From Bacteroidia bacterium (GTDB lineage: Bacteria; Bacteroidota; Bacteroidia; J057), in contig JAWPMV010000001.1 of the NCBI GenBank assembly GCA_033391075.1, positions 186,001 through 250,000 on the forward strand: a DNA stretch of 64,000 nt. The letters are read 5' to 3'. A program made the position numbers and the translations under genes. Shown one piece after another: positions 1-64,000 of this stretch (position 1 is its first letter; each line of letters starts with the position of its first letter). The notes beneath the pieces were generated by a model, which saw only the letters and a list, made by a program, of their open reading frames with translations, had not been told where the DNA came from and did not search any database.

Positions 1-566
1 AAGACAAAAAGGGCAATCCCTTGTACGTAAACAAACAATAGCTTTTTGGACAGGGCTCCTCCCATGAAAAAGAGAGAGCCTGCGATAAAGGCATTGGGTA
101 TCACGAACAATAAGAAGGGTTGGATGAAATGCCATACATTGTAGGGCAGGTATTTATCTGCATCCACCCAGGGCATTACGGGACCCAACATGAATCCGAC
201 CAACATACCGGAAAATATAAGCAGAAGGATGAGGTAGGAACCTGCAAACCTTCCAAACAAATATGCGCCTTTGCTGATTGGAGTGGTAAATATGAGGGCA
301 CTGGTTTTATGTTGAAAATCCCTCAAAATGGGATTTCCCATCACAGCCGAGGCAAAGAAAAAGCCAGGTAAAGCTGTCAATACAGCCATCATTAAGGCGA
401 TCTTTGTCGGTGCATTTAGTTTTATCAATCCAGACGAACTACCAATGGTAACATAATCTGTACTGGCTGCTCCAAAAGCCAGCAAAAACATGATGCCAAA
501 ATAGATCCAGGTAGCTGGTCGGGTAATTCGGTATCTTAATTCAAATCCGAGTACTTTTAATAACAT
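1..566 (-). CDS. ABC-2 type transporter permease, N-terminal part (runs off the window)
   Basis: The reverse strand reads open from an ATG at 566 to the window edge, about 188 codons, beginning MLLKVLGFELRYRITRPATW. Several hydrophobic helices are visible, for example around IYFGIMFLLAFGAAS and PFLLFVIPNAFIAGSLFF. The segment NPILRDFQHKTSALIFTTPISK is the cytoplasmic loop typical of Bacteroidota ABC-2 permeases. The layout closely follows the first 190 residues of the permease-peptidase fusion at 35447, which has NAILRDRDHRMEEMVYSSPISK at the same place. It starts 23 nt after the ATPase gene that ends at 590, so the two form an ATPase-permease operon. Whether this copy also carries a C-terminal M1 peptidase cannot be seen. 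The substrate is unknown. Confidence 0.88.
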   Translation of the reverse strand, partial: MLLKVLGFELRYRITRPATWIYFGIMFLLAFGAASTDYVTIGSSSGLIKLNAPTKIALMMAVLTALPGFFFASAVMGNPILRDFQHKTSALIFTTPISKGAYLFGRFAGSYLILLLIFSGMLVGFMLGPVMPWVDADKYLPYNVWHFIQPFLLFVIPNAFIAGSLFFMGGALSKKLLFVYVQGIALFV

Positions 567-589
567 CTTGATCTGTGTTTAAGGGTAAA

Positions 590-1486
590 TTATCCTGCTA
601 CAGCTACTTTTTCTTTGATTCCTCCGAATATGTAGGAGAAATACACATCTTCCAGACCGGGTTCAACAGCACTAAAGCCTTGTTCGGGATCACTGTCAGC
701 GAAAATATTGATAATGGTTTCCCCTGTTTCCAGGCGATCAGATATTACATTGAAAGCATCTTTGTATTTGGGTAATTCCGCTTTCGCAATCTTTTTCTGC
801 CAAATCTTTCCTTCTACCTCAGAGATCGCTTCTCTCGGATTTCCCGTCATAAGAATTTGCCCCTGGTTGATGATGGCCATGTCAGTACAGAGTTTTTTGA
901 CATCATCTACAATGTGGGTAGAAAGGATTACAACGGCTTCTTCTCCTAACTCACTTAAGAGATTGTGAAAGCGATTTCTTTCTGCCGGGTCCAGTCCAGC
1001 TGTCGGTTCATCCACAATGATGAGCCTGGGACTAGCCAACAAAGCCTGAGCAATCCCAAATCTTTGCTTCATACCTCCTGAATATCCTCCAAGATTCTTT
1101 TTGCGGGCTTCATAGAGATTTGTTTTGTGAAGCAGGGCTTCTACCAGTTCTTTTCTTTCAGAGGTGTTGCTAATGCCTTTAAGGACTGCGAGGTGGTCCA
1201 GCAATTTTTCAGCGGACACTTTAGGATATACTCCAAATTCCTGGGGTAAATAACCGAGTACTTTGCGTAATTCTTCTTTTTGTGTTCGGACATCTATTCC
1301 GTCAAATACAATTTTTCCTCCATCAGGTTCCTGGAGAGTTGCAATGCTGCGCATGAGGGTTGACTTTCCGGCTCCATTAGGGCCTAGCAAACCAAACATG
1401 CCTTGTTGGATAGTAAGAGATACATTCTGCAAGGCCCTGACTCCATTAGGATAGGTCTTGCTCAAGTTTTGGATAACGAGTTCCAT
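590..1486 (-). CDS. ABC transporter ATP-binding protein (ABC-2 exporter type)
   Basis: This 298-residue ATPase shows all the nucleotide-binding motifs: Walker A GPNGAGKST, Q-loop LPQEFGVYP, signature YSGGMKQRFGIAQAL, Walker B LIIVDEPTAGLDP and switch histidine STHIVDD. I chose the ATG at 1486 (MELVIQNLSKTY). An upstream in-frame ATG at 1564 would add 26 low-complexity residues absent from the paralogue at 34555, which begins MTNELIIHNLSKTY. The C-terminal ~90 residues are the accessory domain seen in these Bacteroidota exporters. It energises the permease encoded directly downstream. The match to the 34555 protein extends along the whole length, so the two ATPases probably arose by duplication. 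Confidence 0.93.
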   Translation of the reverse strand: MELVIQNLSKTYPNGVRALQNVSLTIQQGMFGLLGPNGAGKSTLMRSIATLQEPDGGKIVFDGIDVRTQKEELRKVLGYLPQEFGVYPKVSAEKLLDHLAVLKGISNTSERKELVEALLHKTNLYEARKKNLGGYSGGMKQRFGIAQALLASPRLIIVDEPTAGLDPAERNRFHNLLSELGEEAVVILSTHIVDDVKKLCTDMAIINQGQILMTGNPREAISEVEGKIWQKKIAKAELPKYKDAFNVISDRLETGETIINIFADSDPEQGFSAVEPGLEDVYFSYIFGGIKEKVAVAG

Positions 1487-1642
1487 ATATGAGTATTGTG
1501 TGAAAGATATATCTAGGGTTTTATTGTTAGTAGTAGATGAAATTGATGCCTGAGAGGTTGGCAACGGGAAGCTTGAATTCTGCGAATCAGGAGATTTGGT
1601 CTACGAATTGGATTATTGAGCAGAATTCATGAAAATAGTCGC

Positions 1643-2746
1643 ATGAAACGGCATTTTGTTACACTAATAAGCATATTCTTTCTCATTTCCATCGGATGTA
1701 AAGAGGTTCCGACAGGGGAGGGAACAGATTTTTTCGTCCATCCAGCTGCTGATTTTATTCAGTATCAGGGAAGAATTGGGGAAGAAGATGGAGCCAAAGT
1801 CCTCTACTGGTCAGGTTCGTCTATCAAGATTCAATTTAAAGGAGAAAAGATGTCTGTGGTCCTTAGAGATGAGAAATACGATAATTATTTCAATGTTTTA
1901 CTCGATGGGGAGCTGATAAATATCTTACGGCCGGATACCCTCAAGAAGTCTTATGTGCTGGTTGAAGATTTGAAAGATGAAACCCACGTACTCGAAATCT
2001 TTAAGCGGACTGAATGGGAGCACGGCAAAACCTGGTTTTATGGATTTGAGCCGGAAACCGATACGGAATTCGAAATGCCTTTTCAAAAAAAGCGGAGGAT
2101 GGAGTTTTATGGAAATTCGATAACAGCGGCCTATGCGGTAGAAGATACTTCCGGAAAGGACTCTCCAGACAGTACCTATACCAATTTCTACCAGAGTTAT
2201 GCGGCCATTACTGCTCGCCATTTTCAGGCTAACTATAATGCCATTGTGAGAAGTGGAATCGGGATAACTGTAAGCTGGATGCCTATAATTATGCCAGAGA
2301 TATGGGATCGGCTCGACCCTACTGATCCTGGTAGTAGATGGGATTTCAGGAGCATCCCTAATCCGGATGTAGTTGTTGTCAATCTTTTACAAAATGATTC
2401 CTGGTTGATTCTTCTGGAAGATTTTGAGCAATACAAAATTCGCTTTGGAGATAAAAAACCCAGTATTGAATTTGTAACTGCGCGTTATCAGGATTTTATC
2501 AGAAATATCAGAGGCAAATACCCCGCTGCACATATTATTTGCATGCTGGGCAATATGGATATTACTAAAGAAGGTTCTCCCTGGCCCAAATATGTACAAT
2601 CAGTGGTAGATGCCCTGGAAGATCCAAAGATTCATACCCTATTTGTTCCCCATCAGGCGATTTCTTCTCATCCTCAAATAAAGGAGCAAGAAGCCATGGC
2701 GGACTCATTAATTAATAAGATTACTGATAAAGTTGGGTGGAAGTAG
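1643..2746 (+). CDS. SGNH/GDSL carbohydrate esterase, CE2-like lipoprotein
   Basis: From the ATG at 1643 the protein has 367 residues. It opens with a short basic stretch and a hydrophobic segment ending ISIGC, a plausible though not ideal lipobox, so it is probably a lipoprotein. A beta-sandwich region (residues ~30-145) precedes an SGNH hydrolase domain with the nucleophile motif EFYGNSITAAYA (Ser159). This order, jelly roll then SGNH, is that of CE2 acetyl-xylan/oligosaccharide esterases. The C-terminal catalytic block reads SSHPQ where many family members have D-x-HP, so a Ser-His dyad is likely. A longer start at 1616 is possible but would spoil the signal sequence. It diverges from the ABC ATPase. 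Probable role: removing acetyl groups from polysaccharide fragments. Confidence 0.8.
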   Translation: MKRHFVTLISIFFLISIGCKEVPTGEGTDFFVHPAADFIQYQGRIGEEDGAKVLYWSGSSIKIQFKGEKMSVVLRDEKYDNYFNVLLDGELINILRPDTLKKSYVLVEDLKDETHVLEIFKRTEWEHGKTWFYGFEPETDTEFEMPFQKKRRMEFYGNSITAAYAVEDTSGKDSPDSTYTNFYQSYAAITARHFQANYNAIVRSGIGITVSWMPIIMPEIWDRLDPTDPGSRWDFRSIPNPDVVVVNLLQNDSWLILLEDFEQYKIRFGDKKPSIEFVTARYQDFIRNIRGKYPAAHIICMLGNMDITKEGSPWPKYVQSVVDALEDPKIHTLFVPHQAISSHPQIKEQEAMADSLINKITDKVGWK

Positions 2747-2944
2747 TAGAAACACAATTCCCTGTCTGCTTTCGTTAGCATTTGTAAGTACATCTACATT
2801 ATGAACAGGGAATGAGGAAAGCTTGGTGGCCAAGTTTTCAAGGTTGTGTTGTGGGTAAATATGTGTATCCCTATATCTCTTATAGGGTTACATACCCTAA
2901 AAAATTTCCGCAAAATTTTTTGTGTCAAAAGATTTCCCTCAATA

Positions 2945-2978
2945 GTAAAAAGAAAACCCCTCCTTTTCAGGAGAGGTT
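2945..2978 (-). terminator. Rho-independent terminator of the acyl-CoA dehydrogenase gene
   Basis: On the reverse strand, 42 nt past the stop at 3020, a 10-bp stem (2969-2978 with 2955-2964, one G-T wobble) closes a GAAA tetraloop. It is followed by a T-rich run (complement of 2945-2954). This is a standard intrinsic terminator. The rest of the 273-nt gap 2747-3019 holds no convincing gene. Confidence 0.8.
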
Positions 2979-3019
2979 CATTACAGAGAAATTCAATATT
3001 ATAGATAGTTGCTTATGCC

Positions 3020-4813
3020 TTAGAATGGATAATCATGAGACTGCGTCATGATATCCGCTATTTCGCTTCTCAACTTAGCGGTATTGACTAAAGGTGCTTT
3101 CGTGAGATATCTAAGGCCTTTTATTAACATTGGCTGCTCGGCTTCTTTCGCAAAACAAGCCAATGCTTCTTTACCTGCAGTAAAGAGTTTGTCTGCAGTT
3201 TTATACAAGTACAATTTTGTCATATTGATCTGAGCCTGGCAAGCTTCTTCTCCTTTTTGAGAAATGAGTTTTTCTGTTCTCAATAGGGTAGATTCTACAG
3301 CATAAAGCTCAATGATCATATCGGCTAGATTTAGCAGGATTTCCTGCTCATCATTGAGTTTGGGACCTAAATCCTGAGCGGCTTTCCCCAATACCATCAA
3401 AATAGACTTCTTGAGCTGATCAATAGTATATCTTTCTTTCGCCAATACTCCCTCTCCCAATTCAGGTGCTGCCTGAGGACTCGCCAACTCCTGAGCAACT
3501 GCCATAGCAGGCTTCATCAGGTCAAGCTCTCCTTTCAGGGCACGTTTGAAGATCATACCGACTGTCAACATACGATTGATCTCATTGGTCCCTTCGTAGA
3601 TCCTCACGATACGGGCGTCGCGATAGGCTCTTTCCATAGGTGCATCGGCAGAGAATCCCATTCCTCCATACACCTGAATTCCTTCGTCCACGATATATGC
3701 GAGGTGCTCAGAGCCGAGTACTTTGAGGATGGCACATTCGATGGCAAATTGCTCAAGTCCTTTTAAACTGGCGTTCTCTTTATCCATCCCGCCTGCAACT
3801 AATTCATCGATCTTGTCTTCGATATTTTGCCCAGCTCTGTAAGAAGCAGCCTCTGTTGCATAAATACGGGTTGCCATTTCCGCCAATTTGTGTTTGATAG
3901 CCCCAAAGGTGGCGATGGGCTTACCAAACTGCTTGCGCTCAGCTGCATAAGAAGCAGCCTGCATAGCTGTCAATTTTCCTCCCCCAACAATTCCTACTCC
4001 TAATTTGATTCTTCCAATATTGAGGATATTTACAGCGATTTTAAATCCGTTTTGACGATCGGATAACATGTTAGCAACCGGAACCGGTGTATTGTCAAAG
4101 AATACCTGGCGAGTAGAAGAACCTTTGATTCCCAGTTTCTTCTCCTCATCTCCCATGGTAATTCCTCCAAAATCTTTTTCTACAATGAATGCAGTCAGGT
4201 TAGGATCATCCTCGATTTTTGCAAATACAATAAATACGTCTGCAAAACCGGCATTGGAGATCCACATCTTTTGTCCACTGATCAGGTAGTGGGTACCTTC
4301 TTCATTTAATACAGCTTTGGTTTTTCCTGAATTCGCATCAGAACCAGAATCAGGCTCCGTCAAGCAATAACAGGCTTTCCATTCTCCAGAACCCAACTTA
4401 GGCAGGTATTTGGCTTTTTGCTCTTCATTGCCATAGTACTGAATCGGTAGAGTACCGATACCGGTATGAGCACCAAAAGCCGTCGAGAAAGAACCGCTCA
4501 TCCCCACGATATCTGCCATAAGCATGGAGGTATTGAAACTCATACCCAGACCTCCATACTCTTCTGGAATCGTTACTGCCAATAAACCCAATTCTCCAGC
4601 CTTCGTGAGCAGACTAGCCATGAAGCCTTCCTCCATGCTATCCATACGCTCTACGTGCGGATCAATTTCCGTTTTGATGAAATCGGCACATGCTTCAGCC
4701 ATCATTTTTTGTTCTTCTGAAAATTCTTCCGGGATGAAAACATCTTGTGCCTGGGTGGAGCGGATGAGGAATTCACCTCCTTTAAGGGCGGACTTATTGG
4801 CAACTGTATCCAT
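3020..4813 (-). CDS. Acyl-CoA dehydrogenase, long (VLCAD/ACAD9-like) form
   Basis: This is a 597-residue flavoenzyme for the first step of fatty-acid beta-oxidation, oxidising acyl-CoA to trans-2-enoyl-CoA. The N-terminal helical domain contains IPEEYGGLGMS. FAD/substrate contacts appear as CYCLTEPDSGSDA and KMWISNAGFADVF. The segment RIYEGTNEINRML carries the catalytic glutamate region. About 170 extra residues follow the usual ~390-residue core, as in the very-long-chain enzymes and their Bacteroidota relatives. It stands alone as a monocistronic unit, with a terminator behind it and a pair of palindromes in front (4850-4905) that probably control it. Long-chain specificity is inferred from architecture only. 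Confidence 0.93.
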   Translation of the reverse strand: MDTVANKSALKGGEFLIRSTQAQDVFIPEEFSEEQKMMAEACADFIKTEIDPHVERMDSMEEGFMASLLTKAGELGLLAVTIPEEYGGLGMSFNTSMLMADIVGMSGSFSTAFGAHTGIGTLPIQYYGNEEQKAKYLPKLGSGEWKACYCLTEPDSGSDANSGKTKAVLNEEGTHYLISGQKMWISNAGFADVFIVFAKIEDDPNLTAFIVEKDFGGITMGDEEKKLGIKGSSTRQVFFDNTPVPVANMLSDRQNGFKIAVNILNIGRIKLGVGIVGGGKLTAMQAASYAAERKQFGKPIATFGAIKHKLAEMATRIYATEAASYRAGQNIEDKIDELVAGGMDKENASLKGLEQFAIECAILKVLGSEHLAYIVDEGIQVYGGMGFSADAPMERAYRDARIVRIYEGTNEINRMLTVGMIFKRALKGELDLMKPAMAVAQELASPQAAPELGEGVLAKERYTIDQLKKSILMVLGKAAQDLGPKLNDEQEILLNLADMIIELYAVESTLLRTEKLISQKGEEACQAQINMTKLYLYKTADKLFTAGKEALACFAKEAEQPMLIKGLRYLTKAPLVNTAKLRSEIADIMTQSHDYPF

Positions 4814-4849
4814 TCGTTTTATTTATTGCTGTGATTTGGACTAAAAAAG

Positions 4850-4905
4850 GTATGCATGCATACTATTATACGGTAAAAATACCAAAAAGTGGTATGCATG
4901 CATAA
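4850..4905. promoter_or_regulatory. Paired palindromic operator, two copies 42 bp apart
   Basis: A perfect 14-bp palindrome GTATGCATGCATAC lies at 4850-4863 and is repeated, 13 of 14 identical, at 4892-4905. The core TATGCATGCATA is intact in both. Centre-to-centre distance is 42 bp, about four helical turns, so two regulator dimers would sit on the same face of the DNA. A smaller inverted repeat GGTA-AAAA-TACC (4872-4883) lies between them. The block is 37 nt upstream of the acyl-CoA dehydrogenase start (4813, reverse) and 65 nt upstream of the glycosyltransferase start (4971, forward). A TetR-type fatty-acid regulator is the obvious guess, but no regulator gene lies nearby. Confidence 0.7.
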
Positions 4906-4970
4906 CATTTTTTTGATTTTTTTTAACAAGGCTGAATGATACCTTTATCCGAATCATAAATCTCTCTGAA

Positions 4971-6077
4971 ATGAAAATACTGCTCCTCGAACCCTTTTTT
5001 ACCGGCTCACATGCGAATTGGGCCAGGGGAGTTGCCAAACATAGTGGACATGAGGTGAAGATTCTTTCTTTGAGTGGGAAATACTGGAAGTGGCGAATGC
5101 ATGGAGGCGCTCATAGTCTGGCTGTCCAATACCTGGAAAGCGATTTCAAAGCGGATTTGATCCTTGCGACTGATATGCTGGATGTAGGGCTGTTTGTGGC
5201 TTTGGCGAGAAAGAAAGTAAAAGATACGCCTGTTGCCCTTTATTTTCATGAAAATCAATTGGTGTATCCCTGGTCGCCGGATGATGCGGATGTTTCACTC
5301 AAACGGGATCGGCACTATGCCTTCATCAATTTTAGCAGTGCTCGGGTAGCTGATCGGGTGTTTTTCAATTCTCGCTACCATTTGGAGGCCTTTTTCGAAG
5401 CACTGCCTTCTTTTTTAAAAGCTTTTCCGGATCAGCGGCAATTGGAAGCTATAGAGGAAATTCGTCGTAAGAGTGAGGTCCTGGAGCTCGGTTTGAATCT
5501 TGGTTTTTTTGATTCCTTTCGTCCAGGAAAAAAAGTGAAAAATAAAGTGCCGGTCATTTTATGGAACCACCGTTGGGAATATGACAAGGATCCAGATAGC
5601 TTTTTTGAAACGCTTTTTCACCTGAAAAAAGAAGGCCAGGAATTTAAACTCATTGTTGCGGGGGAAGCTTATAAGCGGCAATTGCCCATATTTGATAGAG
5701 CCAGAAAGGAATTGAAAGAAGAGATTGTGCACTGGGGATTTGTTGAGAACCGAGAAGCCTACGCAAAACTCCTTTTTCAATCAGATATTATAGCTGTGAC
5801 TTCCTTACATGATTTTTTTGGGGTTTCAGTCGTCGAAGCCATTTATTGCGGACTTTATCCTATCCTTCCTCAAAGATTAGCCTACCCAGAGCATATACCA
5901 GCGGAATTTCATCCCACCTATTTGTACCAGTCTAAAGAAGACTTATTCCAGAAACTCTCAACTCTCCTGGAAAATCCTGCTCAAATCGAAGTTGAAGTTT
6001 TTCTCCAAAGGGTAGTTGGACGCTATGATTGGAGTCAGATTTCTTCTATCTATTTTAGGGTCTTAGCGGGGATTTAA
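4971..6077 (+). CDS. GTDC1/QTMAN-like glycosyltransferase (tRNA-queuosine alpha-mannosyltransferase family)
   Basis: This 368-residue protein opens MKILLLEPFFTGSHANWARG and continues with LSLSGKYWKWRMHGGA, LYFHENQLVYPW, FINFSSARVADRVFFNSRYH and LWNHRWEYDKDP. These are the hallmark segments of the DUF3524/GTDC1 family, which joins an N-terminal DUF3524 domain (to ~residue 170) to a GT4-like C-terminal Rossmann domain. The donor-site block SLHDFFGVSVVEAIYCGLYPILP is present. Animal GTDC1 has been identified as QTMAN, which mannosylates queuosine in tRNA-Asp. Bacterial members carry the same name by homology, but their substrate is not settled. No queuosine biosynthesis genes lie in this window. 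Start is the first ATG after the operator region. Confidence 0.8.
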   Translation: MKILLLEPFFTGSHANWARGVAKHSGHEVKILSLSGKYWKWRMHGGAHSLAVQYLESDFKADLILATDMLDVGLFVALARKKVKDTPVALYFHENQLVYPWSPDDADVSLKRDRHYAFINFSSARVADRVFFNSRYHLEAFFEALPSFLKAFPDQRQLEAIEEIRRKSEVLELGLNLGFFDSFRPGKKVKNKVPVILWNHRWEYDKDPDSFFETLFHLKKEGQEFKLIVAGEAYKRQLPIFDRARKELKEEIVHWGFVENREAYAKLLFQSDIIAVTSLHDFFGVSVVEAIYCGLYPILPQRLAYPEHIPAEFHPTYLYQSKEDLFQKLSTLLENPAQIEVEVFLQRVVGRYDWSQISSIYFRVLAGI

Positions 6078-6149
6078 GTACGAAAAGCCGTTAAAATTGC
6101 GCTGAGTTCTTATATTGCATGGAAATATTTTTATACCTAACACTACAGC

Positions 6150-7853
6150 TTGGAATCAGTCCAGCACTACATACAGGAAGGGATTCTATATGAACCCGTC
6201 GTTCCAGATATTCATGATTGGCCCATTGCCCGCCTTTTTCAGGAGCGGGGCAAATTCGTAAATCAGGTTATACAGGACGCAAGTACTCGTTTGCAATTGG
6301 ATGCCTCGGGAGAGCCTGCAAATATTCAGGAATTGGTCGAAAGAACCATGTTTCTGGAGAGAATCCGAATGGTCGAAGATCCCTGGCGGGTAGATCCCAA
6401 GAGTGAAAAGAAATTTTGGGGAGACATCAAAAAAGGACTGGTAAGTAGCGAACAAAGCTTGGCGGATGCTGCCAGCCTTTCCAAAAATCAGGAGATGCTG
6501 GAAAAGATCGTTGACCGCTATGCCAATGAAATCGCCAGTACCTTCAAACCGCAGAGCTATCATTTTGCCAAACGTTTTCTTCCTTTCTTTTTCTCAACCC
6601 TCCTAAATGCAGGAGCTGGAAAAACCTTGCGCTCGACCATCAACCATAGCGTAGGCTTGCAGGAGAAAGTTCACTTTCTTGGTCAGACGGAAGCCATCCG
6701 TAACCTGGCGACTAAGGGAACGGTAATTCTGGTTCCCACCCACATCAGCAATGTGGATTCGATATTGGTGGGTTGGGCATTGCATGCACTGGGCTTGCCG
6801 GCTTTTATTTATGGAGCAGGTTTGAACCTTTTTAACAGTAAAGTCCTTGCCTACTTCATGAATCGTTTGGGTGCTTACAAGGTGGACAGACGAAAGAAGA
6901 ATCCCATTTACCGACAAACCCTGAATTCCTACTCAACAGTTGCGATACATGAAGGGGTACATAGTTTATTCTTTCCCGGGGGGACACGTTCTCGTTCGGG
7001 CATGATAGAGAAGAAGCTCAAGCTGGGCTTGTTGGGAACGGCAATGGAGGCACAAAGAAGAAACTTTACAACAGGTGTACAGGCACAGTCTGAAAAAATA
7101 TTTGTGGTGCCCATGGTGATGAGTTATCACTTTGTTTTGGAGGCAAAATCTCTCATCAATCAGCATCTCAAGCGTACGGGACAAGAGCAATATTATATCC
7201 TTAATGACGAATTTGCTTCTTACCGCAAATTCATCAAATTTCTTTGGAACATTTCAAGTACCAAATCAGATATCGCACTGGCTTTTGGTGAGCCGATGGA
7301 TCTTTTTGGCAATCGCGTAGATGAAAACGGAGTAAGCTATGACCAACACGGAAGACCGGTTGATTTGAAGAGCTATTTCATGAGTAAGGGAGAGGTTACG
7401 ACCGATTTACAAAGGGATGCGGAATATACGCGTATGCTGGGAGAGAAAATTGTAGATCGCTACCACATTGAAAATCGTGTATTTAGTAGTCATTTGGTGG
7501 CTTATGTGGCTTTTCAGATGCTGAAGAAACGAAATCAGGCCTATGATTTGTACTCTTTATTAAGGATTTCTGAAGAAGACCGAAGTATTTCTTTGGAAGA
7601 GTTTCACGCAACTTTTGATCGAGTCTTGCAGCACCTCAGGCATATGGCTGATCAGGGCAAAGTGCATCTTGCAGATCACATGGTCAATGATACCAAGACC
7701 ATCATTGAGCATGGGGTGAAAAATCTGGGGGTATATCACAGCAAGAGGCCCCTGACTTATCAAAACGAAAAGAGCTTGATGGCTGAAAATATGAGCCTCT
7801 TGTTTTACTATCATAATAGAATGGAAGGTTATGGGCTCGCAAGTCTCATCTAA
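6150..7853 (+). CDS. Glycerol-3-phosphate / lysophosphatidate acyltransferase, PlsB-like
   Basis: The protein is 567 residues with an acyltransferase core at ~residues 185-345. Block I is PTHISNVDS (H198-x4-D203), block II LGAYKVDRR, block III FFPGGTRSRSG and block IV VVPMVMSYH. The long helical N- and C-terminal regions are as in PlsB-type glycerol-3-phosphate acyltransferases. It transfers an acyl chain to glycerol-3-phosphate, the first step of phospholipid synthesis. Overlap with gpsA, which makes glycerol-3-phosphate, supports this. The reading frame opens after a stop at 6138 and has no ATG until residue 67, which lies in conserved sequence, so TTG at 6150 is the likely start. The ATG at 6119 is in another frame. 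Confidence 0.85.
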   Translation: MESVQHYIQEGILYEPVVPDIHDWPIARLFQERGKFVNQVIQDASTRLQLDASGEPANIQELVERTMFLERIRMVEDPWRVDPKSEKKFWGDIKKGLVSSEQSLADAASLSKNQEMLEKIVDRYANEIASTFKPQSYHFAKRFLPFFFSTLLNAGAGKTLRSTINHSVGLQEKVHFLGQTEAIRNLATKGTVILVPTHISNVDSILVGWALHALGLPAFIYGAGLNLFNSKVLAYFMNRLGAYKVDRRKKNPIYRQTLNSYSTVAIHEGVHSLFFPGGTRSRSGMIEKKLKLGLLGTAMEAQRRNFTTGVQAQSEKIFVVPMVMSYHFVLEAKSLINQHLKRTGQEQYYILNDEFASYRKFIKFLWNISSTKSDIALAFGEPMDLFGNRVDENGVSYDQHGRPVDLKSYFMSKGEVTTDLQRDAEYTRMLGEKIVDRYHIENRVFSSHLVAYVAFQMLKKRNQAYDLYSLLRISEEDRSISLEEFHATFDRVLQHLRHMADQGKVHLADHMVNDTKTIIEHGVKNLGVYHSKRPLTYQNEKSLMAENMSLLFYYHNRMEGYGLASLI

Positions 7854-8886
7854 AGATACCGTAGGCGTAATTGGAGCGGGAAGCTTCGGTACAGCTGTTG
7901 CCAATCTGCTTGCAGAAAACAGGGAGGTATTGCTGTATGCCCGAAGACCAGAAGTGGCCAAAGACCTTAGCGAATCCCGTTCGTATAAAGGACGGAAACT
8001 CAATGAGGCTGTCAAACTCACCAATGATCTGGAGGAAGTTGCCCAAAAGTGTGAACTGATCTTTCCCATAGTTCCTTCTGAGAACTTTCGGGAAATGCTG
8101 TTAAAATTGGCTCCTTTCCTTTATCCCTATCATATACTCATTCACGGGACCAAAGGCTTTTCTGTAAATCTTGCAGAGGGTGAAAGTCTGGCTGATCTGG
8201 AAATTCTGGATAAATCACAGGTAAAGACCATGAGTGAGTTGATCCGTGAGGAGACCGTAGTGAGGAGGATTGGTTGTATGGCAGGGCCTAATATTGCCTA
8301 CGAAATAGACGCAAAAGAACCAGCTGCTACTGTGATTGCGAGTCATTTTGATGAGGTCATTCGGGAAGGGCAAGCAGCCTTGCGAAGTCCCATGTTTCGC
8401 GTCCATGGCAATCATGATATTGTGGGGATTGAATTAGCAGGTGTATTAAAGAATATTATGGCAATTGTGGCCGGAATTATAGATGGTTTGGGCTTTGGTG
8501 CAAATACCCGCGGTTTGTTTGTGACACGTGGGCTGGCCGAGATCGTCCATATAGGTACAGGCCTGGGAGCCAATCCCAGGGCTTTCCTGGGGCTTGCTGG
8601 TATTGGAGACCTGGTAACAACATCCACCAGTAGCCGCAGCCGTAACTTCATCGTCGGGCAACGTTTGGCGAAGGGCGAAAGCCTGGCTGAAATCCTGGAT
8701 AGCATGGATGAAGTAGCAGAAGGAATAAAAACGGTCCGTATCATACGGGCATTGGCCAACAAACATAAATTTGCTGCACCTATCACCCATGCCCTTCATC
8801 GGACGCTTTTTGAAGGTATGGATATCGCCAAAGGGGTAAGGCTCCTCATGGAGTTTCCCTTTACGGAGGATGTAGAGTTTATATAA
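7831..8886 (+). CDS. gpsA: NAD(P)-dependent glycerol-3-phosphate dehydrogenase
   Basis: A 351-residue enzyme that reduces dihydroxyacetone phosphate to sn-glycerol-3-phosphate for phospholipid synthesis. The Rossmann motif VGVIGAGSFGTAVANLLA is at residues ~10-27, IHGTKGF marks the mid-domain lysine, and AGPNIAYEI is the conserved cofactor/substrate turn. The C-terminal catalytic stretch includes ELAGVLKNIMAIVAGIIDGL (active-site lysine) and AGIGDLVTT. The start at 7831 lies 23 nt inside the preceding acyltransferase gene, so the two are probably translationally coupled. Together they make and then acylate glycerol-3-phosphate. Length is slightly above the usual ~330-340 residues because of a loop near residues 110-135. 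Confidence 0.96.
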   Translation: MGSQVSSKDTVGVIGAGSFGTAVANLLAENREVLLYARRPEVAKDLSESRSYKGRKLNEAVKLTNDLEEVAQKCELIFPIVPSENFREMLLKLAPFLYPYHILIHGTKGFSVNLAEGESLADLEILDKSQVKTMSELIREETVVRRIGCMAGPNIAYEIDAKEPAATVIASHFDEVIREGQAALRSPMFRVHGNHDIVGIELAGVLKNIMAIVAGIIDGLGFGANTRGLFVTRGLAEIVHIGTGLGANPRAFLGLAGIGDLVTTSTSSRSRNFIVGQRLAKGESLAEILDSMDEVAEGIKTVRIIRALANKHKFAAPITHALHRTLFEGMDIAKGVRLLMEFPFTEDVEFI

Positions 8887-9001
8887 GCCACTCTTGACCT
8901 GCGGAACAATGGAGGGCAGGCAGAGCAGGACAGTATTGGAAGTGTGGAGCTCCCACCTCTTACTAAGAAAAGGGAGGTTTGGCTTGCATGGAGAGGTTCT
9001 C

Positions 9002-10981
9002 CTAGTCCAATCGCTGTATGATCACTCCATATTCATCTGTGATCCAGTCATCTCCACTACTCGTATTATCGTCATCTTCAAACATGAGGGAGCGCGTATT
9101 GGTTTTGGGTTTTCCTATATTTCTAGTTGTAACCGGTTCTCCTAATTCTGGCATGCGGAGAAGTTTGGCATTTATCTCGGTAGTACTTGCAATCAATTTG
9201 AAGGTTTCCTGCACTTCAGTCCTCCCGAGGGAATAATGTGCATCACTTACACTTCCTTCAATCGCTTTTCCATTGATGATCCATGTTTCCTGACCGCTAT
9301 CCAACCATATTCCACCTCTGGGGATGGTGCCTTCGTTTATGCCGTATGAAGAAGACATATAAAGGAAAACAACGTAAAGCCTTTGAGAACTGGTATTCTG
9401 AAGTTTTACCCTGAATTTGGGTTTTTCTCCTCCTGAATTTTTATAAGTAAGCCGATATCCTGCAGATCCTGGCTGAATAATTTCATCAGAATCCTCTTTG
9501 TGTAATGTAACTTTTATCGCAGTACTTGAAAGACCGGTTCCGGGATTCTTGAGCTCGAGCATGCGCTCCCATTTAGCGATGTGGACAAGGTTATCTATAG
9601 CAGTTTTAGCATTGGCTGCTGTATATCCATTAAGCTGAGCGATCAAAGCTTGGTCTGGCCCATCTGTACCCCGTGTAACGATGTATTGGCTATTATGGAT
9701 ATGAAGCAAATAATCAGCCTCTTTGGGATTATCTGTGACATCAAGATAGAGATCATCCTCTCTTTCATCTTCTAGTGCCTTTATCAATAAGGGCAATCCA
9801 TCTCCTTCATCTCCCACAAGTGCTACTTTCAGAGGAGTGATAGGCATAGAGAAAACAACTGCCCGATACTGGGTGTTTTTATCCAACCAAAGATCTCCTT
9901 CTAAACGGACGGTACTATTCGCAACATCTATTTTCTTTACCGAAACTTTTCCCAGCGCTCTGCTGTCGTCTGTCAATTCGCTTTCATTGGCATCTTCTGC
10001 ATAGACCGAAAGTATGGTGTCTTCTCCATTATGTGATGCCAGGATTCCATGGGCTGAGCCAGCGTCTATAGACCACTCATTGGATTCACGGTCATAACTC
10101 AATCCATAATAATTTGCCTTACGAGCGGTTTCTCCTCCTAAAAAAATGAGGTCGGAATCATCTGAAACAAAACTATATAGCTGTGGTGTTTGGTCGTAGG
10201 TTCTCTGGGTAACGAGCCTGCGCACTCTCCGCATAAGATCACTATAGGATACGGGTCCCACGGAGGCTTCCAATACCTCAATCAGGGAATAGGTAAATAC
10301 CCCTCTTGGCGATCCTCCCAGGTAAGTCTCTTTCGCTAACTCAAAAGAATGGGCAGCTGACATATGAACATGGCGCGGAGTTGGAATCTCTAATTTTTCT
10401 ACACCTGAAGTAGATAAGACACTTCTGTCAGAACTCATGTTGCGGGGGAGAATATAAGAATCCAGCGATCGTACATTATCCGTTGAGGGCGACTGCCTAA
10501 CTTTGGAAGTTGAATTCAAATTTCGGGTACCATCACCGGAATTGCAGCAATCCATGATCACGAGTACATGTGGATTTTTTTGTGAAACCTGATCTATCAG
10601 GGTTGCCAGTTCTTTGTCGGCAAGGTCAGACCCATCAGAACTACGACTGTCATAACAAACAAGGGTCTCATTCTTTTTATCAGGTTCAAGGTACCAGAAA
10701 GCTTCATGAGCAGGCTCCTGAGAACCATGGCCGCTAAAGTAAAAAAACACTACATCATTTTCGTTTGCCTGACTGAGATGCTCTTCAAACTTCTGTACTA
10801 CATTCATGCGGGTAGCCTGATCGTTTTCCAGAACTTCCATGTGGAGATTTTCCGGAGCAACACTACGCTTGATATAATCACGCATGGCTCGCATATCATT
10901 GACGCAGCCATCAAGGGGTGGTACCGGTGGCAGATAGGTGTCAATACCGACGAACAAGGCATAGAATTGAGGGGCGCTCAT
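9002..10981 (-). CDS. Metacaspase-like (C14) peptidase with long C-terminal region
   Basis: From the ATG at 10981 the protein has 659 residues and no evident signal peptide. An in-frame ATG at 11008 would add nine residues. Residues 5-270 are a caspase-fold domain: FYALFVGIDTY, FFYFSGHGSQ with catalytic His85, and VLVIMDCCNSGDG with catalytic Cys146. HMSAAHSFELAKE and GVFTYSLIEVLEAS are typical later strands of prokaryotic metacaspases. The remaining ~390 residues contain beta-rich segments, one resembling the DUF4384-like surface or carbohydrate-type modules often attached to such caspases, and an acidic tail (FEDDDNTSSGDDW). It stands alone between gpsA and an outer-membrane protein gene. 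Basic/acidic substrate specificity and biological role are unknown. Confidence 0.85.
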   Translation of the reverse strand: MSAPQFYALFVGIDTYLPPVPPLDGCVNDMRAMRDYIKRSVAPENLHMEVLENDQATRMNVVQKFEEHLSQANENDVVFFYFSGHGSQEPAHEAFWYLEPDKKNETLVCYDSRSSDGSDLADKELATLIDQVSQKNPHVLVIMDCCNSGDGTRNLNSTSKVRQSPSTDNVRSLDSYILPRNMSSDRSVLSTSGVEKLEIPTPRHVHMSAAHSFELAKETYLGGSPRGVFTYSLIEVLEASVGPVSYSDLMRRVRRLVTQRTYDQTPQLYSFVSDDSDLIFLGGETARKANYYGLSYDRESNEWSIDAGSAHGILASHNGEDTILSVYAEDANESELTDDSRALGKVSVKKIDVANSTVRLEGDLWLDKNTQYRAVVFSMPITPLKVALVGDEGDGLPLLIKALEDEREDDLYLDVTDNPKEADYLLHIHNSQYIVTRGTDGPDQALIAQLNGYTAANAKTAIDNLVHIAKWERMLELKNPGTGLSSTAIKVTLHKEDSDEIIQPGSAGYRLTYKNSGGEKPKFRVKLQNTSSQRLYVVFLYMSSSYGINEGTIPRGGIWLDSGQETWIINGKAIEGSVSDAHYSLGRTEVQETFKLIASTTEINAKLLRMPELGEPVTTRNIGKPKTNTRSLMFEDDDNTSSGDDWITDEYGVIIQRLD

Positions 10982-11101
10982 GTTTGTGTAGTTTATGGAA
11001 TGAAACAATTATTTGTACTTTCCAAATACGCAAAATGAATGCAGGATTACAAGTCCCGAAAAGGGGGACCCATAAGGATCGGAAAACCCTTGAAAATGAG
11101 C

Positions 11102-11629
11102 TTAATTGATCAGATATCGGATGCTAAAGGCTGCCTGATTTCCCGATAAACGTTTTTCCTGAATCAATTCGTAAGCGGGATTGATGTCAAAGGAAAAAGA
11201 GACATTGGATCGGGGATGCACATACTCAAAGCCAACCAAAGCGCTGACACCTGCAACATTATTTTGACCGGGAAATTCGTCAAGCAGAGCCGTAACTCCT
11301 GCATAGCCTCCAATACCGATATAGAGGTAAGAGCTGGACCTTCTTCCTAAGGCCAAATGTTGTTGGATATAGCCGATTCCTCTAAATCCTTCTTTATGGT
11401 AAACGACCATACCTTCAAAGGCTGTGTATTCAGCCATAAAGGCCTTATAGGTAATTCCTTTGGTAGAGCCATATCGTAGACCGATTGACTGTTGGTATTC
11501 CTGGGCTGAAATATTTCCTGAAAGGAGGAAAAGGATTAGACCGGATAAAAGGATGGATCTGGAAAATTGTCTGTTGATTGTGTGTAGGACCAATTTCTGA
11601 AAGTTGTTTCCTGGAGAATAAGAATTCAT
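11102..11629 (-). CDS. Small outer-membrane beta-barrel-like protein
   Basis: I place the start at ATG 11629, giving 175 residues; a longer form from 11701 would put 24 more residues ahead of the signal. A hydrophobic signal segment (SILLSGLILFLLSGNISAQ) is followed by ~130 residues of alternating beta-strand pattern: QSIGLRYGSTKGITYKAF, GIGYIQQHLALGRR, YLYIGIGGYAGV, VSALVGFEYV. The protein ends in FSIRYLIN. This is the look of a short 8-strand outer-membrane barrel common in Bacteroidota. No function can be assigned. Confidence 0.72.
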   Translation of the reverse strand: MNSYSPGNNFQKLVLHTINRQFSRSILLSGLILFLLSGNISAQEYQQSIGLRYGSTKGITYKAFMAEYTAFEGMVVYHKEGFRGIGYIQQHLALGRRSSSYLYIGIGGYAGVTALLDEFPGQNNVAGVSALVGFEYVHPRSNVSFSFDINPAYELIQEKRLSGNQAAFSIRYLIN

Positions 11630-11751
11630 CAATGATTTGGGTAATGTGAGCAAGTAAAGGATCGTTTTCAGGCTTAAAACCTTATGAAAACGCATACGCA
11701 TTCAATAGATTGTGTAGGAAGGTCTTTTTCTCCCTAATGCTTAGGGGCAAA

Positions 11752-12579
11752 TTAGTTTTTTGACTTCTCCAACTCTGCTTCTATATCCGCCAGAAAAATT
11801 TTGTCCACCTGATGAGTATAGGGATCATACATAGTCTTATGATTCAGATAAAGCTCATGGGCCAGCTTGAGCGATTCCTGGGTTTTCTGTGTTTGAGTTA
11901 GACCCTGATATGCCATAGCCTTGTAATAAGCATTTTCGGCACAATTATACTCCTGACTTTGTTTTTCAAAAGTGGCAAGCGCTTTTCCAAAGTTTTCTTC
12001 TTCCAAATACAAAACCCCTAAATGAAGATAATCATAGAGATCGGGAGCTCCTTGATAATTGGCTAAATGATCCTCCAGAATCTGAATGGCGATCTTTCGT
12101 TTATTCAGGCTCTTATAACATAGAGCTTTCGCAACCTTCAAATGATACATTCCATTTTGAGAGTAGGCAATATCGGTACGGGAAAGGCTCTCAAGTGTCT
12201 CGATATCTTCAATCGCTCCCTGATAGTCCCTGAAAAACTGAAATCGACACCAGGCTCTATAGCCCAAATGTTCAATCGGATTTAATTCAACCGCTTTGTC
12301 CATCAGGATTTTCCAATTGATGAAGTCCCCTGTTTTAAGGTAGGCTACAGATTTCCCCCGATAAGCATCGCTATACTCCGGGCATATTTCCAGGGCTTTG
12401 TCGTAGATGTCATGAAACTCTTTCCGGAGCTGGAAGAAGCTGGGGGCCTTCTCAAGATAATCACAGGCTTTGTAGCTGCAACTATCTCCTGCTGTAAGGA
12501 AGACGTCGCAGTTTCTCTGAGAAAATACCGAAACGGAGTTTATCAGGATTCCAGATAATAAAAGAAGTAAATGTTTCAT
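11752..12579 (-). CDS. Secreted tetratricopeptide-repeat protein
   Basis: A 275-residue protein with an N-terminal signal peptide (MKHLLLLLSGILINSVSVFSQ). Helical repeats follow that fit TPR units, for example FHDIYDKALEICPEYSDAYRGKSVAYLKTG and the pair around HLGVLYLEEENFGKALATFEKQ. TPRs mediate protein contacts, and the partner is unknown. Its ATG overlaps the stop of the upstream gene (ATGA at 12579-12576), so it is translationally coupled to the 170-residue lipoprotein and the two probably act together at the envelope. Confidence 0.8.
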   Translation of the reverse strand: MKHLLLLLSGILINSVSVFSQRNCDVFLTAGDSCSYKACDYLEKAPSFFQLRKEFHDIYDKALEICPEYSDAYRGKSVAYLKTGDFINWKILMDKAVELNPIEHLGYRAWCRFQFFRDYQGAIEDIETLESLSRTDIAYSQNGMYHLKVAKALCYKSLNKRKIAIQILEDHLANYQGAPDLYDYLHLGVLYLEEENFGKALATFEKQSQEYNCAENAYYKAMAYQGLTQTQKTQESLKLAHELYLNHKTMYDPYTHQVDKIFLADIEAELEKSKN

Positions 12580-13088
12580 GGCATAATTTCGATAAGTCTT
12601 CCGTCTTCGATTTTAAATATGAGGTATTGATAATAGTCATAGCTTCGACCTTTTACTTCCATAGCTTTCCAACCGTCCAGGCTTTTTGTTATCTCCAATA
12701 GTGAGGAACTAAGGTCTGGATCAAATGCTTTCCCCTGATAGTTTGTGTCCATCCCCAAAAGATGAAATCTCCCACTTTCGCCTTTGCAATTGACAACAAA
12801 ACGGATTCTCAATAGACCAGAATCTGTATGAGAAGGATTGGCTTTAAAGAACCTATGGAAGTGATCAACAATCGCTTTCTTTTCTCCCGTATAGGTTTTC
12901 TCATCAAATGCATAGTATTGTACAATCCGATCCTGCGGTCCACAAATTTGAAAAGAGCTTTCTTCTGTGGTTTCATTTGGCAAAAGCTCGCCAACTGTAT
13001 GCAGAATCGTATTTTTCTGCGGTCCCTGGGCTTTGCAAGAACAAATGATAAGGAGAAGAAGGGCTGTTTTGAAGAAATCGCTTAGCAT
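12576..13088 (-). CDS. Hypothetical lipoprotein, 170 residues
   Basis: I do not recognise a named family. The N-terminus MLSDFFKTALLLLIICSCKAQ has a hydrophobic core followed by a cysteine that fits a lipobox (ICSC). The remainder is mixed alpha/beta, with a mid-region IRFVVNCKGESGRFHLLGMD recalling TonB-C-like or energy-transducer-like folds in Bacteroidota envelope proteins. Such proteins often have a 'VNCKGE' strand, but the match is weak. It is the first gene of a two-gene unit with the downstream TPR protein, sharing a 4-nt ATGA overlap. Confidence 0.7.
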   Translation of the reverse strand: MLSDFFKTALLLLIICSCKAQGPQKNTILHTVGELLPNETTEESSFQICGPQDRIVQYYAFDEKTYTGEKKAIVDHFHRFFKANPSHTDSGLLRIRFVVNCKGESGRFHLLGMDTNYQGKAFDPDLSSSLLEITKSLDGWKAMEVKGRSYDYYQYLIFKIEDGRLIEIMP

Positions 13089-13133
13089 AAAAGAAGGTTT
13101 CAGAAATAAGAAACTCTATGATACAGGATGATT

Positions 13134-14828
13134 TCAACTCCTCCTAAGAAAAAGAATATCCCTTGCCAATTCGTCATTTATGGTAAAGCTACTGATCTGT
13201 CCCTCTGGAGAACGTTCAAATTTCAGATAGCCAAAGTGAACATCATTAAATACATCTTCCATCACAGGGAATACTTCTACCAGCAAGTCAGAGCCTATAA
13301 ATATGTGCAAACTACTCTCTGCAGCCTTTATGATATAGCTGCTTTCTAATTCTTCAGAAGTATAGCTTCCTTCAAAAGCTTTTAATTCCTGCTTTTGATA
13401 CGATCGAGGAGTGTATTTATGCATATAAATCGGTGGATCATTTGCCACCTGAAATTTCAGCTCGATTCCAGTTGCAGAGGATTGAAATACTAGTTGGACA
13501 AAAGAAAGCCCTTGTAAGTGAAAACGATTTTCACTGAGTGGGATCAATTTGGTCGTGATTCCATTGCTTCTTTGGTAGATCAACGTGTCATTTTCTAGTA
13601 AAATATTTCGGCTATATCCTTCTACTGGATTGAAATAGGAGCCCGGGAAATTGCTTTTTGCTTTTTTGTTTAAAAGAACATGCGCTTCATCCTGATCGTT
13701 CCCTTCAGTATTCAATTTTTCTCGAGCTGCAGCTATTTCTTCTGCCAGAAATAGCGATGTCAATTGATTTAAGAGTGCCCAAACATCTGTATGGGAATTA
13801 TTACTGAAGATGACGAAAGCAATATCCTGTTCGGGGAATTTGAAAAAGAGAGACCTGAACCCCGCCCAACTTCCATCATGTCCGATTGTTGGCAAGCCTG
13901 GCAGATTTTGATAATCCCCTAAAAACAATCCCCCCGCATAATTTGTCTTTTCCCCAGAATTTAGGCTACCCAGGCTCAACATGGAATTGATGAATGACTT
14001 TCCTCCTAGCCTGGCATGTTTGAAGTTTTCACTCCATTTGAAAAAATCTTCAATATTTGTGTGCAAACCTCCATCGCCCACAATGGTGTTTTTTTGATAA
14101 TGCTCTAGTTCAAAGGCGCCATTTTGCCATTCATAGGCCAGAGCTTGATCTGAAATTTCTAATGCAGTATCCTCTCGAAAGAAAGTATGATGCATTCCCA
14201 ATGGCTCAAAAATGCGTTTTTTGGCAAATTGACCAAAACTTGAACCACTTGCTTCTTCTACGATGCTTGCCAGGAGCATATAAGCGGTATTGCTGTAGGA
14301 AAAGCGATCACCCGGATCAAAATTCAGGCCTCTTTGTTTCGCCATTAGCTCAAGTCCATCTTCATTATTAAATGGCAGGTCCCAGGATTTGCCCTGAGCA
14401 TATAGGAGGCGCAAATAGCCCCTCAGACCGCTGCTGTGATATAAGAGATGCTTAACCTTGATATCCTGCCCTTCATATACAGGGAATTGAGGGAGGTGTT
14501 TTTGAATGGGATCTTCCAGAGAGAGTTTTCCTTCTGCTTCGAGCAAAAATATACAGGCAGCTGTGAACTGCTTAGAGACAGATGCGATGTCAAATATTGT
14601 CCGGGAACTTATAGGAGTCTTCTTTTCCAGATTAGCTTGTCCATATCCTTTCTGGAAGAAGATTTTTCCTTCTTTATATATACCCAGGGCGCAGCCGGCT
14701 TGATCCTGGTAGCTCGCAAAAATACGGTCAATGGAGGCCTCGATCTCCGGAGAAGTGGAGTTCTGAGCGAGAAGTTGAAAGGAATTTGACAGAAAGAGTA
14801 GGAGGAAAGGGAAAATGATTCTTTTCAT
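13134..14828 (-). CDS. Serine hydrolase, class C beta-lactamase/DD-peptidase family, secreted
   Basis: 564 residues with a clear signal peptide (MKRIIFPFLLLFLSNSFQLLAQ). The beta-lactamase-type domain spans ~residues 30-370. It has the nucleophile motif S83-V-S-K86, the tyrosine motif FSYSNTAYM and a late HDGSWAGF in place of KTG, which is normal in esterase/peptidase members. A further ~190 residues form C-terminal beta modules (around FPGSYFNPVEGYSRNILLENDTL) resembling the DUF3471-like tail of many Bacteroidota homologues. Substrate cannot be predicted; penicillin hydrolysis is not implied. The next upstream gene on this strand is an AraC-type regulator at 14905 that could control it. Confidence 0.88.
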   Translation of the reverse strand: MKRIIFPFLLLFLSNSFQLLAQNSTSPEIEASIDRIFASYQDQAGCALGIYKEGKIFFQKGYGQANLEKKTPISSRTIFDIASVSKQFTAACIFLLEAEGKLSLEDPIQKHLPQFPVYEGQDIKVKHLLYHSSGLRGYLRLLYAQGKSWDLPFNNEDGLELMAKQRGLNFDPGDRFSYSNTAYMLLASIVEEASGSSFGQFAKKRIFEPLGMHHTFFREDTALEISDQALAYEWQNGAFELEHYQKNTIVGDGGLHTNIEDFFKWSENFKHARLGGKSFINSMLSLGSLNSGEKTNYAGGLFLGDYQNLPGLPTIGHDGSWAGFRSLFFKFPEQDIAFVIFSNNSHTDVWALLNQLTSLFLAEEIAAAREKLNTEGNDQDEAHVLLNKKAKSNFPGSYFNPVEGYSRNILLENDTLIYQRSNGITTKLIPLSENRFHLQGLSFVQLVFQSSATGIELKFQVANDPPIYMHKYTPRSYQKQELKAFEGSYTSEELESSYIIKAAESSLHIFIGSDLLVEVFPVMEDVFNDVHFGYLKFERSPEGQISSFTINDELARDILFLRRS

Positions 14829-14904
14829 TGGATGTGGTTTTACCCCTAAATAGGCGGTTTAGCACGGGAAATACTCAATGAAAAGCCCTCCGAAATGTGC
14901 GATC

Positions 14905-15963
14905 TTATAAATTAGCACTACTTTTTTGAGCCTTGAGGTATTTTGAAGGGCTTTGGCCTGTTATTTTTTTGAAGGCAGCATAAAAGGTAGACTTGGAGTT
15001 GAAACCCGCTTCATATCCGATGGCTTCGAAGGTATAGTTTTGCATGGATTTCATGAGTTCTTTGCTCCGATTGACACGATATTCATTGATAAAGTCAGTA
15101 AATCGCTTTCCAAGGCTATCATTGAGCAGGGTCGACAATTCATGAACACTAATATCCAGTAGCTTTGCCAATTCTTCGGATTTTAAGTTGGGTTTTGTAT
15201 AGGGAGCTGCCTCTTCCATTAGGCATTTTAATTTTTCCAGAAGCTTTTGTGCCCTTGCGGGATCTATTTTGCGCTCCTCCTGTTTCCGATTGTCTAAATA
15301 AAGCACGGATCGCTTCTTTTTACTAAAAACATAGGATAGGATAAGCAGATAGGTAATGACGGAAAAGCTAATGGCTCCGCTGATATAGCTGGTGAAATAG
15401 GAAGTAACATAGACGAGCCAAAGCAAGCAGCAAGCCAAATACACATTGCTCATCCAGAATTCAAGGGTATTTGTCTTTTGGTCTGCCTGAAAAAGTTTTT
15501 TTAAGATGGGAAAAATCAGTTTCCCCGTGAAGAGCAGATAAATAAACCACTGAAAGTATACAGCATTCATAAACCAATCCTGCCAAAGCGCCCGATTAGC
15601 TTTATAGGGAAAGAAAATCCCTAAAAGGAGAATCGAAATAAATAATAGCAGGATATGAGGCTTCCAATACTGGACGATTTTACCCTCAGGCTGAAGGAGG
15701 GCATGTATATATAAGAACAGAAATGGGCCTATGAAAAAACAGCCGGTTATGCCTGTTTGAATATATATATCCGCCAGGTTATCATTGAAATAGAAGAAGA
15801 TAGACTTGCCTACTCTCAGGCAGATAGCTAGTAGAAGGACTCCCAGAAAGACATTAGAGATATGCCGGGGCTTAGCCAGGAGGAGGAAATAAATACATAG
15901 CAACAAGCCATTAAAAACCCCCAGGGCACTAAAAAAGAACAGCAAATAATTATCAAAGGCCAT
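14905..15963 (-). CDS. AraC-family regulator with multi-pass membrane N-terminus
   Basis: 352 residues. The first ~215 residues contain about seven hydrophobic helices (for example LLFFFSALGVFNGLLLCIYF and HILLLFISILLLGIFF). The C-terminal ~110 residues are an AraC double helix-turn-helix. Visible there are LKSEELAKLLDISVHELSTLLN for the first HTH and the signature FEAIGYEAGFNSKSTFYAAFKKITGQSPSKY. This membrane-anchored AraC architecture is common in Bacteroidota and suggests signal perception in the membrane. Its gene is immediately upstream of, and co-oriented with, the beta-lactamase-like hydrolase (77 nt apart). A related protein is encoded at 54026. Confidence 0.9.
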   Translation of the reverse strand: MAFDNYLLFFFSALGVFNGLLLCIYFLLLAKPRHISNVFLGVLLLAICLRVGKSIFFYFNDNLADIYIQTGITGCFFIGPFLFLYIHALLQPEGKIVQYWKPHILLLFISILLLGIFFPYKANRALWQDWFMNAVYFQWFIYLLFTGKLIFPILKKLFQADQKTNTLEFWMSNVYLACCLLWLVYVTSYFTSYISGAISFSVITYLLILSYVFSKKKRSVLYLDNRKQEERKIDPARAQKLLEKLKCLMEEAAPYTKPNLKSEELAKLLDISVHELSTLLNDSLGKRFTDFINEYRVNRSKELMKSMQNYTFEAIGYEAGFNSKSTFYAAFKKITGQSPSKYLKAQKSSANL

Positions 15964-16122
15964 AACTTTCTTTCTATATCGAAGATAAAGAATTAGAAAG
16001 GAAGTTGGCTGTAAAAGGCAGTTGAAATTTCTTTTGTCGAAATGGATAGATAAGCAGAGGGATCTGCGAGTAGGGGAGGATACTCAAAATAAAAGGCTTG
16101 GGTTTGCGGCTGCTTTAATCAA

Positions 16123-16152
16123 TAAAAAAAGGTGCTCACTTTCGTAAGCACC
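16123..16152 (-). terminator. Rho-independent terminator after tRNA-Pro
   Basis: On the reverse strand, 14 nt past the tRNA 3' end, a 9-bp stem (16144-16152 with 16131-16139, one G-T wobble) closes a GAAA tetraloop and is followed by seven T residues. This is a textbook intrinsic terminator for the tRNA transcript. Confidence 0.9.
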
Positions 16153-16165
16153 CTTTTATTTGTTG

Positions 16166-16240
16166 TCGGGATGGGCAGATTCGAACTGCCGGCCCCACGC
16201 CCCCCAGACGTGTACTCTAACCGGACTGAGCTACATCCCG
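16166..16240 (-). tRNA. tRNA-Pro (anticodon GGG)
   Basis: The reverse strand folds as a complete cloverleaf of 75 nt. The acceptor stem is CGGGATG/CATCCCG with discriminator A. The D arm is GCTC/GAGT. The anticodon stem is CACGT/GCGTG with loop CTGGGGG, giving anticodon GGG. The T arm is GGCAG-TTCGAAT-CTGCC. The CGGGATG acceptor end is typical of bacterial tRNA-Pro. CCA is not encoded. A terminator follows at once. Confidence 0.95.
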
Positions 16241-16272
16241 AGCCTAAATATTTTTTAGGGATTGCAAATCTA

Positions 16273-16607
16273 CTATAAAGATTCTTTTAAATCCAATAGA
16301 AAGGACTTCAATTTTAATAAAGTATCGCGGGTCTTGAGTTCTTCTTCCACCGCCTTTAACTCATGCTTGAGTCTTTCTTTGGCACCCTTGATGGTATACT
16401 TGCGATCTTTGAGAAGAAATTGGATGACGCGGAGGACCTCTATATCCTGGGGAGTATATACGCGATTACCCTTACGGTTTTTCTTGGGATTTACTTCCCG
16501 AAATTCCGTTTCCCAAAAACGAATCAGAGAGGTAGTCAAGTCTAATTCCTTGGCTACCTCTCCAATCGTATAGTATTGTTTCTGTATGATATCTTTACTT
16601 ACCCCAT
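16273..16607 (-). CDS. MerR-family transcriptional regulator, apparent 1-nt frameshift at the start
   Basis: The clear open frame encodes a MerR-type winged HTH: QYYTIGEVAKELDLTTSLIRFWETEF, then KNRKGNRVYTPQDIEVLRVIQFLLKDRKYTIKGAKERL and a short coiled tail. In this frame there is no ATG, GTG or TTG upstream of the HTH. An ATG that overlaps the stop of the upstream M23 gene (TAATG at 16609-16605) is in the wrong frame and meets a stop two codons later. One extra G in the run of four Gs after it would restore the reading M-G-V-S-K-D into the HTH. The span is 335 nt, one short of 112 codons. Either a real indel, a sequencing error in the G-run, or a non-standard start. Starting at TTG 16539 would delete the DNA-recognition helix. 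Confidence 0.72.
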
Positions 16608-17545
16608 TAGTCCATGGATTCAGTATCCTTCTTAGCCAATTCTTTCAATTTGGCGTAGTCGGCTTTGTTCATACCACCGTAGAAAAATTCTATCGGATCT
16701 ATCTTTTTACCGTTTAGGATAATTTCGTAGTGAAGGTGAGGCCCTTTTGAGAGACCTGAGTTTCCGGAAAGCCCAATTTCTTCTCCTCTTTTCACTTTCT
16801 GCCCTTTCTTTACATGAATTTCTCTCATGTGAGCATACTTAGTGATATAGCCAGTAGAACCGTGGGTAATTTCAATCTGGTGTCCATATCCTCCTTTACT
16901 CTTTCTTACTAGCGTAACGGTTCCGTCAGCACTAGAGATGATTGGAGTTCCCATAGAAGCTTGCATATCCAGTCCCCAGTGCATCTTGCGAATTTTCTGA
17001 AGCGGGTGCATACGCTGACCAAAACCGGAGATCACAGTACCTCTTACCGGGCGAATAGCCGGAGTGTGGCGAATTCTGTAATCATTGCTGGTCATCAGCT
17101 CATGAAGGTGATTGAAACTTTTTCCTTGTATATCAACCTTTCTCTCAAGAGTCTTGAGGCGGTCTTTTGCATTTTTGAGATCTTCAGGAGTGTTAGGGTC
17201 GTTGAGGACTGAACCCCCAATACCACCATTCCAGGCTCCTTCATCTATTTGTGTGGCCTCAGGAATCAAACTTCTGAGAAGTTTGTTATCCTCATCGTGA
17301 AGCTTATCTACTTGGTCTTCCAGAACTGCCAATGAATTTGTGAGAACCTGTAATTCAGTTTTTAGCTTTTCATTTTGGTTCTTTAGATAGATCGTTTTAG
17401 GATCATCAAAGAAGATAGAGTAAGCCAATAATCCACAACCTGCAAGTATTACTAAAGTCTTTTTGAAGATCGACTGTGCGCTCGCTTTCTCTTCCTGAAA
17501 GGTACAGCTCTCTTCGTCGTAGTAATATCGTATTCGTTTTGCCAT
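16607..17545 (-). CDS. M23 (LytM-type) metallopeptidase, membrane-anchored
   Basis: 312 residues. A short cytoplasmic N-terminus is followed by one transmembrane segment (KTLVILAGCGLLAYSIFF). Next comes a coiled-coil (~residues 55-95), then a linker, then a LytM domain. Zinc-ligand motifs are visible as MHWGLDMQ (H-x3-D) and GPHLHYEI (HxH). Such proteins cut peptidoglycan cross-links or, as EnvC/NlpD types, activate amidases. Both zinc motifs are intact here, so activity is likely. The stop codon overlaps the ATG presumed for the downstream MerR gene, an arrangement conserved in many Bacteroidota. It diverges from alaS. Confidence 0.92.
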   Translation of the reverse strand: MAKRIRYYYDEESCTFQEEKASAQSIFKKTLVILAGCGLLAYSIFFDDPKTIYLKNQNEKLKTELQVLTNSLAVLEDQVDKLHDEDNKLLRSLIPEATQIDEGAWNGGIGGSVLNDPNTPEDLKNAKDRLKTLERKVDIQGKSFNHLHELMTSNDYRIRHTPAIRPVRGTVISGFGQRMHPLQKIRKMHWGLDMQASMGTPIISSADGTVTLVRKSKGGYGHQIEITHGSTGYITKYAHMREIHVKKGQKVKRGEEIGLSGNSGLSKGPHLHYEIILNGKKIDPIEFFYGGMNKADYAKLKELAKKDTESMD

Positions 17546-17581
17546 ATGAAACAGGTATTATTTACTACCTTTGCGAGATCG

Positions 17582-17613
17582 TTGAGCAAGGGATGTATGC
17601 TTTGTTAATTTTG
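17582..17613 (+). promoter_or_regulatory. Candidate Bacteroidota-type promoter for alaS
   Basis: In the 197-nt divergent gap, TTG (17582-17584) and TAATTTTG (17606-17613) match the Bacteroidota -33 TTTG and -7 TAnnTTTG elements with a 21-nt spacer. Another TAnnTTTG match, TACCTTTG, lies at 17566-17573. Transcription would start about 120 nt before alaS. This is motif matching only. Confidence 0.35.
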
Positions 17614-17742
17614 CGTCCAAAATTGGATGTATTTTTCACAGGTAGCATTAAATTTGCTGACCAAAGTTAAAAAAAATTTTAATAATCAAAATAATTACTC
17701 TTTCGCTTATAAAACGAAGAGTTAACAAAGGAGTGGTAATCA

Positions 17743-20367
17743 ATGAAATCGTCTAAAGAAATACGCAATATATTTCTACAGTTTTTCAAACAAAAACTGC
17801 ACCAGATTGTAAAATCTGCTCCGGTTGTTGTAAAAAATGATCCTACACTCATGTTTACAAACGCCGGAATGAACCAGTTTAAGGACATTTTCCTCGGTTT
17901 AAAGCCGGCAAAATTTAAACGTGTAACTGACACGCAAAAGTGTCTTCGGGTATCAGGAAAACACAATGATCTGGAGGAAGTGGGGCATGATACCTACCAT
18001 CACACCCTCTTTGAGATGTTAGGAAACTGGTCTTTTGGGGACTATTATAAGGAAGAAGCGATAGATTGGGCCTGGGAATTACTTACCGAAGGATTTGAAA
18101 TTTCCCCTGATCGTATTTACGCAAGTATCTTCGGAGGAGACAAAGAAGACGGTATTCCTGCAGACGATGAGGCTACTTCTTACTGGAAAAAGTACTTACC
18201 TGAAGAGCGGATTTTACCATTTGGGAAAAAAGACAATTTTTGGGAAATGGGAGATGTTGGACCTTCCGGGCCTTGTTCGGAGATCCACCTCGATTTACGC
18301 TCAGATGAGGAAAGAGCAAAAGTTCCCGGAAAAGATCTGGTAAATGAAGATCATCCTGAAGTGGTTGAGATTTGGAATCTGGTATTTATTCAATTCAATA
18401 GAAAAGCAGATGGAAGTCTCGAAGAATTGCCTCAGAAGCATGTAGATACAGGTATGGGCTTCGAAAGGGTAGTTATGGCCCTTCAAAACAAGCAATCTTC
18501 TTATGATACCGACCTTTTTGATGGTAGCCGGAATTTTTTACAGGCAAAAACCGGACTGACCTATTCAGAAGCTTCAGAAGCCGAACAAATCGCTATTCGG
18601 GTCATTATGGACCATATCCGGGCCGTAGTATTTGCTATCGGAGACGGACAAAGGCCCGAAAATACGGGAGCAGGTTATGTGATTAGGAGAATTCTGCGTA
18701 GAGCTTCTCGCTATGGATTTACCTATTTAGGTCTGCAAAAACCATTCATGTATGAAATGGTGCCCATTCTGGCTGAGCAATATAGAGGAGTCTTTGACGA
18801 AGTCGAAGCCCAACAGGATTATATCACCCGTATTATAAAGAGTGAAGAAGAAAGCTTCCTGCGTACCCTGGAAAGTGGATCAAAACTCTTTGACGCTTAT
18901 TTAAAGGATCATAAGGATTCAGACAAGGTAGACGGGGATTTCGCCTTTATGCTTTATGATACCAAAGGCTTTCCTATTGACTTGACCGAGCTCATGGCAC
19001 GTGAACAGGGCCGGACAGTAGATATGGATCAGTTTCATGTGCGACTGGAAGAACAGAAAAAGCGTAGCAGGGATGATTCAGAGCGCGATACGGGAGATTG
19101 GGTGATTGTAAATACTTCTAATGATCTGCCCATCTTCAAGGGTTATGATGTCCTGGAGCTGGAAACTCGCATTCTCCAATACCGAACCGTAAGTACTGAA
19201 AAGAAGAGCATCTACCAGTTGGTGCTGGAAGAAACGCCTTTTTATGCAGAAAGTGGGGGGCAGATCGGAGACAGAGGTTTATTAAAAAATGGAGAACAAG
19301 AGATCAAAGTCCTTAATACGCAAAAAGAAAATGAACTCATTATTCATTATGTAGATAAGCTGCCAGAGGATGCAAGTGGAAGTTGGAAGGCTGAAGTCTT
19401 TAAAGAATTCAGACAGAAAGTTACCTCCAATCATAGCGCAACTCATTTATTGCATGCGGCCTTAAGGGAAACTTTAGGGACTCATGTAGAGCAAAAAGGC
19501 TCCCTGGTTTCCGATAAAGCTTTACGATTTGACTTTTCTCACTTCGAAAAAGTTACCCCCGAAGAAGTAAAACAGATAGAAGATATCGTAAATGCACAGA
19601 TTGCCAAAGGGATTCCTTTGGAAGAATACAGAGATGTGCCCATTGATGATGCAAAGAGAATGGGGGCGATGGCCCTTTTCGGCGAAAAATATGGAGAGCA
19701 AGTACGTGTGATCGTATTTGACCAGGAGCACAGTGTCGAATTGTGTGGGGGAACGCATGTAGGTAACACCAGGGATATTCGTCTGTTTAAACTGGTCTCA
19801 GAGAGTTCAATTGCTGCCGGAGTAAGAAGAGTAGAGGCATACACTGGTTCCAAAGCCTTTGATTATCTCAATGAAAAACAAGAGACCCTTAGTCGGGTTT
19901 CTGCTATCCTGAAAGATCCCAAGGACCTCGAAAAGTCTGTGGGAGATTTGGTAGAAAAAAATAAAGAACTGGAAAAAGCCCTTCAAAAACTCAATGCAGA
20001 AAAAGTAGGGCAATTGAAACAAGGATTATTGGATAAGGCTGAAAATATCTCCGGAATCAATATCATTCGGGCAAAAGTTGATCTGGGATCATCTGATGAC
20101 CTGAAGCAGCTTTCCTTTGAACTGAAAAGAGCAACAGAGAATACCCTGGTAGTTCTGGGAGCAGTGATTAAGGATAAACCTCAGCTCAGCGTTATCCTTA
20201 GCGATGACCTGGCTGAGAAAGGAAGCTATCATGCTGGAAATATGGTAAGGGAGTTGGCTAAGGAAATCAAAGGCGGAGGCGGTGGACAGCCATTCTTTGC
20301 AACTGCTGGAGGAAAAGATGCCAATGGAATTCAAGCGGCATTGGAAAAAGTGACACAAATGCTCTAA
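17743..20367 (+). CDS. alaS: Alanyl-tRNA synthetase
   Basis: 874 residues, the normal length. It charges tRNA-Ala with alanine and edits mischarged serine or glycine. Class II catalytic core at the N-terminus: FFKQKLHQIVKSAPVV, TNAGMNQFKDIFLG, GNWSFGDYYKEEAI and the motif around GAGYVIRRILRRASRYG. The editing domain carries the zinc ligands HSATHLLHAAL and CGGTHVGNT. The C-terminal domain ends in KGGGGGQPFFATAGGKD. All domains are intact and the gene stands divergent from the M23 peptidase. Confidence 0.98.
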   Translation: MKSSKEIRNIFLQFFKQKLHQIVKSAPVVVKNDPTLMFTNAGMNQFKDIFLGLKPAKFKRVTDTQKCLRVSGKHNDLEEVGHDTYHHTLFEMLGNWSFGDYYKEEAIDWAWELLTEGFEISPDRIYASIFGGDKEDGIPADDEATSYWKKYLPEERILPFGKKDNFWEMGDVGPSGPCSEIHLDLRSDEERAKVPGKDLVNEDHPEVVEIWNLVFIQFNRKADGSLEELPQKHVDTGMGFERVVMALQNKQSSYDTDLFDGSRNFLQAKTGLTYSEASEAEQIAIRVIMDHIRAVVFAIGDGQRPENTGAGYVIRRILRRASRYGFTYLGLQKPFMYEMVPILAEQYRGVFDEVEAQQDYITRIIKSEEESFLRTLESGSKLFDAYLKDHKDSDKVDGDFAFMLYDTKGFPIDLTELMAREQGRTVDMDQFHVRLEEQKKRSRDDSERDTGDWVIVNTSNDLPIFKGYDVLELETRILQYRTVSTEKKSIYQLVLEETPFYAESGGQIGDRGLLKNGEQEIKVLNTQKENELIIHYVDKLPEDASGSWKAEVFKEFRQKVTSNHSATHLLHAALRETLGTHVEQKGSLVSDKALRFDFSHFEKVTPEEVKQIEDIVNAQIAKGIPLEEYRDVPIDDAKRMGAMALFGEKYGEQVRVIVFDQEHSVELCGGTHVGNTRDIRLFKLVSESSIAAGVRRVEAYTGSKAFDYLNEKQETLSRVSAILKDPKDLEKSVGDLVEKNKELEKALQKLNAEKVGQLKQGLLDKAENISGINIIRAKVDLGSSDDLKQLSFELKRATENTLVVLGAVIKDKPQLSVILSDDLAEKGSYHAGNMVRELAKEIKGGGGGQPFFATAGGKDANGIQAALEKVTQML

Positions 20368-20447
20368 ATTTCCAACTTTAAGATAGGCTCCTCTATCTTT
20401 AGCCTTATGAAACGCCCGGCGATTGGCCTTAGCTTTTATTTCTTCTT

Positions 20448-21227
20448 ATGGATTTTAGCGTACTCATTACCACCGATGGACTTGTAAGTCTCTTTACTCT
20501 TACCCTCATGGAGATCATCCTGGGGATAGATAACATCATCTTTATTTCCATCGTCGCAGGTAAGTTGCCGGAGGATCAACAAGGCAAAGCACGTACACTG
20601 GGATTGTTCCTCGCCCTCTTTTTCAGAATTGCCTTACTATTATCGATAAACTGGATTGTAGGGCTTACAGATCCCGTTATCGCCTTAGAGTCTTTGCCCG
20701 AAAGTTTTGAGTTGAGTTGGCGGGATATTATTCTGATTGCGGGAGGTATATTCCTTATGGGGAAAACCATTCTGGAAATGCACCATAAATTGGAAGGACA
20801 GGATGGTTCAGAGGATAGCATAAAGGTCAAAGGATTTTGGAATGTTATCCTCCAAATCATCGTCCTGGATATCGTTTTCTCTTTTGATTCAATATTGACA
20901 GCGGTTGGATTGGTCAAACATGTGGAGATCATGATTGTGGCCGTAGTGATTTCTTTGGCTATTATGCTTGTTGCTGCAGGCCCGATCAGCAAATTCATCA
21001 ACGAAAGGCCTACCATTCAGATGCTGGCTTTATCCTTCCTCATGCTCATTGGGTTTATGCTGGTGGCAGAAGGCTTCGAGCAACATGTAGACAAAGGCTA
21101 CATCTATTTCGCGATGGCTTTTGCCTTTATCGTAGAGATATTGAATTCAAGACTGCGTAGGGGTAAGGATAAAAATATAGAACCGGTAAAGTTGAGAGAT
21201 CGCTTTATTGATGAAGAGGAATACTAG
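20448..21227 (+). CDS. TerC-family integral membrane protein
   Basis: 259 residues with seven or so hydrophobic helices. Family signatures are visible: TLTLMEIILGIDNIIFISIVAGKLP near the N-terminus and IVLDIVFSFDSILTAVGL in the middle, where acidic residues within membrane helices (E, D in LGIDN and FSFDS) bind a metal. TerC-family proteins such as Alx and MeeF-type exporters have been linked to manganese export and metalation of secreted enzymes. That role here is inferred. It follows alaS by 80 nt and is closed by a strong terminator. Confidence 0.9.
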   Translation: MDFSVLITTDGLVSLFTLTLMEIILGIDNIIFISIVAGKLPEDQQGKARTLGLFLALFFRIALLLSINWIVGLTDPVIALESLPESFELSWRDIILIAGGIFLMGKTILEMHHKLEGQDGSEDSIKVKGFWNVILQIIVLDIVFSFDSILTAVGLVKHVEIMIVAVVISLAIMLVAAGPISKFINERPTIQMLALSFLMLIGFMLVAEGFEQHVDKGYIYFAMAFAFIVEILNSRLRRGKDKNIEPVKLRDRFIDEEEY

Positions 21228-21260
21228 CAGATAATATTCTCTGATAGAAAAATTCTATAA

Positions 21261-21298
21261 ACAGCCCTTCTGATTCTGTCAGAAGGGCTGTACTTTTT
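21261..21298 (+). terminator. Rho-independent terminator after the TerC gene
   Basis: A perfect 13-bp stem ACAGCCCTTCTGA (21261-21273) pairs with 21279-21291 over a 5-nt loop and is followed by ACTTTTTG. It lies 33 nt after the TerC stop and 38 nt before the next start. Confidence 0.93.
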
Positions 21299-21335
21299 GT
21301 GTATATTTCTTTTCTACTACTATCTGAGAAAAACT

Positions 21336-23102
21336 ATGCGATTTGCACTTTGCTTCATTTTATGTTTTGGATTCCTTTCAGCACAGGATATTCACATTCG
21401 TACAAACATCATTGGCTACTTTCCAGAGGATTCAAAAGTTGCTTTGATCATGGCCACTGAGGACCTGAAAGGCAAAGCCGAATTGATTTCGACAAAAGGA
21501 GATAAAAGTATTTTGAAGAAAAAATTCTCGGAAGCCAAAGGCAAAACCTGGGGAAAATTCGCTCATCAATACCTGTTTGATTTCAGTGAATGGCAGGAAG
21601 AAGGGAGCTATTATATTAAAGTAGGCGAAATTCGCTCAACTTCTTTTTCCATCGGTGAAAAAGTCTATGGAAACTACCACTTGGACTTATTGGCTTTTAT
21701 GCGGCAACAGAGATGTGGCTACAATCCCTATTTCGATATTGTTTGCCACCAATCTGACGGACGTATCTTTTATGCACCGGTTGAAGACTCTAGCTATTTT
21801 GACTTTAGCGGAGGCTGGCATGATGCGGGGGACCAACTCAAATACCTGATCACTTCTTCCAATGCTACAGCTCGTATGCTTATGGCCTATGAAATGGCTG
21901 CAGAGAAGTTTAAAGACATAGTAGATGAATATGGGCATCCACATGCCAATGGAATTCCTGACATTTTGGATGAAGCGAAGTGGGGCCTGGATTGGATTCT
22001 CAAACTGCATCCCAAAAACGATTGGCTGATTCACCAGATTGCAGATGATCGAGATCACCGAGGCTTTAAATTTCCCCACAAGGATAATGCAGAATATGGT
22101 TGGGGGCCCAATTCCTATCGGGCAGCATATTTCGCTACAGGCACTCCTCAAGGCTTAGGAGAATGGAAAAGCCAAGCTACGGGTATTGCGAATCTGGCTG
22201 GTCGCTCTGCCGCTGCTTTAGCCTTAGGAGCAAGAATATGGAAACAGGCAGGTTTGGACGAAAACTTTGCCAATAGATGTCAACAAGCTGCTGAAGAACT
22301 CTATCGCATGGGCAGAGAACAAGAAGGCTATCAGCAGGGAAACTCACATGGAGCCCCCTATCGCTACAATGAAAATAGCTGGGAAGATGATATGGAATGG
22401 GGAGCCGCTGAGTTATACAAACTGACCCACAAAAAAGTATATCTGGATGAAGCCATTGCCTATGCCTACCAGATTCAGGAGGATGGCTGGATGGCTCGGG
22501 ATACTATGCTGCACTATGAAAAGTATCCCTTTATGAATATGGCTCATTTTTCCCTTTATCCCCATGCACCTGATTCCGTGAAAAAGGATTTGATCGCCTG
22601 GTACAAAGCGAATATTGAAAAAGTCCTTCAACGATCCCGGGGAAATTCCTACCAAATCGGAGTTCCTTTCCTCTGGTGCTCTAATAATTTGATGGTCAAT
22701 TTCATTACACAGGTGATGCTTTATGAGAAAATGAGTGGAGATGAGCAATTTCATGCAGAAATGCTTTTGCACAGAGATTGGTTGTTTGGGCGAAATCCCT
22801 GGGGAACGAGCATGTTTACAGGCATTCCCAGAGAGGGAGAGACTCCCTTTGATGTGCATATCCCTCCCAGAGCTTTACTAAAAGAGACTCCTGCAGGAGG
22901 CCTGATAGATGGGCCTATTTTCCGCACAATCCATGATTATCTCAAAGGACTTATTCTTACCGAAGCAGACGAATTTGCTCCTTTCCAAAATGAATTCGTG
23001 GTTTATCATGATGATATCGGAGATTATTCCACCAATGAACCTACCATGGATGGTACCGCTGATGCTATACTTATCATGGCCCTATGGGCAAAAGGCTTTT
23101 AA
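21336..23102 (+). CDS. Glycoside hydrolase family 9 enzyme with N-terminal Ig-like domain, secreted
   Basis: 588 residues from ATG 21336, with signal peptide MRFALCFILCFGFLSAQ. An upstream ATG at 21297 lies inside the terminator and is unlikely. Residues ~20-105 form the CelD-type Ig-like domain (IRTNIIGYFPEDSKVALIMA). The (alpha/alpha)6 barrel follows, with the catalytic-base motif FSGGWHDAGDQLKY (D163, D166) and the C-terminal acid in STNEPTMDGTADAIL. The GH9 cellulase histidine-arginine motif (PHHR-type) is replaced by DVHIPPR, so specificity may differ from cellulose. GH9 also contains exo-beta-glucosaminidases. The next genes, an HGSNAT-like acetyltransferase 12 nt on and a convergent deacetylase, favour an amino-sugar polymer. 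Confidence 0.9.
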   Translation: MRFALCFILCFGFLSAQDIHIRTNIIGYFPEDSKVALIMATEDLKGKAELISTKGDKSILKKKFSEAKGKTWGKFAHQYLFDFSEWQEEGSYYIKVGEIRSTSFSIGEKVYGNYHLDLLAFMRQQRCGYNPYFDIVCHQSDGRIFYAPVEDSSYFDFSGGWHDAGDQLKYLITSSNATARMLMAYEMAAEKFKDIVDEYGHPHANGIPDILDEAKWGLDWILKLHPKNDWLIHQIADDRDHRGFKFPHKDNAEYGWGPNSYRAAYFATGTPQGLGEWKSQATGIANLAGRSAAALALGARIWKQAGLDENFANRCQQAAEELYRMGREQEGYQQGNSHGAPYRYNENSWEDDMEWGAAELYKLTHKKVYLDEAIAYAYQIQEDGWMARDTMLHYEKYPFMNMAHFSLYPHAPDSVKKDLIAWYKANIEKVLQRSRGNSYQIGVPFLWCSNNLMVNFITQVMLYEKMSGDEQFHAEMLLHRDWLFGRNPWGTSMFTGIPREGETPFDVHIPPRALLKETPAGGLIDGPIFRTIHDYLKGLILTEADEFAPFQNEFVVYHDDIGDYSTNEPTMDGTADAILIMALWAKGF

Positions 23103-23114
23103 TCTTAAAAGACG

Positions 23115-24302
23115 ATGAAAACAGAGCGCATACTATCTATAGATATTTTCAGAGGCCTGACCATTTTTATGATGGTCTTTGTAAATGAATTGGCAGCCGT
23201 ATCGGGCATCCCTGCCTGGATGAAACATGTAGCGGCAGATGTAAATGGGATGACCTTTGTGGATGTGGTTTTTCCGGCTTTTCTCTTTATCGTGGGAATG
23301 TCTATCCCTTTTGCCGTAAGCAATCGACTTGCCAAGGATTCCTCTAAAGTCTCTTTTTGGAAACATACCCTCATACGAACTTTAGGCCTGATCATTCTAG
23401 GCGTTTATATGGTGAATGCTGAGGAAATGAATGCCGAGGCGAACCTTATTCCTAAACGCCTATGGTCTGCATTACTCTATATCGCCGCTATTCTCATTTG
23501 GAACAACTATCCCAAAAGCACAGAGCGCAGCAAACAAAATCTATATACAGCTCTGAAAATAGGCGGAATACTCATCCTCATTGCACTCTTTGCAAGCTAT
23601 CGAAAAGGCAGTGAAGGAGACTTAATAGGAATGACGCCTAGTTGGTGGGGAATCCTGGGTTTGATAGGCTGGGCCTATTTGATAGCGATCCTTGCATATA
23701 TGGCAGGGACTAAAAAGCTAGCTTATTTACTCGCTCTCTTTCTGGGATTTATTTTTTTGATTGCTGGATTGAAAGCAGATGTGTTTGGGGAACTATCTAT
23801 TTTTTTATGGCTTAAATCTCAAAGTGGGCATTTGGTGCATAGCCTGATTGTCATCTCGGGAATTCTCTGCTCAGCCATATTAAGAGGGGAGGGGATTAAG
23901 GCTGATGCCAAACAAAAAATTGCCTATATGCTGCTTGCCGGTATGCTATGTTTGATCCTTGCTTATTTTATGGAGGGATTTGGAGGAATTTCAAAAATAA
24001 AAGCCAGCTTGAGCTGGGCCTTATATTCTTCAGCCTCCTGTTTTTTTATTTTTCCGCTGGTTTATTGGTTGGTAGATATGAAAGGGCGAAAGTCATGGGC
24101 TAATTTCCTCAAACCTGCGGGAACCAATCCCCTGCTTACCTATATACTACCCGCTTTATTTTATGCTATCGCAGGCTATGGGTTTATCCCTGAATTTTTA
24201 AATATAGGCTTTGGAGGAATTATGCGTTCCCTGCTTTTTAGTTTTTTCATTTTATTTCTGGCGGATCAATTGACAAAGCGAAGCATTCGTTTACAACTCT
24301 GA
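23115..24302 (+). CDS. HGSNAT-like membrane acyltransferase (DUF5009 / heparan-alpha-glucosaminide N-acetyltransferase family)
   Basis: 395 residues with about ten to eleven membrane helices. The N-terminus MKTERILSIDIFRGLTIFMM and the block KHVAADVNGMTFVDVVFPAF, followed by LFIVGMSIPFA, match the family signature. The histidine of the latter block corresponds to the active-site histidine of human HGSNAT. HGSNAT moves acetyl groups from cytosolic acetyl-CoA to terminal glucosamine on the other side of the membrane. Bacterial members are thought to do likewise on periplasmic sugars. It is 12 nt behind the GH9 gene, so it is co-transcribed. Its last 12 nt overlap the convergent deacetylase gene. 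Confidence 0.82.
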   Translation: MKTERILSIDIFRGLTIFMMVFVNELAAVSGIPAWMKHVAADVNGMTFVDVVFPAFLFIVGMSIPFAVSNRLAKDSSKVSFWKHTLIRTLGLIILGVYMVNAEEMNAEANLIPKRLWSALLYIAAILIWNNYPKSTERSKQNLYTALKIGGILILIALFASYRKGSEGDLIGMTPSWWGILGLIGWAYLIAILAYMAGTKKLAYLLALFLGFIFLIAGLKADVFGELSIFLWLKSQSGHLVHSLIVISGILCSAILRGEGIKADAKQKIAYMLLAGMLCLILAYFMEGFGGISKIKASLSWALYSSASCFFIFPLVYWLVDMKGRKSWANFLKPAGTNPLLTYILPALFYAIAGYGFIPEFLNIGFGGIMRSLLFSFFILFLADQLTKRSIRLQL

Positions 24303-25073
24303 TAATAAGGAAAAAGAATAGCCTCTATTTCGAAGTTCATCTATCAGCTCCCCAAGCTTGTCGTAAAATTTATCTGTACGGCTGGGATGAGTACCGATAT
24401 GAAGCAAAAGGATAAATCCATTCAATCCATTTGCATCCTCTGTCTCGTAGTTCAGGATGCTTTCAAAAATTCTTTGGCTACTCAGGTATCGTTTGCCCAT
24501 GTCAGGGGTAGTATAGTCTGCATTTGAGCGGGTACCGGGACTGAAGTTGATAAGAACCAGATTCATTTCTTTTGTCCATTGACTTATCTCCCGATTATAC
24601 CATTCATAAGGTGGCATAAAAAAAATCGCTTCCTCTTTTTCTATCCCAAAATCCGCCATGATCTGATAATTGTTTAGGAGGTCCTTGGTAAAGGTAGATT
24701 TACTGACCAATAAAGAATCCCGCTTCTCCCAGCTTGCATAGAGCAAGTGCTTATCAGAATGGGCGCCTAAATAATGTCCCATTTTCTTTAGCTTTTTGAT
24801 ATGTCGGGCATTGTCGGGATTTCGATAATAATCTCCCGTAAAGAAAAATTGAGCCTTCAGTTTTTTTCTCCGAAGGCAGCGGAGGATTTTTTGAGCACCC
24901 TCATTGAAATCACCTCCAGTGAATGTCAGGAAAATTTCTTTGCTGGTAGTATCAAGCCTGATAAGCCCGCCATGACTATAACGGGCATGGGGAAAGCTAT
25001 AATCCTGAGCAGGAAGCCGGGAGGGAAACATGCTCAGAACAAGGCTACAGACTACAATGGCAGATGTTTTCAT
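24291..25073 (-). CDS. Polysaccharide deacetylase (NodB/CE4-like), secreted
   Basis: 260 residues with a signal peptide (MKTSAIVVCSLVLSMFPSRLPAQ). The NodB-type domain has its metal-binding motif H-S-D-K-H (H105, H109) in YLGAHSDKHLLY, a FMPPYEW block equivalent to the R-x-PY/PP motif, and a late LLLHIGTHPS. The usual TFDDGP motif is changed to TFTGGDF (D55). The metal-binding Asp is therefore shifted and the canonical catalytic-base Asp is missing. This variant recurs in a Bacteroidota subgroup and may retain activity. It would remove N- or O-acetyl groups from polysaccharide. Convergent with, and overlapping, the HGSNAT-like gene. Confidence 0.82.
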   Translation of the reverse strand: MKTSAIVVCSLVLSMFPSRLPAQDYSFPHARYSHGGLIRLDTTSKEIFLTFTGGDFNEGAQKILRCLRRKKLKAQFFFTGDYYRNPDNARHIKKLKKMGHYLGAHSDKHLLYASWEKRDSLLVSKSTFTKDLLNNYQIMADFGIEKEEAIFFMPPYEWYNREISQWTKEMNLVLINFSPGTRSNADYTTPDMGKRYLSSQRIFESILNYETEDANGLNGFILLLHIGTHPSRTDKFYDKLGELIDELRNRGYSFSLLSEL

Positions 25074-25171
25074 CCTGAATTTTACACATAAAAATCAGGC
25101 AAGACTAAGGGAGTCTTAAAAAAACCTACGTGTTCTCTGGAAAATCAGGAGTATGATTTTATCAAATATTT

Positions 25172-25612
25172 CTATTTGTTAACTGCTCTGATAAAGTTTC
25201 CATTATCATCGTAATGCAGTTCTCGTTCAGAGGAACGGCCAATGACGAAGATGCAATAATAACTGTCGCCGGTCGCGTCGTGAAAGACAGTTTCTGTTAT
25301 CCGAAATCCGGGATAATTGTCCCGATAATGACGCATAGCATCACTGGGGACCTGACTTTCGGGTATGCTGATCCGAGTAGACATCCAATCGCCTTCTTCG
25401 GAGAAAAAAGCGGTCATGGCATAGCCTCTTTGGAAAAAACTGGCTGAAAAGCCATATCGAGGTGAGTTCCAACGAACTTCTTCTGCATCAGGGAAATTCC
25501 GCTGAAATTGTTGTTGGATAAAATTAGGTGGTACGGAGCTACCGCGTGTAATTTGGGAATGGGCAGATTGCGCCAAAAAGAAAACAAGCAGTATGAAGGC
25601 AATTCTCTTCAT
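25172..25612 (-). CDS. Secreted PepSY-like (beta-lactamase-inhibitor-like) domain protein
   Basis: 146 residues from ATG 25612. Ten more residues are possible from 25642. A signal peptide (MKRIAFILLVFFLAQSAHSQ) is followed by a PepSY-like domain: FQRNFPDAEEVRWNSPRYGFSASFF, then GDWMSTRISIPESQVP and MRHYRDNYPGFRITETVF, ending in ELHYDDNGNFIRAVNK. Two related half-repeats are visible. Such proteins are small periplasmic or extracellular proteins of unknown role in Bacteroidota. It diverges from the T9SS protein gene. Confidence 0.78.
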   Translation of the reverse strand: MKRIAFILLVFFLAQSAHSQITRGSSVPPNFIQQQFQRNFPDAEEVRWNSPRYGFSASFFQRGYAMTAFFSEEGDWMSTRISIPESQVPSDAMRHYRDNYPGFRITETVFHDATGDSYYCIFVIGRSSERELHYDDNGNFIRAVNK

Positions 25613-25759
25613 GAGGATGGCGTTAATAGAATTACAAGACAAGCAAGGCTAATATACAAGCTTTATCATAAATTACAAAGATTGTTCATCTGTATGAATA
25701 ATTTATTGGGACGTTCTTTAAGGGTCGCAAAATAGATTTTCGCTTATCCTCGGGGGCTT

Positions 25760-25783
25760 TACCAAGAAAATTGGTATCTTTTT
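25760..25783 (+). promoter_or_regulatory. Leader hairpin 1 upstream of T9SS gene
   Basis: TACCAA (25760-25765) pairs with TTGGTA (25771-25776) over GAAAA, followed by TCTTTTT. It could be a weak intrinsic terminator or attenuator, or the T-rich part could belong to a promoter -7 element. It is the first of two hairpin-plus-T-run structures before the start at 25855. Confidence 0.35.
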
Positions 25784-25820
25784 GCTCTGAATGGGTAGGT
25801 CATTCAGTATATTTGGGGTC

Positions 25821-25846
25821 CAATGAAGTTAGACTTCGTTGTTTTT
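25821..25846 (+). terminator. Terminator-like hairpin 13 nt before the T9SS gene start
   Basis: CAATGAAGT (25821-25829) pairs with ACTTCGTTG (25833-25841), nine pairs with one G-T, over a TAG loop, followed by TTTTT. It has the form of an intrinsic terminator but sits directly before an ATG. No forward gene lies between 24302 and here, so it may act as an attenuator in the leader or as a start-site structure. Confidence 0.45.
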
Positions 25847-25854
25847 CTATTTCC

Positions 25855-27162
25855 ATGAGAATTCCGTTGCTTCTTTCTGTTGCTCTACTTTTACCTGCAT
25901 ATTTACTCGGTCAATTTACAGACAGATCCTTACCGGATACCCTGGTAGTTTGTCACAAATCCTCTACCCCTCGCATTCTGAATGTATGGGAAGATTTACC
26001 AGATAGTCTCGAATGTGTCTGGACTTCTCAGGATTTGAGTCGAGGTCCTTCCTATAGTCATGCCCGTTTATTCACAGAAAAAATGGAAAGCGGCTATTTT
26101 CGATTTAAAAGGCAAGTACTGGATTCTGCAGAAGTTGTACAGGAAGATTCCCTGGTATTACATATTGCCCCACCTCCTGCTATCGTTCCTACAAGCATCA
26201 GTATTCCAACTTGTGATAATTCCGGAGACGGAGCCATACGCTTGAAAGAAATTGCCGGTGCCGGTTATAGCTATCAGTGGAATTCCGGGCAGACAAATGC
26301 TTCAATCGAAGGCTTAAATTCCGGCACCTATGAGGTCCTGCTTTCAGATAAAAATAACTGCAGCTCTAAGCAAACCTTTGCCCTTATGAGTCCAGAGCCA
26401 ATATTTATTGATTTGGTCCATAAAGAAGACGCATCTTGCAAATTGGAAAATGGAGCGGCAGTCGTAAGAGCTAGTGGAGGAGTAGGAGAATTCAGGTATC
26501 GCTGGGATACCCAAAATGAATATGAGGGAGTAGGATTGGATGGCCTGGGACCGGGTTTATATACCATTCGTGCGGAAGATAGCAGAGGTTGCTGGGACAC
26601 GCTTCATATAAACATAAAAGATCTTCCTTTTAGAAATGCACAGATAAGTAGTACCCCCTCGGATACGATCGCTCTTTGTGTATCTGAAGCCAGCTTTAGT
26701 TTTGAAGCTGCTGATTCTTATGCCGAAAGCTATATATGGGATTTTGGGGATGGAACGGAGCCTGTAAATACGAAAAACCCCAGTCATACATTTGAAGAAG
26801 CCGGAACTTATACGGTTTTATGCACTATGTATGAAGAGGGAAACGATTGTCCGGCCAAGGATAGTTTGCAAATTGAAGTGCAGCACGATGGGATGATCGT
26901 CGTCCCGGAGCTTTTCTCGCCCAATGGAGATGGAGTAAATGATCTTTTTTTCGTAAGAGGATATTTACAAAGCATCGATATGAAAATTTACCAAAAGAAT
27001 GGAAAGCTAATAAAGCATATCGATCAGCCAGATGAAAAATGGAACGGACGGACGGAAGAAGGGCGTAAACTCTCTCAGGGAGAGTATCGCTACGAACTCA
27101 ATGCCCAATTGAGTGTTTGCAAAGACCTTCAGCAAACAGGAGTTATCAAACTGGTCAGGTAG
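25855..27162 (+). CDS. T9SS-secreted surface protein with PKD domain and gliding-motility-type C-terminal domain
   Basis: 435 residues from ATG 25855, which begins a good signal peptide (RIPLLLSVALLLPAYLLGQ). An earlier ATG at 25771 would bury it. The middle contains SprB-like repeats (IPTCDNSGDGAIRLKEIAGA; CKLENGAAVVRASGGVG) and a PKD domain (YIWDFGDGTEPV, HTFEEAGTYTVLC). The last ~85 residues are the type B T9SS sorting domain: ELFSPNGDGVNDLFFVRGY, then IYQKNGKLIKHI and KWNGRTEEGRKLSQGEYRYEL. It should be exported through the type IX system to the surface, possibly in adhesion or gliding. Confidence 0.9.
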   Translation: MRIPLLLSVALLLPAYLLGQFTDRSLPDTLVVCHKSSTPRILNVWEDLPDSLECVWTSQDLSRGPSYSHARLFTEKMESGYFRFKRQVLDSAEVVQEDSLVLHIAPPPAIVPTSISIPTCDNSGDGAIRLKEIAGAGYSYQWNSGQTNASIEGLNSGTYEVLLSDKNNCSSKQTFALMSPEPIFIDLVHKEDASCKLENGAAVVRASGGVGEFRYRWDTQNEYEGVGLDGLGPGLYTIRAEDSRGCWDTLHINIKDLPFRNAQISSTPSDTIALCVSEASFSFEAADSYAESYIWDFGDGTEPVNTKNPSHTFEEAGTYTVLCTMYEEGNDCPAKDSLQIEVQHDGMIVVPELFSPNGDGVNDLFFVRGYLQSIDMKIYQKNGKLIKHIDQPDEKWNGRTEEGRKLSQGEYRYELNAQLSVCKDLQQTGVIKLVR

Positions 27163-27199
27163 TAGCTATTTTATTCTCCATTGGTTAACTTCAGTAGCT

Positions 27200-27484
27200 A
27201 TGGAAGAGAAAATCTTAACCCTTCATCCTGAAGGGAAAAATGGCGTCAACATATCCCGCAAAAAGTATGAGCATGTCAAGGCACTCCTCCTTGAATTGAT
27301 AGAAGATGCGGGCAAAATTACATTCAAAGAATTGACCCGAATCGGGCGTAGAGTTCTGGAAAAAGAATCTTTTGAAGGCTCTCCCATGTGGTATATCACC
27401 ACTGTGAAACTTGACCTGGAGGCCAGAGGTTTGATAGAGCGTATTCCCAAAAGCAGCCCACATGAGCTTAAGCTAAAAGACTAA
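27200..27484 (+). CDS. Small conserved protein, DUF6958-like
   Basis: 94 residues from ATG 27200 (MEEKILTLHPEGKNGVNISR). Upstream in-frame starts overlap the T9SS gene and are not favoured. The pattern LTLHPEGKNGVNI, then KITFKELTRIGRRVLE, SPMWYITTVKLDLEARGLIERI is that of a small helical, winged-helix-like family found widely in Bacteroidota and other bacteria. I know of no characterised function. It is cytoplasmic and apparently transcribed with or just after the T9SS gene. Confidence 0.78.
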   Translation: MEEKILTLHPEGKNGVNISRKKYEHVKALLLELIEDAGKITFKELTRIGRRVLEKESFEGSPMWYITTVKLDLEARGLIERIPKSSPHELKLKD

Positions 27485-27630
27485 GGCTTTTCCCTCGCTT
27501 TTAAGCTACACATTCACCCAAAATATTTCCTGTGTAATCTTCCTCCCTAAAAGCGGAAGACTTTATTTCAATACCCTCATATATTTAGTACATAATATTA
27601 AATATCCACTACAAATAATTGTGGCAGGTA

Positions 27631-30600
27631 ATGGAAATTAATGGAGAAGTAGCTGGCTCTTTTGTTCATAAATTTATTGATTCATTTCTATACTCCTACA
27701 CACTCAGTAAGGGTGAGGCAGAAACGCTATCTCAAGATTTTGAGAAGGATCAATGCTATCCCATAGGGGATTTTCTGGAATTACTCGAAAATCTTACAGC
27801 CAGACACAGCAATCCTGCCAGCATTTTATTTTTTGCGGGCAAAGAGTTTAGCCGCACCTGGTTTATTCATGCTGGTAGCTCTGCTCCTAATTCCTCTCTC
27901 GAATTTTTGCAATTCAACCAGAATTTTGGACTTCTTAGTGATGTCTTTCACAAACTCGAGGAGTCTCGGTTCAACATCAAACTCCTGGAATTTAATGAAA
28001 CAAGCAAGTTCAGCCTGTCGCTGACTTCCCCCTTTCCACAAGAATTTATCAAAGGAATCTTTTTTGAAGGAATGAACCTCTTCGATGATCTCGACTTTGT
28101 TGAGGTTCTTGTTCGTTCAGAGCAATCTGACAAAGTTGCTTCCTGGATGAATCAGTATATAGATATTACTTTTCGACCCATCGGGGATGTAAAGCAAAGT
28201 CTGGATTTGGATGAATCACTGAGGGCTTTTCAAAATGGAGAGAAACTCACTTTGAGTCAGGAGCAACTTGAGGCTCTCGCCTGGAAATACCTGGGGGTAA
28301 AAAAGCAAAAGGGAGTAGAAAGTATCTATCAGAGAGAACTGATCAGTTATAAGCAAAAAAACCTCGATAAGTACAATGAGCAAACTTCTCGCTTGTCCTT
28401 ACTCAATGAAATGGGTCTGGAACTGGGAGGAGCAAAATCGCAGGAAGAAAGCTTTCAGATTTGTGCTCGTTTTCTGAAGAGAATCATGGGAGCTGATTTT
28501 GCCTGCATCAATCTCATCGAAAAAGAATCGGAAAGTATCAAGATTTTTAGTGCTTCTCAAGAGACCTTAAATGTTGAGAATTTTTATAGAATTCCGTTTC
28601 AGGGCTCTGCACAGGAAGAAATCTGTAAGAGCAAAGGGGATATATTACTAAATGAAGTTTCAGATCGCGATTTTTCTGAAAATAGCATGTTGATGGAGAA
28701 GGGAGTGAGGTCGCGGATTGTTTCCCCTTTAATCATTCTGGGTAAAGTGATTGGAACCCTGGATGTAGGAAAGAAGCGCGGGAAATCATTTGACCAAAGC
28801 CATCTTCAAATCATTTCACAGATCGGTTATGTCCTGTCCCGAACACTCGAAAATCAATTACTCCAGCAAAAAACGAAAAATTCGATTTCTCAATCTCAAC
28901 TGGCATTGAGAAAGTTGGAGGTTGCGAACAAGGTGGTCGAAAAAAGTCCGGTAGTTCTTTTTCGATGGGAGATAGAAGGAAACAATTGGAAACTGGACTA
29001 TGTTTCTCCAAATGTGACCCAGTATGGATATGATGCCAAGGATTTTCAGGGCGATGCCTATGATTTTGCAAAGATTGTGCATCCTGAAGACATAGAAAGG
29101 GTCTTCAATTACGCAGAAACAGAATTGGCGAGAGGAGCGAATTATGTAGAACAAGAGTACAGGATCATAGATAAAAAGGGTGGGGTAAAGTGGATCCTTG
29201 ATCGGGCCATGATTGAGCGGACAGAAGAGGGGATACCCACCCATACGCAATCGACGCTGCTGGATATAAGCGAAAGAAAGACCATTGAAAATCAGTTGAG
29301 GGAAAATAAAAATCAACTGGCAATAATTCTGGGTCGTTTCAAACTCTTGCTGGATACCATAGATTATGGAATCCTTTTTATGGATAAGGATTTGAATCTT
29401 CTGGTAGCAAATAGAGCAGCCTGTCGCATGTGGAACTTCTCAGATGAATTGATCAATAGCAATCCATCATTTGATGATATCCTGGAGTTCAATCGCTACT
29501 CAGGCATTTATGAAGTCGAGGATGATAAATGGGAAGAATATAAAAAGGACCGTATAAGCAGCATCACTTCTCCCGATGGTGTTCCAAAATCGGAATTCAA
29601 ACGGCAAGATGGAAGTGTTTTAAGTTATCAGGTGCAGGTACTACCGGATGGAGGGCGAATGCTCAATTATTTTGACATCAGCGAACAGAAAAAAGCAGAG
29701 GAAGAAATAAAGAAACGAGAACAGGATATCCGCTATATTCTGGATAAACTTCCCATTCCAATCGCCATCAATGATACCAAAGGCTTCTGCCTGTATGGAA
29801 ATGAATCTTTGGAGCGGACCATGGTTTGCCTTCCCGGAGAAGGAGTGGGTAAGCATGTAACCGAAATAATCAAAAGGGGAGAAGATCTTCAGCTTTTGAT
29901 GAATGTAGTTAAAAGAGGAAAGGCTCGGAAGAATAGAGAGATTCTTTATACCAAATACAATGGAGAAACTTTTTGGGGGAGTACTTCTTTCTTTCCATTC
30001 CAATATAAAGGAAGAAGAGCTATTCTAACGACAGTTTACGATTTGAGTGAGCGAAAGCATGCAGAAGAAATGCTCAATATCGCCAAGGAAAATGCAGAAG
30101 CTGCGAATCTTGAATTGAGAGTATCTAAAAAATCTTTGGAGCTGGAAAGAAGGCTTTTGCGGAATATAATAGATGCAACGCCCGACTGGATCTTTGTAAA
30201 AGATCTGGATCACAAATACACCCTCGTAAACAAGGCTTTCGCGGAAGCTCATGGAATGAAAAGTGAAGACATGATTGGGAAAAATGATCTGGGAGTTGGA
30301 GTCCCGGAGGAATTGGTGTATGGAAATCCGGAAAAAGGTATTAAAGGCTTCTGGAAAGATGATGATGAAGTCGTTGCAAGCAGGGTTCCCAAATTCATTG
30401 AAGAAGAACATCTAGAAAAAGAAGGGCGAAAAACCTATCTCCATACTGTGAAAGTTCCTTTGATCGATGAGGATGAAGAGGCGTTTGGACTCCTGGGATT
30501 CGTGCATGATATTACCAAGCTCAAAGACAATGAAAGAGAGTTGAAAGAGGCGAAAAACGCTGCTGAAGCTGCCAGTAGAGCCAAAGGAGAATTTCTCGCC

Positions 30601-32127
30601 AATATGAGTCATGAGATCAGGACTCCCATGAATGGAGTTATCGGTATGACGAGTTTATTATTGGATACGCCTTTGGATCATGAGCAGCATGATTATGTAG
30701 ATACCATACGGACAAGTGGAGATTCCTTGCTGACTATCATCAATGATATTCTGGATTTCTCCAAAATAGAATCGGGAAAACTCGAATTGGAAGAGCAGCC
30801 CTTCTACCTGAGAAACTGTGTGGAAGAAGTCTTGGATTTGGTGGCTCATAAAGCAGCCGGGAAAAAGCTGGAACTGGCTTACCTGATCGAAGCAAATACC
30901 CCGGAAACTATCATTGGGGATGTTACCCGACTTCGACAGATTCTCCTGAATCTCCTCAACAATGCCATTAAGTTTACAGATAAGGGCGAAGTCGTACTTT
31001 CAGTCAATGCCAACTGTCTTAATGCCAAAAAAGGAGAATACGAACTTCATTTCGAAGTGAGAGATACCGGGATAGGGATTCCCAAAGATCGCATCTCCCG
31101 ACTCTTCCGCTCATTTAGTCAGGTGGATGCCTCTACTACCCGTAAATACGGAGGTACAGGCCTGGGACTGGCGATCAGTAAGCAGTTGAGCAATCTTATG
31201 GGAGGGGCTATGTGGGTGGAAAGTGAAGGTATTCCTGGAAAAGGATCACAATTTCATTTCACCATCAAAGCCCGACATAATAAAAACCAGAAAGAGCTCA
31301 AAGAAAATGAAGCCTTGCCTAAACTGGCAGCTAAGCGGGTATTGATCGTAGATGACAATGAGACAAATAGACTCATCCTTTTGCAGTATGCCAAAGGATG
31401 GAAAATGGATGTCGAGCTGTGTGAAGGTGGAAATGAGGCCCTGGAAAAAATAGCGAATGAGGATCCTTTTGATATCGCCATTCTGGACATGCAAATGCCA
31501 GAAATGGATGGAATTCAATTGGCCCAGAACCTGCGCAAACTGGAAAAGGGAAAGGATCTGCCTTTGATTATGCTGACCTCTCTGGGTAATCAGGTGGATA
31601 AAAAGTCGAGTGAATTTGAAGCGCTATTGAATAAACCCATCAAACCGGCTGCTCTGGTCAATGTGCTGGTTGGGATTTTTGTGAAACAACCCGTGCTGGT
31701 CAAAAGCCAGGATCGCAAATCTGAATTTGACAAATCTATCGGGGAGAAAAATCCGCTGAAGATTCTTTTGGCAGAAGATAATGTAGTCAACCAGAAAGTA
31801 GCCCAAAGGATGCTCGGACGAATCGGCTATCGCATTGATATTGCCGCCAATGGACAGGAAGCCATTGAATCACTCTCCCGCCAGGCTTATGATGTAATCC
31901 TCATGGATATCCAGATGCCGGAAATGGATGGTATGGAAGCTACCAAACTGATCAGATCTCGGTGGGCAGCAGATAAGCAACCCTATATCATTGCCATGAC
32001 TGCCAATGCCCTTCAGGGAGACAAGGAGAAATATCTGGCTATAGGTATGAATGATTATGTGTCCAAACCGGTACGGGTGCAGGAATTGGTAGTGGCGCTG
32101 GCCAAATGTAAACCCTTGAACGTATAG
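27631..32127 (+). CDS. Multi-sensor hybrid histidine kinase (GAF, PAS x4, HisKA, HATPase, two receiver domains)
   Basis: About 1498 residues from ATG 27631; a TTG at 27619 is an alternative. Order: an unrecognised N-terminal domain (~1-190, [20 protein letters not shown]); a GAF domain (~255-410); four PAS domains (~420-965) ending in DISERK/DLSERKH-type linkers; a HisKA with [15 protein letters not shown] (His994); a HATPase with [15 protein letters not shown] and [15 protein letters not shown]; and two receivers ([10 protein letters not shown] with [19 protein letters not shown] with [10 protein letters not shown]). No transmembrane helices, so it senses cytosolic signals. No output regulator is adjacent in an operon; a LytTR regulator gene converges 3 nt away. 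Confidence 0.93.
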
Positions 32128-32130
32128 AGC

Positions 32131-32865
32131 TTATATATCGCGAGACATAAAGCGCTTGAAATGTTGTTTGTGATTCTTCCCAATAGGGAGCTCAACTCCG
32201 TTTTTTAGCATTAAACGATTTCCTTCCAGAAAATCTACCCAAAGTCGATTTATTAGATATGATTTATGGATGCGGATGAAAAATCGGGTATTCAATTGAT
32301 CCTCAAAACTACTCAGGGTGCGAGAAGTTAAATGAAATTTTTCTTTCATCCATACCTTCACATAATTTCCATAACTCTCCAGATAATAAATGTCTGAAGT
32401 CTCCAACTGAATGAAACGTTTATCCGCCTTGATGAAAATTTGATGATTTTCTTCCGCTTTTTGAGAGATGTTTTTGGGTTCAGGAGATTGCTGCGATTGC
32501 TCCTGCATTCGTTTTAGGCTAAGTGCTTTATTTGTTGCCTTGAGAAAGCGATCAAATCGGAAAGGTTTCAACAAATAATCACAGACATCCAGTTCAAAAC
32601 TTTCTACAGCATATTCTGCATAAGCGGAACTAATGATAATAATGGGAGGCTCGCGAAGCGTTTTTAGAAAATCCAGTCCACTAAGCTTGGGCATCTGTAT
32701 GTCCAGAAAAATGAGATCTACAGAGTTTTGATGGAGGAAAGAAAGGGCATCCGTAGCCAGGTGAAATTGACCGGCCAATTCCAGAAAGGGCACATCCTCC
32801 ATGTATTTCAGGATGATATCATGTGCCAAAGGCTCATCGTCAATGATCAGGGTACGGAGCTTCAT
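32131..32865 (-). CDS. LytTR-family response regulator
   Basis: 244 residues from ATG 32865 (MKLRTLIIDDEPLA). The receiver domain has its phospho-acceptor in LIFLDIQMPKLSG and a conserved lysine in DYLLKPF. The C-terminal LytTR DNA-binding domain is visible from DIYYLESYGNYVKVW through HKSYLINRLWVDFLEG to LPIGKNHKQHF. The start overlaps the kinase gene's stop as ATGA (32865-32862), so the pair is translationally coupled; the alternative ATG at 32877 is less likely. Regulation probably concerns the adjacent divergent ABC genes, though this is inferred. Confidence 0.93.
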   Translation of the reverse strand: MKLRTLIIDDEPLAHDIILKYMEDVPFLELAGQFHLATDALSFLHQNSVDLIFLDIQMPKLSGLDFLKTLREPPIIIISSAYAEYAVESFELDVCDYLLKPFRFDRFLKATNKALSLKRMQEQSQQSPEPKNISQKAEENHQIFIKADKRFIQLETSDIYYLESYGNYVKVWMKEKFHLTSRTLSSFEDQLNTRFFIRIHKSYLINRLWVDFLEGNRLMLKNGVELPIGKNHKQHFKRFMSRDI

Positions 32866-34421
32866 GAATTCTTCCAACTCAGATGAACCCTAAAGATATG
32901 ATCTTTTACCTCCTGCCTCAATTCATAATTATCCCCGAAAAGCAAGTCCAGCCTTCTTCTTAAATTGTATAAGCCCACTCCTCCCTTTTCGCTTTGACCG
33001 GACTCAAAGGAGTTTTCACAAAGGAAATCGACTTGCTTTCCCTCTATTCTCAGGTTCATATGTAAAAAGGCATCATGCTCTGCAGGTTCTATTCCATGTT
33101 TAAATGCATTTTCAACCAGTACAACCAGAAGTAGGGGAGGAATCTCCAGATGCTCATCATCCAATTCCGTGCTGAATCGGAAGTCCAGTTTTTTATGCAA
33201 GCGAATTTGCTGCAGGTTACAATAGTCTTCCAGATAACTTATCTCCTCCGCTACATATACTCGTTCTTCCTTACCTCTATAAATCACATACCTCATCAAA
33301 TCTGACAATTGGAGAATGACCTCAGGAGTTTGAGAAGATTGTTTTTGGCTCAGGGCATATAAATTATTGAGGGTATTGAAAAAGAAATGCGGATTGATTT
33401 GTTGTTTGAGTAAATCCAGTTCAGTCTGTATTTGTTGCTTTTCCAGGCCCAAAATCTGATTGTTTTGCTGAAACCACTGAAAAACCAAAATCACTGGAAG
33501 GCTGATAATAAGGCTTATGAAAGCGACTCCTCCATTCAGAAAATCGAAGGGCAGCATATTTTCGCTGGGAGCCAGCAGTTGGAATTTCTGATGGATAGGC
33601 AGCCACATAATCAGCTGGGCGAAAATGGGATAAAGAAGAACGACAGTAGCCAGTCCCCCCATAATGTAATGCAGGATGCCTTTTTGCTTAAGGAGTTTCC
33701 CGACCAGGAACCGATGATTGATCAGGTAGAATAAATAGGCTACCGAGTAAAGGAGGAAAAACTGAATCAATACGCTCAGGAAGGTCCCAATGTGGGAAAA
33801 TATCTTGGGGAGATTGAATCCCATTCTTACGATTCCTGCCTCTTCAAAGGATTCGATATCACTGACTACTAGAGAGGCAGCAAAAAGCGTAGCCATAATC
33901 AGAATGAGAAAAAAAGCCTTTTCCAGATTGAATTGCCGAATTGCAGGAAGCCATTTGGACCTGCTTTGCAGGAATTTCAATATTTCCTGAATCAGAGCCA
34001 GAAAGAAAAACAGGATTCCTATTGTGAAAAACTCATCTTCCTGATAACTGATAAGCTCTGAAAAAGGCCTGACTTGCTGAGCAGTTATACCCACACAAAG
34101 AGGCCAGGCAACAAAAGCCAGGGACCAAAGCAAATAATAGTACAAAGGCCTGGTAGGAAGTGCATGCCTTTCCTTTAATAATGCAAAAGTCAGACTAGGG
34201 GAGAAGGCGATACCAAAAAAAAGCACATAAGTCAGATACTGCCCCCAGCTATGCGGAGGAAAATAATTGGTTTCGAGTATCGCGACCCCCAAAATCACCG
34301 CCAGGTACATCCAGCTCTCTTTTCCTAAAAGATAGGCTTCAATACGTTTGTAAAATTCTTTCACCCCGGAATTTAGAAGGAGAAGGAGACAAGGATCAAA
34401 TTTAAATGAGTAAAGGCCCAA
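32862..34421 (-). CDS. LytS-type membrane sensor histidine kinase
   Basis: 519 residues from ATG 34421; a GTG at 34364 would remove 19 residues and is also plausible. The N-terminal ~310 residues contain about eight membrane helices. A coiled linker (LGLEKQQIQTELDLLKQQI) leads to the His_kinase domain with NPHFFFNTLNNLYALS (phospho-His) and the ATP site LVVLVENAFKHGIEP and GGVGLYNLRRRL. It phosphorylates the LytTR regulator encoded downstream with a 4-nt overlap. It is divergent from the ABC ATPase gene at 34555, with 133 nt between, so control of that exporter is a natural hypothesis. Confidence 0.92.
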   Translation of the reverse strand: MGLYSFKFDPCLLLLLNSGVKEFYKRIEAYLLGKESWMYLAVILGVAILETNYFPPHSWGQYLTYVLFFGIAFSPSLTFALLKERHALPTRPLYYYLLWSLAFVAWPLCVGITAQQVRPFSELISYQEDEFFTIGILFFFLALIQEILKFLQSRSKWLPAIRQFNLEKAFFLILIMATLFAASLVVSDIESFEEAGIVRMGFNLPKIFSHIGTFLSVLIQFFLLYSVAYLFYLINHRFLVGKLLKQKGILHYIMGGLATVVLLYPIFAQLIMWLPIHQKFQLLAPSENMLPFDFLNGGVAFISLIISLPVILVFQWFQQNNQILGLEKQQIQTELDLLKQQINPHFFFNTLNNLYALSQKQSSQTPEVILQLSDLMRYVIYRGKEERVYVAEEISYLEDYCNLQQIRLHKKLDFRFSTELDDEHLEIPPLLLVVLVENAFKHGIEPAEHDAFLHMNLRIEGKQVDFLCENSFESGQSEKGGVGLYNLRRRLDLLFGDNYELRQEVKDHIFRVHLSWKNS

Positions 34422-34554
34422 AAATGATGACGAAGGGAAAAGAGGGGTTCTTGTAGGAGAGAAATGTCTTTCATCCTGACTATTTCTCCCTTAATCATAT
34501 TTTTTTGCGCTCCTTTCTTCCGGGCTTGATCTTGAGCTATCATCCAAAAAATTT

Positions 34555-35457
34555 ATGACCAACGAACTGATCATTCATAATCTCTCCAAAACCTATAAAA
34601 ATGGAGTCAAAGCTCTGGATGGGGTATCTCTCCGGCTGAGCAATGGAATGTTCGGACTTCTCGGACCCAATGGTGCCGGGAAATCCAGCTTGATGCGAAG
34701 CATAGCAGCTTTGCAAAGTCCGGACGAAGGAAGCATCCATTTCAATCAGGCAGATATACTGTCAGAACCTGATTTTATCCGGAAAGAGCTGGGCTATCTC
34801 CCACAGGAATTTGGGGTATATCCCCGTATTTCAGCCCTTGAACTCCTGGACCATTTCGCTATACTCAAAGGCATAGTAGATAAAAAGGCTCGCAGATCAC
34901 AGGTCGATGCCTTGCTGGAACAAACCAATCTTTATAAGGATAGGAAAAAAGCAGTGAGTAGCTTTTCAGGAGGGATGAGGCAAAGGTTTGGGATTGCGCA
35001 AGCTTTGTTAGGGAGTCCGAAACTGATCATAGTTGACGAGCCTACTGCGGGACTGGATCCCGAGGAAAGGTATCGTTTCCATAATTTACTAAGTGAAATC
35101 GGAGAGCAGGTGATAGTCATCCTATCCACTCATATTGTGGAGGATGTCCGAGACCTCTGTAGTCGAATGGCCATCATGGCAGAAGGTAAATTGATTCAAG
35201 TGGGAAGTCCGGATGATTTGATTGCTGCCTTGAATGGAAAAATATGGAGAAAGACTATAGAAAAAAGCGCCTTGCCGGAGTATAAAGAATCCTTTAGTCT
35301 CCTTTCTTCCCGATTTTTCAGAGGAAAAATCCGCATCCATATTTATGAGGAAGAAAATCCGGAAAATGGCTTCGAATTGCTTCCTCCTGACTTATCGGAT
35401 GTTTATTTCCATGAATTACAAGTGCTAAAAGGAAAGGAGGGCCATCATGCTGCCTAG
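34555..35457 (+). CDS. ABC transporter ATP-binding protein (paralogue of the 590-1486 gene)
   Basis: 300 residues. Walker A GPNGAGKSS, Q-loop LPQEFGVYP, signature FSGGMRQRFGIAQAL, Walker B LIIVDEPTAGLDPEE and STHIVEDV are all present. It is collinear with the ATPase at 590-1486 along its full length. It overlaps the downstream permease-peptidase gene by 11 nt, so both are made together. It probably powers export or membrane-embedded proteolysis by that fusion protein. Confidence 0.94.
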   Translation: MTNELIIHNLSKTYKNGVKALDGVSLRLSNGMFGLLGPNGAGKSSLMRSIAALQSPDEGSIHFNQADILSEPDFIRKELGYLPQEFGVYPRISALELLDHFAILKGIVDKKARRSQVDALLEQTNLYKDRKKAVSSFSGGMRQRFGIAQALLGSPKLIIVDEPTAGLDPEERYRFHNLLSEIGEQVIVILSTHIVEDVRDLCSRMAIMAEGKLIQVGSPDDLIAALNGKIWRKTIEKSALPEYKESFSLLSSRFFRGKIRIHIYEEENPENGFELLPPDLSDVYFHELQVLKGKEGHHAA

Positions 35458-38400
35458 TCTCTTGAAATTTGAGTGGCGTTATCATACCCATAAACTACTC
35501 TTTCTATTTGCCAGTTTGGCCTTTGCCTTTTTTGCTTTTGTCTTTTCTGTTGCTGGTTTTCGCCTTCCCCAGGTATATATGAATTCCCCCTATATGATCG
35601 CTTATATTATGGGAATACTTTCTATGGGTGCCATTTTCCCGGCTGTGGTTTTTACTTCAAATGCGATTTTGAGAGACAGGGATCATCGGATGGAGGAAAT
35701 GGTTTACTCCAGCCCTATCTCCAAATGGCATTTTCTGTTTAGTCGTTTTATGGGCGTTTTTCTGGCCTGTTTTGCGAGCTTCGCCTGTATGCTGATTGGG
35801 CTATTGCTAAGTACCTATATGCCCTGGATTGATGCAGAAAAAGTAGGTGCTTTTCACCTAAGCTATTATCTCTGGCCCTTATTGGTATATGTACTTCCTA
35901 ATGTGCTCCTCGCTGTATCTCTGGTTTTTCTGATTGCCTCTCTGAGCAAAAACCGGATCATGCTATACTTGAGCGGGCTGTTTTTGTATGTTCTTTATGT
36001 GCTGGCTTCTATGTATTCCAATGCTCCCTGGTTAGCAACAGCAAGTCCCGCTACAGTAGAGGCGATTTCTCTTTCCGCTAAACTGGATCCTTTCGGTATC
36101 TCCGCCTTTTTTGAACAAAGCCGTTATTGGTCGCACATAGAGCGGAATACAGAACTCACAGCTTTAAAAGGAAACTTCTTGACAAACCGGCTGCTATGGA
36201 TCAGCATTTCTCTTCTTTCCTTTGGACTGGCTTATTGGAGATTTAGCTTCAGAAAGGCCAGGGAAAAGAAAAGAAGAAAAGTAAAACAGCATTCAGCCCC
36301 TATGCGAAGCATTCCATTGCTTCGAGTGGAAACTTTTTCTGCAAGTGCAGGGGCGCAAAGACTGGCCTTATGGTCTTCCTTTCAACTTGAAGTTAAAGCT
36401 ATTTTCAAAAGCCTTTCCTTTCTTATCCTGATTCTCCTTTGGGCCTTAATCTATACCTCAGAAGCTCTCGACACTCTGTCTGGAGGGAGCCGCATGCCCG
36501 ATGATTATCCTCTGAGTGGATTGTTGTTTGGCAATCTGATTGAAGTCATTCCCTTCTTTGGGATTGTGAGCCTGATCTTTTATAGCAATGAACAGATATG
36601 GAGGAGCCGGATTTTGAATGTCGATTTGCTCACCTACTCCTATCCGGTTCGCAATTATGTTTTCTTTCTGTCAAAATTCCTGAGCCTGGCCCTCATTCCT
36701 CTCTTGATGATCAGTCTCGCTATCCTGATAAATATTGGGATACAGTTGACTAAAGGTTTTCTGGATATAGACCTTGGCCTTTATCTTTCTGCCTACTATT
36801 ATGCGGGTTTACCTCTTCTTTGTGTAGCGATTCTGGCCCTCTTTATTCAATCCCTTTTTAGCAGGAGGTATTTGGGAATGCTTATCACAGCTTTATTCCT
36901 CCTGATCACAAGTTCGCGATTGAGCAGTCTTTTTGGAATCAGGCATCCTTTACTCAAATATGCCCAGCCGCTTCTGGAAATCTCCTATTCAGAAATGAAT
37001 GGATTTGGAATATATGCGGAGGCCTTTCACTGGCGCATGAGTTATTGGTTTGCCGTCGCATTTTTACTGGCTATTCTTTGTTTTGGATTATGGGGGCGAA
37101 AGTTAGAACAAGCTCTGTCAGACCGGATCCAGGTTTTTCATAGCCAAATAAATCGAAAGACTATTTTTCTTTCAGTCCTTAGTATCCTGATTGCCTTGAG
37201 TAGCGCTTCTTTCATTTTCTATAAAAGCAATATTGAAGAAAATTCTATGAGCCGGGAAGAGGCCCGAGATTGGAGCCAGGCCTATGAAGAGAAGTACAAA
37301 AGCTATGAAAATAATGTGCAGCCCATACCTGTCGATTTGTATACAGAAATTGAGCTTTATCCTGAAACACATTCCTATAAAGTCTATGTCCGCTATTTAC
37401 TCAAAAACAAAAGTGAGAAAGCTTTGGGGCGGGCCCTGATGGGGCTAAGTTTTGAGGCTGAAATGGATTCCCTGCATTTTTCCAAAGGAGAAGTAGAAAG
37501 CTATGATGCGGACTTTGCCCAATATCAGCTCGTATTTCCGGATAGTTTACAACCGGGAGAAAGCTTTGAAATGCAAGCCTATTTCCATTCCTCCTGGAAT
37601 GGTTTTCAATCCCATACAGCCTTTAATTCGATTGTTGAAAATGGTTCCTTTATCCGAATGAGCCGCTACTTTCCCTTCTTTGGGTATCACAGGGATTATG
37701 AATTGAGCAATGAAGAAGTGAGAAGAGCCCGGAATATGCCTCCTCAGGAATCAGCCCTTATCCCCTTCACAGAGAGTCCGGGAGATTCATTGCCCTATGA
37801 CTATGATTTCATAGAACTGGAATATAAAATTTCTACTTCGGCAGATCAGCTGGCTTTGGGAGCAGGAAGCTTACTGAAGCAATGGACAGAAAATGGAAGG
37901 AATTTTTTCCACTATAAACTGGAAAGAGCTATCCCTTTTCGCTTTGCTTTTTCCTCTGCAAAATATGCCCTCACAAAAACAGAACATAAGGGCATCTCGA
38001 TCGAGCTTTATTATCATCCGAAACATGCCTACAATACAGATAGACTGTTACAATCTGCGCGTCAAAGTCTGGATTATTGTATAGAGGCATTTGGTCCCTA
38101 TCAATATGAGCACATACGCTTTGTCGAAGTTTCTGATTTTACTTCCGGTTTTGCGGCCACAGCGTATCCTAATACCCTCTTTATTCGTGAGAGCATGGGA
38201 TTCTTTTCAGATATGCGGGAAAAAGGATCTCATGATATCGTCAATCAATTGGTTGCTCATGAGCTGGCGCATCAATGGTGGGGGGGACAGCTAAATACAC
38301 CCAGCCAGGAAGGGGCAATTCTTCTCTCAGAAATGTTGGCGCAGTATACAGAGTTTATGATTTATGAACAGACATATGGAAAAACGGCTACAATTGATGC

Positions 38401-39028
38401 CCTGAATGTAGAGATGGATCTCTATCTGAGAGATCGGGCTTTTAGCGAGGAAGTTCCTTTGATCTCTGCTGCTTACGACCATCCACATATTCCTTATAGC
38501 AAAGGCGCCAAGGTCATGTATCAACTGAGAGAAATGATGGGAGAGGATAGCTTGAATTTAGCCCTCAAAAAGGTACTTCAAACATTTGCCTGGCCAGATC
38601 CTCCTCCCAGCTCTTTGGACCTGCTCGATGAGATTGTCAAACAAGCCCCGGATAGTTTAGAAGTCTTTATTCGGCAAATGTTTACCCAAATTCGGGTCTA
38701 TGAGCTAAAGTTGGAGCAGGCTAGAATTCATGAGCTCGCGGAGGGGATTTATGAGGTGGAAATGGAAGTCATGGCCAAAATGTATGAAGGGGATTCTTTA
38801 GGAAATAAAAAGGAAATCAACTTTCAGATTCCCGTACAAATCGCGGCTTTGGGAGAGGGAGGAATTCAGGAACTCATCAGGATTGAATGGGTTGAACTTA
38901 CTGAAGGGAAACAATCCTTCCGCATGCAGCTAAAGGAAAAACCCTACCAGTTGGCAGTAGATCCTTATATACTTAACATTGATGTAGACCGAATGAATAA
39001 TTTTAAACAGATAAAGCAGGAGGATTGA
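35447..39028 (+). CDS. ABC-2 permease fused to an M1-family metallopeptidase
   Basis: 1193 residues in two halves. Residues 1-~590 are two sets of about six membrane helices (an ABC-2 permease duplicated in tandem), with cytoplasmic loop NAILRDRDHRMEEMVYSSPISK. Residues ~600-1190 are a gluzincin M1 aminopeptidase-like domain: HELAHQ (His938, Glu939, His942) with a third zinc ligand candidate in LLSEMLAQY (Glu962) and late substrate-side tyrosines. The aminopeptidase GxMEN motif is not evident. The fusion is recurrent in Bacteroidota. The peptidase should face the periplasm and may process a peptide exported by the permease. It ends 26 nt inside the convergent amidase gene. Confidence 0.9.
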   Translation: MLPSLLKFEWRYHTHKLLFLFASLAFAFFAFVFSVAGFRLPQVYMNSPYMIAYIMGILSMGAIFPAVVFTSNAILRDRDHRMEEMVYSSPISKWHFLFSRFMGVFLACFASFACMLIGLLLSTYMPWIDAEKVGAFHLSYYLWPLLVYVLPNVLLAVSLVFLIASLSKNRIMLYLSGLFLYVLYVLASMYSNAPWLATASPATVEAISLSAKLDPFGISAFFEQSRYWSHIERNTELTALKGNFLTNRLLWISISLLSFGLAYWRFSFRKAREKKRRKVKQHSAPMRSIPLLRVETFSASAGAQRLALWSSFQLEVKAIFKSLSFLILILLWALIYTSEALDTLSGGSRMPDDYPLSGLLFGNLIEVIPFFGIVSLIFYSNEQIWRSRILNVDLLTYSYPVRNYVFFLSKFLSLALIPLLMISLAILINIGIQLTKGFLDIDLGLYLSAYYYAGLPLLCVAILALFIQSLFSRRYLGMLITALFLLITSSRLSSLFGIRHPLLKYAQPLLEISYSEMNGFGIYAEAFHWRMSYWFAVAFLLAILCFGLWGRKLEQALSDRIQVFHSQINRKTIFLSVLSILIALSSASFIFYKSNIEENSMSREEARDWSQAYEEKYKSYENNVQPIPVDLYTEIELYPETHSYKVYVRYLLKNKSEKALGRALMGLSFEAEMDSLHFSKGEVESYDADFAQYQLVFPDSLQPGESFEMQAYFHSSWNGFQSHTAFNSIVENGSFIRMSRYFPFFGYHRDYELSNEEVRRARNMPPQESALIPFTESPGDSLPYDYDFIELEYKISTSADQLALGAGSLLKQWTENGRNFFHYKLERAIPFRFAFSSAKYALTKTEHKGISIELYYHPKHAYNTDRLLQSARQSLDYCIEAFGPYQYEHIRFVEVSDFTSGFAATAYPNTLFIRESMGFFSDMREKGSHDIVNQLVAHELAHQWWGGQLNTPSQEGAILLSEMLAQYTEFMIYEQTYGKTATIDALNVEMDLYLRDRAFSEEVPLISAAYDHPHIPYSKGAKVMYQLREMMGEDSLNLALKKVLQTFAWPDPPPSSLDLLDEIVKQAPDSLEVFIRQMFTQIRVYELKLEQARIHELAEGIYEVEMEVMAKMYEGDSLGNKKEINFQIPVQIAALGEGGIQELIRIEWVELTEGKQSFRMQLKEKPYQLAVDPYILNIDVDRMNNFKQIKQED

Positions 39029-40517
39029 ATTTGGCAGAAAGTTGACTGGCAGATTCAAAAGCTTTTGCCAATTGCAATACTTCAAGGTCTGTCTGTGGCT
39101 TGCCGATGATCTGAATCCCCACGGCTAAGCCTTGTTTACTAAACCCACACGGCATAGAAATGATGGGAAGGCCGACAGTAGAAAGGATGCAACATATACT
39201 CATCCATTGGAGATAGTCTCTCATCTGGCGATCTCCAATTTTCTCCACATAATCCCATTCGATATCAAAAGGAAGAACCTGGGTAGTGGGGCAGACGAGG
39301 AAATCATGATGCTCAAAAAAGTTCATAAATTCACGGAAAATTCGCTGTCGGTTTTCATTTGCTTTGCAAATATCCATGGTGCTGACCGTTTGGTATGCAT
39401 CCAGCATTTGATATTGGGCAATAGGGCCCATGTATTTCCGGATTCCTCCTTCTCCCAGGGCATTGTGAAAGGCGAATACATTACACCCCAAACTTACGGT
39501 TCGTAAGGTCCTAAATACACTCATGGCATCCCATATGCCTTTTTCGGGATCCGAACGCATGATATCAGGGTACCTATCACTGATTTCAATACCTATATCT
39601 TCAAAATACCCAAGAGCATTTTTGCAGACCTTTTTTATTTCATCCTCTACTGCTAAATGCCCAAAATCTGCTGTCCAACCAATCCGTATTCCTGAATGAT
39701 CCTTTTTGAGAATTTCCCGAAACTGATCTCCGGATTCCTGAATGGATAGGGGATCATTTCTATAGGGGCCTGCCTGTACAGATAAGAGAAGTCCTATATC
39801 ATCAACAGACCTTGCCATTGGACCTTCAGTTCCCATTCTTGCCGCCCAGCCTGCTTCTTTGCTCGGGATTCTGCCTATCGATGGGCGAAATCCAATGACA
39901 TTGCAAAATGCTGCAGGGTTTCTCAAAGATCCTCCCAGATCGCTGCCATCAGCAATAGATACAATGCCAGCTGCCAGGGCTGCTGCGGCTCCTCCGCTAC
40001 TTCCACCAGCAGATTTGCGTAGATCATACGGATTTCGGGTAGCTCCATAGAGGCTGTTTTTCGTATGGGAGCCAAAAGCAAATTCAGGAATGTTGGTCTT
40101 CCCAACATAAAGCACGCCTGCCTGCCGCATGCGAGCTGCGAGCAAACCATCTTCCTCCAATACTTCATTCAGGCACATGGCGGATAGTGCTTCTTCCTCT
40201 ACACCCGCTGCCCAGCAAAAGGTTTGTTTCCAACCCTTTACCTCCAGCATTTCTTTTGCAGCTATCGGGATGCCATGTAGAGGCCCGATTTTTTCTCCTT
40301 TTGCAAGTTGCCGATCCGCTTCATCTGCCATTAACAATGCTTGTTCCTCATCCAGATAATCAATGATCGCATTGATCTTTGGATTGAAGAGAGAAAATTG
40401 CTGAAGATAGGATTGCATAAGTTCACGGGCAGAAAGTTGTCCCTCTCTTATGAGAGCTGCCAATGTACAAGCATCAAGATAGGCTAATTCCGTTATTTCA
40501 GGAATTGTTTTACGCAT
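39003..40517 (-). CDS. Amidase (amidase signature family)
   Basis: 504 residues, the usual length. The amidase signature Ser-cisSer-Lys triad is visible: the lysine in IPIAAKEML, then SAGGSSGGAAAALAAGIVSIADGSD with the cis-serine and nucleophile serine in GSDLGGSLRNPA. It hydrolyses an amide or acts as a fatty-acid-amide hydrolase type enzyme; the substrate is not predictable. GatA is unlikely because no gatB/gatC are adjacent and the N-terminus is of the stand-alone type. No signal peptide. The 3' end overlaps the convergent permease-peptidase gene by 26 nt. Confidence 0.92.
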   Translation of the reverse strand: MRKTIPEITELAYLDACTLAALIREGQLSARELMQSYLQQFSLFNPKINAIIDYLDEEQALLMADEADRQLAKGEKIGPLHGIPIAAKEMLEVKGWKQTFCWAAGVEEEALSAMCLNEVLEEDGLLAARMRQAGVLYVGKTNIPEFAFGSHTKNSLYGATRNPYDLRKSAGGSSGGAAAALAAGIVSIADGSDLGGSLRNPAAFCNVIGFRPSIGRIPSKEAGWAARMGTEGPMARSVDDIGLLLSVQAGPYRNDPLSIQESGDQFREILKKDHSGIRIGWTADFGHLAVEDEIKKVCKNALGYFEDIGIEISDRYPDIMRSDPEKGIWDAMSVFRTLRTVSLGCNVFAFHNALGEGGIRKYMGPIAQYQMLDAYQTVSTMDICKANENRQRIFREFMNFFEHHDFLVCPTTQVLPFDIEWDYVEKIGDRQMRDYLQWMSICCILSTVGLPIISMPCGFSKQGLAVGIQIIGKPQTDLEVLQLAKAFESASQLSAKFNPPALSV

Positions 40518-40612
40518 ATAAGTAGTCCGTTATCGGTTCCCCGCTTTCTTCCAATTTATAGGATTTTTATTAGATTCACTCTTACACGCCCGTATTTTTA
40601 ACAATTATCAAC

Positions 40613-42076
40613 ATGACTGGTCAAAATCAGGCTCCGATTACCCACAATTTTATAGATGGGGAGTTCCAAAAAGGACAAAGAAGTAAGCTGGAAGTCCTAA
40701 GTCCCATCGATGGCAAGCAGATCTCTGCAGTTGTTTTATCCGAAGTATCTGATCTGGATGCTGCGGTAAAAGCTGCGAAAGAGGCATTTCCCATTTGGTC
40801 CTCTAAAACCCTCAAAGAAAGGGTTCAGGTGTTTTATAGATTTCGACAGCTCCTTGAAAGTCATATGGAAGAACTTTCTGATATTATCCAGAAAGAGAAT
40901 GGCAAAATACTGTCTGAAGCAAGGGCTGAGGTGATGAAAGGTATGGAGCTTACCGAATTTGCCTGCTCCTTACCGCAAATCATTCATGATGAAGTGCAGG
41001 AGGTCAGTAAAGGGATCGAATGTAGAACCACCCATGTTCCTGTGGGAGTGGTAGCTTCAATTACCCCTTTCAATTTTCCCGCGATGGTGCCCCTCTGGAC
41101 TATCCCCAATGCGATTGCCCTGGGAAATTGCATGATCCTTAAACCTTCAGAAAAAACTCCAATTGCAGCGGGAAAGATCGCTGATCTGCTCTCGGAAGCA
41201 GGACTACCTCCAGGCGTGTTCAATGTGGTAAATGGAGAAAGAGAAATTGTGGAAGCGATTTGTGATCATCCTGATATTGAGGCTGTTTCTTTTGTGGGTT
41301 CTACCCGGGTTGCAAAAATCGTTTACAAAAGAGCTACCTCCAATCTCAAAAGATGTATGGCCTTTGGGGGCGCTAAAAATCACCTGATCATTCTTCCGGA
41401 TGCCCATTTGGATATGGCTGCAAATATTGTGGCTTCCATGGCGGGTTGCGCAGGTCAAAGATGTATGGCTGCTTCGGCCATGGTGGCAGTAGGAAGTACG
41501 GATCATATTATTCAACGCATTTGTGAGGAAGCTGCGAAAATTAAAGCGGGCGAAAATATGGGTACCGTCATCTCCGCCGAAGCAAAGGAGCGCATAGAAA
41601 GTTACATAACAGAAGCAGAAGCTCAGGGAGCCAAAGTTTTGGTAGATGGACGTAATACAGTTGTCCCTGGAAAAGAAGGGGGTTTTTACGTAGGTCCAAC
41701 TATCATAGATCAGGTTAAACCAGATATGCGTATCGCTCAGGAAGAGGTTTTTGGGCCGGTTTTGGTCATCATGAGAACCTCGGATATCGACGAAGCCATA
41801 CGCATTGAAAATGGCTCAAATTATGGCAATGCTTCCTCCGTTTATACCCAGAATGGCAGTTTGGCCAATTATATTATGGATAGAGTGAGCGCAGGTATGG
41901 TCGGGGTGAATGTTGGGGTGCCTGTACCAAGAGAACCCTTTTCTTTTGGAGGCTGGAACCAATCTCGATTTGGAGTTAATGATATTACAGGTAAGGATTC
42001 AATCAACTTCTGGACGAAACTGAAAAAACGAACCACCAAATGGAATCCTGAAGACTGGAATGATTGGATGAGTTGA
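40613..42076 (+). CDS. mmsA: CoA-acylating methylmalonate-semialdehyde dehydrogenase
   Basis: 487 residues. Converts malonate- or methylmalonate-semialdehyde with CoA and NAD+ to acetyl- or propionyl-CoA in valine, beta-alanine and inositol catabolism. Family marks: ITPFNFPAMVPLW, the nucleophile region GCAGQRCMAAS (Cys284), and FGGAKNHLII at the place where ordinary ALDHs have the general-base motif ELGGK. Loss of that glutamate is diagnostic for the CoA-dependent MMSDH family. The N-terminal ITHNFIDGEF is also characteristic. It diverges from the amidase and appears to be monocistronic. Confidence 0.94.
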   Translation: MTGQNQAPITHNFIDGEFQKGQRSKLEVLSPIDGKQISAVVLSEVSDLDAAVKAAKEAFPIWSSKTLKERVQVFYRFRQLLESHMEELSDIIQKENGKILSEARAEVMKGMELTEFACSLPQIIHDEVQEVSKGIECRTTHVPVGVVASITPFNFPAMVPLWTIPNAIALGNCMILKPSEKTPIAAGKIADLLSEAGLPPGVFNVVNGEREIVEAICDHPDIEAVSFVGSTRVAKIVYKRATSNLKRCMAFGGAKNHLIILPDAHLDMAANIVASMAGCAGQRCMAASAMVAVGSTDHIIQRICEEAAKIKAGENMGTVISAEAKERIESYITEAEAQGAKVLVDGRNTVVPGKEGGFYVGPTIIDQVKPDMRIAQEEVFGPVLVIMRTSDIDEAIRIENGSNYGNASSVYTQNGSLANYIMDRVSAGMVGVNVGVPVPREPFSFGGWNQSRFGVNDITGKDSINFWTKLKKRTTKWNPEDWNDWMS

Positions 42077-42180
42077 TCCAAAGGCAAATAGGCGCCATTT
42101 CAGAAACAAGCTATATGTAAAAGTTCCGAAACGACTTAAGCCTACTTGCTAGTTTCAAATGGGTTAGATCGGATAAGGGG

Positions 42181-42414
42181 TTATTTCCAATAGTTGTTGG
42201 CTGCTGCTATCGTTTGGAAATTTAGCGCGATTACCTGTGAAGCTGCTGTTAGGCCTGACGCATTTTCCGCATAGTCTGTTCGTAAGCGTTTCAATACTTC
42301 CACATCCGGCTGGGTAGATTTTACGCCCATTCTGGAAAGTTTGATGGCCAGTTCAAACCCAGCCTGCGCATGTTCTGTGATGAGGCTTTTAAGCCATAAT
42401 TCTTGCTGTTCCAT
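42181..42414 (-). CDS. Small helical hypothetical protein, 77 residues
   Basis: I do not recognise this protein. It begins MEQQELWLKSLITEHAQ and is predicted almost wholly helical, with no signal peptide or membrane segment. A C-terminal stretch ASQVIALNFQTIAAANNYWK is rich in small residues. It has a proper start, sensible codon use and is free of overlapping genes. It may belong with the AraC regulator gene transcribed toward it from 43343. Confidence 0.55.
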   Translation of the reverse strand: MEQQELWLKSLITEHAQAGFELAIKLSRMGVKSTQPDVEVLKRLRTDYAENASGLTAASQVIALNFQTIAAANNYWK

Positions 42415-42503
42415 AATTATATTTCCTGTTAAATAGGATATGAAACAAATCTACAGAATGACTGCAGGCACTAATAAGGACTAAAAAACCATTGTATGGA
42501 CAA

Positions 42504-43343
42504 TTATGTCAATCGGTTGCTTTTTAGCTGTCTTCTGAATTCGCTGGGACTGATACCACTATGTTTTCTAAATACCCTGCTGAAATATAAGGGATCATTG
42601 TACCCAACTTCATAGGCAATATCTTTTACTGGTAAATTGCTAAGGAATAATCGGTTCTTGGCAGCTGCGATTCTTTTGAGGTTTAGAATATTGATGAAAC
42701 TATTGCCAAAGTAGGCCTTACACAGGCGATTGAAGGTGGATGGGGAAATATCTAATTCTTTTACATAAAAATCTGCAGAGGATTCCTTTCGAAAATTTTG
42801 ATCGATCAATTGCTCAATTTGATGATGAAGATTGTCTTTGCTAAGGGAGAGTTGAAGGGATTTTCCTTTTTTAATCCGAACAGCTCTGATCAAAAATATC
42901 TTAAGCAGACTTGAAACCATATCCAATTGACCGATAGCCATCTGTTTCAATTCTTTTTGCAGGGATGTATAGAATCGAAACAACTTCCTGAACTCCTTTT
43001 CGCTGCATCGAAGCAAAAAGTCATTGAAGAAATTATTGAATAGAAAGCCCTGACAGCCAATATCTTTTGCGTGAATGTCAATGCAAAAAAAATCGGGATG
43101 AAACTGCACCAGTATACCTTCAAATTCCCCTTCTACGGAAAGTTGCTGATAGGGATAATAGAAAAGAATGTAATTGTCTTTTATCTCCGTCTTTTGCCCA
43201 TCGATGATGAGCTTGGCATCTGCCTGAGTAAAAAAGAAAATGCCATAGAAATTGGGGTTCTGGAAAAGTGCCTGAAAGCTGGCTTGTGAAAGCGCCGATA
43301 TCATCAGCACCTTTTCATTTGAATTATTGAATAAAGCCGACAT
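42504..43343 (-). CDS. AraC-family transcriptional regulator
   Basis: 279 residues from ATG 43343; starts at 43370 or 43304 are also possible. The N-terminal half is a cupin-like sensor region (FYGIFFFTQADAKLIIDGQK, ILFYYPYQQLSVEGEFEG). The C-terminal HTH pair shows YVKELDISPSTFNRLCKAYFGNSF and VKDIAYEVGYNDPLYFSRVFRKHSGISPSEFRR, the AraC signature. A small-molecule sensor for an unknown ligand. No metabolic operon is directly adjacent, so it probably regulates a distant target. Confidence 0.88.
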   Translation of the reverse strand: MSALFNNSNEKVLMISALSQASFQALFQNPNFYGIFFFTQADAKLIIDGQKTEIKDNYILFYYPYQQLSVEGEFEGILVQFHPDFFCIDIHAKDIGCQGFLFNNFFNDFLLRCSEKEFRKLFRFYTSLQKELKQMAIGQLDMVSSLLKIFLIRAVRIKKGKSLQLSLSKDNLHHQIEQLIDQNFRKESSADFYVKELDISPSTFNRLCKAYFGNSFINILNLKRIAAAKNRLFLSNLPVKDIAYEVGYNDPLYFSRVFRKHSGISPSEFRRQLKSNRLT

Positions 43344-43546
43344 CAGATACAAAAGAAAGTTCAAATTCAAGTGGAAAGCGCAAAGGGGCTGCTAATCTAC
43401 ATCCTTTCCTGGATTTTGAATTTAGGTCACTACTCGAAGGAATTAGCAATCTCTCCTCTCAGAGTAAGAAAGAAATCTTTGCATACAAAATTTTCAGCCC
43501 GAAAATATTTCTTAACACCAACACTCAAGCCCCACAATAACATACT

Positions 43547-44629
43547 TTACTCTCTTACCCGGTTCCAGATATCGAGATACATTTTCCAGACATCCGCTTC
43601 GACTTCTTTCCAGATAACAACATATTTCCCTTTCCATGAGGTCTCACTTCCATCAGTATTTTTGGTCTTGCCTTCGTAATAACCATAGTCATAGGCTTCA
43701 TTTCCCATGATCCGGATCTCTTCCGGCATGAGTTTATGATAGGAAGTTTTACTTTTTCGATCGGCTGGTGGAATCCAATAAGCTCGTAAGTCAGCTTCTC
43801 CTTCCATAATGGGAGCATTATTGGGAAAGATTTTACCATCCGCTGTATAGGCGTCAATTACCGTATCATAATCGCCCTCTACCAAAGCTTTGGAAAATAG
43901 CCTCATATTTCTGCGGATGATATTCTGATCTTTTTCAAATACCCAATCCGGAATTTCAACATTAAGCTTTACTTCCAGTGTTTTAAATCTCCTGAGCAAA
44001 CGATCATTGGCATATAAGTCAGTGATGAAAGGGAAAAGGAGGCCATCTACCTTCCGATAATCAGCAAAAGTCGTTTTGAATTCCACTCCTTTCCAACTTA
44101 CGTCCTCGGAAAATTCAGAAATCATTTCCAATAAATAGGTTTCCGGATTGAGGTAATAGAACTGCTCATCAAGCTCCGATTTAGCCATTTTGATCTTATG
44201 AACCTTCTGCCCATTAAGCTCAGCCAGCCCTTCATAGCTCATCTGATGGCCTCGACTTTTCGCCAAAACCAACTCTCCATGAAATTCTGCTTCTTCGGCC
44301 ATTTCTTTGTCTTCTCCTTCCGGCATAGGCTTGAGGCTATCATTTCGCATGATCCAGCCTTCCTTGCCATCATAGGATTTGATCCGGTCCCAATTTTCTG
44401 TCTCCAGGTCTATTCGGACTTTGTTGGGGAGTTTAACAGTGAGAACACTCCTGTAGGTAATGCCATTTCGCTCACTTTCATCCTTAATAATATGAGCATG
44501 CATCTTTTTCCAGGCATCAACTCCCCCCATCGCTTCGGCGTGTTTATCAAGGAGTTCATCCAGGCTTTGGGAATAAAGTTGAGGCAGGAACAATAAGCCC
44601 AGACTGAATAGGAGGATGAATTTTTTCAT
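43547..44629 (-). CDS. Secreted protein with LolA-like N-terminal and SnoaL/DUF4440-like C-terminal domain
   Basis: 360 residues with signal peptide MKKFILLFSLGLLFLPQLYSQ. Residues ~22-245 resemble the outer-membrane lipoprotein-sorting (LolA-like) fold seen in Bacteroidota: HAEAMGGVDAWKKM, SYDGKEGWIMRNDS, FYYLNPETYLLEMI and FKTTFADYRKVDGLLFPF. The last ~115 residues look like a DUF4440/SnoaL cone: FSKALVEGDYDTVIDAYTADGKIFPNN and KGKYVVIWKEVEADVWKMYLDIWN. The combination suggests binding of a lipid or small hydrophobic molecule. Function is not known. It is a single gene. Confidence 0.75.
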   Translation of the reverse strand: MKKFILLFSLGLLFLPQLYSQSLDELLDKHAEAMGGVDAWKKMHAHIIKDESERNGITYRSVLTVKLPNKVRIDLETENWDRIKSYDGKEGWIMRNDSLKPMPEGEDKEMAEEAEFHGELVLAKSRGHQMSYEGLAELNGQKVHKIKMAKSELDEQFYYLNPETYLLEMISEFSEDVSWKGVEFKTTFADYRKVDGLLFPFITDLYANDRLLRRFKTLEVKLNVEIPDWVFEKDQNIIRRNMRLFSKALVEGDYDTVIDAYTADGKIFPNNAPIMEGEADLRAYWIPPADRKSKTSYHKLMPEEIRIMGNEAYDYGYYEGKTKNTDGSETSWKGKYVVIWKEVEADVWKMYLDIWNRVRE

Positions 44630-44710
44630 GGAATTCTATTTCTCACAAGGTCAGGAGAAAGTCGGGAATGCGGGAATCATTTGCAGATAAATTTGGGAAA
44701 GATAGCGGAA

Positions 44711-45127
44711 TCAGGCTTTCCATATCCATTTTTCCATGCCCTCTTCTTCTTCCATAAAGCTAAATCCTGCCTGTTTAAAACAGTGAATGGAAGCTGTATT
44801 CTTTGGGTCAATATATGCGTGATACTGGGGGGCTAGTTTTTGAGATTGAAGGTGTAGCAGCATCTTATTCCCTAAACCTTTCTTTCTGTAATTTCCTTTG
44901 ACCATGATCAGGAGATTGGCCCAGTCTTCTTCTAACTCAATCTCTGCAAAAGCGAGAATTTCCTCTTCTTTTACCCATACATAGGCCCATCGATTGGCAT
45001 GTTCCAGGATCAATTCAAATTGTTTGCGAGGAGGATCAAAGCCACTTAAGTGGTGCCGAATTTCCGGATCACCAAACCATAAAAGCAATTGAGAAATGTC
45101 TTCTTTGGTAAACAGCCTAAAACTCAT
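44711..45127 (-). CDS. GNAT-family N-acetyltransferase
   Basis: 138 residues. The acetyl-CoA pyrophosphate loop is visible in VKGNYRKKGLGNKMLLHLQ (R/Q-x-x-G-x-G/A), and the C-terminal PKNTASIHCFKQAGFSFMEEEE is the usual beta-bulge and tyrosine region. The start overlaps the end of the TonB-receptor gene by 11 nt, so it is the last gene of that operon. The acceptor is unknown; the connection to metal uptake may be incidental. Confidence 0.86.
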   Translation of the reverse strand: MSFRLFTKEDISQLLLWFGDPEIRHHLSGFDPPRKQFELILEHANRWAYVWVKEEEILAFAEIELEEDWANLLIMVKGNYRKKGLGNKMLLHLQSQKLAPQYHAYIDPKNTASIHCFKQAGFSFMEEEEGMEKWIWKA

Positions 45128-47432
45128 AGCGAATGCCTAGTCGGATATTTATTCCCAAATCGTCAGCATAATACCTGAGTCTATTGAGGTAGTCCCGGTA
45201 AACGGTATTCAGGATGTTTTCGGCTTGCAGAGAAAATGCAACTTTTGATTCTCCCAATTGGATATGACCTTCCCATTCAGCCCCTAATAAAAAGTAGGCA
45301 TCGGGGGGAGCAAGAAAATCCTGTTCTGGAAGCAGACGATTTTGTCGAAATACATATTTTGCATTGATCGATAGGCGGTCGAAATGGAAATTGCCTTGCT
45401 CTTCCGGAAGAAAACTTATGGAACTAAAGAAGTTGTTGGCAGGCATATAAACCAGAGGGAGATCATTGCTGAGATCATGACCCCGGATGACTGAATATTT
45501 TGTGATCCACTCCCATTTTTCTACAGGCGTAAATTTAGCCAAGAGATCCCAACCCATAATTTGAGCTCCTGTCTGTTTATATCGAAAAACGGGAAAGGCA
45601 CCCCGAATAGTGAGTCTGTATTCATCTTCGGGTTCGAGGAAAATATAGTTGTCAATATTTTGTAGATAGGCGGTTGATTCGAGGAAAAATTGCTTGCCCA
45701 CAATAAGCGTGTTTGAAAGCACTGCTTTCATCGAAGTCTCTGGAATAAGGCTACGGTCTCCTTCTTCGATGCCTGAAACGCCCTGATGAAGTCCCTGGCT
45801 ATACAATTCATTGATATCCGGGGAACGTTGTGCCATCCCAAGATTGAGGCGAGAAGTAAATTGGGAATTATGGGTAAATTTCAAACTTCCCAAAAGGGCA
45901 TAATTATGATAGCTATGCTCAAAGCGCTCCACAAAAGCCGGTGGTCCTACATTGATGGTCGCAACCTGATATAATTGATAATCATAGCGCGCTCCCAACT
46001 CATACATGAGTCTGTTTTCTCCAGAATATAGCAAAGCGTATAAGGCCGAATTATACTTTCTGTAGTTGGGGATCAGGGGGAAGATACCGGTTTCCGGATT
46101 ATTGTTGTTATCTACAAATTTCCCTTGTGTTCCCACTTTAAAACTGAGTCCTGATTCCAGGGTCTTTTGGTATTTGACGTCGGCAAAATGAGATTGAAGA
46201 AAGAGGCTAAGAGAAGGAATTTCAGACCGTCCGCTTCTTCGGACATCAAATTCTTTCCGATCATTCAATTGACCTCCATAGATAAAAGTCAGAGAACTTT
46301 GATCTGGAAAGAGAAAGTGATTTTCCCATTTTAGCAAATGATGCTGTACGACTTGTCTGGGAGGATTGATCTTGTAGGAGAAAGTGTCTGCTGTGAAAGC
46401 AGGAACCCTATTGCCTATTGCATTTTGCAGGTCAGTTAAATTGCCGATATGTGAACCTCTCAGGATGCCCAATTCTGTATTGAACAGGCTATAATAAAGT
46501 CTCGATTTCCACCAATAGTTGACATTTTTGTCCCATTGGGCTGCTATATTAGCTTCTCTGGTACCTGTATTAGTTAGAAAATAATTGGGGCTTCTTTGAT
46601 CGCCGTTAAATTTCAAGCTTCCTGTAATCCTCCAGGCTCCCCAATCATCTGACTTCTCAAGCCGGCCTGCAAGGCTATGTCCCAATCCATTGCTTTGGAA
46701 ATTGTAATTGATCAGGCCGTGGATGTGAGGATCGGGAGAAATATTGCCCGGACTAACTTTGATAATTCCTCCCAGGATATTTGAGCCGTATTCTACCGCT
46801 CCCACTCCTTTTACCACACTGATTTGCTGTGCCGTATTGGGGTCTATTTCCGGCGCATGATCATTTCCCCATTGTTGACCAGCTTGTGCTATCCCATTAT
46901 TTAAAACAGCAACTCTATTTCCATACAGGCCGTGGATGACAGGCTTGGATATTCCTCCCCCTCCTTTGATTGTGCTGACCCCGGAAATCGATTCCAGCAT
47001 TTGGGCGAGAGCCTTTCCACTTTCCTTCTGAATCTGTTCTTTACCTAATACCTTCTGGTTTTGTAGTTGTAAATCCGACCTGGCCTCTCCTTTTATCTGT
47101 ACTTCCTCCAGAAATTCAATATGGTGCTTGAGGTAAAGGGTTAATAGTGTATCTCTACTAAGTTTTATGAAAAATCTATCAGTCTCTCCGCCCAAATGAG
47201 AAAGTTTTAAATGGTATTCTCCTTCACAAAGATTTTTTAAATGAAAGAAACCGGCAGAATCAGCTGTGATGCCTCCACCGGTTTCTTCTATGCTTATGTT
47301 TGTATATGAAAGAGGAGTTTTTGAAAACTCATCCTTTACATATCCTTTGATTTCGAGATCACAAGACTGTGCCCAGCTACTACTCAAACTTAGTATCTGG
47401 GACAGTACAAATATGTAAATACGAAGTCTCAA
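45117..47432 (-). CDS. TonB-dependent outer-membrane receptor with CarboxypepD-like N-terminus, probable metal receptor
   Basis: 771 residues with a signal peptide (MRLRIYIFVLSQILSLSSSWAQ). Residues ~25-105 form the CarboxypepD-regulatory-like domain. The plug domain carries GISKPVIHGLYGNRVAVLNNGI, WGNDHAPEIDPNTA and the late GVGAVEYGSNILGGIIKV. The barrel ends in LGINIRLGIRYEF, with a C-terminal aromatic as in outer-membrane proteins. The HAPEIDP block and the His-rich co-encoded protein resemble ZnuD-like zinc receptors. The metal and direction are inferred. It starts 4 nt after the upstream lipoprotein gene. Confidence 0.9.
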   Translation of the reverse strand: MRLRIYIFVLSQILSLSSSWAQSCDLEIKGYVKDEFSKTPLSYTNISIEETGGGITADSAGFFHLKNLCEGEYHLKLSHLGGETDRFFIKLSRDTLLTLYLKHHIEFLEEVQIKGEARSDLQLQNQKVLGKEQIQKESGKALAQMLESISGVSTIKGGGGISKPVIHGLYGNRVAVLNNGIAQAGQQWGNDHAPEIDPNTAQQISVVKGVGAVEYGSNILGGIIKVSPGNISPDPHIHGLINYNFQSNGLGHSLAGRLEKSDDWGAWRITGSLKFNGDQRSPNYFLTNTGTREANIAAQWDKNVNYWWKSRLYYSLFNTELGILRGSHIGNLTDLQNAIGNRVPAFTADTFSYKINPPRQVVQHHLLKWENHFLFPDQSSLTFIYGGQLNDRKEFDVRRSGRSEIPSLSLFLQSHFADVKYQKTLESGLSFKVGTQGKFVDNNNNPETGIFPLIPNYRKYNSALYALLYSGENRLMYELGARYDYQLYQVATINVGPPAFVERFEHSYHNYALLGSLKFTHNSQFTSRLNLGMAQRSPDINELYSQGLHQGVSGIEEGDRSLIPETSMKAVLSNTLIVGKQFFLESTAYLQNIDNYIFLEPEDEYRLTIRGAFPVFRYKQTGAQIMGWDLLAKFTPVEKWEWITKYSVIRGHDLSNDLPLVYMPANNFFSSISFLPEEQGNFHFDRLSINAKYVFRQNRLLPEQDFLAPPDAYFLLGAEWEGHIQLGESKVAFSLQAENILNTVYRDYLNRLRYYADDLGINIRLGIRYEF

Positions 47433-47436
47433 ATTT

Positions 47437-48009
47437 TTATTGGATCAGGATGTCGAAGGTAACTTCAATATCAGTTTCTCCATCAGCATTGGTAATGTCT
47501 CCAATTGCTACACCTGTAGCGTCTTTCACTGGCTCATGGCGAAGGGTGATTTTTAGCGTTCCACTTCCCGCATCCCCGGTTGTAAAGGTTGTCATGATGC
47601 CAACAGGATTTCCATTTGCATCTGTATCTTTATAGGCAATCGTCGCATTTGCACCTCCTCCTAGTTCGAAAAAGAATTGGTGATCCTCATCCTCCTCAGC
47701 AATTTCTACCGTGATGTCCTCTGCAGGAGTCTCTTGTTTATTCAATAAAATAAGGGTTCCACTATAGGTGGTATTTGCCTTTAGGGGCTCTGTAAGATAG
47801 GAAGGAGGATTCCCTCCATCACCATCAAGGTCTTCAAAACTTAGTACTGCGTCGGCTCCTCCGCCATCAGGGATCAGGGTATATGCCAGCGTAGTAATTA
47901 CTTCCTCTGGATTAGGAATAGGCGGCTCCTCGTCCTCACAAGCTACGAAAGAGAAAGAGATGGCCAGGATGGCAATCATGCCATAAAAGAATTTCTTTGA
48001 AGTAAACAT
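47437..48009 (-). CDS. Lipoprotein partner of the TonB receptor, unknown family
   Basis: 190 residues. The signal MFTSKKFFYGMIAILAISFSFVAC ends in a lipobox (FVAC), followed by EDEEPPIPNPEE, the acidic linker typical of Bacteroidota surface lipoproteins. The rest is a beta-sandwich-like domain with several acidic and Gly-rich turns (SFEDLDGDGGNPPSY, YKDTDANGNPVG) that could bind a divalent cation. Similar small lipoproteins often sit next to heavy-metal TonB receptors in this phylum. It ends 4 nt before the receptor start. Confidence 0.78.
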   Translation of the reverse strand: MFTSKKFFYGMIAILAISFSFVACEDEEPPIPNPEEVITTLAYTLIPDGGGADAVLSFEDLDGDGGNPPSYLTEPLKANTTYSGTLILLNKQETPAEDITVEIAEEDEDHQFFFELGGGANATIAYKDTDANGNPVGIMTTFTTGDAGSGTLKITLRHEPVKDATGVAIGDITNADGETDIEVTFDILIQ

Positions 48010-48040
48010 GGGTTTAAGCTTAAAATGATAAAATGGTGTA

Positions 48041-48066
48041 AAGTCGGGATATAGTTATCCCGGCTT
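48041..48066. promoter_or_regulatory. Hairpin / inverted repeat between His-rich gene and lipoprotein gene
   Basis: AAGTCGGGATA and its complement (11 bp, one G-T) flank a TAGT loop. The core CGGGATA-TAGT-TATCCCG is perfect. It lies 32 nt upstream of the lipoprotein start and 40 nt past the stop of the His-rich gene, both on the reverse strand. It may be a partial terminator or processing site, or a metalloregulator site such as Zur. Confidence 0.4.
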
Positions 48067-48105
48067 AGTCGAACCCAAGAGTTCAACTGATAGAGAAAGA
48101 TGCGA

Positions 48106-48510
48106 TCAGGAAAGAGGGGGGGCTCGAGGTGAGCGGTGGAAAATATTTGCCTGGGTAATGGCGAGAGGAAGATTTTCCTCCACTAATTCCAGCAAAAATT
48201 CTGCGGTAGCAATAAATGATTGCTCATCGTCCAGTTGATAATTCCGGATAAAGGCATCGCAAAGTTCACAACTTGGGTTGCTGGGGAGAAAATGTTCGCG
48301 ATGATCACAACCGTTATTCTGAGCTGCATGATAAAGCGTCCTGTGGCATTCGTCCTGTTCAGCTTCTATTGTATGAACCACATGTTCTTCCTCATGCTCA
48401 TGGCTGAGTTCATGAGAAATGTTGGATAGCATAAAGACAAAAAGATAGCAGGCAAGCAGGAGAATAGTCCCTGTTTGGCCTAATATGCTCATCTGCCTTT
48501 TTGCAAACAT
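48106..48510 (-). CDS. His-rich small envelope protein
   Basis: 134 residues from ATG 48510 (MFAKRQMSILGQTG); ATGs at 48528 and 48492 are alternatives. One hydrophobic segment (TGTILLLACYLFVFMLS) is followed by a cluster of metal ligands, SHELSHEHEEEHVVHTIEAEQDECH, GCDHREHF and PSCELCDAF. This looks like a periplasmic metal-binding or buffering protein attached to the membrane. It leads the operon of lipoprotein, TonB receptor and GNAT, which supports a zinc or similar metal uptake function. Not matched to a named family. Confidence 0.72.
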   Translation of the reverse strand: MFAKRQMSILGQTGTILLLACYLFVFMLSNISHELSHEHEEEHVVHTIEAEQDECHRTLYHAAQNNGCDHREHFLPSNPSCELCDAFIRNYQLDDEQSFIATAEFLLELVEENLPLAITQANIFHRSPRAPPLS

Positions 48511-48620
48511 GTTGCAAATATATTTCATTTTGAGTCCGAAAGCAATTGCTACATATTCCTCCAATATTCCTAAATTCAGAAATCCCGACGAATCAGAAAG
48601 AAAAATCTATAAAAACTACT

Positions 48621-50102
48621 ATGAACACTACACACAGAACTACTGTTTTTCTATTGCTACTATTCCAAATTCTTTTCTGCCCGGCTCAGTTGGATATTGT
48701 CCTGAAAGGGGGTAGGGTAATGGATCCGGAAACCGGCCTGGATGCCATTCGAAATGTAGGCATACGAGGAGACCGCATTGTGGAAATTAGCCGCGATGAA
48801 CTGGAGGGGAAAGAGGTGATCGATGTTTCGGGCCTGGTTGTATCTCCAGGTTTTATTGACCTCCATGTACATGGCCAAACCAATGCTGCCCATAAATACC
48901 AGGCCAGAGATGGAGTAACCACTGCTTTGGAACTGGAAGGAGGGATGCCCTTTTTGAAAGAATGGATCAAAAGCAAAGAAGGTAAGACCATTGTTAACTA
49001 TGGAGCTACTGTTCCCCATGCGCTTTTGAGGGCACTGGCGATGAAAGAATATCGCAACTACCTGGATCAGGCAAAAGATATCTTAAAAGAGAAGGGATTT
49101 GAAGCACCAGAGCTCTTTCGTTTACAAGCCAATCTTCAAACTGCGGGTTATCGTTCGCTTACAGAAGATGATCTGGTATATATGCGGGAACTTTTGTTGG
49201 AGGAATTGGAAAAGGGAGCTTTAGGGGTAGGGGTTCCTGTGGGTTACTATCCCGGAGCAACTGCAGGTGAAATTTATAAGGTCTACCAATTTGCTGCCGA
49301 AAAAGGAGTACCAGTTTTCTCACATACCCGTGGATTCGGGATGCCGGGGATTCAGGAAGCTATTTCTAATGCAACTGCCAGTGGAGCCCCACTTCATATT
49401 GTCCATGCAAATAGTCTCTCTCTAGGCGAAATACAGGTAACCCTGGACATGGTCGAAGATGCTCAAAAGAATGGACTGGATGTAACGACTGAGGTATATC
49501 CATATACAGCTGCTTCTACCTCTCTGGAGTCCGCCATTTTTGATGAAGGCTGGCAGGAGAAATTGGGCATTAGCTATGGGGATATTCAGTGGGAAGCGAC
49601 TGGTGAAAGGTTGACGGAAGCCACTTTTAAAGAATATCGGGAAAAAGGAGGGATTGTAATCATTCACATGATGAAACCTGAATGGATAGAAAAAGGCATT
49701 GCTGATCCGCGGACTATGATCGGTTCCGATGGAATGCCTTATCATCCCAAAGCCCATCCTCGTACTGCCGGCACTTTCTCAAGAGTCCTGGGAAGATATG
49801 TGAGAGAGAAAAAAGTGATTGGCCTTATGGATGCCTTGCGTAAAATGACCCTGATGCCTGCCCAAAGATTGGAGGAGGTAGCTCCTTCTATGCATTTGAA
49901 AGGGCGCTTACAGGTGGGGGCAGATGCGGATATCACCATTTTCGATCCAGAGACCATTATTGATAAAGCAGATTTTAAAGGACTTCAGTATTCTGAAGGA
50001 GTTACTTATGTATTGGTGAATGGAGTCTTCGTGGTGAAAGAAGGCAAGAATGTTGAAGGCGCATTCCCCGGAAGAGCTGTAGTAGGAAAATATCGCAATT
50101 AA
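48621..50102 (+). CDS. Secreted amidohydrolase, N-acyl-D-amino-acid deacylase/dihydroorotase-like
   Basis: 493 residues from ATG 48621 with signal MNTTHRTTVFLLLLFQILFCPAQ; a longer start at 48546 is less likely. The amidohydrolase TIM barrel has PGFIDLHVHGQ (HxH metal ligands), a mid-barrel PVFSHTRGFGMPG and LHIVHAN, and MIGSDGMPYHPKAHPRTAGTF as in D-aminoacylases. Its C-terminal ADADITIFDPETI closes the composite beta-sandwich. It probably frees an amino acid from an N-acylated or cyclic precursor outside the cytoplasm. It heads an operon with two transporters and a PLP lyase. Confidence 0.87.
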   Translation: MNTTHRTTVFLLLLFQILFCPAQLDIVLKGGRVMDPETGLDAIRNVGIRGDRIVEISRDELEGKEVIDVSGLVVSPGFIDLHVHGQTNAAHKYQARDGVTTALELEGGMPFLKEWIKSKEGKTIVNYGATVPHALLRALAMKEYRNYLDQAKDILKEKGFEAPELFRLQANLQTAGYRSLTEDDLVYMRELLLEELEKGALGVGVPVGYYPGATAGEIYKVYQFAAEKGVPVFSHTRGFGMPGIQEAISNATASGAPLHIVHANSLSLGEIQVTLDMVEDAQKNGLDVTTEVYPYTAASTSLESAIFDEGWQEKLGISYGDIQWEATGERLTEATFKEYREKGGIVIIHMMKPEWIEKGIADPRTMIGSDGMPYHPKAHPRTAGTFSRVLGRYVREKKVIGLMDALRKMTLMPAQRLEEVAPSMHLKGRLQVGADADITIFDPETIIDKADFKGLQYSEGVTYVLVNGVFVVKEGKNVEGAFPGRAVVGKYRN

Positions 50103-50108
50103 TCCTCC

Positions 50109-51194
50109 ATGAAAAATATCTATAAAACTTATATCGTTCCGGGCCTGTTATTTCAATCTATTGTTGTTGGAGGAGGCTATGGAACCGGTCGTGAGATCAT
50201 CGAATTTTTCATGAGTAAAGGACCTCTGGGGGGCTATTTGGGAATCCTGGTTTCTATGGTCATCTGGAGCATCATCATCGCCATCGGTTTTGAATTGGCT
50301 CGTCGGTATAAACTCTATGATTATCGAAGTTTCCTCAAAAATCTATTAGGGAAAGGATGGATGCTCTTCGAATTGGTGTACATTGCCAATTTGGTCATCG
50401 CTGTTGCTGTGGTAGGATCGGCTTCGGGAGAGTTATTGTTTGAGATGACGGGCTGGTCGAAAATGGTCGGTACGCTCCTGATGGTAACAGTTGTGGGCTA
50501 TCTCGTTTTCAAAGGGAGTAAACTCATTGAAAAAGCCCTGTCTACCTGGTCTTTGGTACTCTATGCTGCCTATTTGATCCTGATTATAGCAGCAGTTTAT
50601 AAATATGGAGGAACTATAGCAGAGCAAATGGGCGTATCCAAGCCGGATGCTCCCTGGTTGACTGGTGGCTTTCAATATGCCGCTTACAATCTGGCTGCTT
50701 TACCCGCTATCCTCTTCATCGCCGGTAATTTTAAGAACCGTAAAGAAGCCATGACTGCTGGCTTATTGGCCGGACCCCTGGCTATGCTACCCGCGATTTT
50801 TATTTATACATCCATGTTGGCCTTTTATCCGGGCATCCTGACGGAAGCTATCCCTGCGAACTTTCTGATCGGTCAATTGGATTGGCCCATCTTTCAATTA
50901 ATCTTTCAACTCATCCTCTTTGGTACTTTTATCGAAACGGGTACAGGCATGATACATGGATACAATGAAAGAGTGGCTGGGGTTTATAAAGAAAGGGGAG
51001 AGGAAATGCCCGCTTATATGCGATTAGCGATTGGAGTTGTTATTCTGATATTGGCAATATTCTTTGCGGATTTAGTCGGACTTATTGACCTCATTTCAAA
51101 AGGCTATGGCTATCTGACCTGGGCATTCTGGATCGTTTTCTTATTGCCATTATTAATCCTCGGTTCTCTCAGAATATTTGGCAAGAATGAATGA
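50109..51194 (+). CDS. YkvI-like APC-superfamily membrane transporter
   Basis: 361 residues with about ten membrane helices. The first broken helix has IVPGLLFQSIVVGGGYGTGREIIEFF, the unwound Gly-rich motif of LeuT-fold amino-acid carriers, and the overall pattern (GSKLIEKALSTWSLVLYAAYLI, FIETGTGMIHGYNER) is that of the YkvI family. The substrate is unknown; an amino acid is plausible. It begins 6 nt after the secreted amidohydrolase gene and overlaps nhaC by 8 nt, so it probably imports the product released outside the cell. Confidence 0.84.
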   Translation: MKNIYKTYIVPGLLFQSIVVGGGYGTGREIIEFFMSKGPLGGYLGILVSMVIWSIIIAIGFELARRYKLYDYRSFLKNLLGKGWMLFELVYIANLVIAVAVVGSASGELLFEMTGWSKMVGTLLMVTVVGYLVFKGSKLIEKALSTWSLVLYAAYLILIIAAVYKYGGTIAEQMGVSKPDAPWLTGGFQYAAYNLAALPAILFIAGNFKNRKEAMTAGLLAGPLAMLPAIFIYTSMLAFYPGILTEAIPANFLIGQLDWPIFQLIFQLILFGTFIETGTGMIHGYNERVAGVYKERGEEMPAYMRLAIGVVILILAIFFADLVGLIDLISKGYGYLTWAFWIVFLLPLLILGSLRIFGKNE

Positions 51195-52671
51195 ACCGCA
51201 AATCCCTAAAGCAGAAGAAAGAGATATCAGCTTCTGGCAAGCATTATTTCCCGTAGCGAGTTTACTCTTGCTGATTATTTATGGCTTGATTCTTCGTCCC
51301 AAAGTATTTGGGCAATCCCAAATCCCGTTGGAAATCGTATTCCTGCTGGCTGCTTCTATTTCTGTCGCACAATTGTTTTATTTGGGCTTTTCCTGGAAAA
51401 CCATTCAGTCGCATATGGTAGCTAAGTTGGCTAAAGCTATGCCCACCTTCCTTATCCTATTTGCGATTGGAACCATTATAGGAAGCTGGATCATCTCCGG
51501 AACCATTCCGATGTTTGTCTATTATGGGATTAAGTCCATCAATGCCTCCTATATCTACATCATTTGTTTTGTGGTCCCTATTATTTTTTCCTCCCTTACA
51601 GGTACTTCCTGGGGATCGGTGGGAACGATAGGAGTGGTATTGATAGGGGTAGCTGGAGCGATTGAAGCGGATTTAGGCATAGCTGCCGGAGCAATCATTG
51701 GAGGGGCCTTTTTCGGAGATAAACTTTCCCCCCTCTCAGACACTACCAATATCGCCGCGCTGGCTGTAGAAATAGATGTCTATGATCACATTCGCTCCAT
51801 GTTGTGGACGACCCTTCCTTCCGCAATTCTGGCAGGAATCATATTTTTTGTCATGGGCTTTTTGGCTCCTCCAGCCAGTTTGACGGGAGGAGATTATAGC
51901 CAGGTTGAAAGAACTTTGGAAGGCATAGATGCCTTATTTGAATTTAACATCCTACTGCTTGTACCTCCCATCATCGTTCTGTATGGCTCGATCAAAAAGA
52001 TTGCAACTTTACCCGTATTGATTAGCTCATCCATTACGGCCTGTATCCTTGCCCTGATCTTTCAGGACTTTCGTTCAGAGGATGTGATCCATGCCTTTTA
52101 CAAAGGATTTGATACCAGCATGGCGAGCTGGGTGGGCGTGGTTCCTGAGAATGTTGCGACTTTATTCAATAGAGGAGGTCTATACGAACTCAATGATCCC
52201 ATTGTGATTTCTCTCATTGTTTTTTGCTTTGTGGGAAGTATCGATACCATACAGGCCATGCCACGGATTGTGAGTCGGGTATTTTCTTTTGCTAAAAGTC
52301 GTTCGGCAACCATTATATCCGCTCTTTTATCAACAGGACTCAGCAATTCGATGACTTCCAATCAATATGCGGCCAGCTTCATTGTAGGAGATGCCTTTCT
52401 GCATAAATTTGACCAACTGAAAATTCCCCGAAAAGTCCTGAGTAGATCGATCGAAGATATGGGGACCATGCTGGAAAGTCTGGTGCCCTGGCATACTACT
52501 TCGGTTTTTATGGTCGCGACTCTAGGGGTGCCTTTGGCAGACTTTTGGAATTGGCAATTGCTGTCCTTATTTAATTTTGTAATGGCATTCTCTTTGGCTT
52601 TGACGGGGATTGGATGTTTTTATGAAGAGTCTTCTGACTTATTGACGGCAAAAAGTCAGCAAAAAGGCTAA
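51187..52671 (+). CDS. nhaC: NhaC-type Na+/H+ antiporter family protein
   Basis: 494 residues from ATG 51187, overlapping the YkvI-like gene by 8 nt; TTG 51178 is an alternative. About twelve membrane helices. Family marks include FFGDKLSPLSDTTNIAALAVEIDVYDHIR and SSLTGTSWGSVGTIGVVLIGV, and the second repeat LSTGLSNSMTSNQYAASFIVG. NhaC relatives exchange Na+/H+ or, in the malate/lactate branch, organic acids. Its location between a carrier and a catabolic lyase suggests product efflux or a Na+ gradient for the carrier. Confidence 0.92.
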   Translation: MNEPQIPKAEERDISFWQALFPVASLLLLIIYGLILRPKVFGQSQIPLEIVFLLAASISVAQLFYLGFSWKTIQSHMVAKLAKAMPTFLILFAIGTIIGSWIISGTIPMFVYYGIKSINASYIYIICFVVPIIFSSLTGTSWGSVGTIGVVLIGVAGAIEADLGIAAGAIIGGAFFGDKLSPLSDTTNIAALAVEIDVYDHIRSMLWTTLPSAILAGIIFFVMGFLAPPASLTGGDYSQVERTLEGIDALFEFNILLLVPPIIVLYGSIKKIATLPVLISSSITACILALIFQDFRSEDVIHAFYKGFDTSMASWVGVVPENVATLFNRGGLYELNDPIVISLIVFCFVGSIDTIQAMPRIVSRVFSFAKSRSATIISALLSTGLSNSMTSNQYAASFIVGDAFLHKFDQLKIPRKVLSRSIEDMGTMLESLVPWHTTSVFMVATLGVPLADFWNWQLLSLFNFVMAFSLALTGIGCFYEESSDLLTAKSQQKG

Positions 52672-52723
52672 AAATGCTAATGCCAGCTCACTTGGGTGGC
52701 AGGATTTGAACGGAAATTTAGTT

Positions 52724-53911
52724 ATGGCAAAAAAAAGAAAAATAGAAACGGATCTTGCTCATTTTGGAGAAGAGAGGAGTGAATATAGAGGGGCAGTTGT
52801 ACCACCGATTTTCCAGAATTCGCTCTTTACTTTTCAGGATTGGGAGGGAATAGATGAAGCATTTGATGATCGGGTGAATACGCCGATTTATAGTCGAGGT
52901 ATGAATCCTACCGTTGCTCTGGTGGAAAAGAAGATCGCTAGATTGGCAGGTGGAGGAAAGGCCAAGCTTTTTGCTTCAGGTATGGCAGCCATATCAGCAG
53001 GCGTTCTTCATTGTGTGAAAGCAGGGGATCATGTGATTGCCTTGAAGAATGTTTATGGCCCCGCCAATAACTTTATGAATGTCTACCTCCGGGAGAAAAT
53101 GGGACTTGAGCTCAGTTTTGTAAGTGGTGAGAAAGTCTCGGATTTCGAAGAGGCGATTCAGGAAAATACGGCTCTTATCTATTTGGAGAGTCCTTCTTCA
53201 GCTGTATTCAGTTTGCAGGATATTGCAGCTGTAGTGGCTCTGGCGAAAAAACATGGAATCAAGACCTTGATCGATAATACCTGGGCCAGTCCCATCTATC
53301 AAAAGCCTTTGGCTATGGGGGTAGATATCGAGATGCATTCCTGCTCCAAATATCTGGGCGGGCATAGTGATATAGTTGCCGGTGTCTTGATAGCCAGTGA
53401 GGAGATTATAGATGAAATCCAGGTCAAAGAATATGAATTGCTGGGGGCGAAAATGGCTCCTTTCGAAGCCTGGCTGATTCTCCGAAGTTTACGTACCCTT
53501 CCCATGCGTATGGAAAAGCATCAAGCCAATGCCTTGGAAGTCGCTCAATTCCTCCAAAAGCACCCCAAGGTCAAAAAAGTGCGTTATCCGGGTCTTCCCG
53601 ACTTTCCCCAATACGAACTGGCAAAAAAACAGATGAAAGGCTTTACCGGACTCATGGGCTTTCAACTGGATACAGAGGAGCTAGATGAAATCAAAGCCTT
53701 CTTCAATACACTGGAAGTCTTTCAAATTGGGGTAAGCTGGGGAGGACATGAAAGCCTTATCTATGCCCCTGCAATTTCCTATGTAAAAGAGCTAAGCGAA
53801 GAGCAATTTAAAGCCATGGGCATTTCCAAAGGTGATATGCGGATATCAGTAGGGCTGGAACATGTGGAGGATCTGATAGAAGATTTAGAGAGAGGCTTAG
53901 AAGCCTTTTAA
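52724..53911 (+). CDS. Cys/Met metabolism PLP-dependent enzyme (cystathionine beta-lyase / gamma-lyase type)
   Basis: 395 residues from ATG 52724; an ATG at 52706 adds six. Fold-type I PLP enzyme: PIYSRGMNPTVALVEKKIARL, LFASGMAAISAGVL, IDNTWASPIYQKPL, HSCSKYLGGHSDIVAGVL with the PLP lysine in SCSKYLGGH, and VGLEHVEDLIEDLERGL at the C-terminus. It cleaves a C-S bond in cystathionine, methionine or related amino acids; the exact branch cannot be told apart. It is the last gene of the amidohydrolase-carrier-antiporter operon, so it likely consumes a sulfur amino acid supplied by them. Confidence 0.9.
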   Translation: MAKKRKIETDLAHFGEERSEYRGAVVPPIFQNSLFTFQDWEGIDEAFDDRVNTPIYSRGMNPTVALVEKKIARLAGGGKAKLFASGMAAISAGVLHCVKAGDHVIALKNVYGPANNFMNVYLREKMGLELSFVSGEKVSDFEEAIQENTALIYLESPSSAVFSLQDIAAVVALAKKHGIKTLIDNTWASPIYQKPLAMGVDIEMHSCSKYLGGHSDIVAGVLIASEEIIDEIQVKEYELLGAKMAPFEAWLILRSLRTLPMRMEKHQANALEVAQFLQKHPKVKKVRYPGLPDFPQYELAKKQMKGFTGLMGFQLDTEELDEIKAFFNTLEVFQIGVSWGGHESLIYAPAISYVKELSEEQFKAMGISKGDMRISVGLEHVEDLIEDLERGLEAF

Positions 53912-53980
53912 GGTGTTCTGGTGTTCTAGTGCGCTTGTATTCTCGCTAATTCAATTAAAACACCAGAACACCAGAACACG
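53912..53980. repeat. Octamer hairpin element A
   Basis: Starts directly after the TAA of the PLP-enzyme gene. Left array of 8-mers: GGTGTTCT, GGTGTTCT, AGTGCGCT, TGTATTCT (53912-53943). Then a 13-nt centre, then the inverted array AAAACACC, AGAACACC, AGAACACG (53957-53980). The inner arms pair 15 of 15 (53913-53927 with 53965-53979). Shares TGTATTCTCG with element B. No ORF. Confidence 0.85.
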
Positions 53981-54025
53981 TCTTCCCCCTAACTCTCGTT
54001 TATCCCATAAAGTCCCAGCTTTCCC

Positions 54026-55168
54026 ATGACCTTAATAAGCAGTTTCATATACACCGCAGGTATCCTTGCCTGTCTGCTTATCCTCATCATACTCTTTCGG
54101 TCGAGGAAAAAGGGACGTTCTCATCTTATCCTTTTTAGCATATTCTTTTTCCTGTTTTTTGTGCCCCTCGCGGCCTATGCAGAATTGCATCAACTGACCT
54201 TTTTAAAAGGCCTGGCTTTTCTTTTTGCTGACTCTCTAGGTTTTGCTTTGGGGCCTTTGCTGTATCTCTATATCAGGAGTCTTTATAGTGAGGAGTTTGG
54301 GCTTCGTAAATTCTGGATACACTTGCTTCCACTTGTCTTTTATCTGATTTTTATTTCATTCCCTCGCTGGTTGGATATCTGGATGCCGGATATTTCCCCC
54401 AATTATGTGCAGCTAATTGATAAACTGGAACCTTTGCTTCAGCTTCAGGCTTTTTACCTGATTGCCTATTGTCTTGCTTCCTTAATCTTACTTAAGTCTT
54501 ATCGGAAACTCTTGGAACAAAATTTCTCTCAATTGCATGAGAAGGAACTCCTATGGGTAAGGTATTTATTGATCGGTCTTATCCTTACCCTCATCATTAA
54601 TCTTTTAGTTGCCCTCTATACCTATACCCAGAGGCCTATTAGCTTCAATCCCAATTTTTTTACTGATACCAGCCTGATTCTATTGATTTTCTATCTGGGC
54701 TATAAGGGCATCACTCAATCTCGGATCTTATTACCCGCTTATGTATTCGAAGTGAAAGAAGATCAGAAAGAAGTAAGTAGCGGTATCAACCCTCACCATT
54801 TATCCAATGCTTCTGAGGAGGAGATAGAAGACTTGAAATCAAGTCTGGAAAAAGCATTAAAAGAGGATAAGCTATTTCTGAAAGAAGACCTCAGTCTGGG
54901 AGAATTGGCAGGACACTTAGGAACGACAGATAAGAAACTCTCTGCTTTACTCAATCAGGTGCTGGAGCTCAATTTTTTCGAACTCATCAATGAGCATCGG
55001 GTAGAAGAGGTAAAACAGAAGATGCAAAGCCCTGAATATTCTCATTATACCTTGCTGGCCATTGCTTACGAAAGTGGCTTCAAGTCCAAAAGCAGTTTCA
55101 ACCGCATCTTCAAAAAGAATACCGGTCGATCTCCATCAGCTTATAAAAAAGAAAGTACCAAACTATAG
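54026..55168 (+). CDS. AraC-family regulator with multi-pass membrane N-terminus
   Basis: 380 residues. Seven hydrophobic helices occupy the first ~235 residues (FIYTAGILACLLILIILF; FFLFFVPLAAY; GLALGPLLYLYIRSLY and others). The C-terminal AraC domain shows DLSLGELAGHLGTTDKKLSALLN and LAIAYESGFKSKSSFNRIFKKNTGRSPSAYKK. Same architecture as the protein at 14905. The following two genes, a lipoprotein and an S41 protease, are on the same strand and may be under its control. Confidence 0.9.
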   Translation: MTLISSFIYTAGILACLLILIILFRSRKKGRSHLILFSIFFFLFFVPLAAYAELHQLTFLKGLAFLFADSLGFALGPLLYLYIRSLYSEEFGLRKFWIHLLPLVFYLIFISFPRWLDIWMPDISPNYVQLIDKLEPLLQLQAFYLIAYCLASLILLKSYRKLLEQNFSQLHEKELLWVRYLLIGLILTLIINLLVALYTYTQRPISFNPNFFTDTSLILLIFYLGYKGITQSRILLPAYVFEVKEDQKEVSSGINPHHLSNASEEEIEDLKSSLEKALKEDKLFLKEDLSLGELAGHLGTTDKKLSALLNQVLELNFFELINEHRVEEVKQKMQSPEYSHYTLLAIAYESGFKSKSSFNRIFKKNTGRSPSAYKKESTKL

Positions 55169-55234
55169 GTGCCAATGCTTCCATTGGAGCGTTTTCCCGC
55201 TTTTTGAAGCTCATTTTGCAGAAAAATCAAGCAA

Positions 55235-55606
55235 ATGAGAAAAATTCAAAATTACCTGAGCTGTCTGTTGATCCTTTTGATGGTATCAGCCTGTGACGAA
55301 CCTTCTATCAGTTCCCTGAGTGTAACAAGCTCCCTGGATGGCAATCTTCAAAGCCTTGCTTCCGGCGATACCTTCGAACTTACTATAGAAGCCAAAGACG
55401 ACGATGGGATCGATTTTGTAAAAATCGAATCTTCCCTTCTTGATCTGGAGTTATTGTATGAAAACATTGGGCAAAAGGAATGGAAACTGACGAAAGAAAT
55501 TGAAATCAAAGCCGGCACAGCTTCGGGAGAAGCGGAAATCAGGGTTAGGATGAAAGATGATGCCGGAGAGGAAAAAGTTTCTTCCAGCTTTTTAAGTATT
55601 CAGTAA
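55235..55606 (+). CDS. Small lipoprotein with an Ig-like domain
   Basis: 123 residues. The signal MRKIQNYLSCLLILLMVSAC ends in a lipobox (VSAC). The remaining ~100 residues look like a single beta-sandwich (SLSVTSSLDGNLQSLASG, FELTIEAKDDDGIDFVKIES, EAEIRVRMKDDAGEEK), with acidic turns as in Bacteroidota surface Ig-like domains. Precedes the S41 protease by a short gap and may be its surface partner. Not assigned to a named family. Confidence 0.72.
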   Translation: MRKIQNYLSCLLILLMVSACDEPSISSLSVTSSLDGNLQSLASGDTFELTIEAKDDDGIDFVKIESSLLDLELLYENIGQKEWKLTKEIEIKAGTASGEAEIRVRMKDDAGEEKVSSSFLSIQ

Positions 55607-55676
55607 GATCATGAAGGATGGCGGTATTTCCCGACTAGATGTAGGGAAGCCGCCCCTTTTCTCTAGTTCAACAAAA

Positions 55677-57089
55677 ATGAAAAACCTAATAATCTTGCTC
55701 CTCTTGCTTAGCCAGTTCGGATATCTACGATCTCAGACTTTGGAAGAATTATCCGTGAAACAGTTGCAGGAGGATTTTCAGGTGTTTCGAGGGCAATTGG
55801 AAAAAGTACATCCCGGATTGTACACCTACAGCAGTAAAGAGAAGCTGTATGGGATTTTTGAGGAGATTAAAGCGAGACTCAATGAGCCTATGTCTCAGAT
55901 AGATTTTTATAGAGCATTGCTTCCTATTCTTCGACCCATTGGAAATAATCACACAGAAATACAGGCACCAGATGCTTATAATGAACAATTGATAAATGAC
56001 TTGCCTCGTTTCCCTTTTCGGCTGTATCATGATAAGGCTAAACTTTACGTTCTGGAAGATTTAAGTCGGGAACAGGAAATTGGAGTAGGAGCTGTTATAA
56101 CTCGTATGAATGGGAGAGATATCCTGGAGATTTTCGAGGAGATGAAAGCCTTGTATAGAGTGGATGGCTTCAATGAGAGTAGTCCCAATTGGGCGCTTTC
56201 TGTAGTTTTTAGTCGAAAGTATGCGCAGTTTTTCGGTACTCCAACTAGCTATGATCTGGAATATGTGGATCAGAAAGGGAAAAAAAAGCGGACCACTATA
56301 TCCGGTATCCCACAGATTGAGTTGCAGGAAGCTGCTCAAAATTTAAAGACGCCCAATCTATTTGGGCATGGAGAGAAATATCAATTCAAGTTTATAGAAG
56401 ATGTGGCCTATTTGAAAATTGCTTCCTTTCAACCGGAAAAAGCCAGAACATATATCAGCTTTCTGAAGGACAGCTTTAAAAAAATCAAAGAAAAAGGCAG
56501 CCAAAAACTTATCCTCGACCTTCGCAACAATGGAGGAGGCTATCCGGAAGCGAGTTATAAATTGCTTGCCTATCTGATCAAGGAAAGCATTCGTCCTGCT
56601 ATACTGGAATATGCAAAGGTCGACAAAATCGAAGATGCCCAGTACTATGAAAAGGATTTTTTCTTCAAGCACTTTCATAAGCAAAACCTGATTTGGCGGA
56701 ATGGGAGGTATGAGGGGAAGGCGGCACCCAAAATACAGATAAAGCCTGAGGCGCTTGCGTTCGATGGTGAATTGATTGTCTTGATCAACGCTCGTAGTTC
56801 CTCTGCCACCGGCGAGCTGTTAGGCCAAATAAAAACCCATACAAATGCTAGCTTTATCGGTACAGAAGCTGGGGGAAATTGTGTAACGCAGGTCGCCAGT
56901 GATCTTCTGACCCTTGTACTTCCTCATTCTGGTATCAAAGTTACCCTCCCTGCCATCAAGTCCCTTATGCGCGTCAATTTTGAAAATACCGGACATGGCG
57001 TTCAGCCGGACATAGAAATTCTACCAAGCGTTCAGGATTTGTGGGAGGAAAGGGATGTGGTGTTGGAGAAAGCTCTGGAAAAGGGCTAA
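55677..57089 (+). CDS. Secreted S41-family (tail-specific) peptidase
   Basis: 470 residues from ATG 55677 with signal peptide MKNLIILLLLLSQFGYLRSQ; a longer start at 55611 would bury it. An N-terminal helical domain (FRGQLEKVHPGLYTYSSKEKL, IGNNHTEIQ) precedes a PDZ-like segment (VGAVITRMNGRDI) and the tail-specific protease core DLRNNGGGYPEASY, INARSSSATGELLGQIKTHTN with a serine nucleophile in the SSSATGE loop, and FIGTEAGGN. The catalytic lysine is not in the classical place. Role in cleavage of periplasmic or imported peptides is inferred. Its stop is followed after 1 nt by element B. Confidence 0.87.
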   Translation: MKNLIILLLLLSQFGYLRSQTLEELSVKQLQEDFQVFRGQLEKVHPGLYTYSSKEKLYGIFEEIKARLNEPMSQIDFYRALLPILRPIGNNHTEIQAPDAYNEQLINDLPRFPFRLYHDKAKLYVLEDLSREQEIGVGAVITRMNGRDILEIFEEMKALYRVDGFNESSPNWALSVVFSRKYAQFFGTPTSYDLEYVDQKGKKKRTTISGIPQIELQEAAQNLKTPNLFGHGEKYQFKFIEDVAYLKIASFQPEKARTYISFLKDSFKKIKEKGSQKLILDLRNNGGGYPEASYKLLAYLIKESIRPAILEYAKVDKIEDAQYYEKDFFFKHFHKQNLIWRNGRYEGKAAPKIQIKPEALAFDGELIVLINARSSSATGELLGQIKTHTNASFIGTEAGGNCVTQVASDLLTLVLPHSGIKVTLPAIKSLMRVNFENTGHGVQPDIEILPSVQDLWEERDVVLEKALEKG

Positions 57090-57090
57090 T

Positions 57091-57603
57091 GGTGTTAAGG
57101 TGTTCTTGTATTCTCGTGTTCTGGAATTTTTTTAGAGACCATGTTGTTATATGTAAATCATATGGGGACTAATAAGAAAAACACCTATATGCTATGGCAA
57201 GTATTAAAAGATTTGAAGAATTGGAGTGCTGGAGATCCGCAAGAATGTTAACGAAGGAAATCTACTTGATTTCAAATAAAGGAAAGCTTAGCAAAGATTT
57301 CGAAATAAAAAATCAACTAAGATCCGCAGCTCTTTCTCTCATGAATAATATAGCGGAAGGCTTTGGTAGGTATAGCGATAAAGAATTCATTAGATTTTTA
57401 AATGTTGCTCAAAGCTCTGGTTTAGAAGTTCAGAGTATGCTGTATCTAGTGGAGGATTTGCATTACCTAAACCAGGATGAGCTAGAAAGTTTAAGGAAAG
57501 AGGTCGATAAAACCATATCGTTGACATTGGGGCTATTACGGTATATAAACAACAAGTAAATAATCCCCTCCAGAACACCAGAACACCAGAACACCAGAAC
57601 ACC
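57091..57603. mobile_element. Octamer-flanked element B carrying a four-helix-bundle (S23/IVP) gene
   Basis: Left end: GGTGTTAA, GGTGTTCT, TGTATTCT, CGTGTTCT, GG (57091-57124). Right end: four perfect AGAACACC copies (57572-57603). The two ends are inverted repeats, 28 of 33 positions paired. The loop of ~450 nt encodes only the four-helix-bundle protein. It fills the gap between two convergent genes, 1 nt after one stop and 7 nt before the other. Whether it moves is not shown; architecture is that of a 23S rRNA intervening sequence. Confidence 0.65.
57194..57559 (+). CDS. Four helix bundle protein (23S rRNA intervening-sequence / S23 family)
   Basis: 121 residues. Begins MASIKRFEELECWRSARMLTK and has the family marks FEIKNQLRSAALSLMNNIAEGFGR, EFIRFLNVAQSSGLEVQSMLYL and a closing helix. 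These proteins form pentameric helical bundles with a basic surface; they are encoded inside 23S rRNA intervening sequences in Leptospira and Coxiella, and Avd of diversity-generating retroelements is a relative. The role here is unknown. It lies alone inside inverted octamer arrays (element B) and is not near rRNA or a reverse transcriptase. Confidence 0.9.
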   Translation: MASIKRFEELECWRSARMLTKEIYLISNKGKLSKDFEIKNQLRSAALSLMNNIAEGFGRYSDKEFIRFLNVAQSSGLEVQSMLYLVEDLHYLNQDELESLRKEVDKTISLTLGLLRYINNK

Positions 57604-57610
57604 TCCCTCT

Positions 57611-58468
57611 TTACCCTTCCATAAACCTATGAATCGCCGCAAAGTCTAATCTACCCAATCCCTGCTTTTTTGCCTGTGCATAAATCTCCTTAGCCACATT
57701 GGCCATCGGAAGGGGTTGATTCTCTTCATAGGCAGAGAGAGCTGCTAGTTGAAGATCTTTATGCATAAGTTCGAGGGGAAATTGAACCTCATAATCGTTC
57801 TTGCGGATCATCTCAGCTTTGAATTTGGTGAAGGGAGCGGATACCACCAGATTTGGGAGTGTATTTAGGAGGAAGTCTTTATCCAGACCCATCTTTTCGC
57901 CCAATAAAACGGTCTCTGAAAAAATAAGCATGGATTGAGCGAGCAGGGAATTGACCAGCATTTTGAAGGAAGCGCCTTTGCCTGATTCACCTATATGAAT
58001 GACTTTCTTCCCCATTTGCAGGAGCATGGGTTCTATTTCCTTTATTTCAGCTTCTTCTCCTCCTGCGAAAAATACCAGTTCGGCATTTTCTGCATGTGGC
58101 TTTGTGCCAGCTACAGGAGCATCAATAAAGAGCATCCCGGCTTCCTCGGCAGCCTCTTTTGCTTTGGATGAAAAGGAAGGGTTTACGGTAGAGCAATCGA
58201 TCCATCTTGCACCCCTCTTCATTTGGGATAATCCTCCGCTTTCACCAAGCATCACGGATTCTACTACCTCTGGATTGGAAAGCATGCTGATTACCGTATC
58301 AGCTTCTTGAACAGCTTCTGCGATGTTTTGCGCCCTCTTTGCTCCCAGGGCTTCCAATTCTTTGGCAGGTCCTTCCGAACGATTGTAAACGATGAGATCC
58401 TGTCCCTGCTTGAGCAGATTTTTTGCCATGCGGCTGCCCATGATTCCGAGTCCGATAAATGCGATCAT
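57611..58468 (-). CDS. NAD(P)-dependent beta-hydroxyacid dehydrogenase (3-hydroxyisobutyrate dehydrogenase / GLYR1-like)
   Basis: 285 residues. The NAD(P) site MIAFIGLGIMGSRMAKNLL is at the N-terminus, followed by VYNRSEGPAKEL (basic residue favouring NADPH). The substrate loop DCSTVNPSFSSKAKE and AGTKPHAENAELVFFAGG, and the catalytic-lysine helix GKGASFKMLVNSLLAQSM, are typical. Reduces or oxidises a 3-hydroxy acid or semialdehyde such as succinate semialdehyde or 3-hydroxyisobutyrate. A link to mmsA at 40613 through valine catabolism is possible, but not by proximity. It lies between elements B and C. Confidence 0.92.
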   Translation of the reverse strand: MIAFIGLGIMGSRMAKNLLKQGQDLIVYNRSEGPAKELEALGAKRAQNIAEAVQEADTVISMLSNPEVVESVMLGESGGLSQMKRGARWIDCSTVNPSFSSKAKEAAEEAGMLFIDAPVAGTKPHAENAELVFFAGGEEAEIKEIEPMLLQMGKKVIHIGESGKGASFKMLVNSLLAQSMLIFSETVLLGEKMGLDKDFLLNTLPNLVVSAPFTKFKAEMIRKNDYEVQFPLELMHKDLQLAALSAYEENQPLPMANVAKEIYAQAKKQGLGRLDFAAIHRFMEG

Positions 58469-58476
58469 GATAAAGA

Positions 58477-58568
58477 GGTGTTATAGTGTTAGAGTGTTGT
58501 AGTGTTAGAGGGATTTAGTGAGTTTGGGAGCTTAGGCCTTTACTCAAATACCCTAAAACACAAACACG
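58477..58568. repeat. Octamer hairpin element C (degenerate)
   Basis: Left array: GGTGTTAT, AGTGTTAG, AGTGTTGT, AGTGTTAG, AGGGATTT, AGTGAGTT (58477-58524), then a centre with GGCC, then a right array whose complement reads CGTGTTTG, TGTTTTAG, GGTATTTG (58545-58568). The 8-nt period is kept while sequence decays. It lies upstream of the dehydrogenase start at 58468 and 77 nt past the AraC stop at 58646. No ORF. Confidence 0.65.
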
Positions 58569-58645
58569 CTTCAAAACTAGCTTTTGAATCTCTGTTGAAA
58601 TGACGGCTTTCAATCAGAATGTCGGGAAATGATCAGAAACTGAAA

Positions 58646-59497
58646 TTAGAGGCTGGAAAGTTTTCTGGGCGTATGGCCAAATTGTTTTTTGAAGCCCTTG
58701 ATAAAATGAGAAGTACTTTCGTAGCCGACTTCCTGCGCGACTTCTGAAACGGACATATTACTTTTTTGAAGCAAGTCCGCTGCTTTGTCTAATCTCTGGC
58801 GAATGATCCACTTGCGGGGAGAAGTCCCAAATTTGAGCTTGAATTCTCGGCGGAAACTTGCAGGACTACGGCCAGTCAAATAAGCAAAGTCTTCTATACT
58901 CAGAGATTTGTCAAAATTTTCCTCCATGAAGCTATGCAAACCTCTTGATTTAGCTTGAAGCAATCCACGGAGTTTTTGCTCTGTTTTTCCGCTTTCATCA
59001 TGGCTGATCAGTGCAGAGAATAGTTCCCAGGCTTTGATGTCAAAAAAGGTCGGAGAGGTATTTAGCAGGCTGCTGTGAACTTGTTCGACAGACTTCCAGA
59101 AATGATGAAGGTATTCAGGAGCTTGTAGTTTGAAAAAAGCGCTCTGTTCCGGACGTTGTCTACTATCGTGAAGTTTCAGGACTTCCCTGAGAATTTCGTC
59201 CGAAAAGAACAAAAGGCATACCTCAAAATGTCCATCCTCAGCTATCATATCTGTAATGGTGTACAAGCCCTTTTTGATAATTGCTATTTCCCCCTTTTGG
59301 ACACCTAAGATTTCTCCTTCATAAGCCTCTATTCTTTGATGACCCTCAATCACAAAACTCAGAGCATGCATAGAAAGGAAACTCTGCTTTCCCTCCAGAG
59401 ATGTATCCAAACTTTTCCGGAGCAAAACCAGTTGTTTACTCTGATGGAAAAGCTTAACAAAATCAAGCTTCAGTAATCTCTGAGGGGTAGTTCTCAT
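58646..59497 (-). CDS. AraC-family transcriptional regulator
   Basis: 283 residues. The N-terminal part is a cupin-like sensor (HALSFVIEGHQRIEAYEGEILG, IAIIKKGLYTITDM) and the C-terminal AraC domain is clear: LSIEDFAYLTGRSPASFRREFKLKFGTSPRKW and VSEVAQEVGYESTSHFIKGFKKQFGHTPRK. It is divergent from the GMC oxidoreductase gene (76 nt apart), which with the ALDH downstream is a likely target. Confidence 0.92.
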   Translation of the reverse strand: MRTTPQRLLKLDFVKLFHQSKQLVLLRKSLDTSLEGKQSFLSMHALSFVIEGHQRIEAYEGEILGVQKGEIAIIKKGLYTITDMIAEDGHFEVCLLFFSDEILREVLKLHDSRQRPEQSAFFKLQAPEYLHHFWKSVEQVHSSLLNTSPTFFDIKAWELFSALISHDESGKTEQKLRGLLQAKSRGLHSFMEENFDKSLSIEDFAYLTGRSPASFRREFKLKFGTSPRKWIIRQRLDKAADLLQKSNMSVSEVAQEVGYESTSHFIKGFKKQFGHTPRKLSSL

Positions 59498-59573
59498 AAA
59501 TTTTTGCTAATTTGTAAAGAAATCTATCTGGGCATAATCCCAAAATCGACTACTACTAAATTTACCCATCTAC

Positions 59574-61205
59574 ATGGAAAATACCTTTGACTATGTGATC
59601 ATCGGAGCAGGTTCCGCCGGCTCTGTACTAGCCAATCGTTTGTCTGCAAACCCTGCCAATCGCGTTTTGTTACTCGAAGCAGGCGGGAAAGATAGTAATC
59701 CTAATATCAAAATACCGGCAGGCTTCCCCAAATTATTTAAAAGTAAAGAAGACTGGACCTATCATACTGCCCCTCAGAAACATCTATCTGATCGGGAACT
59801 CTTTTTGCCCAGAGGAAAAGTATTGGGGGGATCTTCCAGTATCAATGCGATGATTTACATTCGGGGTAATAAGGCCGACTATGATGAGTGGTCTGCTATG
59901 GGAAATAAAGGATGGTCCTATGAGGAGGTTTTGCCCTATTTCAAAAAGTCTCAGCACAATGAGCACATCCAGAATGAATATCATGGTCAGGGTGGCCCCC
60001 TGAATGTTCAGAATAGAAATTACACCAATGAATTGTCCAAGGTTTTTGTAAAGGCTGGACAAGAATTGGGTTTTACACATAATTCAGACTTTAATGGAGA
60101 AAAGCAGGAAGGTTTTGGTTTTTATCAGGTAACCCATAAAAAGGGCAGTCGCTGGAGTGCTGCACATGCTTTCCTCAATCCTGCAAAAAGTAGAAGCAAT
60201 CTCACAGTCGAAACCCATGCCCATGTTCATAAAATAATCATTGAAGATGGTGTGGCGACGGGCGTGAAGTTCTCTCAGAAAGGGAATGTACGTGAAGTGA
60301 AAGCGAATAAAGAAGTCATCCTGAGTGCAGGAGCTTACAACAGTCCGCAAATCCTGAATCTATCTGGAGTAGGGGATGGGGCTGATCTCCAAAAACACGG
60401 GATCGAAGTTCTGCATCATTTACCGGGAGTGGGCAAGAATCTCCAGGATCACCTGGTTTATTTCGCCATCTTCAATTCCAACTATAAAAAATCTCTCGAT
60501 ACGGCAGAGAATTTTCCGGCCATCCTGGGGCACCTCTTCAATTATCTGGTCAACAAACAGGGGCCCTTCAATAGCAATGTAGGAGAGTCCGGAGCCTTTT
60601 TGAAAAGTCCGGATGAATCTGTCATCGATACCCAGTATCACTTTGGGCCTGCCTATTTCCGCGAACATGGATTTATCAAAGCCCCTAAAGGAACGCAGGG
60701 ATATTCGATTGGTGGAAAGGTTTTGAATCCCAAAAGCAAAGGTACAGTAAGTCTGGCCTCTGCCAATCCGGAAGCAGCTCCCATCATTGACCACAATTAC
60801 CTTAGTGATAGTGATGATGTGAGAAAATCTATTTGGGGCTATAAAATGGCCCAAAAACTGGGTATGACAGATGCTTTCAAATCTTATCGGGTCGGAATGC
60901 ATGAACCCTCAGAATTAATGGATGACGATAAGGCGATCGAAGACTTCATTCGCAGTTCAGTTGAGACCCTTTATCATCCGACCAGTACCTGTAAAATGGG
61001 ACATGATGAGATGGCTGTGGTGGATGATGAATTGCGCGTGCATGGGATCAAGAGACTCCGTGTAGTGGATGCTTCCATCATGCCAAATGTTGTAAGAGGA
61101 AATACCAATGCTCCAACCTACATGATTGCTGAAAAAGCAGCAGATATGATTTTAGCAAGTGAAAAAGTAACTGCGTCCACTGAAATGAGTAGCGCAGCTA
61201 ATTAA
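59574..61205 (+). CDS. GMC-family FAD oxidoreductase (choline/alcohol dehydrogenase-like)
   Basis: 543 residues. FAD-binding FDYVIIGAGSAGSVLANRL and LLLEAGGKDSNP at the N-terminus, PRGKVLGGSSSINAMIYIRG as GMC signature 1, and SAGAYNSPQILNLSGVG as signature 2. The active-site histidine is in ETLYHPTSTCKMG and the asparagine in RGNTNAPTYMIAEKAA. Oxidises a primary alcohol to an aldehyde; choline or polyethylene-glycol/aliphatic alcohols are all possible. The ALDH gene 35 nt downstream would convert the aldehyde to the acid. AraC regulator is divergent. Confidence 0.94.
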   Translation: MENTFDYVIIGAGSAGSVLANRLSANPANRVLLLEAGGKDSNPNIKIPAGFPKLFKSKEDWTYHTAPQKHLSDRELFLPRGKVLGGSSSINAMIYIRGNKADYDEWSAMGNKGWSYEEVLPYFKKSQHNEHIQNEYHGQGGPLNVQNRNYTNELSKVFVKAGQELGFTHNSDFNGEKQEGFGFYQVTHKKGSRWSAAHAFLNPAKSRSNLTVETHAHVHKIIIEDGVATGVKFSQKGNVREVKANKEVILSAGAYNSPQILNLSGVGDGADLQKHGIEVLHHLPGVGKNLQDHLVYFAIFNSNYKKSLDTAENFPAILGHLFNYLVNKQGPFNSNVGESGAFLKSPDESVIDTQYHFGPAYFREHGFIKAPKGTQGYSIGGKVLNPKSKGTVSLASANPEAAPIIDHNYLSDSDDVRKSIWGYKMAQKLGMTDAFKSYRVGMHEPSELMDDDKAIEDFIRSSVETLYHPTSTCKMGHDEMAVVDDELRVHGIKRLRVVDASIMPNVVRGNTNAPTYMIAEKAADMILASEKVTASTEMSSAAN

Positions 61206-61239
61206 TAGTATAGAATAGAGATAACATTTTAATCGAAAC

Positions 61240-62655
61240 ATGGCAACTACTACATTAGAAAAAACCAGAATTGCGGAGGTTTTTGCCGCCCAGCAAGCCA
61301 ATAAAATGGCGGTAGCCAATACTACTGCCAAGCAAAGAATAGCCAAGCTCAAGCGCCTGATGAATACTACCCTTAAGTACAAGCAGGAAGTAAGAGATGC
61401 GCTGTATAAAGATTTTAGAAAGCCGCCTGCAGAAGTGGATTTAACAGAAATTTATGTAGTTACCAGTGAGGTAAAACATGCGGTCAGACATCTGAGAAAA
61501 TGGATGCGTCCTGAGCGAGTATCTACGCCTATCGCTCTGATGGGCTCAACTTCTCGCATCAAATACGAAGCAAAAGGAGTTTGTCTGATCATTTCTCCCT
61601 GGAACTATCCCATGCAATTGGCTTTTGGTCCCCTAATCTCTGCTATTGCTGCGGGGAATACGGTCATCGTCAAGCCTTCTGAACATACGCCTCATACCAG
61701 TGCGATTATGCGGAAGATAATTGAGGAGTGTTTTGAGGAAAATGAGGTAGCAATGTTTGAAGGAGCTGTTGAAACTTCGACAGAATTGTTGAGCCTACCC
61801 TTTAATCACATCTTCTTTACAGGTGCACCTTCTATCGGTAAAATCGTGATGGCTGCTGCTGCCAAGCATTTGACTTCCGTTACGCTGGAGTTGGGAGGAA
61901 AATCCCCAACTATTGTTGATGAAACAGCTAATTTGAAATCAGCCGCAACTCGTATTGCCTGGGGGAAATTCTCCAATAATGGACAGATCTGTATTGCTCC
62001 GGACTATCTCTTCGTGCATGAGAGCAAGAAAGATAAGTTTGTAGAGTTATTAACTGCCAAACTCAATGAGTTTTATGGAGGAGATGCGCAGACATCAGAT
62101 TCTTATTGCAGGATTGTAAACAACAATCACTTCAATCGCATCAAAGCTTATGTGGAAGATTCTGTTTCAAAGGGAGCTAAAGTAGTTCATGGAGGAAATA
62201 CCAATTCTGAAGAGAACTACATGGAGCCTACGGTTCTGACAGATGTTCCCGCAGACTCTGACCTCATGCAGAAAGAAATCTTTGGCCCGGTACTTCCCAT
62301 CAATACCTATTCTGATATTTCAGAAGTCCTGGAAGTAATCAATTCCAAGGAAAAACCTTTGGCCCTTTATATCTACAGCCGCAATTCGAAGAACATCAAA
62401 CATGTCATTGACAATACTCGTGCAGGTGGAACCTGTATCAACAATAATGATGTACATTTCTTCAACAACAATCTTCCCTTTGGTGGATCAAACAATAGCG
62501 GTATAGGCAAAAGCCACGGAAAATTTGGATTCGAAGCCTTCTCTGATGCCAGAGGCATTTATCAGCAGCACATTCCCGGTGCCCTCGAAATGTTGATGCC
62601 GCCTTACAATGGCTTTAAGCAGAAAATGATTGATTTGACGATAAAGTGGTTCTAA
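61240..62655 (+). CDS. Aldehyde dehydrogenase, ALDH3-like
   Basis: 471 residues. ISPWNYPMQLAFGPLISAIAAGNTVIVKPSE, FFTGAPSIGKIVMAAAAKHLTSVTLELGGKSP (general base Glu in ELGGK) and NNGQICIAPDYLF (nucleophile Cys) are present. The C-terminus PPYNGFKQKMIDLTIKWF is of the ALDH3 (fatty/aromatic aldehyde) type. Pairs with the GMC oxidoreductase in an alcohol-aldehyde-acid pathway. Its TAA is followed 3 nt on by octamer element D. Confidence 0.94.
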   Translation: MATTTLEKTRIAEVFAAQQANKMAVANTTAKQRIAKLKRLMNTTLKYKQEVRDALYKDFRKPPAEVDLTEIYVVTSEVKHAVRHLRKWMRPERVSTPIALMGSTSRIKYEAKGVCLIISPWNYPMQLAFGPLISAIAAGNTVIVKPSEHTPHTSAIMRKIIEECFEENEVAMFEGAVETSTELLSLPFNHIFFTGAPSIGKIVMAAAAKHLTSVTLELGGKSPTIVDETANLKSAATRIAWGKFSNNGQICIAPDYLFVHESKKDKFVELLTAKLNEFYGGDAQTSDSYCRIVNNNHFNRIKAYVEDSVSKGAKVVHGGNTNSEENYMEPTVLTDVPADSDLMQKEIFGPVLPINTYSDISEVLEVINSKEKPLALYIYSRNSKNIKHVIDNTRAGGTCINNNDVHFFNNNLPFGGSNNSGIGKSHGKFGFEAFSDARGIYQQHIPGALEMLMPPYNGFKQKMIDLTIKWF

Positions 62656-62658
62656 AGA

Positions 62659-62737
62659 AGTGCTCAAGTGTTATGGTGTTTTAGTGTTATAGTTGGAATC
62701 TATTTTTCAAACTTCCGCACTAAAACACTACAACACT
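62659..62737. repeat. Octamer hairpin element D
   Basis: Left array: AGTGCTCA, AGTGTTAT, GGTGTTTT, AGTGTTAT, AGTTGGAA (62659-62698). Right array: TCCGCACT, AAAACACT, ACAACACT (62714-62737), the complement of AGTGTTGT, AGTGTTTT, AGTGCGGA. Begins 3 nt after the ALDH stop and ends 4 nt before the stop of the convergent secreted-protein gene, so it fills the gap exactly and could end transcription from both sides. No ORF. Confidence 0.8.
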
Positions 62738-62741
62738 TCCC

Positions 62742-64000
62742 CTATTTCCTCACCCTCGGTGTCACATGCCGATTCATAAATACCTTCCCGCTCACACAGT
62801 CGCTGCTGATATTGGCGTCTGTGAAATTATCTGAAGAGGTATAATTGATCTCGCCGGATTCGGCTGAGGTTTCCAGGCTATTGACAAAGCCATTAGCGCC
62901 ATAGGTGCCGGCGATGGTACTATCAGATTGAGGGCTGACTCCATGACCAGCTTCTTCGGCATCCGAACAGCCATCTCCATCTGAATCTAAATCCAGGTGA
63001 TTGGGAATTCCATCATTATCGGGATCGAGACTACTACAAACTCCCTGTGCATTGAGGGTACAGAAATCGCTATCCGCATAATTTAAGGTTCCGTCATTAT
63101 CGTCATCATCACTGGGATCTCCTCCTATGCAGCTAAATCCACTCGAACCTCCTCCTGAGGCTGTGAAATTCTCGCTTTTGGAGCTGCTGAAACTTCCTAC
63201 GCCAGAACTGGATCCTCCAGCGATACTTGTTCCATCGACGAGTATTTCATAATAGCCTGTACCATAACTGCAACACATCCCATCGCCATAGGAATCGGTG
63301 ATAGTAAAGGTGAAATCATCCGGATCGCCTGTATAGGTGTAGGTGTTGTAATCATAGCTGGAATATGTATTGGATGAGACGCTAAGAACCGTGCCTCCCG
63401 AATTGGATAGCGACCAGCCGGTTTCGTATGCATAATAATCTGTCTGGATTCGAATTTCTATGCTCACGCTGGAAGATCCTCCACTTGAAGAGCTGCAACT
63501 TTCGTACACATCCAATATTCCGTCATTATCATCGTCAATATCTACATTGTCCCAAATTCCATCATTGTCCTGGTCAACAACAGGAGGTGTATCTACGAGT
63601 TTCAGGACGACTGCACCCGTATCTATACATCCATTTCCATTAGAAATGCTGTATTTAAATGAGAGTAAAGTATCAGCATCCACAAAATTGGTACCTGGAG
63701 CTGTATAAGTAAATGCTCCTGTGCTACTATTATCCAGGGTGACGCTTCCTTTTTCTGGCTGGGAAACCAGGGCAAAGGTAGTTGTACCTGTAGAGGCCAA
63801 ATCTGAACCGGGAAGGGTAGAGGAAACATTGGCTGTATCATCTACACTGATATTTAGTCCCCCCCAAACCATTACTCTATGATTCCCTCTATCGGCTACG
63901 ACCAGATATCTTCTGTGATCATATTCCAGAAAATTACCTCCCCGAGGATTGTTGAGGCTGGTACTATTTGTTCCCGAACTGGAGGAGGTAAAATTACTCT
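62742..64000 (-). CDS. Secreted NHL-repeat / thrombospondin-type-3 protein, C-terminal part (runs off the window)
   Basis: The reverse frame is open from the window edge to a stop at 62742, about 418 codons; the ATG at 63872 is internal. The visible N-terminal part has an NHL repeat ([32 protein letters not shown]). It is followed by a cadherin-like beta domain ([20 protein letters not shown]), Ca-binding type-3 repeats ([38 protein letters not shown]), and a Ser/Gly/Tyr-rich insert (~residues 175-285 of this part). The final residues are [11 protein letters not shown], with no recognisable T9SS sorting domain. Extracellular, function unknown. Confidence 0.86.

Follow-up and report, generated by a model that had tools for sequence, protein, structure and literature searches.

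An IVP gene between inverted octamer arrays outside rRNA: a putative REPIN-like mobile element without a recognised transposase

We propose that positions 57091-57603 of the window, the 64,000-nucleotide stretch of a Bacteroidia genome analysed here, form one mobile unit in which an IVP gene lies between inverted arrays of the repeat unit of its own protein subfamily. On sequence evidence alone, we put the probability of this reading at about 0.78; no same-genus relative of the source genome turned up, and the window's own site is therefore without a comparison of filled and empty alleles. On this reading, the element is an IVP mobile element outside rRNA, REPIN-like with a master gene and without a recognised transposase.

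The window element and the arrays around other IVP genes

The features of the element are listed in Table 1. The octamers of the left arm read GGTGTTAA, GGTGTTCT, TGTATTCT and CGTGTTCT in the sequence. A repeat search found the two 35-nt arms to be 86% complementary, spaced 443 nt apart and the longest inverted repeat in the 1-kb region. Upstream, the stop codon of an S41 gene ends at 57089, and downstream a convergent NAD-binding dehydrogenase gene ends at 57611, 7 nt beyond the right arm; these family names come from a Pfam scan of six neighbour genes, among which no reverse transcriptase was found. The IVP gene is the sole ORF of at least 80 aa between the arms, and its protein matched PF05635 (E = 2.5e-30, 105.3 bits, curated cut-off 33.8) and TIGR02436 (96.4 bits, cut-off 24). 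No transposase domain was found in the element by a profile search, which gave PF05635 alone at E values up to 0.001. In the predicted RNA fold of 57087-57607, the arms are paired in both the minimum-energy and the centroid structures (z = -4.98). The element lies outside any 23S rRNA gene, as its neighbours are the S41 and dehydrogenase genes and an Rfam scan of the window yielded one tRNA only. Every detail of the layout in the original prediction, which was made from the sequence alone (a 513-bp unit with octamer arms, a sole 121-residue IVP gene and spacings of 1 and 7 nt), holds, and its description as an IVP-bearing stem-loop element outside rRNA is borne out by the ORF, the inverted arms and the protein-coding neighbours.

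Table 1. Coordinates of the IVP element and of related octamer features in the window
Feature	Position	Strand	Description
Whole IVP element	57091..57603	+	513 bp: left octamer array, IVP gene, inverted right array
Left arm	57091..57125	+	Four imperfect GTGTTNNN octamers, 1 nt past the S41 stop codon
IVP gene	57194..57559	+	121 aa, S23/four-helix bundle, PF05635 and TIGR02436
Right arm	57569..57603	-	Four perfect minus-strand octamers, AGAACACC x4 at 57572-57603
Gene-less octamer hairpin	53913..53981		GTGTTCTG arms; directly behind the stop of gene 52706-53911
Lone octamer array	58478..58506	+	GTGTTATA/GTGTTAGA/GTGTTGTA; no inverted partner within 120 nt
Gene-less octamer hairpin	62668..62737		GTGTTATG/GTGTTTTA arms

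The AlphaFold model of the window IVP is a four-helix bundle (mean pLDDT 96.4), whose Foldseek neighbours are 2gsc (Xcc0516) and 2rld, followed by Avd. The S23p protein of Xanthomonas campestris is described as a toroidal homopentamer (PMC4990558, available in part). Invariant residues among 47 sequences include W13, R17, Q41, N52-F57, S75, E78, Y84 and D88, and in our judgement, which is untested, the IVP has no nuclease motif. The dN/dS ratio was 0.05-0.30 in seven of ten IVP pairs and zero, with no replacement, in one, the remaining two being saturated; by this estimate, purifying selection acts on the protein in the pairs compared. The window protein had no match in phage records at an E value of 1e-3.

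Both PF05635 genes of the source genome (2/2) lie inside inverted arrays of the GTGTTNNN octamer, and genes of this family occur in 42 of 60 genomes (the source genome and 59 relatives), at 0-16 copies each. Flanks were scored by local alignment of the 150 nt upstream with the reverse complement of the 150 nt downstream. The first set held 75 IVP genes, 73 of them distinct, made up of the two from the source genome and of relatives' matches taken roughly by E-value rather than as a full list; the 590 control ORFs were drawn from the relatives' loci, none from the source genome. Inverted flanks scored at least 12 at 57 of the 75 IVP genes versus 26 of the 590 controls, and at least 18 at 29/75 versus 12/590; some of the controls with high scores are themselves small orphan genes, similarly placed. 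When the same IVP flanks were aligned in direct or reversed orientation, a score of 12 was reached at only 7/75 and 3/75, respectively. Counting against the association, 18 of the 73 distinct genes had no inverted flank at the threshold.

A second set was assembled by scanning named genomes by protein similarity alone, giving 80 loci with IVPs 42-58% identical to that of the window, of which 78 were usable after two were dropped for short flanks. Here, scores of at least 12 were obtained at 56 of the 78 loci for inverted flanks, 11 for direct and seven for reversed ones, whereas 22 of the 78 had no inverted flank at the threshold, which again counts against. Because 47 of these loci have neighbour genes in common with others (25 lie at metH-metF; 24 loci share none), they are not all independent; inverted flanks were found at 35 of the 47 neighbour-sharing loci and 21 of the 31 others, and at 38/53 when the 25 metH-metF copies were left out. 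Strict arrays, defined as two exact GTGTT cores 8 nt apart, lay upstream on the coding strand at 34/78 loci (wrong strand, 3) and downstream on the opposite strand at 28/78 (wrong strand, 5). They were correctly oriented on both sides at 19/78, and at 34/78 none was found at this strictness. Their density within the same named loci was 80 in 23.4 kb of flank versus 12 in 330 kb elsewhere. Inverted flanks were found in several bacterial phyla, the record titles naming Bacteroidota, Balneolaceae, Omnitrophota, Anaerolineales, Aminicenantes and Gracilibacteria among others, and the loci titled Planctomycetota, WOR-3 and Kiritimatiellales scored below the threshold.

Filled and empty sites and the insertion position

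The window IVP matched 19 plasmid records, 13 of them cyanobacterial, and the plasmid relatives of Xcc0516 are mostly cyanobacterial. Nineteen plasmid loci were read, 11 from the window-IVP matches and eight from the Xcc0516 relatives, with near-duplicates among them (L324 and L319; L329 and L328). The flank score was at least 12 at 12 of the 19, with heptamer-type arms such as TAGGGAG and GGGAACA; the other seven had no inverted flank at this threshold, which counts against, and the right arm is only about 11-12 nt long in L318, L322, L328 and L329.

In cyanobacterial plasmid backbones that are 97-98% identical, a unit of about 420 bp is present or absent exactly after a stop codon. A site in a tra operon is filled in three records (Trichormus twice, and Scytonema), whereas six records, 97-98% identical, cover 86% of the query in two pieces. 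In three of these six, which were read, the empty interval is 13 bp, TTAACAAATAATT or TTAACAAATAAAT, and the filled allele retains this 13-bp stretch behind the element. At the same site, plasmid pE of Nostoc C052 has 132 bp with a gene-less, one-sided heptamer array (L335). At a TraM site, C052 carries the unit (496 bp) and C057 has 52 bp, and in ATCC 53789 the interval consists of 260 bp with gene-less inverted arrays (L337, a Nostoc plasmid). The cas10-cmr3 interval is filled in Picosynechococcus 7003 (428 bp) versus 12 bp in strain 7002, with a lower flank identity of 83-93%. At a fourth site, two plasmids carry the unit (420 bp) and a third has 3 bp; this third plasmid bears another IVP unit one gene on, at a fifth site that is empty in the other two (an overlap or 3 bp). 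The Trichormus element and the elements of the same IVP subfamily at other, unrelated plasmid sites are similar only within the element (query 1234-1655 of 3001, 78-83%). Target duplications of 3-5 bp are possible at the plasmid junctions and remain ambiguous owing to the repeats. These comparisons show that gene and arrays are gained or lost together. As a separate observation, an IVP gene lies between cas6 and cas4 of type I-D operons in a Pseudanabaena plasmid (L315) and an Anabaena sp. 90 plasmid (L325); in L315 the gene is flanked on either side by long AAAAGCT/AAAAGCC heptamer arrays that are direct and not inverted, which counts against.

On chromosomes, the interval between metH and metF was compared. 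Matches to metF occurred in 151 of 194 genomes, and metH was adjacent in 14 of the 30 metF loci fetched (both genes in the named locus L244 carry these names by NCBIfam). Two of the 14 intervals are filled, one of them a twin of L244, ten are short and without an IVP (0-107 bp), and two contain other sequence (479 and 1248 bp). A gene-less remnant with a single octamer arm was found in L298 (genome G123). The intervals in L284 (43 bp) and L285 (18 bp) are empty, although their genus code is the same as that of the filled genome G178. Across 25 named filled loci, IVP identity tracks metH/metF identity (Mantel r = 0.587, 0/999), so that the copy at metH-metF is old and looks mostly vertical, and this counts against mobility.

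The original prediction had left two branches, a mobile DNA element or a processed RNA, and the former gains support from the filled and empty sites at these other loci. It had also stated that the link would be accidental if the arrays were present without the gene in every relative at the locus, or if IVP genes elsewhere lacked them. Neither is the case in the comparisons available: the octamer array is absent from nine of the ten short gene-less metH-metF intervals, the empty plasmid sites examined, which are orthologous to filled sites other than the window's, have neither gene nor arrays, and the second IVP gene of the source genome and most others examined have arrays.

The upstream neighbour was co-directional for 122 of 141 IVP genes versus 376 of 536 controls (p = 6e-5), and both neighbours were co-directional for 111/141 versus 279/536. 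Relative to the upstream stop codon, the first base of the arm lay at -10 to 30 nt in 67 of 92 cases, with a median of 4.5 nt. The 25 metH-metF copies are part of these sets (141 and 92), whose members are thus not all independent. In these samples, the unit usually sits in sense orientation immediately after the upstream stop codon, a position that leaves the neighbours intact and in which the IVP gene can ride the upstream transcript.

Array motif, protein phylogeny and dispersed arrays

The repeat unit of the arms varies between elements, with a period of 7 or 8. In the first set, identity was 0.605 at lag 7 and 0.602 at lag 14 versus 0.22-0.29 at most other lags, and the value of 0.38 at lag 8 stems from an octamer minority; the second set, which represents the window's subfamily, has an octamer unit (lag-8 identity 0.655). 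Between genomes, the mean arm score was 5.3 at protein similarities below 0.25 and 12.6 in five pairs above 0.7, whereas the opposite-strand score stayed flat at 4.4-5.9 at all similarities (Mantel test, correct strand, 0/500). The period requires 12 changes on the protein tree versus about 33 when shuffled, none of 500 shuffles being as low; this tree was a quick one from few columns, with L264 omitted from the protein alignment. The first-set IVP closest to that of the window (L116) comes from a different taxonomic family, and its arms also consist of GTGTTNNN. Across the genomes compared, array motif, strand and period follow the IVP phylogeny. None of 53 within-genome IVP pairs exceeded a similarity of 0.69, which indicates that the gene-bearing copies are diverse within a genome while the arrays multiply. 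The number of units per arm (median 4.4) has a broad spread and is by itself no evidence for a correspondence with five subunits.

Own arms pair better with each other than with swapped arms (22.2 versus 16.2), and 17 of 19 beat the mean of the swapped arms, which raises the possibility that the system acts mainly at the RNA level: the arms would pair in the mRNA, RNase III would cut the stem and release the IVP message from that of its neighbours, in the manner of 23S rRNA intervening sequences, and the arrays would maintain a stem rather than protein sites. The strongly negative z-score of the predicted fold with its paired arms and the sense insertion after stop codons within operons agree with this account, as does the IVS of Coxiella burnetii, an RNase III substrate with tandem heptamers at the 5' end (PMC4990558, of which part was available). 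However, a tandem 7-8-mer with a motif that follows the protein is not required for a stem, and the arrays of some elements are short, one-sided or direct. The own arm was the best partner in only 2 of the 19, so that a stem kept by strict pairing of variable positions was rejected. We regard an explanation mainly at the RNA level as possible though rather unlikely; it is compatible with DNA mobility. Excision from RNA in itself is plausible and untested, resting on the predicted fold and by analogy on the RNase III result for the Coxiella 23S IVS.

In the source genome (9.49 Mb), the pattern (GTGTTNNN)2GTGTT has 243 matches versus 4 for the reversed pattern. Three blocks totalling 464 kb were read for arrays and contained 54 GTGTT/AACAC arrays of at least two units versus 1 in first-order Markov shuffles; 50 of the 54 are intergenic, although the blocks are 87-91% coding. 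Of 16 neighbouring pairs at most 120 nt apart, 15 are convergent (GTGTT...AACAC), none divergent and one tandem. The 15 convergent hairpins have loops of 7-89 nt, and ten of them stand behind a plus-strand gene, nine of these beginning 1-12 nt after the stop codon; the other five comprise four between divergent genes and one that overlaps a gene. A GAG/GAA triplet occurs beyond the outer end of 20 of the 54 arrays but at none of the 112 internal or 54 loop-side positions, a bias by which the hairpins look like units with defined ends and not like free slippage. The arms share their variable-triplet class in 13 of 18 pairs, where six are expected. Thus, the carrier genome is scattered with arrays of this motif that lack the gene.

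This dispersal is not common to carriers: among the 59 relatives, the strict octamer pattern had 1-3 matches in six and none in 53, so that genome-wide arrays as a shared trait were rejected for this octamer, strong amplification being seen only in the source genome, which counts against. In 48 elements from other genomes (source genome excluded), arm k-mers recurred at a rate of 23.5 per Mb in the rest of the own genome versus 5.9 per Mb in other genomes; the own-genome rate was the higher in 23 of the 48, and the 25 without enrichment count against. Two arrays of the source genome stand apart. One octamer pair (C1:266829-267144) has an unusual 243-nt loop, arms of differing triplet classes and extra single units inside; a decayed IVP in this loop (C1:266861-267104) was considered and not supported, as the window IVP gave no tblastn match there. 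The other is a hairpin (C1:1913037-1913101) with eight minus-strand GTGTTGTA units in one arm versus three in the other, and this one-sided arm is a recent expansion.

Dispersed cognate arrays beside stop codons would also be expected of a resident regulator, an IVP that binds arrays by many genes (as terminators or in mRNA stability or translation) and whose own flanks are autoregulatory. The purifying selection on the IVP and the long vertical retention at metH-metF (Mantel r = 0.587, 0/999) are in keeping with such a role; however, the distribution is patchy at 0-16 copies per genome, metH-metF is empty in two species and filled in another of the same genus, the neighbours are varied and include tra and cas operons, and regulation does not need mirror-oriented arrays on both sides. 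We therefore consider a resident regulator unlikely. Very unlikely, in our estimation, is that the arrays are pre-existing host repeats on which IVP genes land, hairpins being their targets. Gene-less arrays do number in the hundreds in the source genome and occur at sites filled in relatives (L335, L337), but the empty sites are array-free at four plasmid loci and in nine of ten short metH-metF intervals, the motif follows the protein clade across genomes, and most relatives with an octamer-type IVP lack genome-wide arrays. That common intergenic short repeats merely happen to flank IVP genes can practically be ruled out, since, frequent as arrays are in the source genome, chance pairing of simple repeats is excluded by the shuffles and by the direct, reversed and opposite-strand controls, and the control genes and the empty plasmid sites likewise refute an accidental link.

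Relation to known systems and proposed model

Several features of the mobile-unit reading recall REPIN/RAYT systems, in which one gene accompanies many short, gene-less extragenic hairpins of a cognate repeat and the repeat type follows the protein type. Both traits have their counterpart here, and extragenic gene-less hairpins of the cognate repeat are present in the source genome. In contrast to RAYTs, the IVP element has no Y1 (HUH) transposase, its protein being a four-helix bundle, and its repeat is a tandem 7-8-mer array instead of a palindrome with a tetranucleotide tag. No Y1/HUH transposase is linked to the repeats: the lone Y1_Tnp of the source genome, at C1:1090665, lies outside both IVP elements, and a RAYT/Y1 transposase as driver was therefore rejected.

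The IVS of Coxiella, of about 430 nt, likewise has a terminal inverted repeat with a gene of this protein family in its loop. Its terminal stem measures 28 bp, the S23 ORF is preceded by three tandem GACAGAT heptamers, and RNase III cuts the IVS; the ORF is described as decaying, its protein probably not being made according to the authors (PMC4990558, as far as its text was available). The window element differs in lying between protein genes and not in rRNA, in having cognate tandem arrays as arms on both sides with gene-less copies dispersed, and in an IVP under purifying selection as opposed to a decaying ORF. Since the element has no Y1 transposase and is not in rRNA, it is a member neither of REPIN/RAYT nor of the 23S IVSs; the nearest working analogy is RAYT/REPIN, and the nearest relatives by protein are the 23S IVSs. 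The same fold is found in Avd of diversity-generating retroelements (4dwl, 8ub7; Foldseek TM 0.75-0.77 by query), a ribonucleoprotein component by entry title, but the identity is only 8-10%, and none of the six neighbours identified around the window gene is a reverse transcriptase.

Heptamer repeats have been reported from several groups. In the available part of PMC4692102, two Xanthomonas species have 186 and 183 GGGAATC arrays, the majority with four units, and 70 and 75 convergent pairs, 83% being at the same place in the second species; the arrays are generally not associated with insertion sequences, and GGGGA(C/T)T heptamers are described in Nostoc. TAACTGA heptamers are reported from Beggiatoaceae, cyanobacteria and five Bacteroidetes, with no evident transfer mechanism in the text available (PMC4679880). 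Like the arrays studied here, all of these are tandem 7-mers with a fixed core and variable positions, mostly intergenic, and the Xanthomonas arrays are mostly of four units and often in convergent pairs. They differ in that no attached gene or mobility mechanism is given in the accessible text, whereas the arrays here bracket IVP genes, and in that the unit is 8 nt in the window's subfamily. One locus from the source genome's family (L055) has TAACTGA once in one arm. Xcc0516 presumably comes from the same strain as the Xanthomonas GGGAATC work, and cyanobacterial STRRs are tandem heptanucleotide repeats; the flanks of cyanobacterial IVPs have 7-nt units, which may correspond to the named STRR classes. 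The text of PMC4692102, as far as available, mentions neither S23 nor four helix nor xcc0516. A link between IVP genes and such arrays was not found in titles and abstracts of the open-licence literature among the matches listed, and an earlier description elsewhere is not excluded.

The array-flanked architecture may be wider than IVP. Genes of the GxxExxY family (PF13366, PDDEXK_3; L143-L172, L094:13224-13617 and L135:11231-11636) had inverted flanks at 17 of 29 usable loci, direct ones at eight and reversed ones at two, with CACAGAG/CGCAGAG-like arms; these units are possibly a sister element with a nuclease-fold protein. DUF559 genes (PF04480; L173-L202 and L094:14440-14770) had C-rich flanks that were inverted in 8/22 and direct in 10/22, so that the repeats are palindromic and not an inverted pair, and inverted flanks were rejected as a mark of this family. 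Usable loci numbered 29/30 for GxxExxY and 22/30 for DUF559, the rest lacking a flank. Several DUF559 matches are embedded in much longer open frames (860-1890 codons), which looks like in-frame insertion into a host gene. Two clusters of orphan genes were also seen, one with three IVPs, a GxxExxY and a DUF559 gene within 7 kb (G029:C2:45151-51734, in L094) and one with three IVPs and a DUF559 gene within 8 kb (G049:C1:116338-123580, in L087). In L093, a gene of 359 aa starting MGELSTYKTLEEKEKIF (11164-12244 in minus-strand coordinates) lies between GTATTGA arrays with a flank score of 32; these resemble the arrays of the neighbouring IVP, as if the gene were cargo.

For the mobile unit we propose, an IVP oligomer, a pentamer in the solved homologue, would recognise the array, perhaps with each subunit taking one single-stranded unit of 7-8 nt, and would bring the two ends of the element together; these steps are inferred, and there are no binding data. 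By analogy with RAYT/REPIN, the gene-bearing copy would be the master and the short-loop hairpins its miniature copies. Cutting and joining might be performed by host enzymes at the stem-loops, a speculative step invoked because the IVP has no known nuclease fold. Equally speculatively, RNase III may cut the same stem in RNA, as it does in 23S IVSs, so that the insertion would be concealed from the host. In its widest form, the model is a class without a recognised transposase, in which a pentameric ring protein recognises 7-8-nt arrays and spreads itself and the arrays behind stop codons, with 23S IVSs as a special habitat and the heptamers of cyanobacteria, Xanthomonas and Beggiatoaceae as gene-less debris; this remains a tentative proposal with the odds somewhat against it.

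S23/IVP proteins are described as lacking a known function, and 23S intervening sequences as being of unclear origin (PMC4990558, in the part available), and no spread mechanism is described for the heptamer families of cyanobacteria, Xanthomonas and Beggiatoaceae in the available text of PMC4692102 and PMC4679880. Proteins of solved structure and unassigned function (2gsc, 2rld) are now tied to the heptamer-repeat problem, and the two problems are joined because IVP genes lie between arrays, the motif follows the clade, and gene and arrays come and go as a unit. IVP and array constitute a directly testable protein-target pair, and the near-identical plasmids with and without the element allow its movement to be measured. 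If the model is true, 23S IVSs and the unexplained heptamer repeats would be unified under one class of IVP-driven elements.
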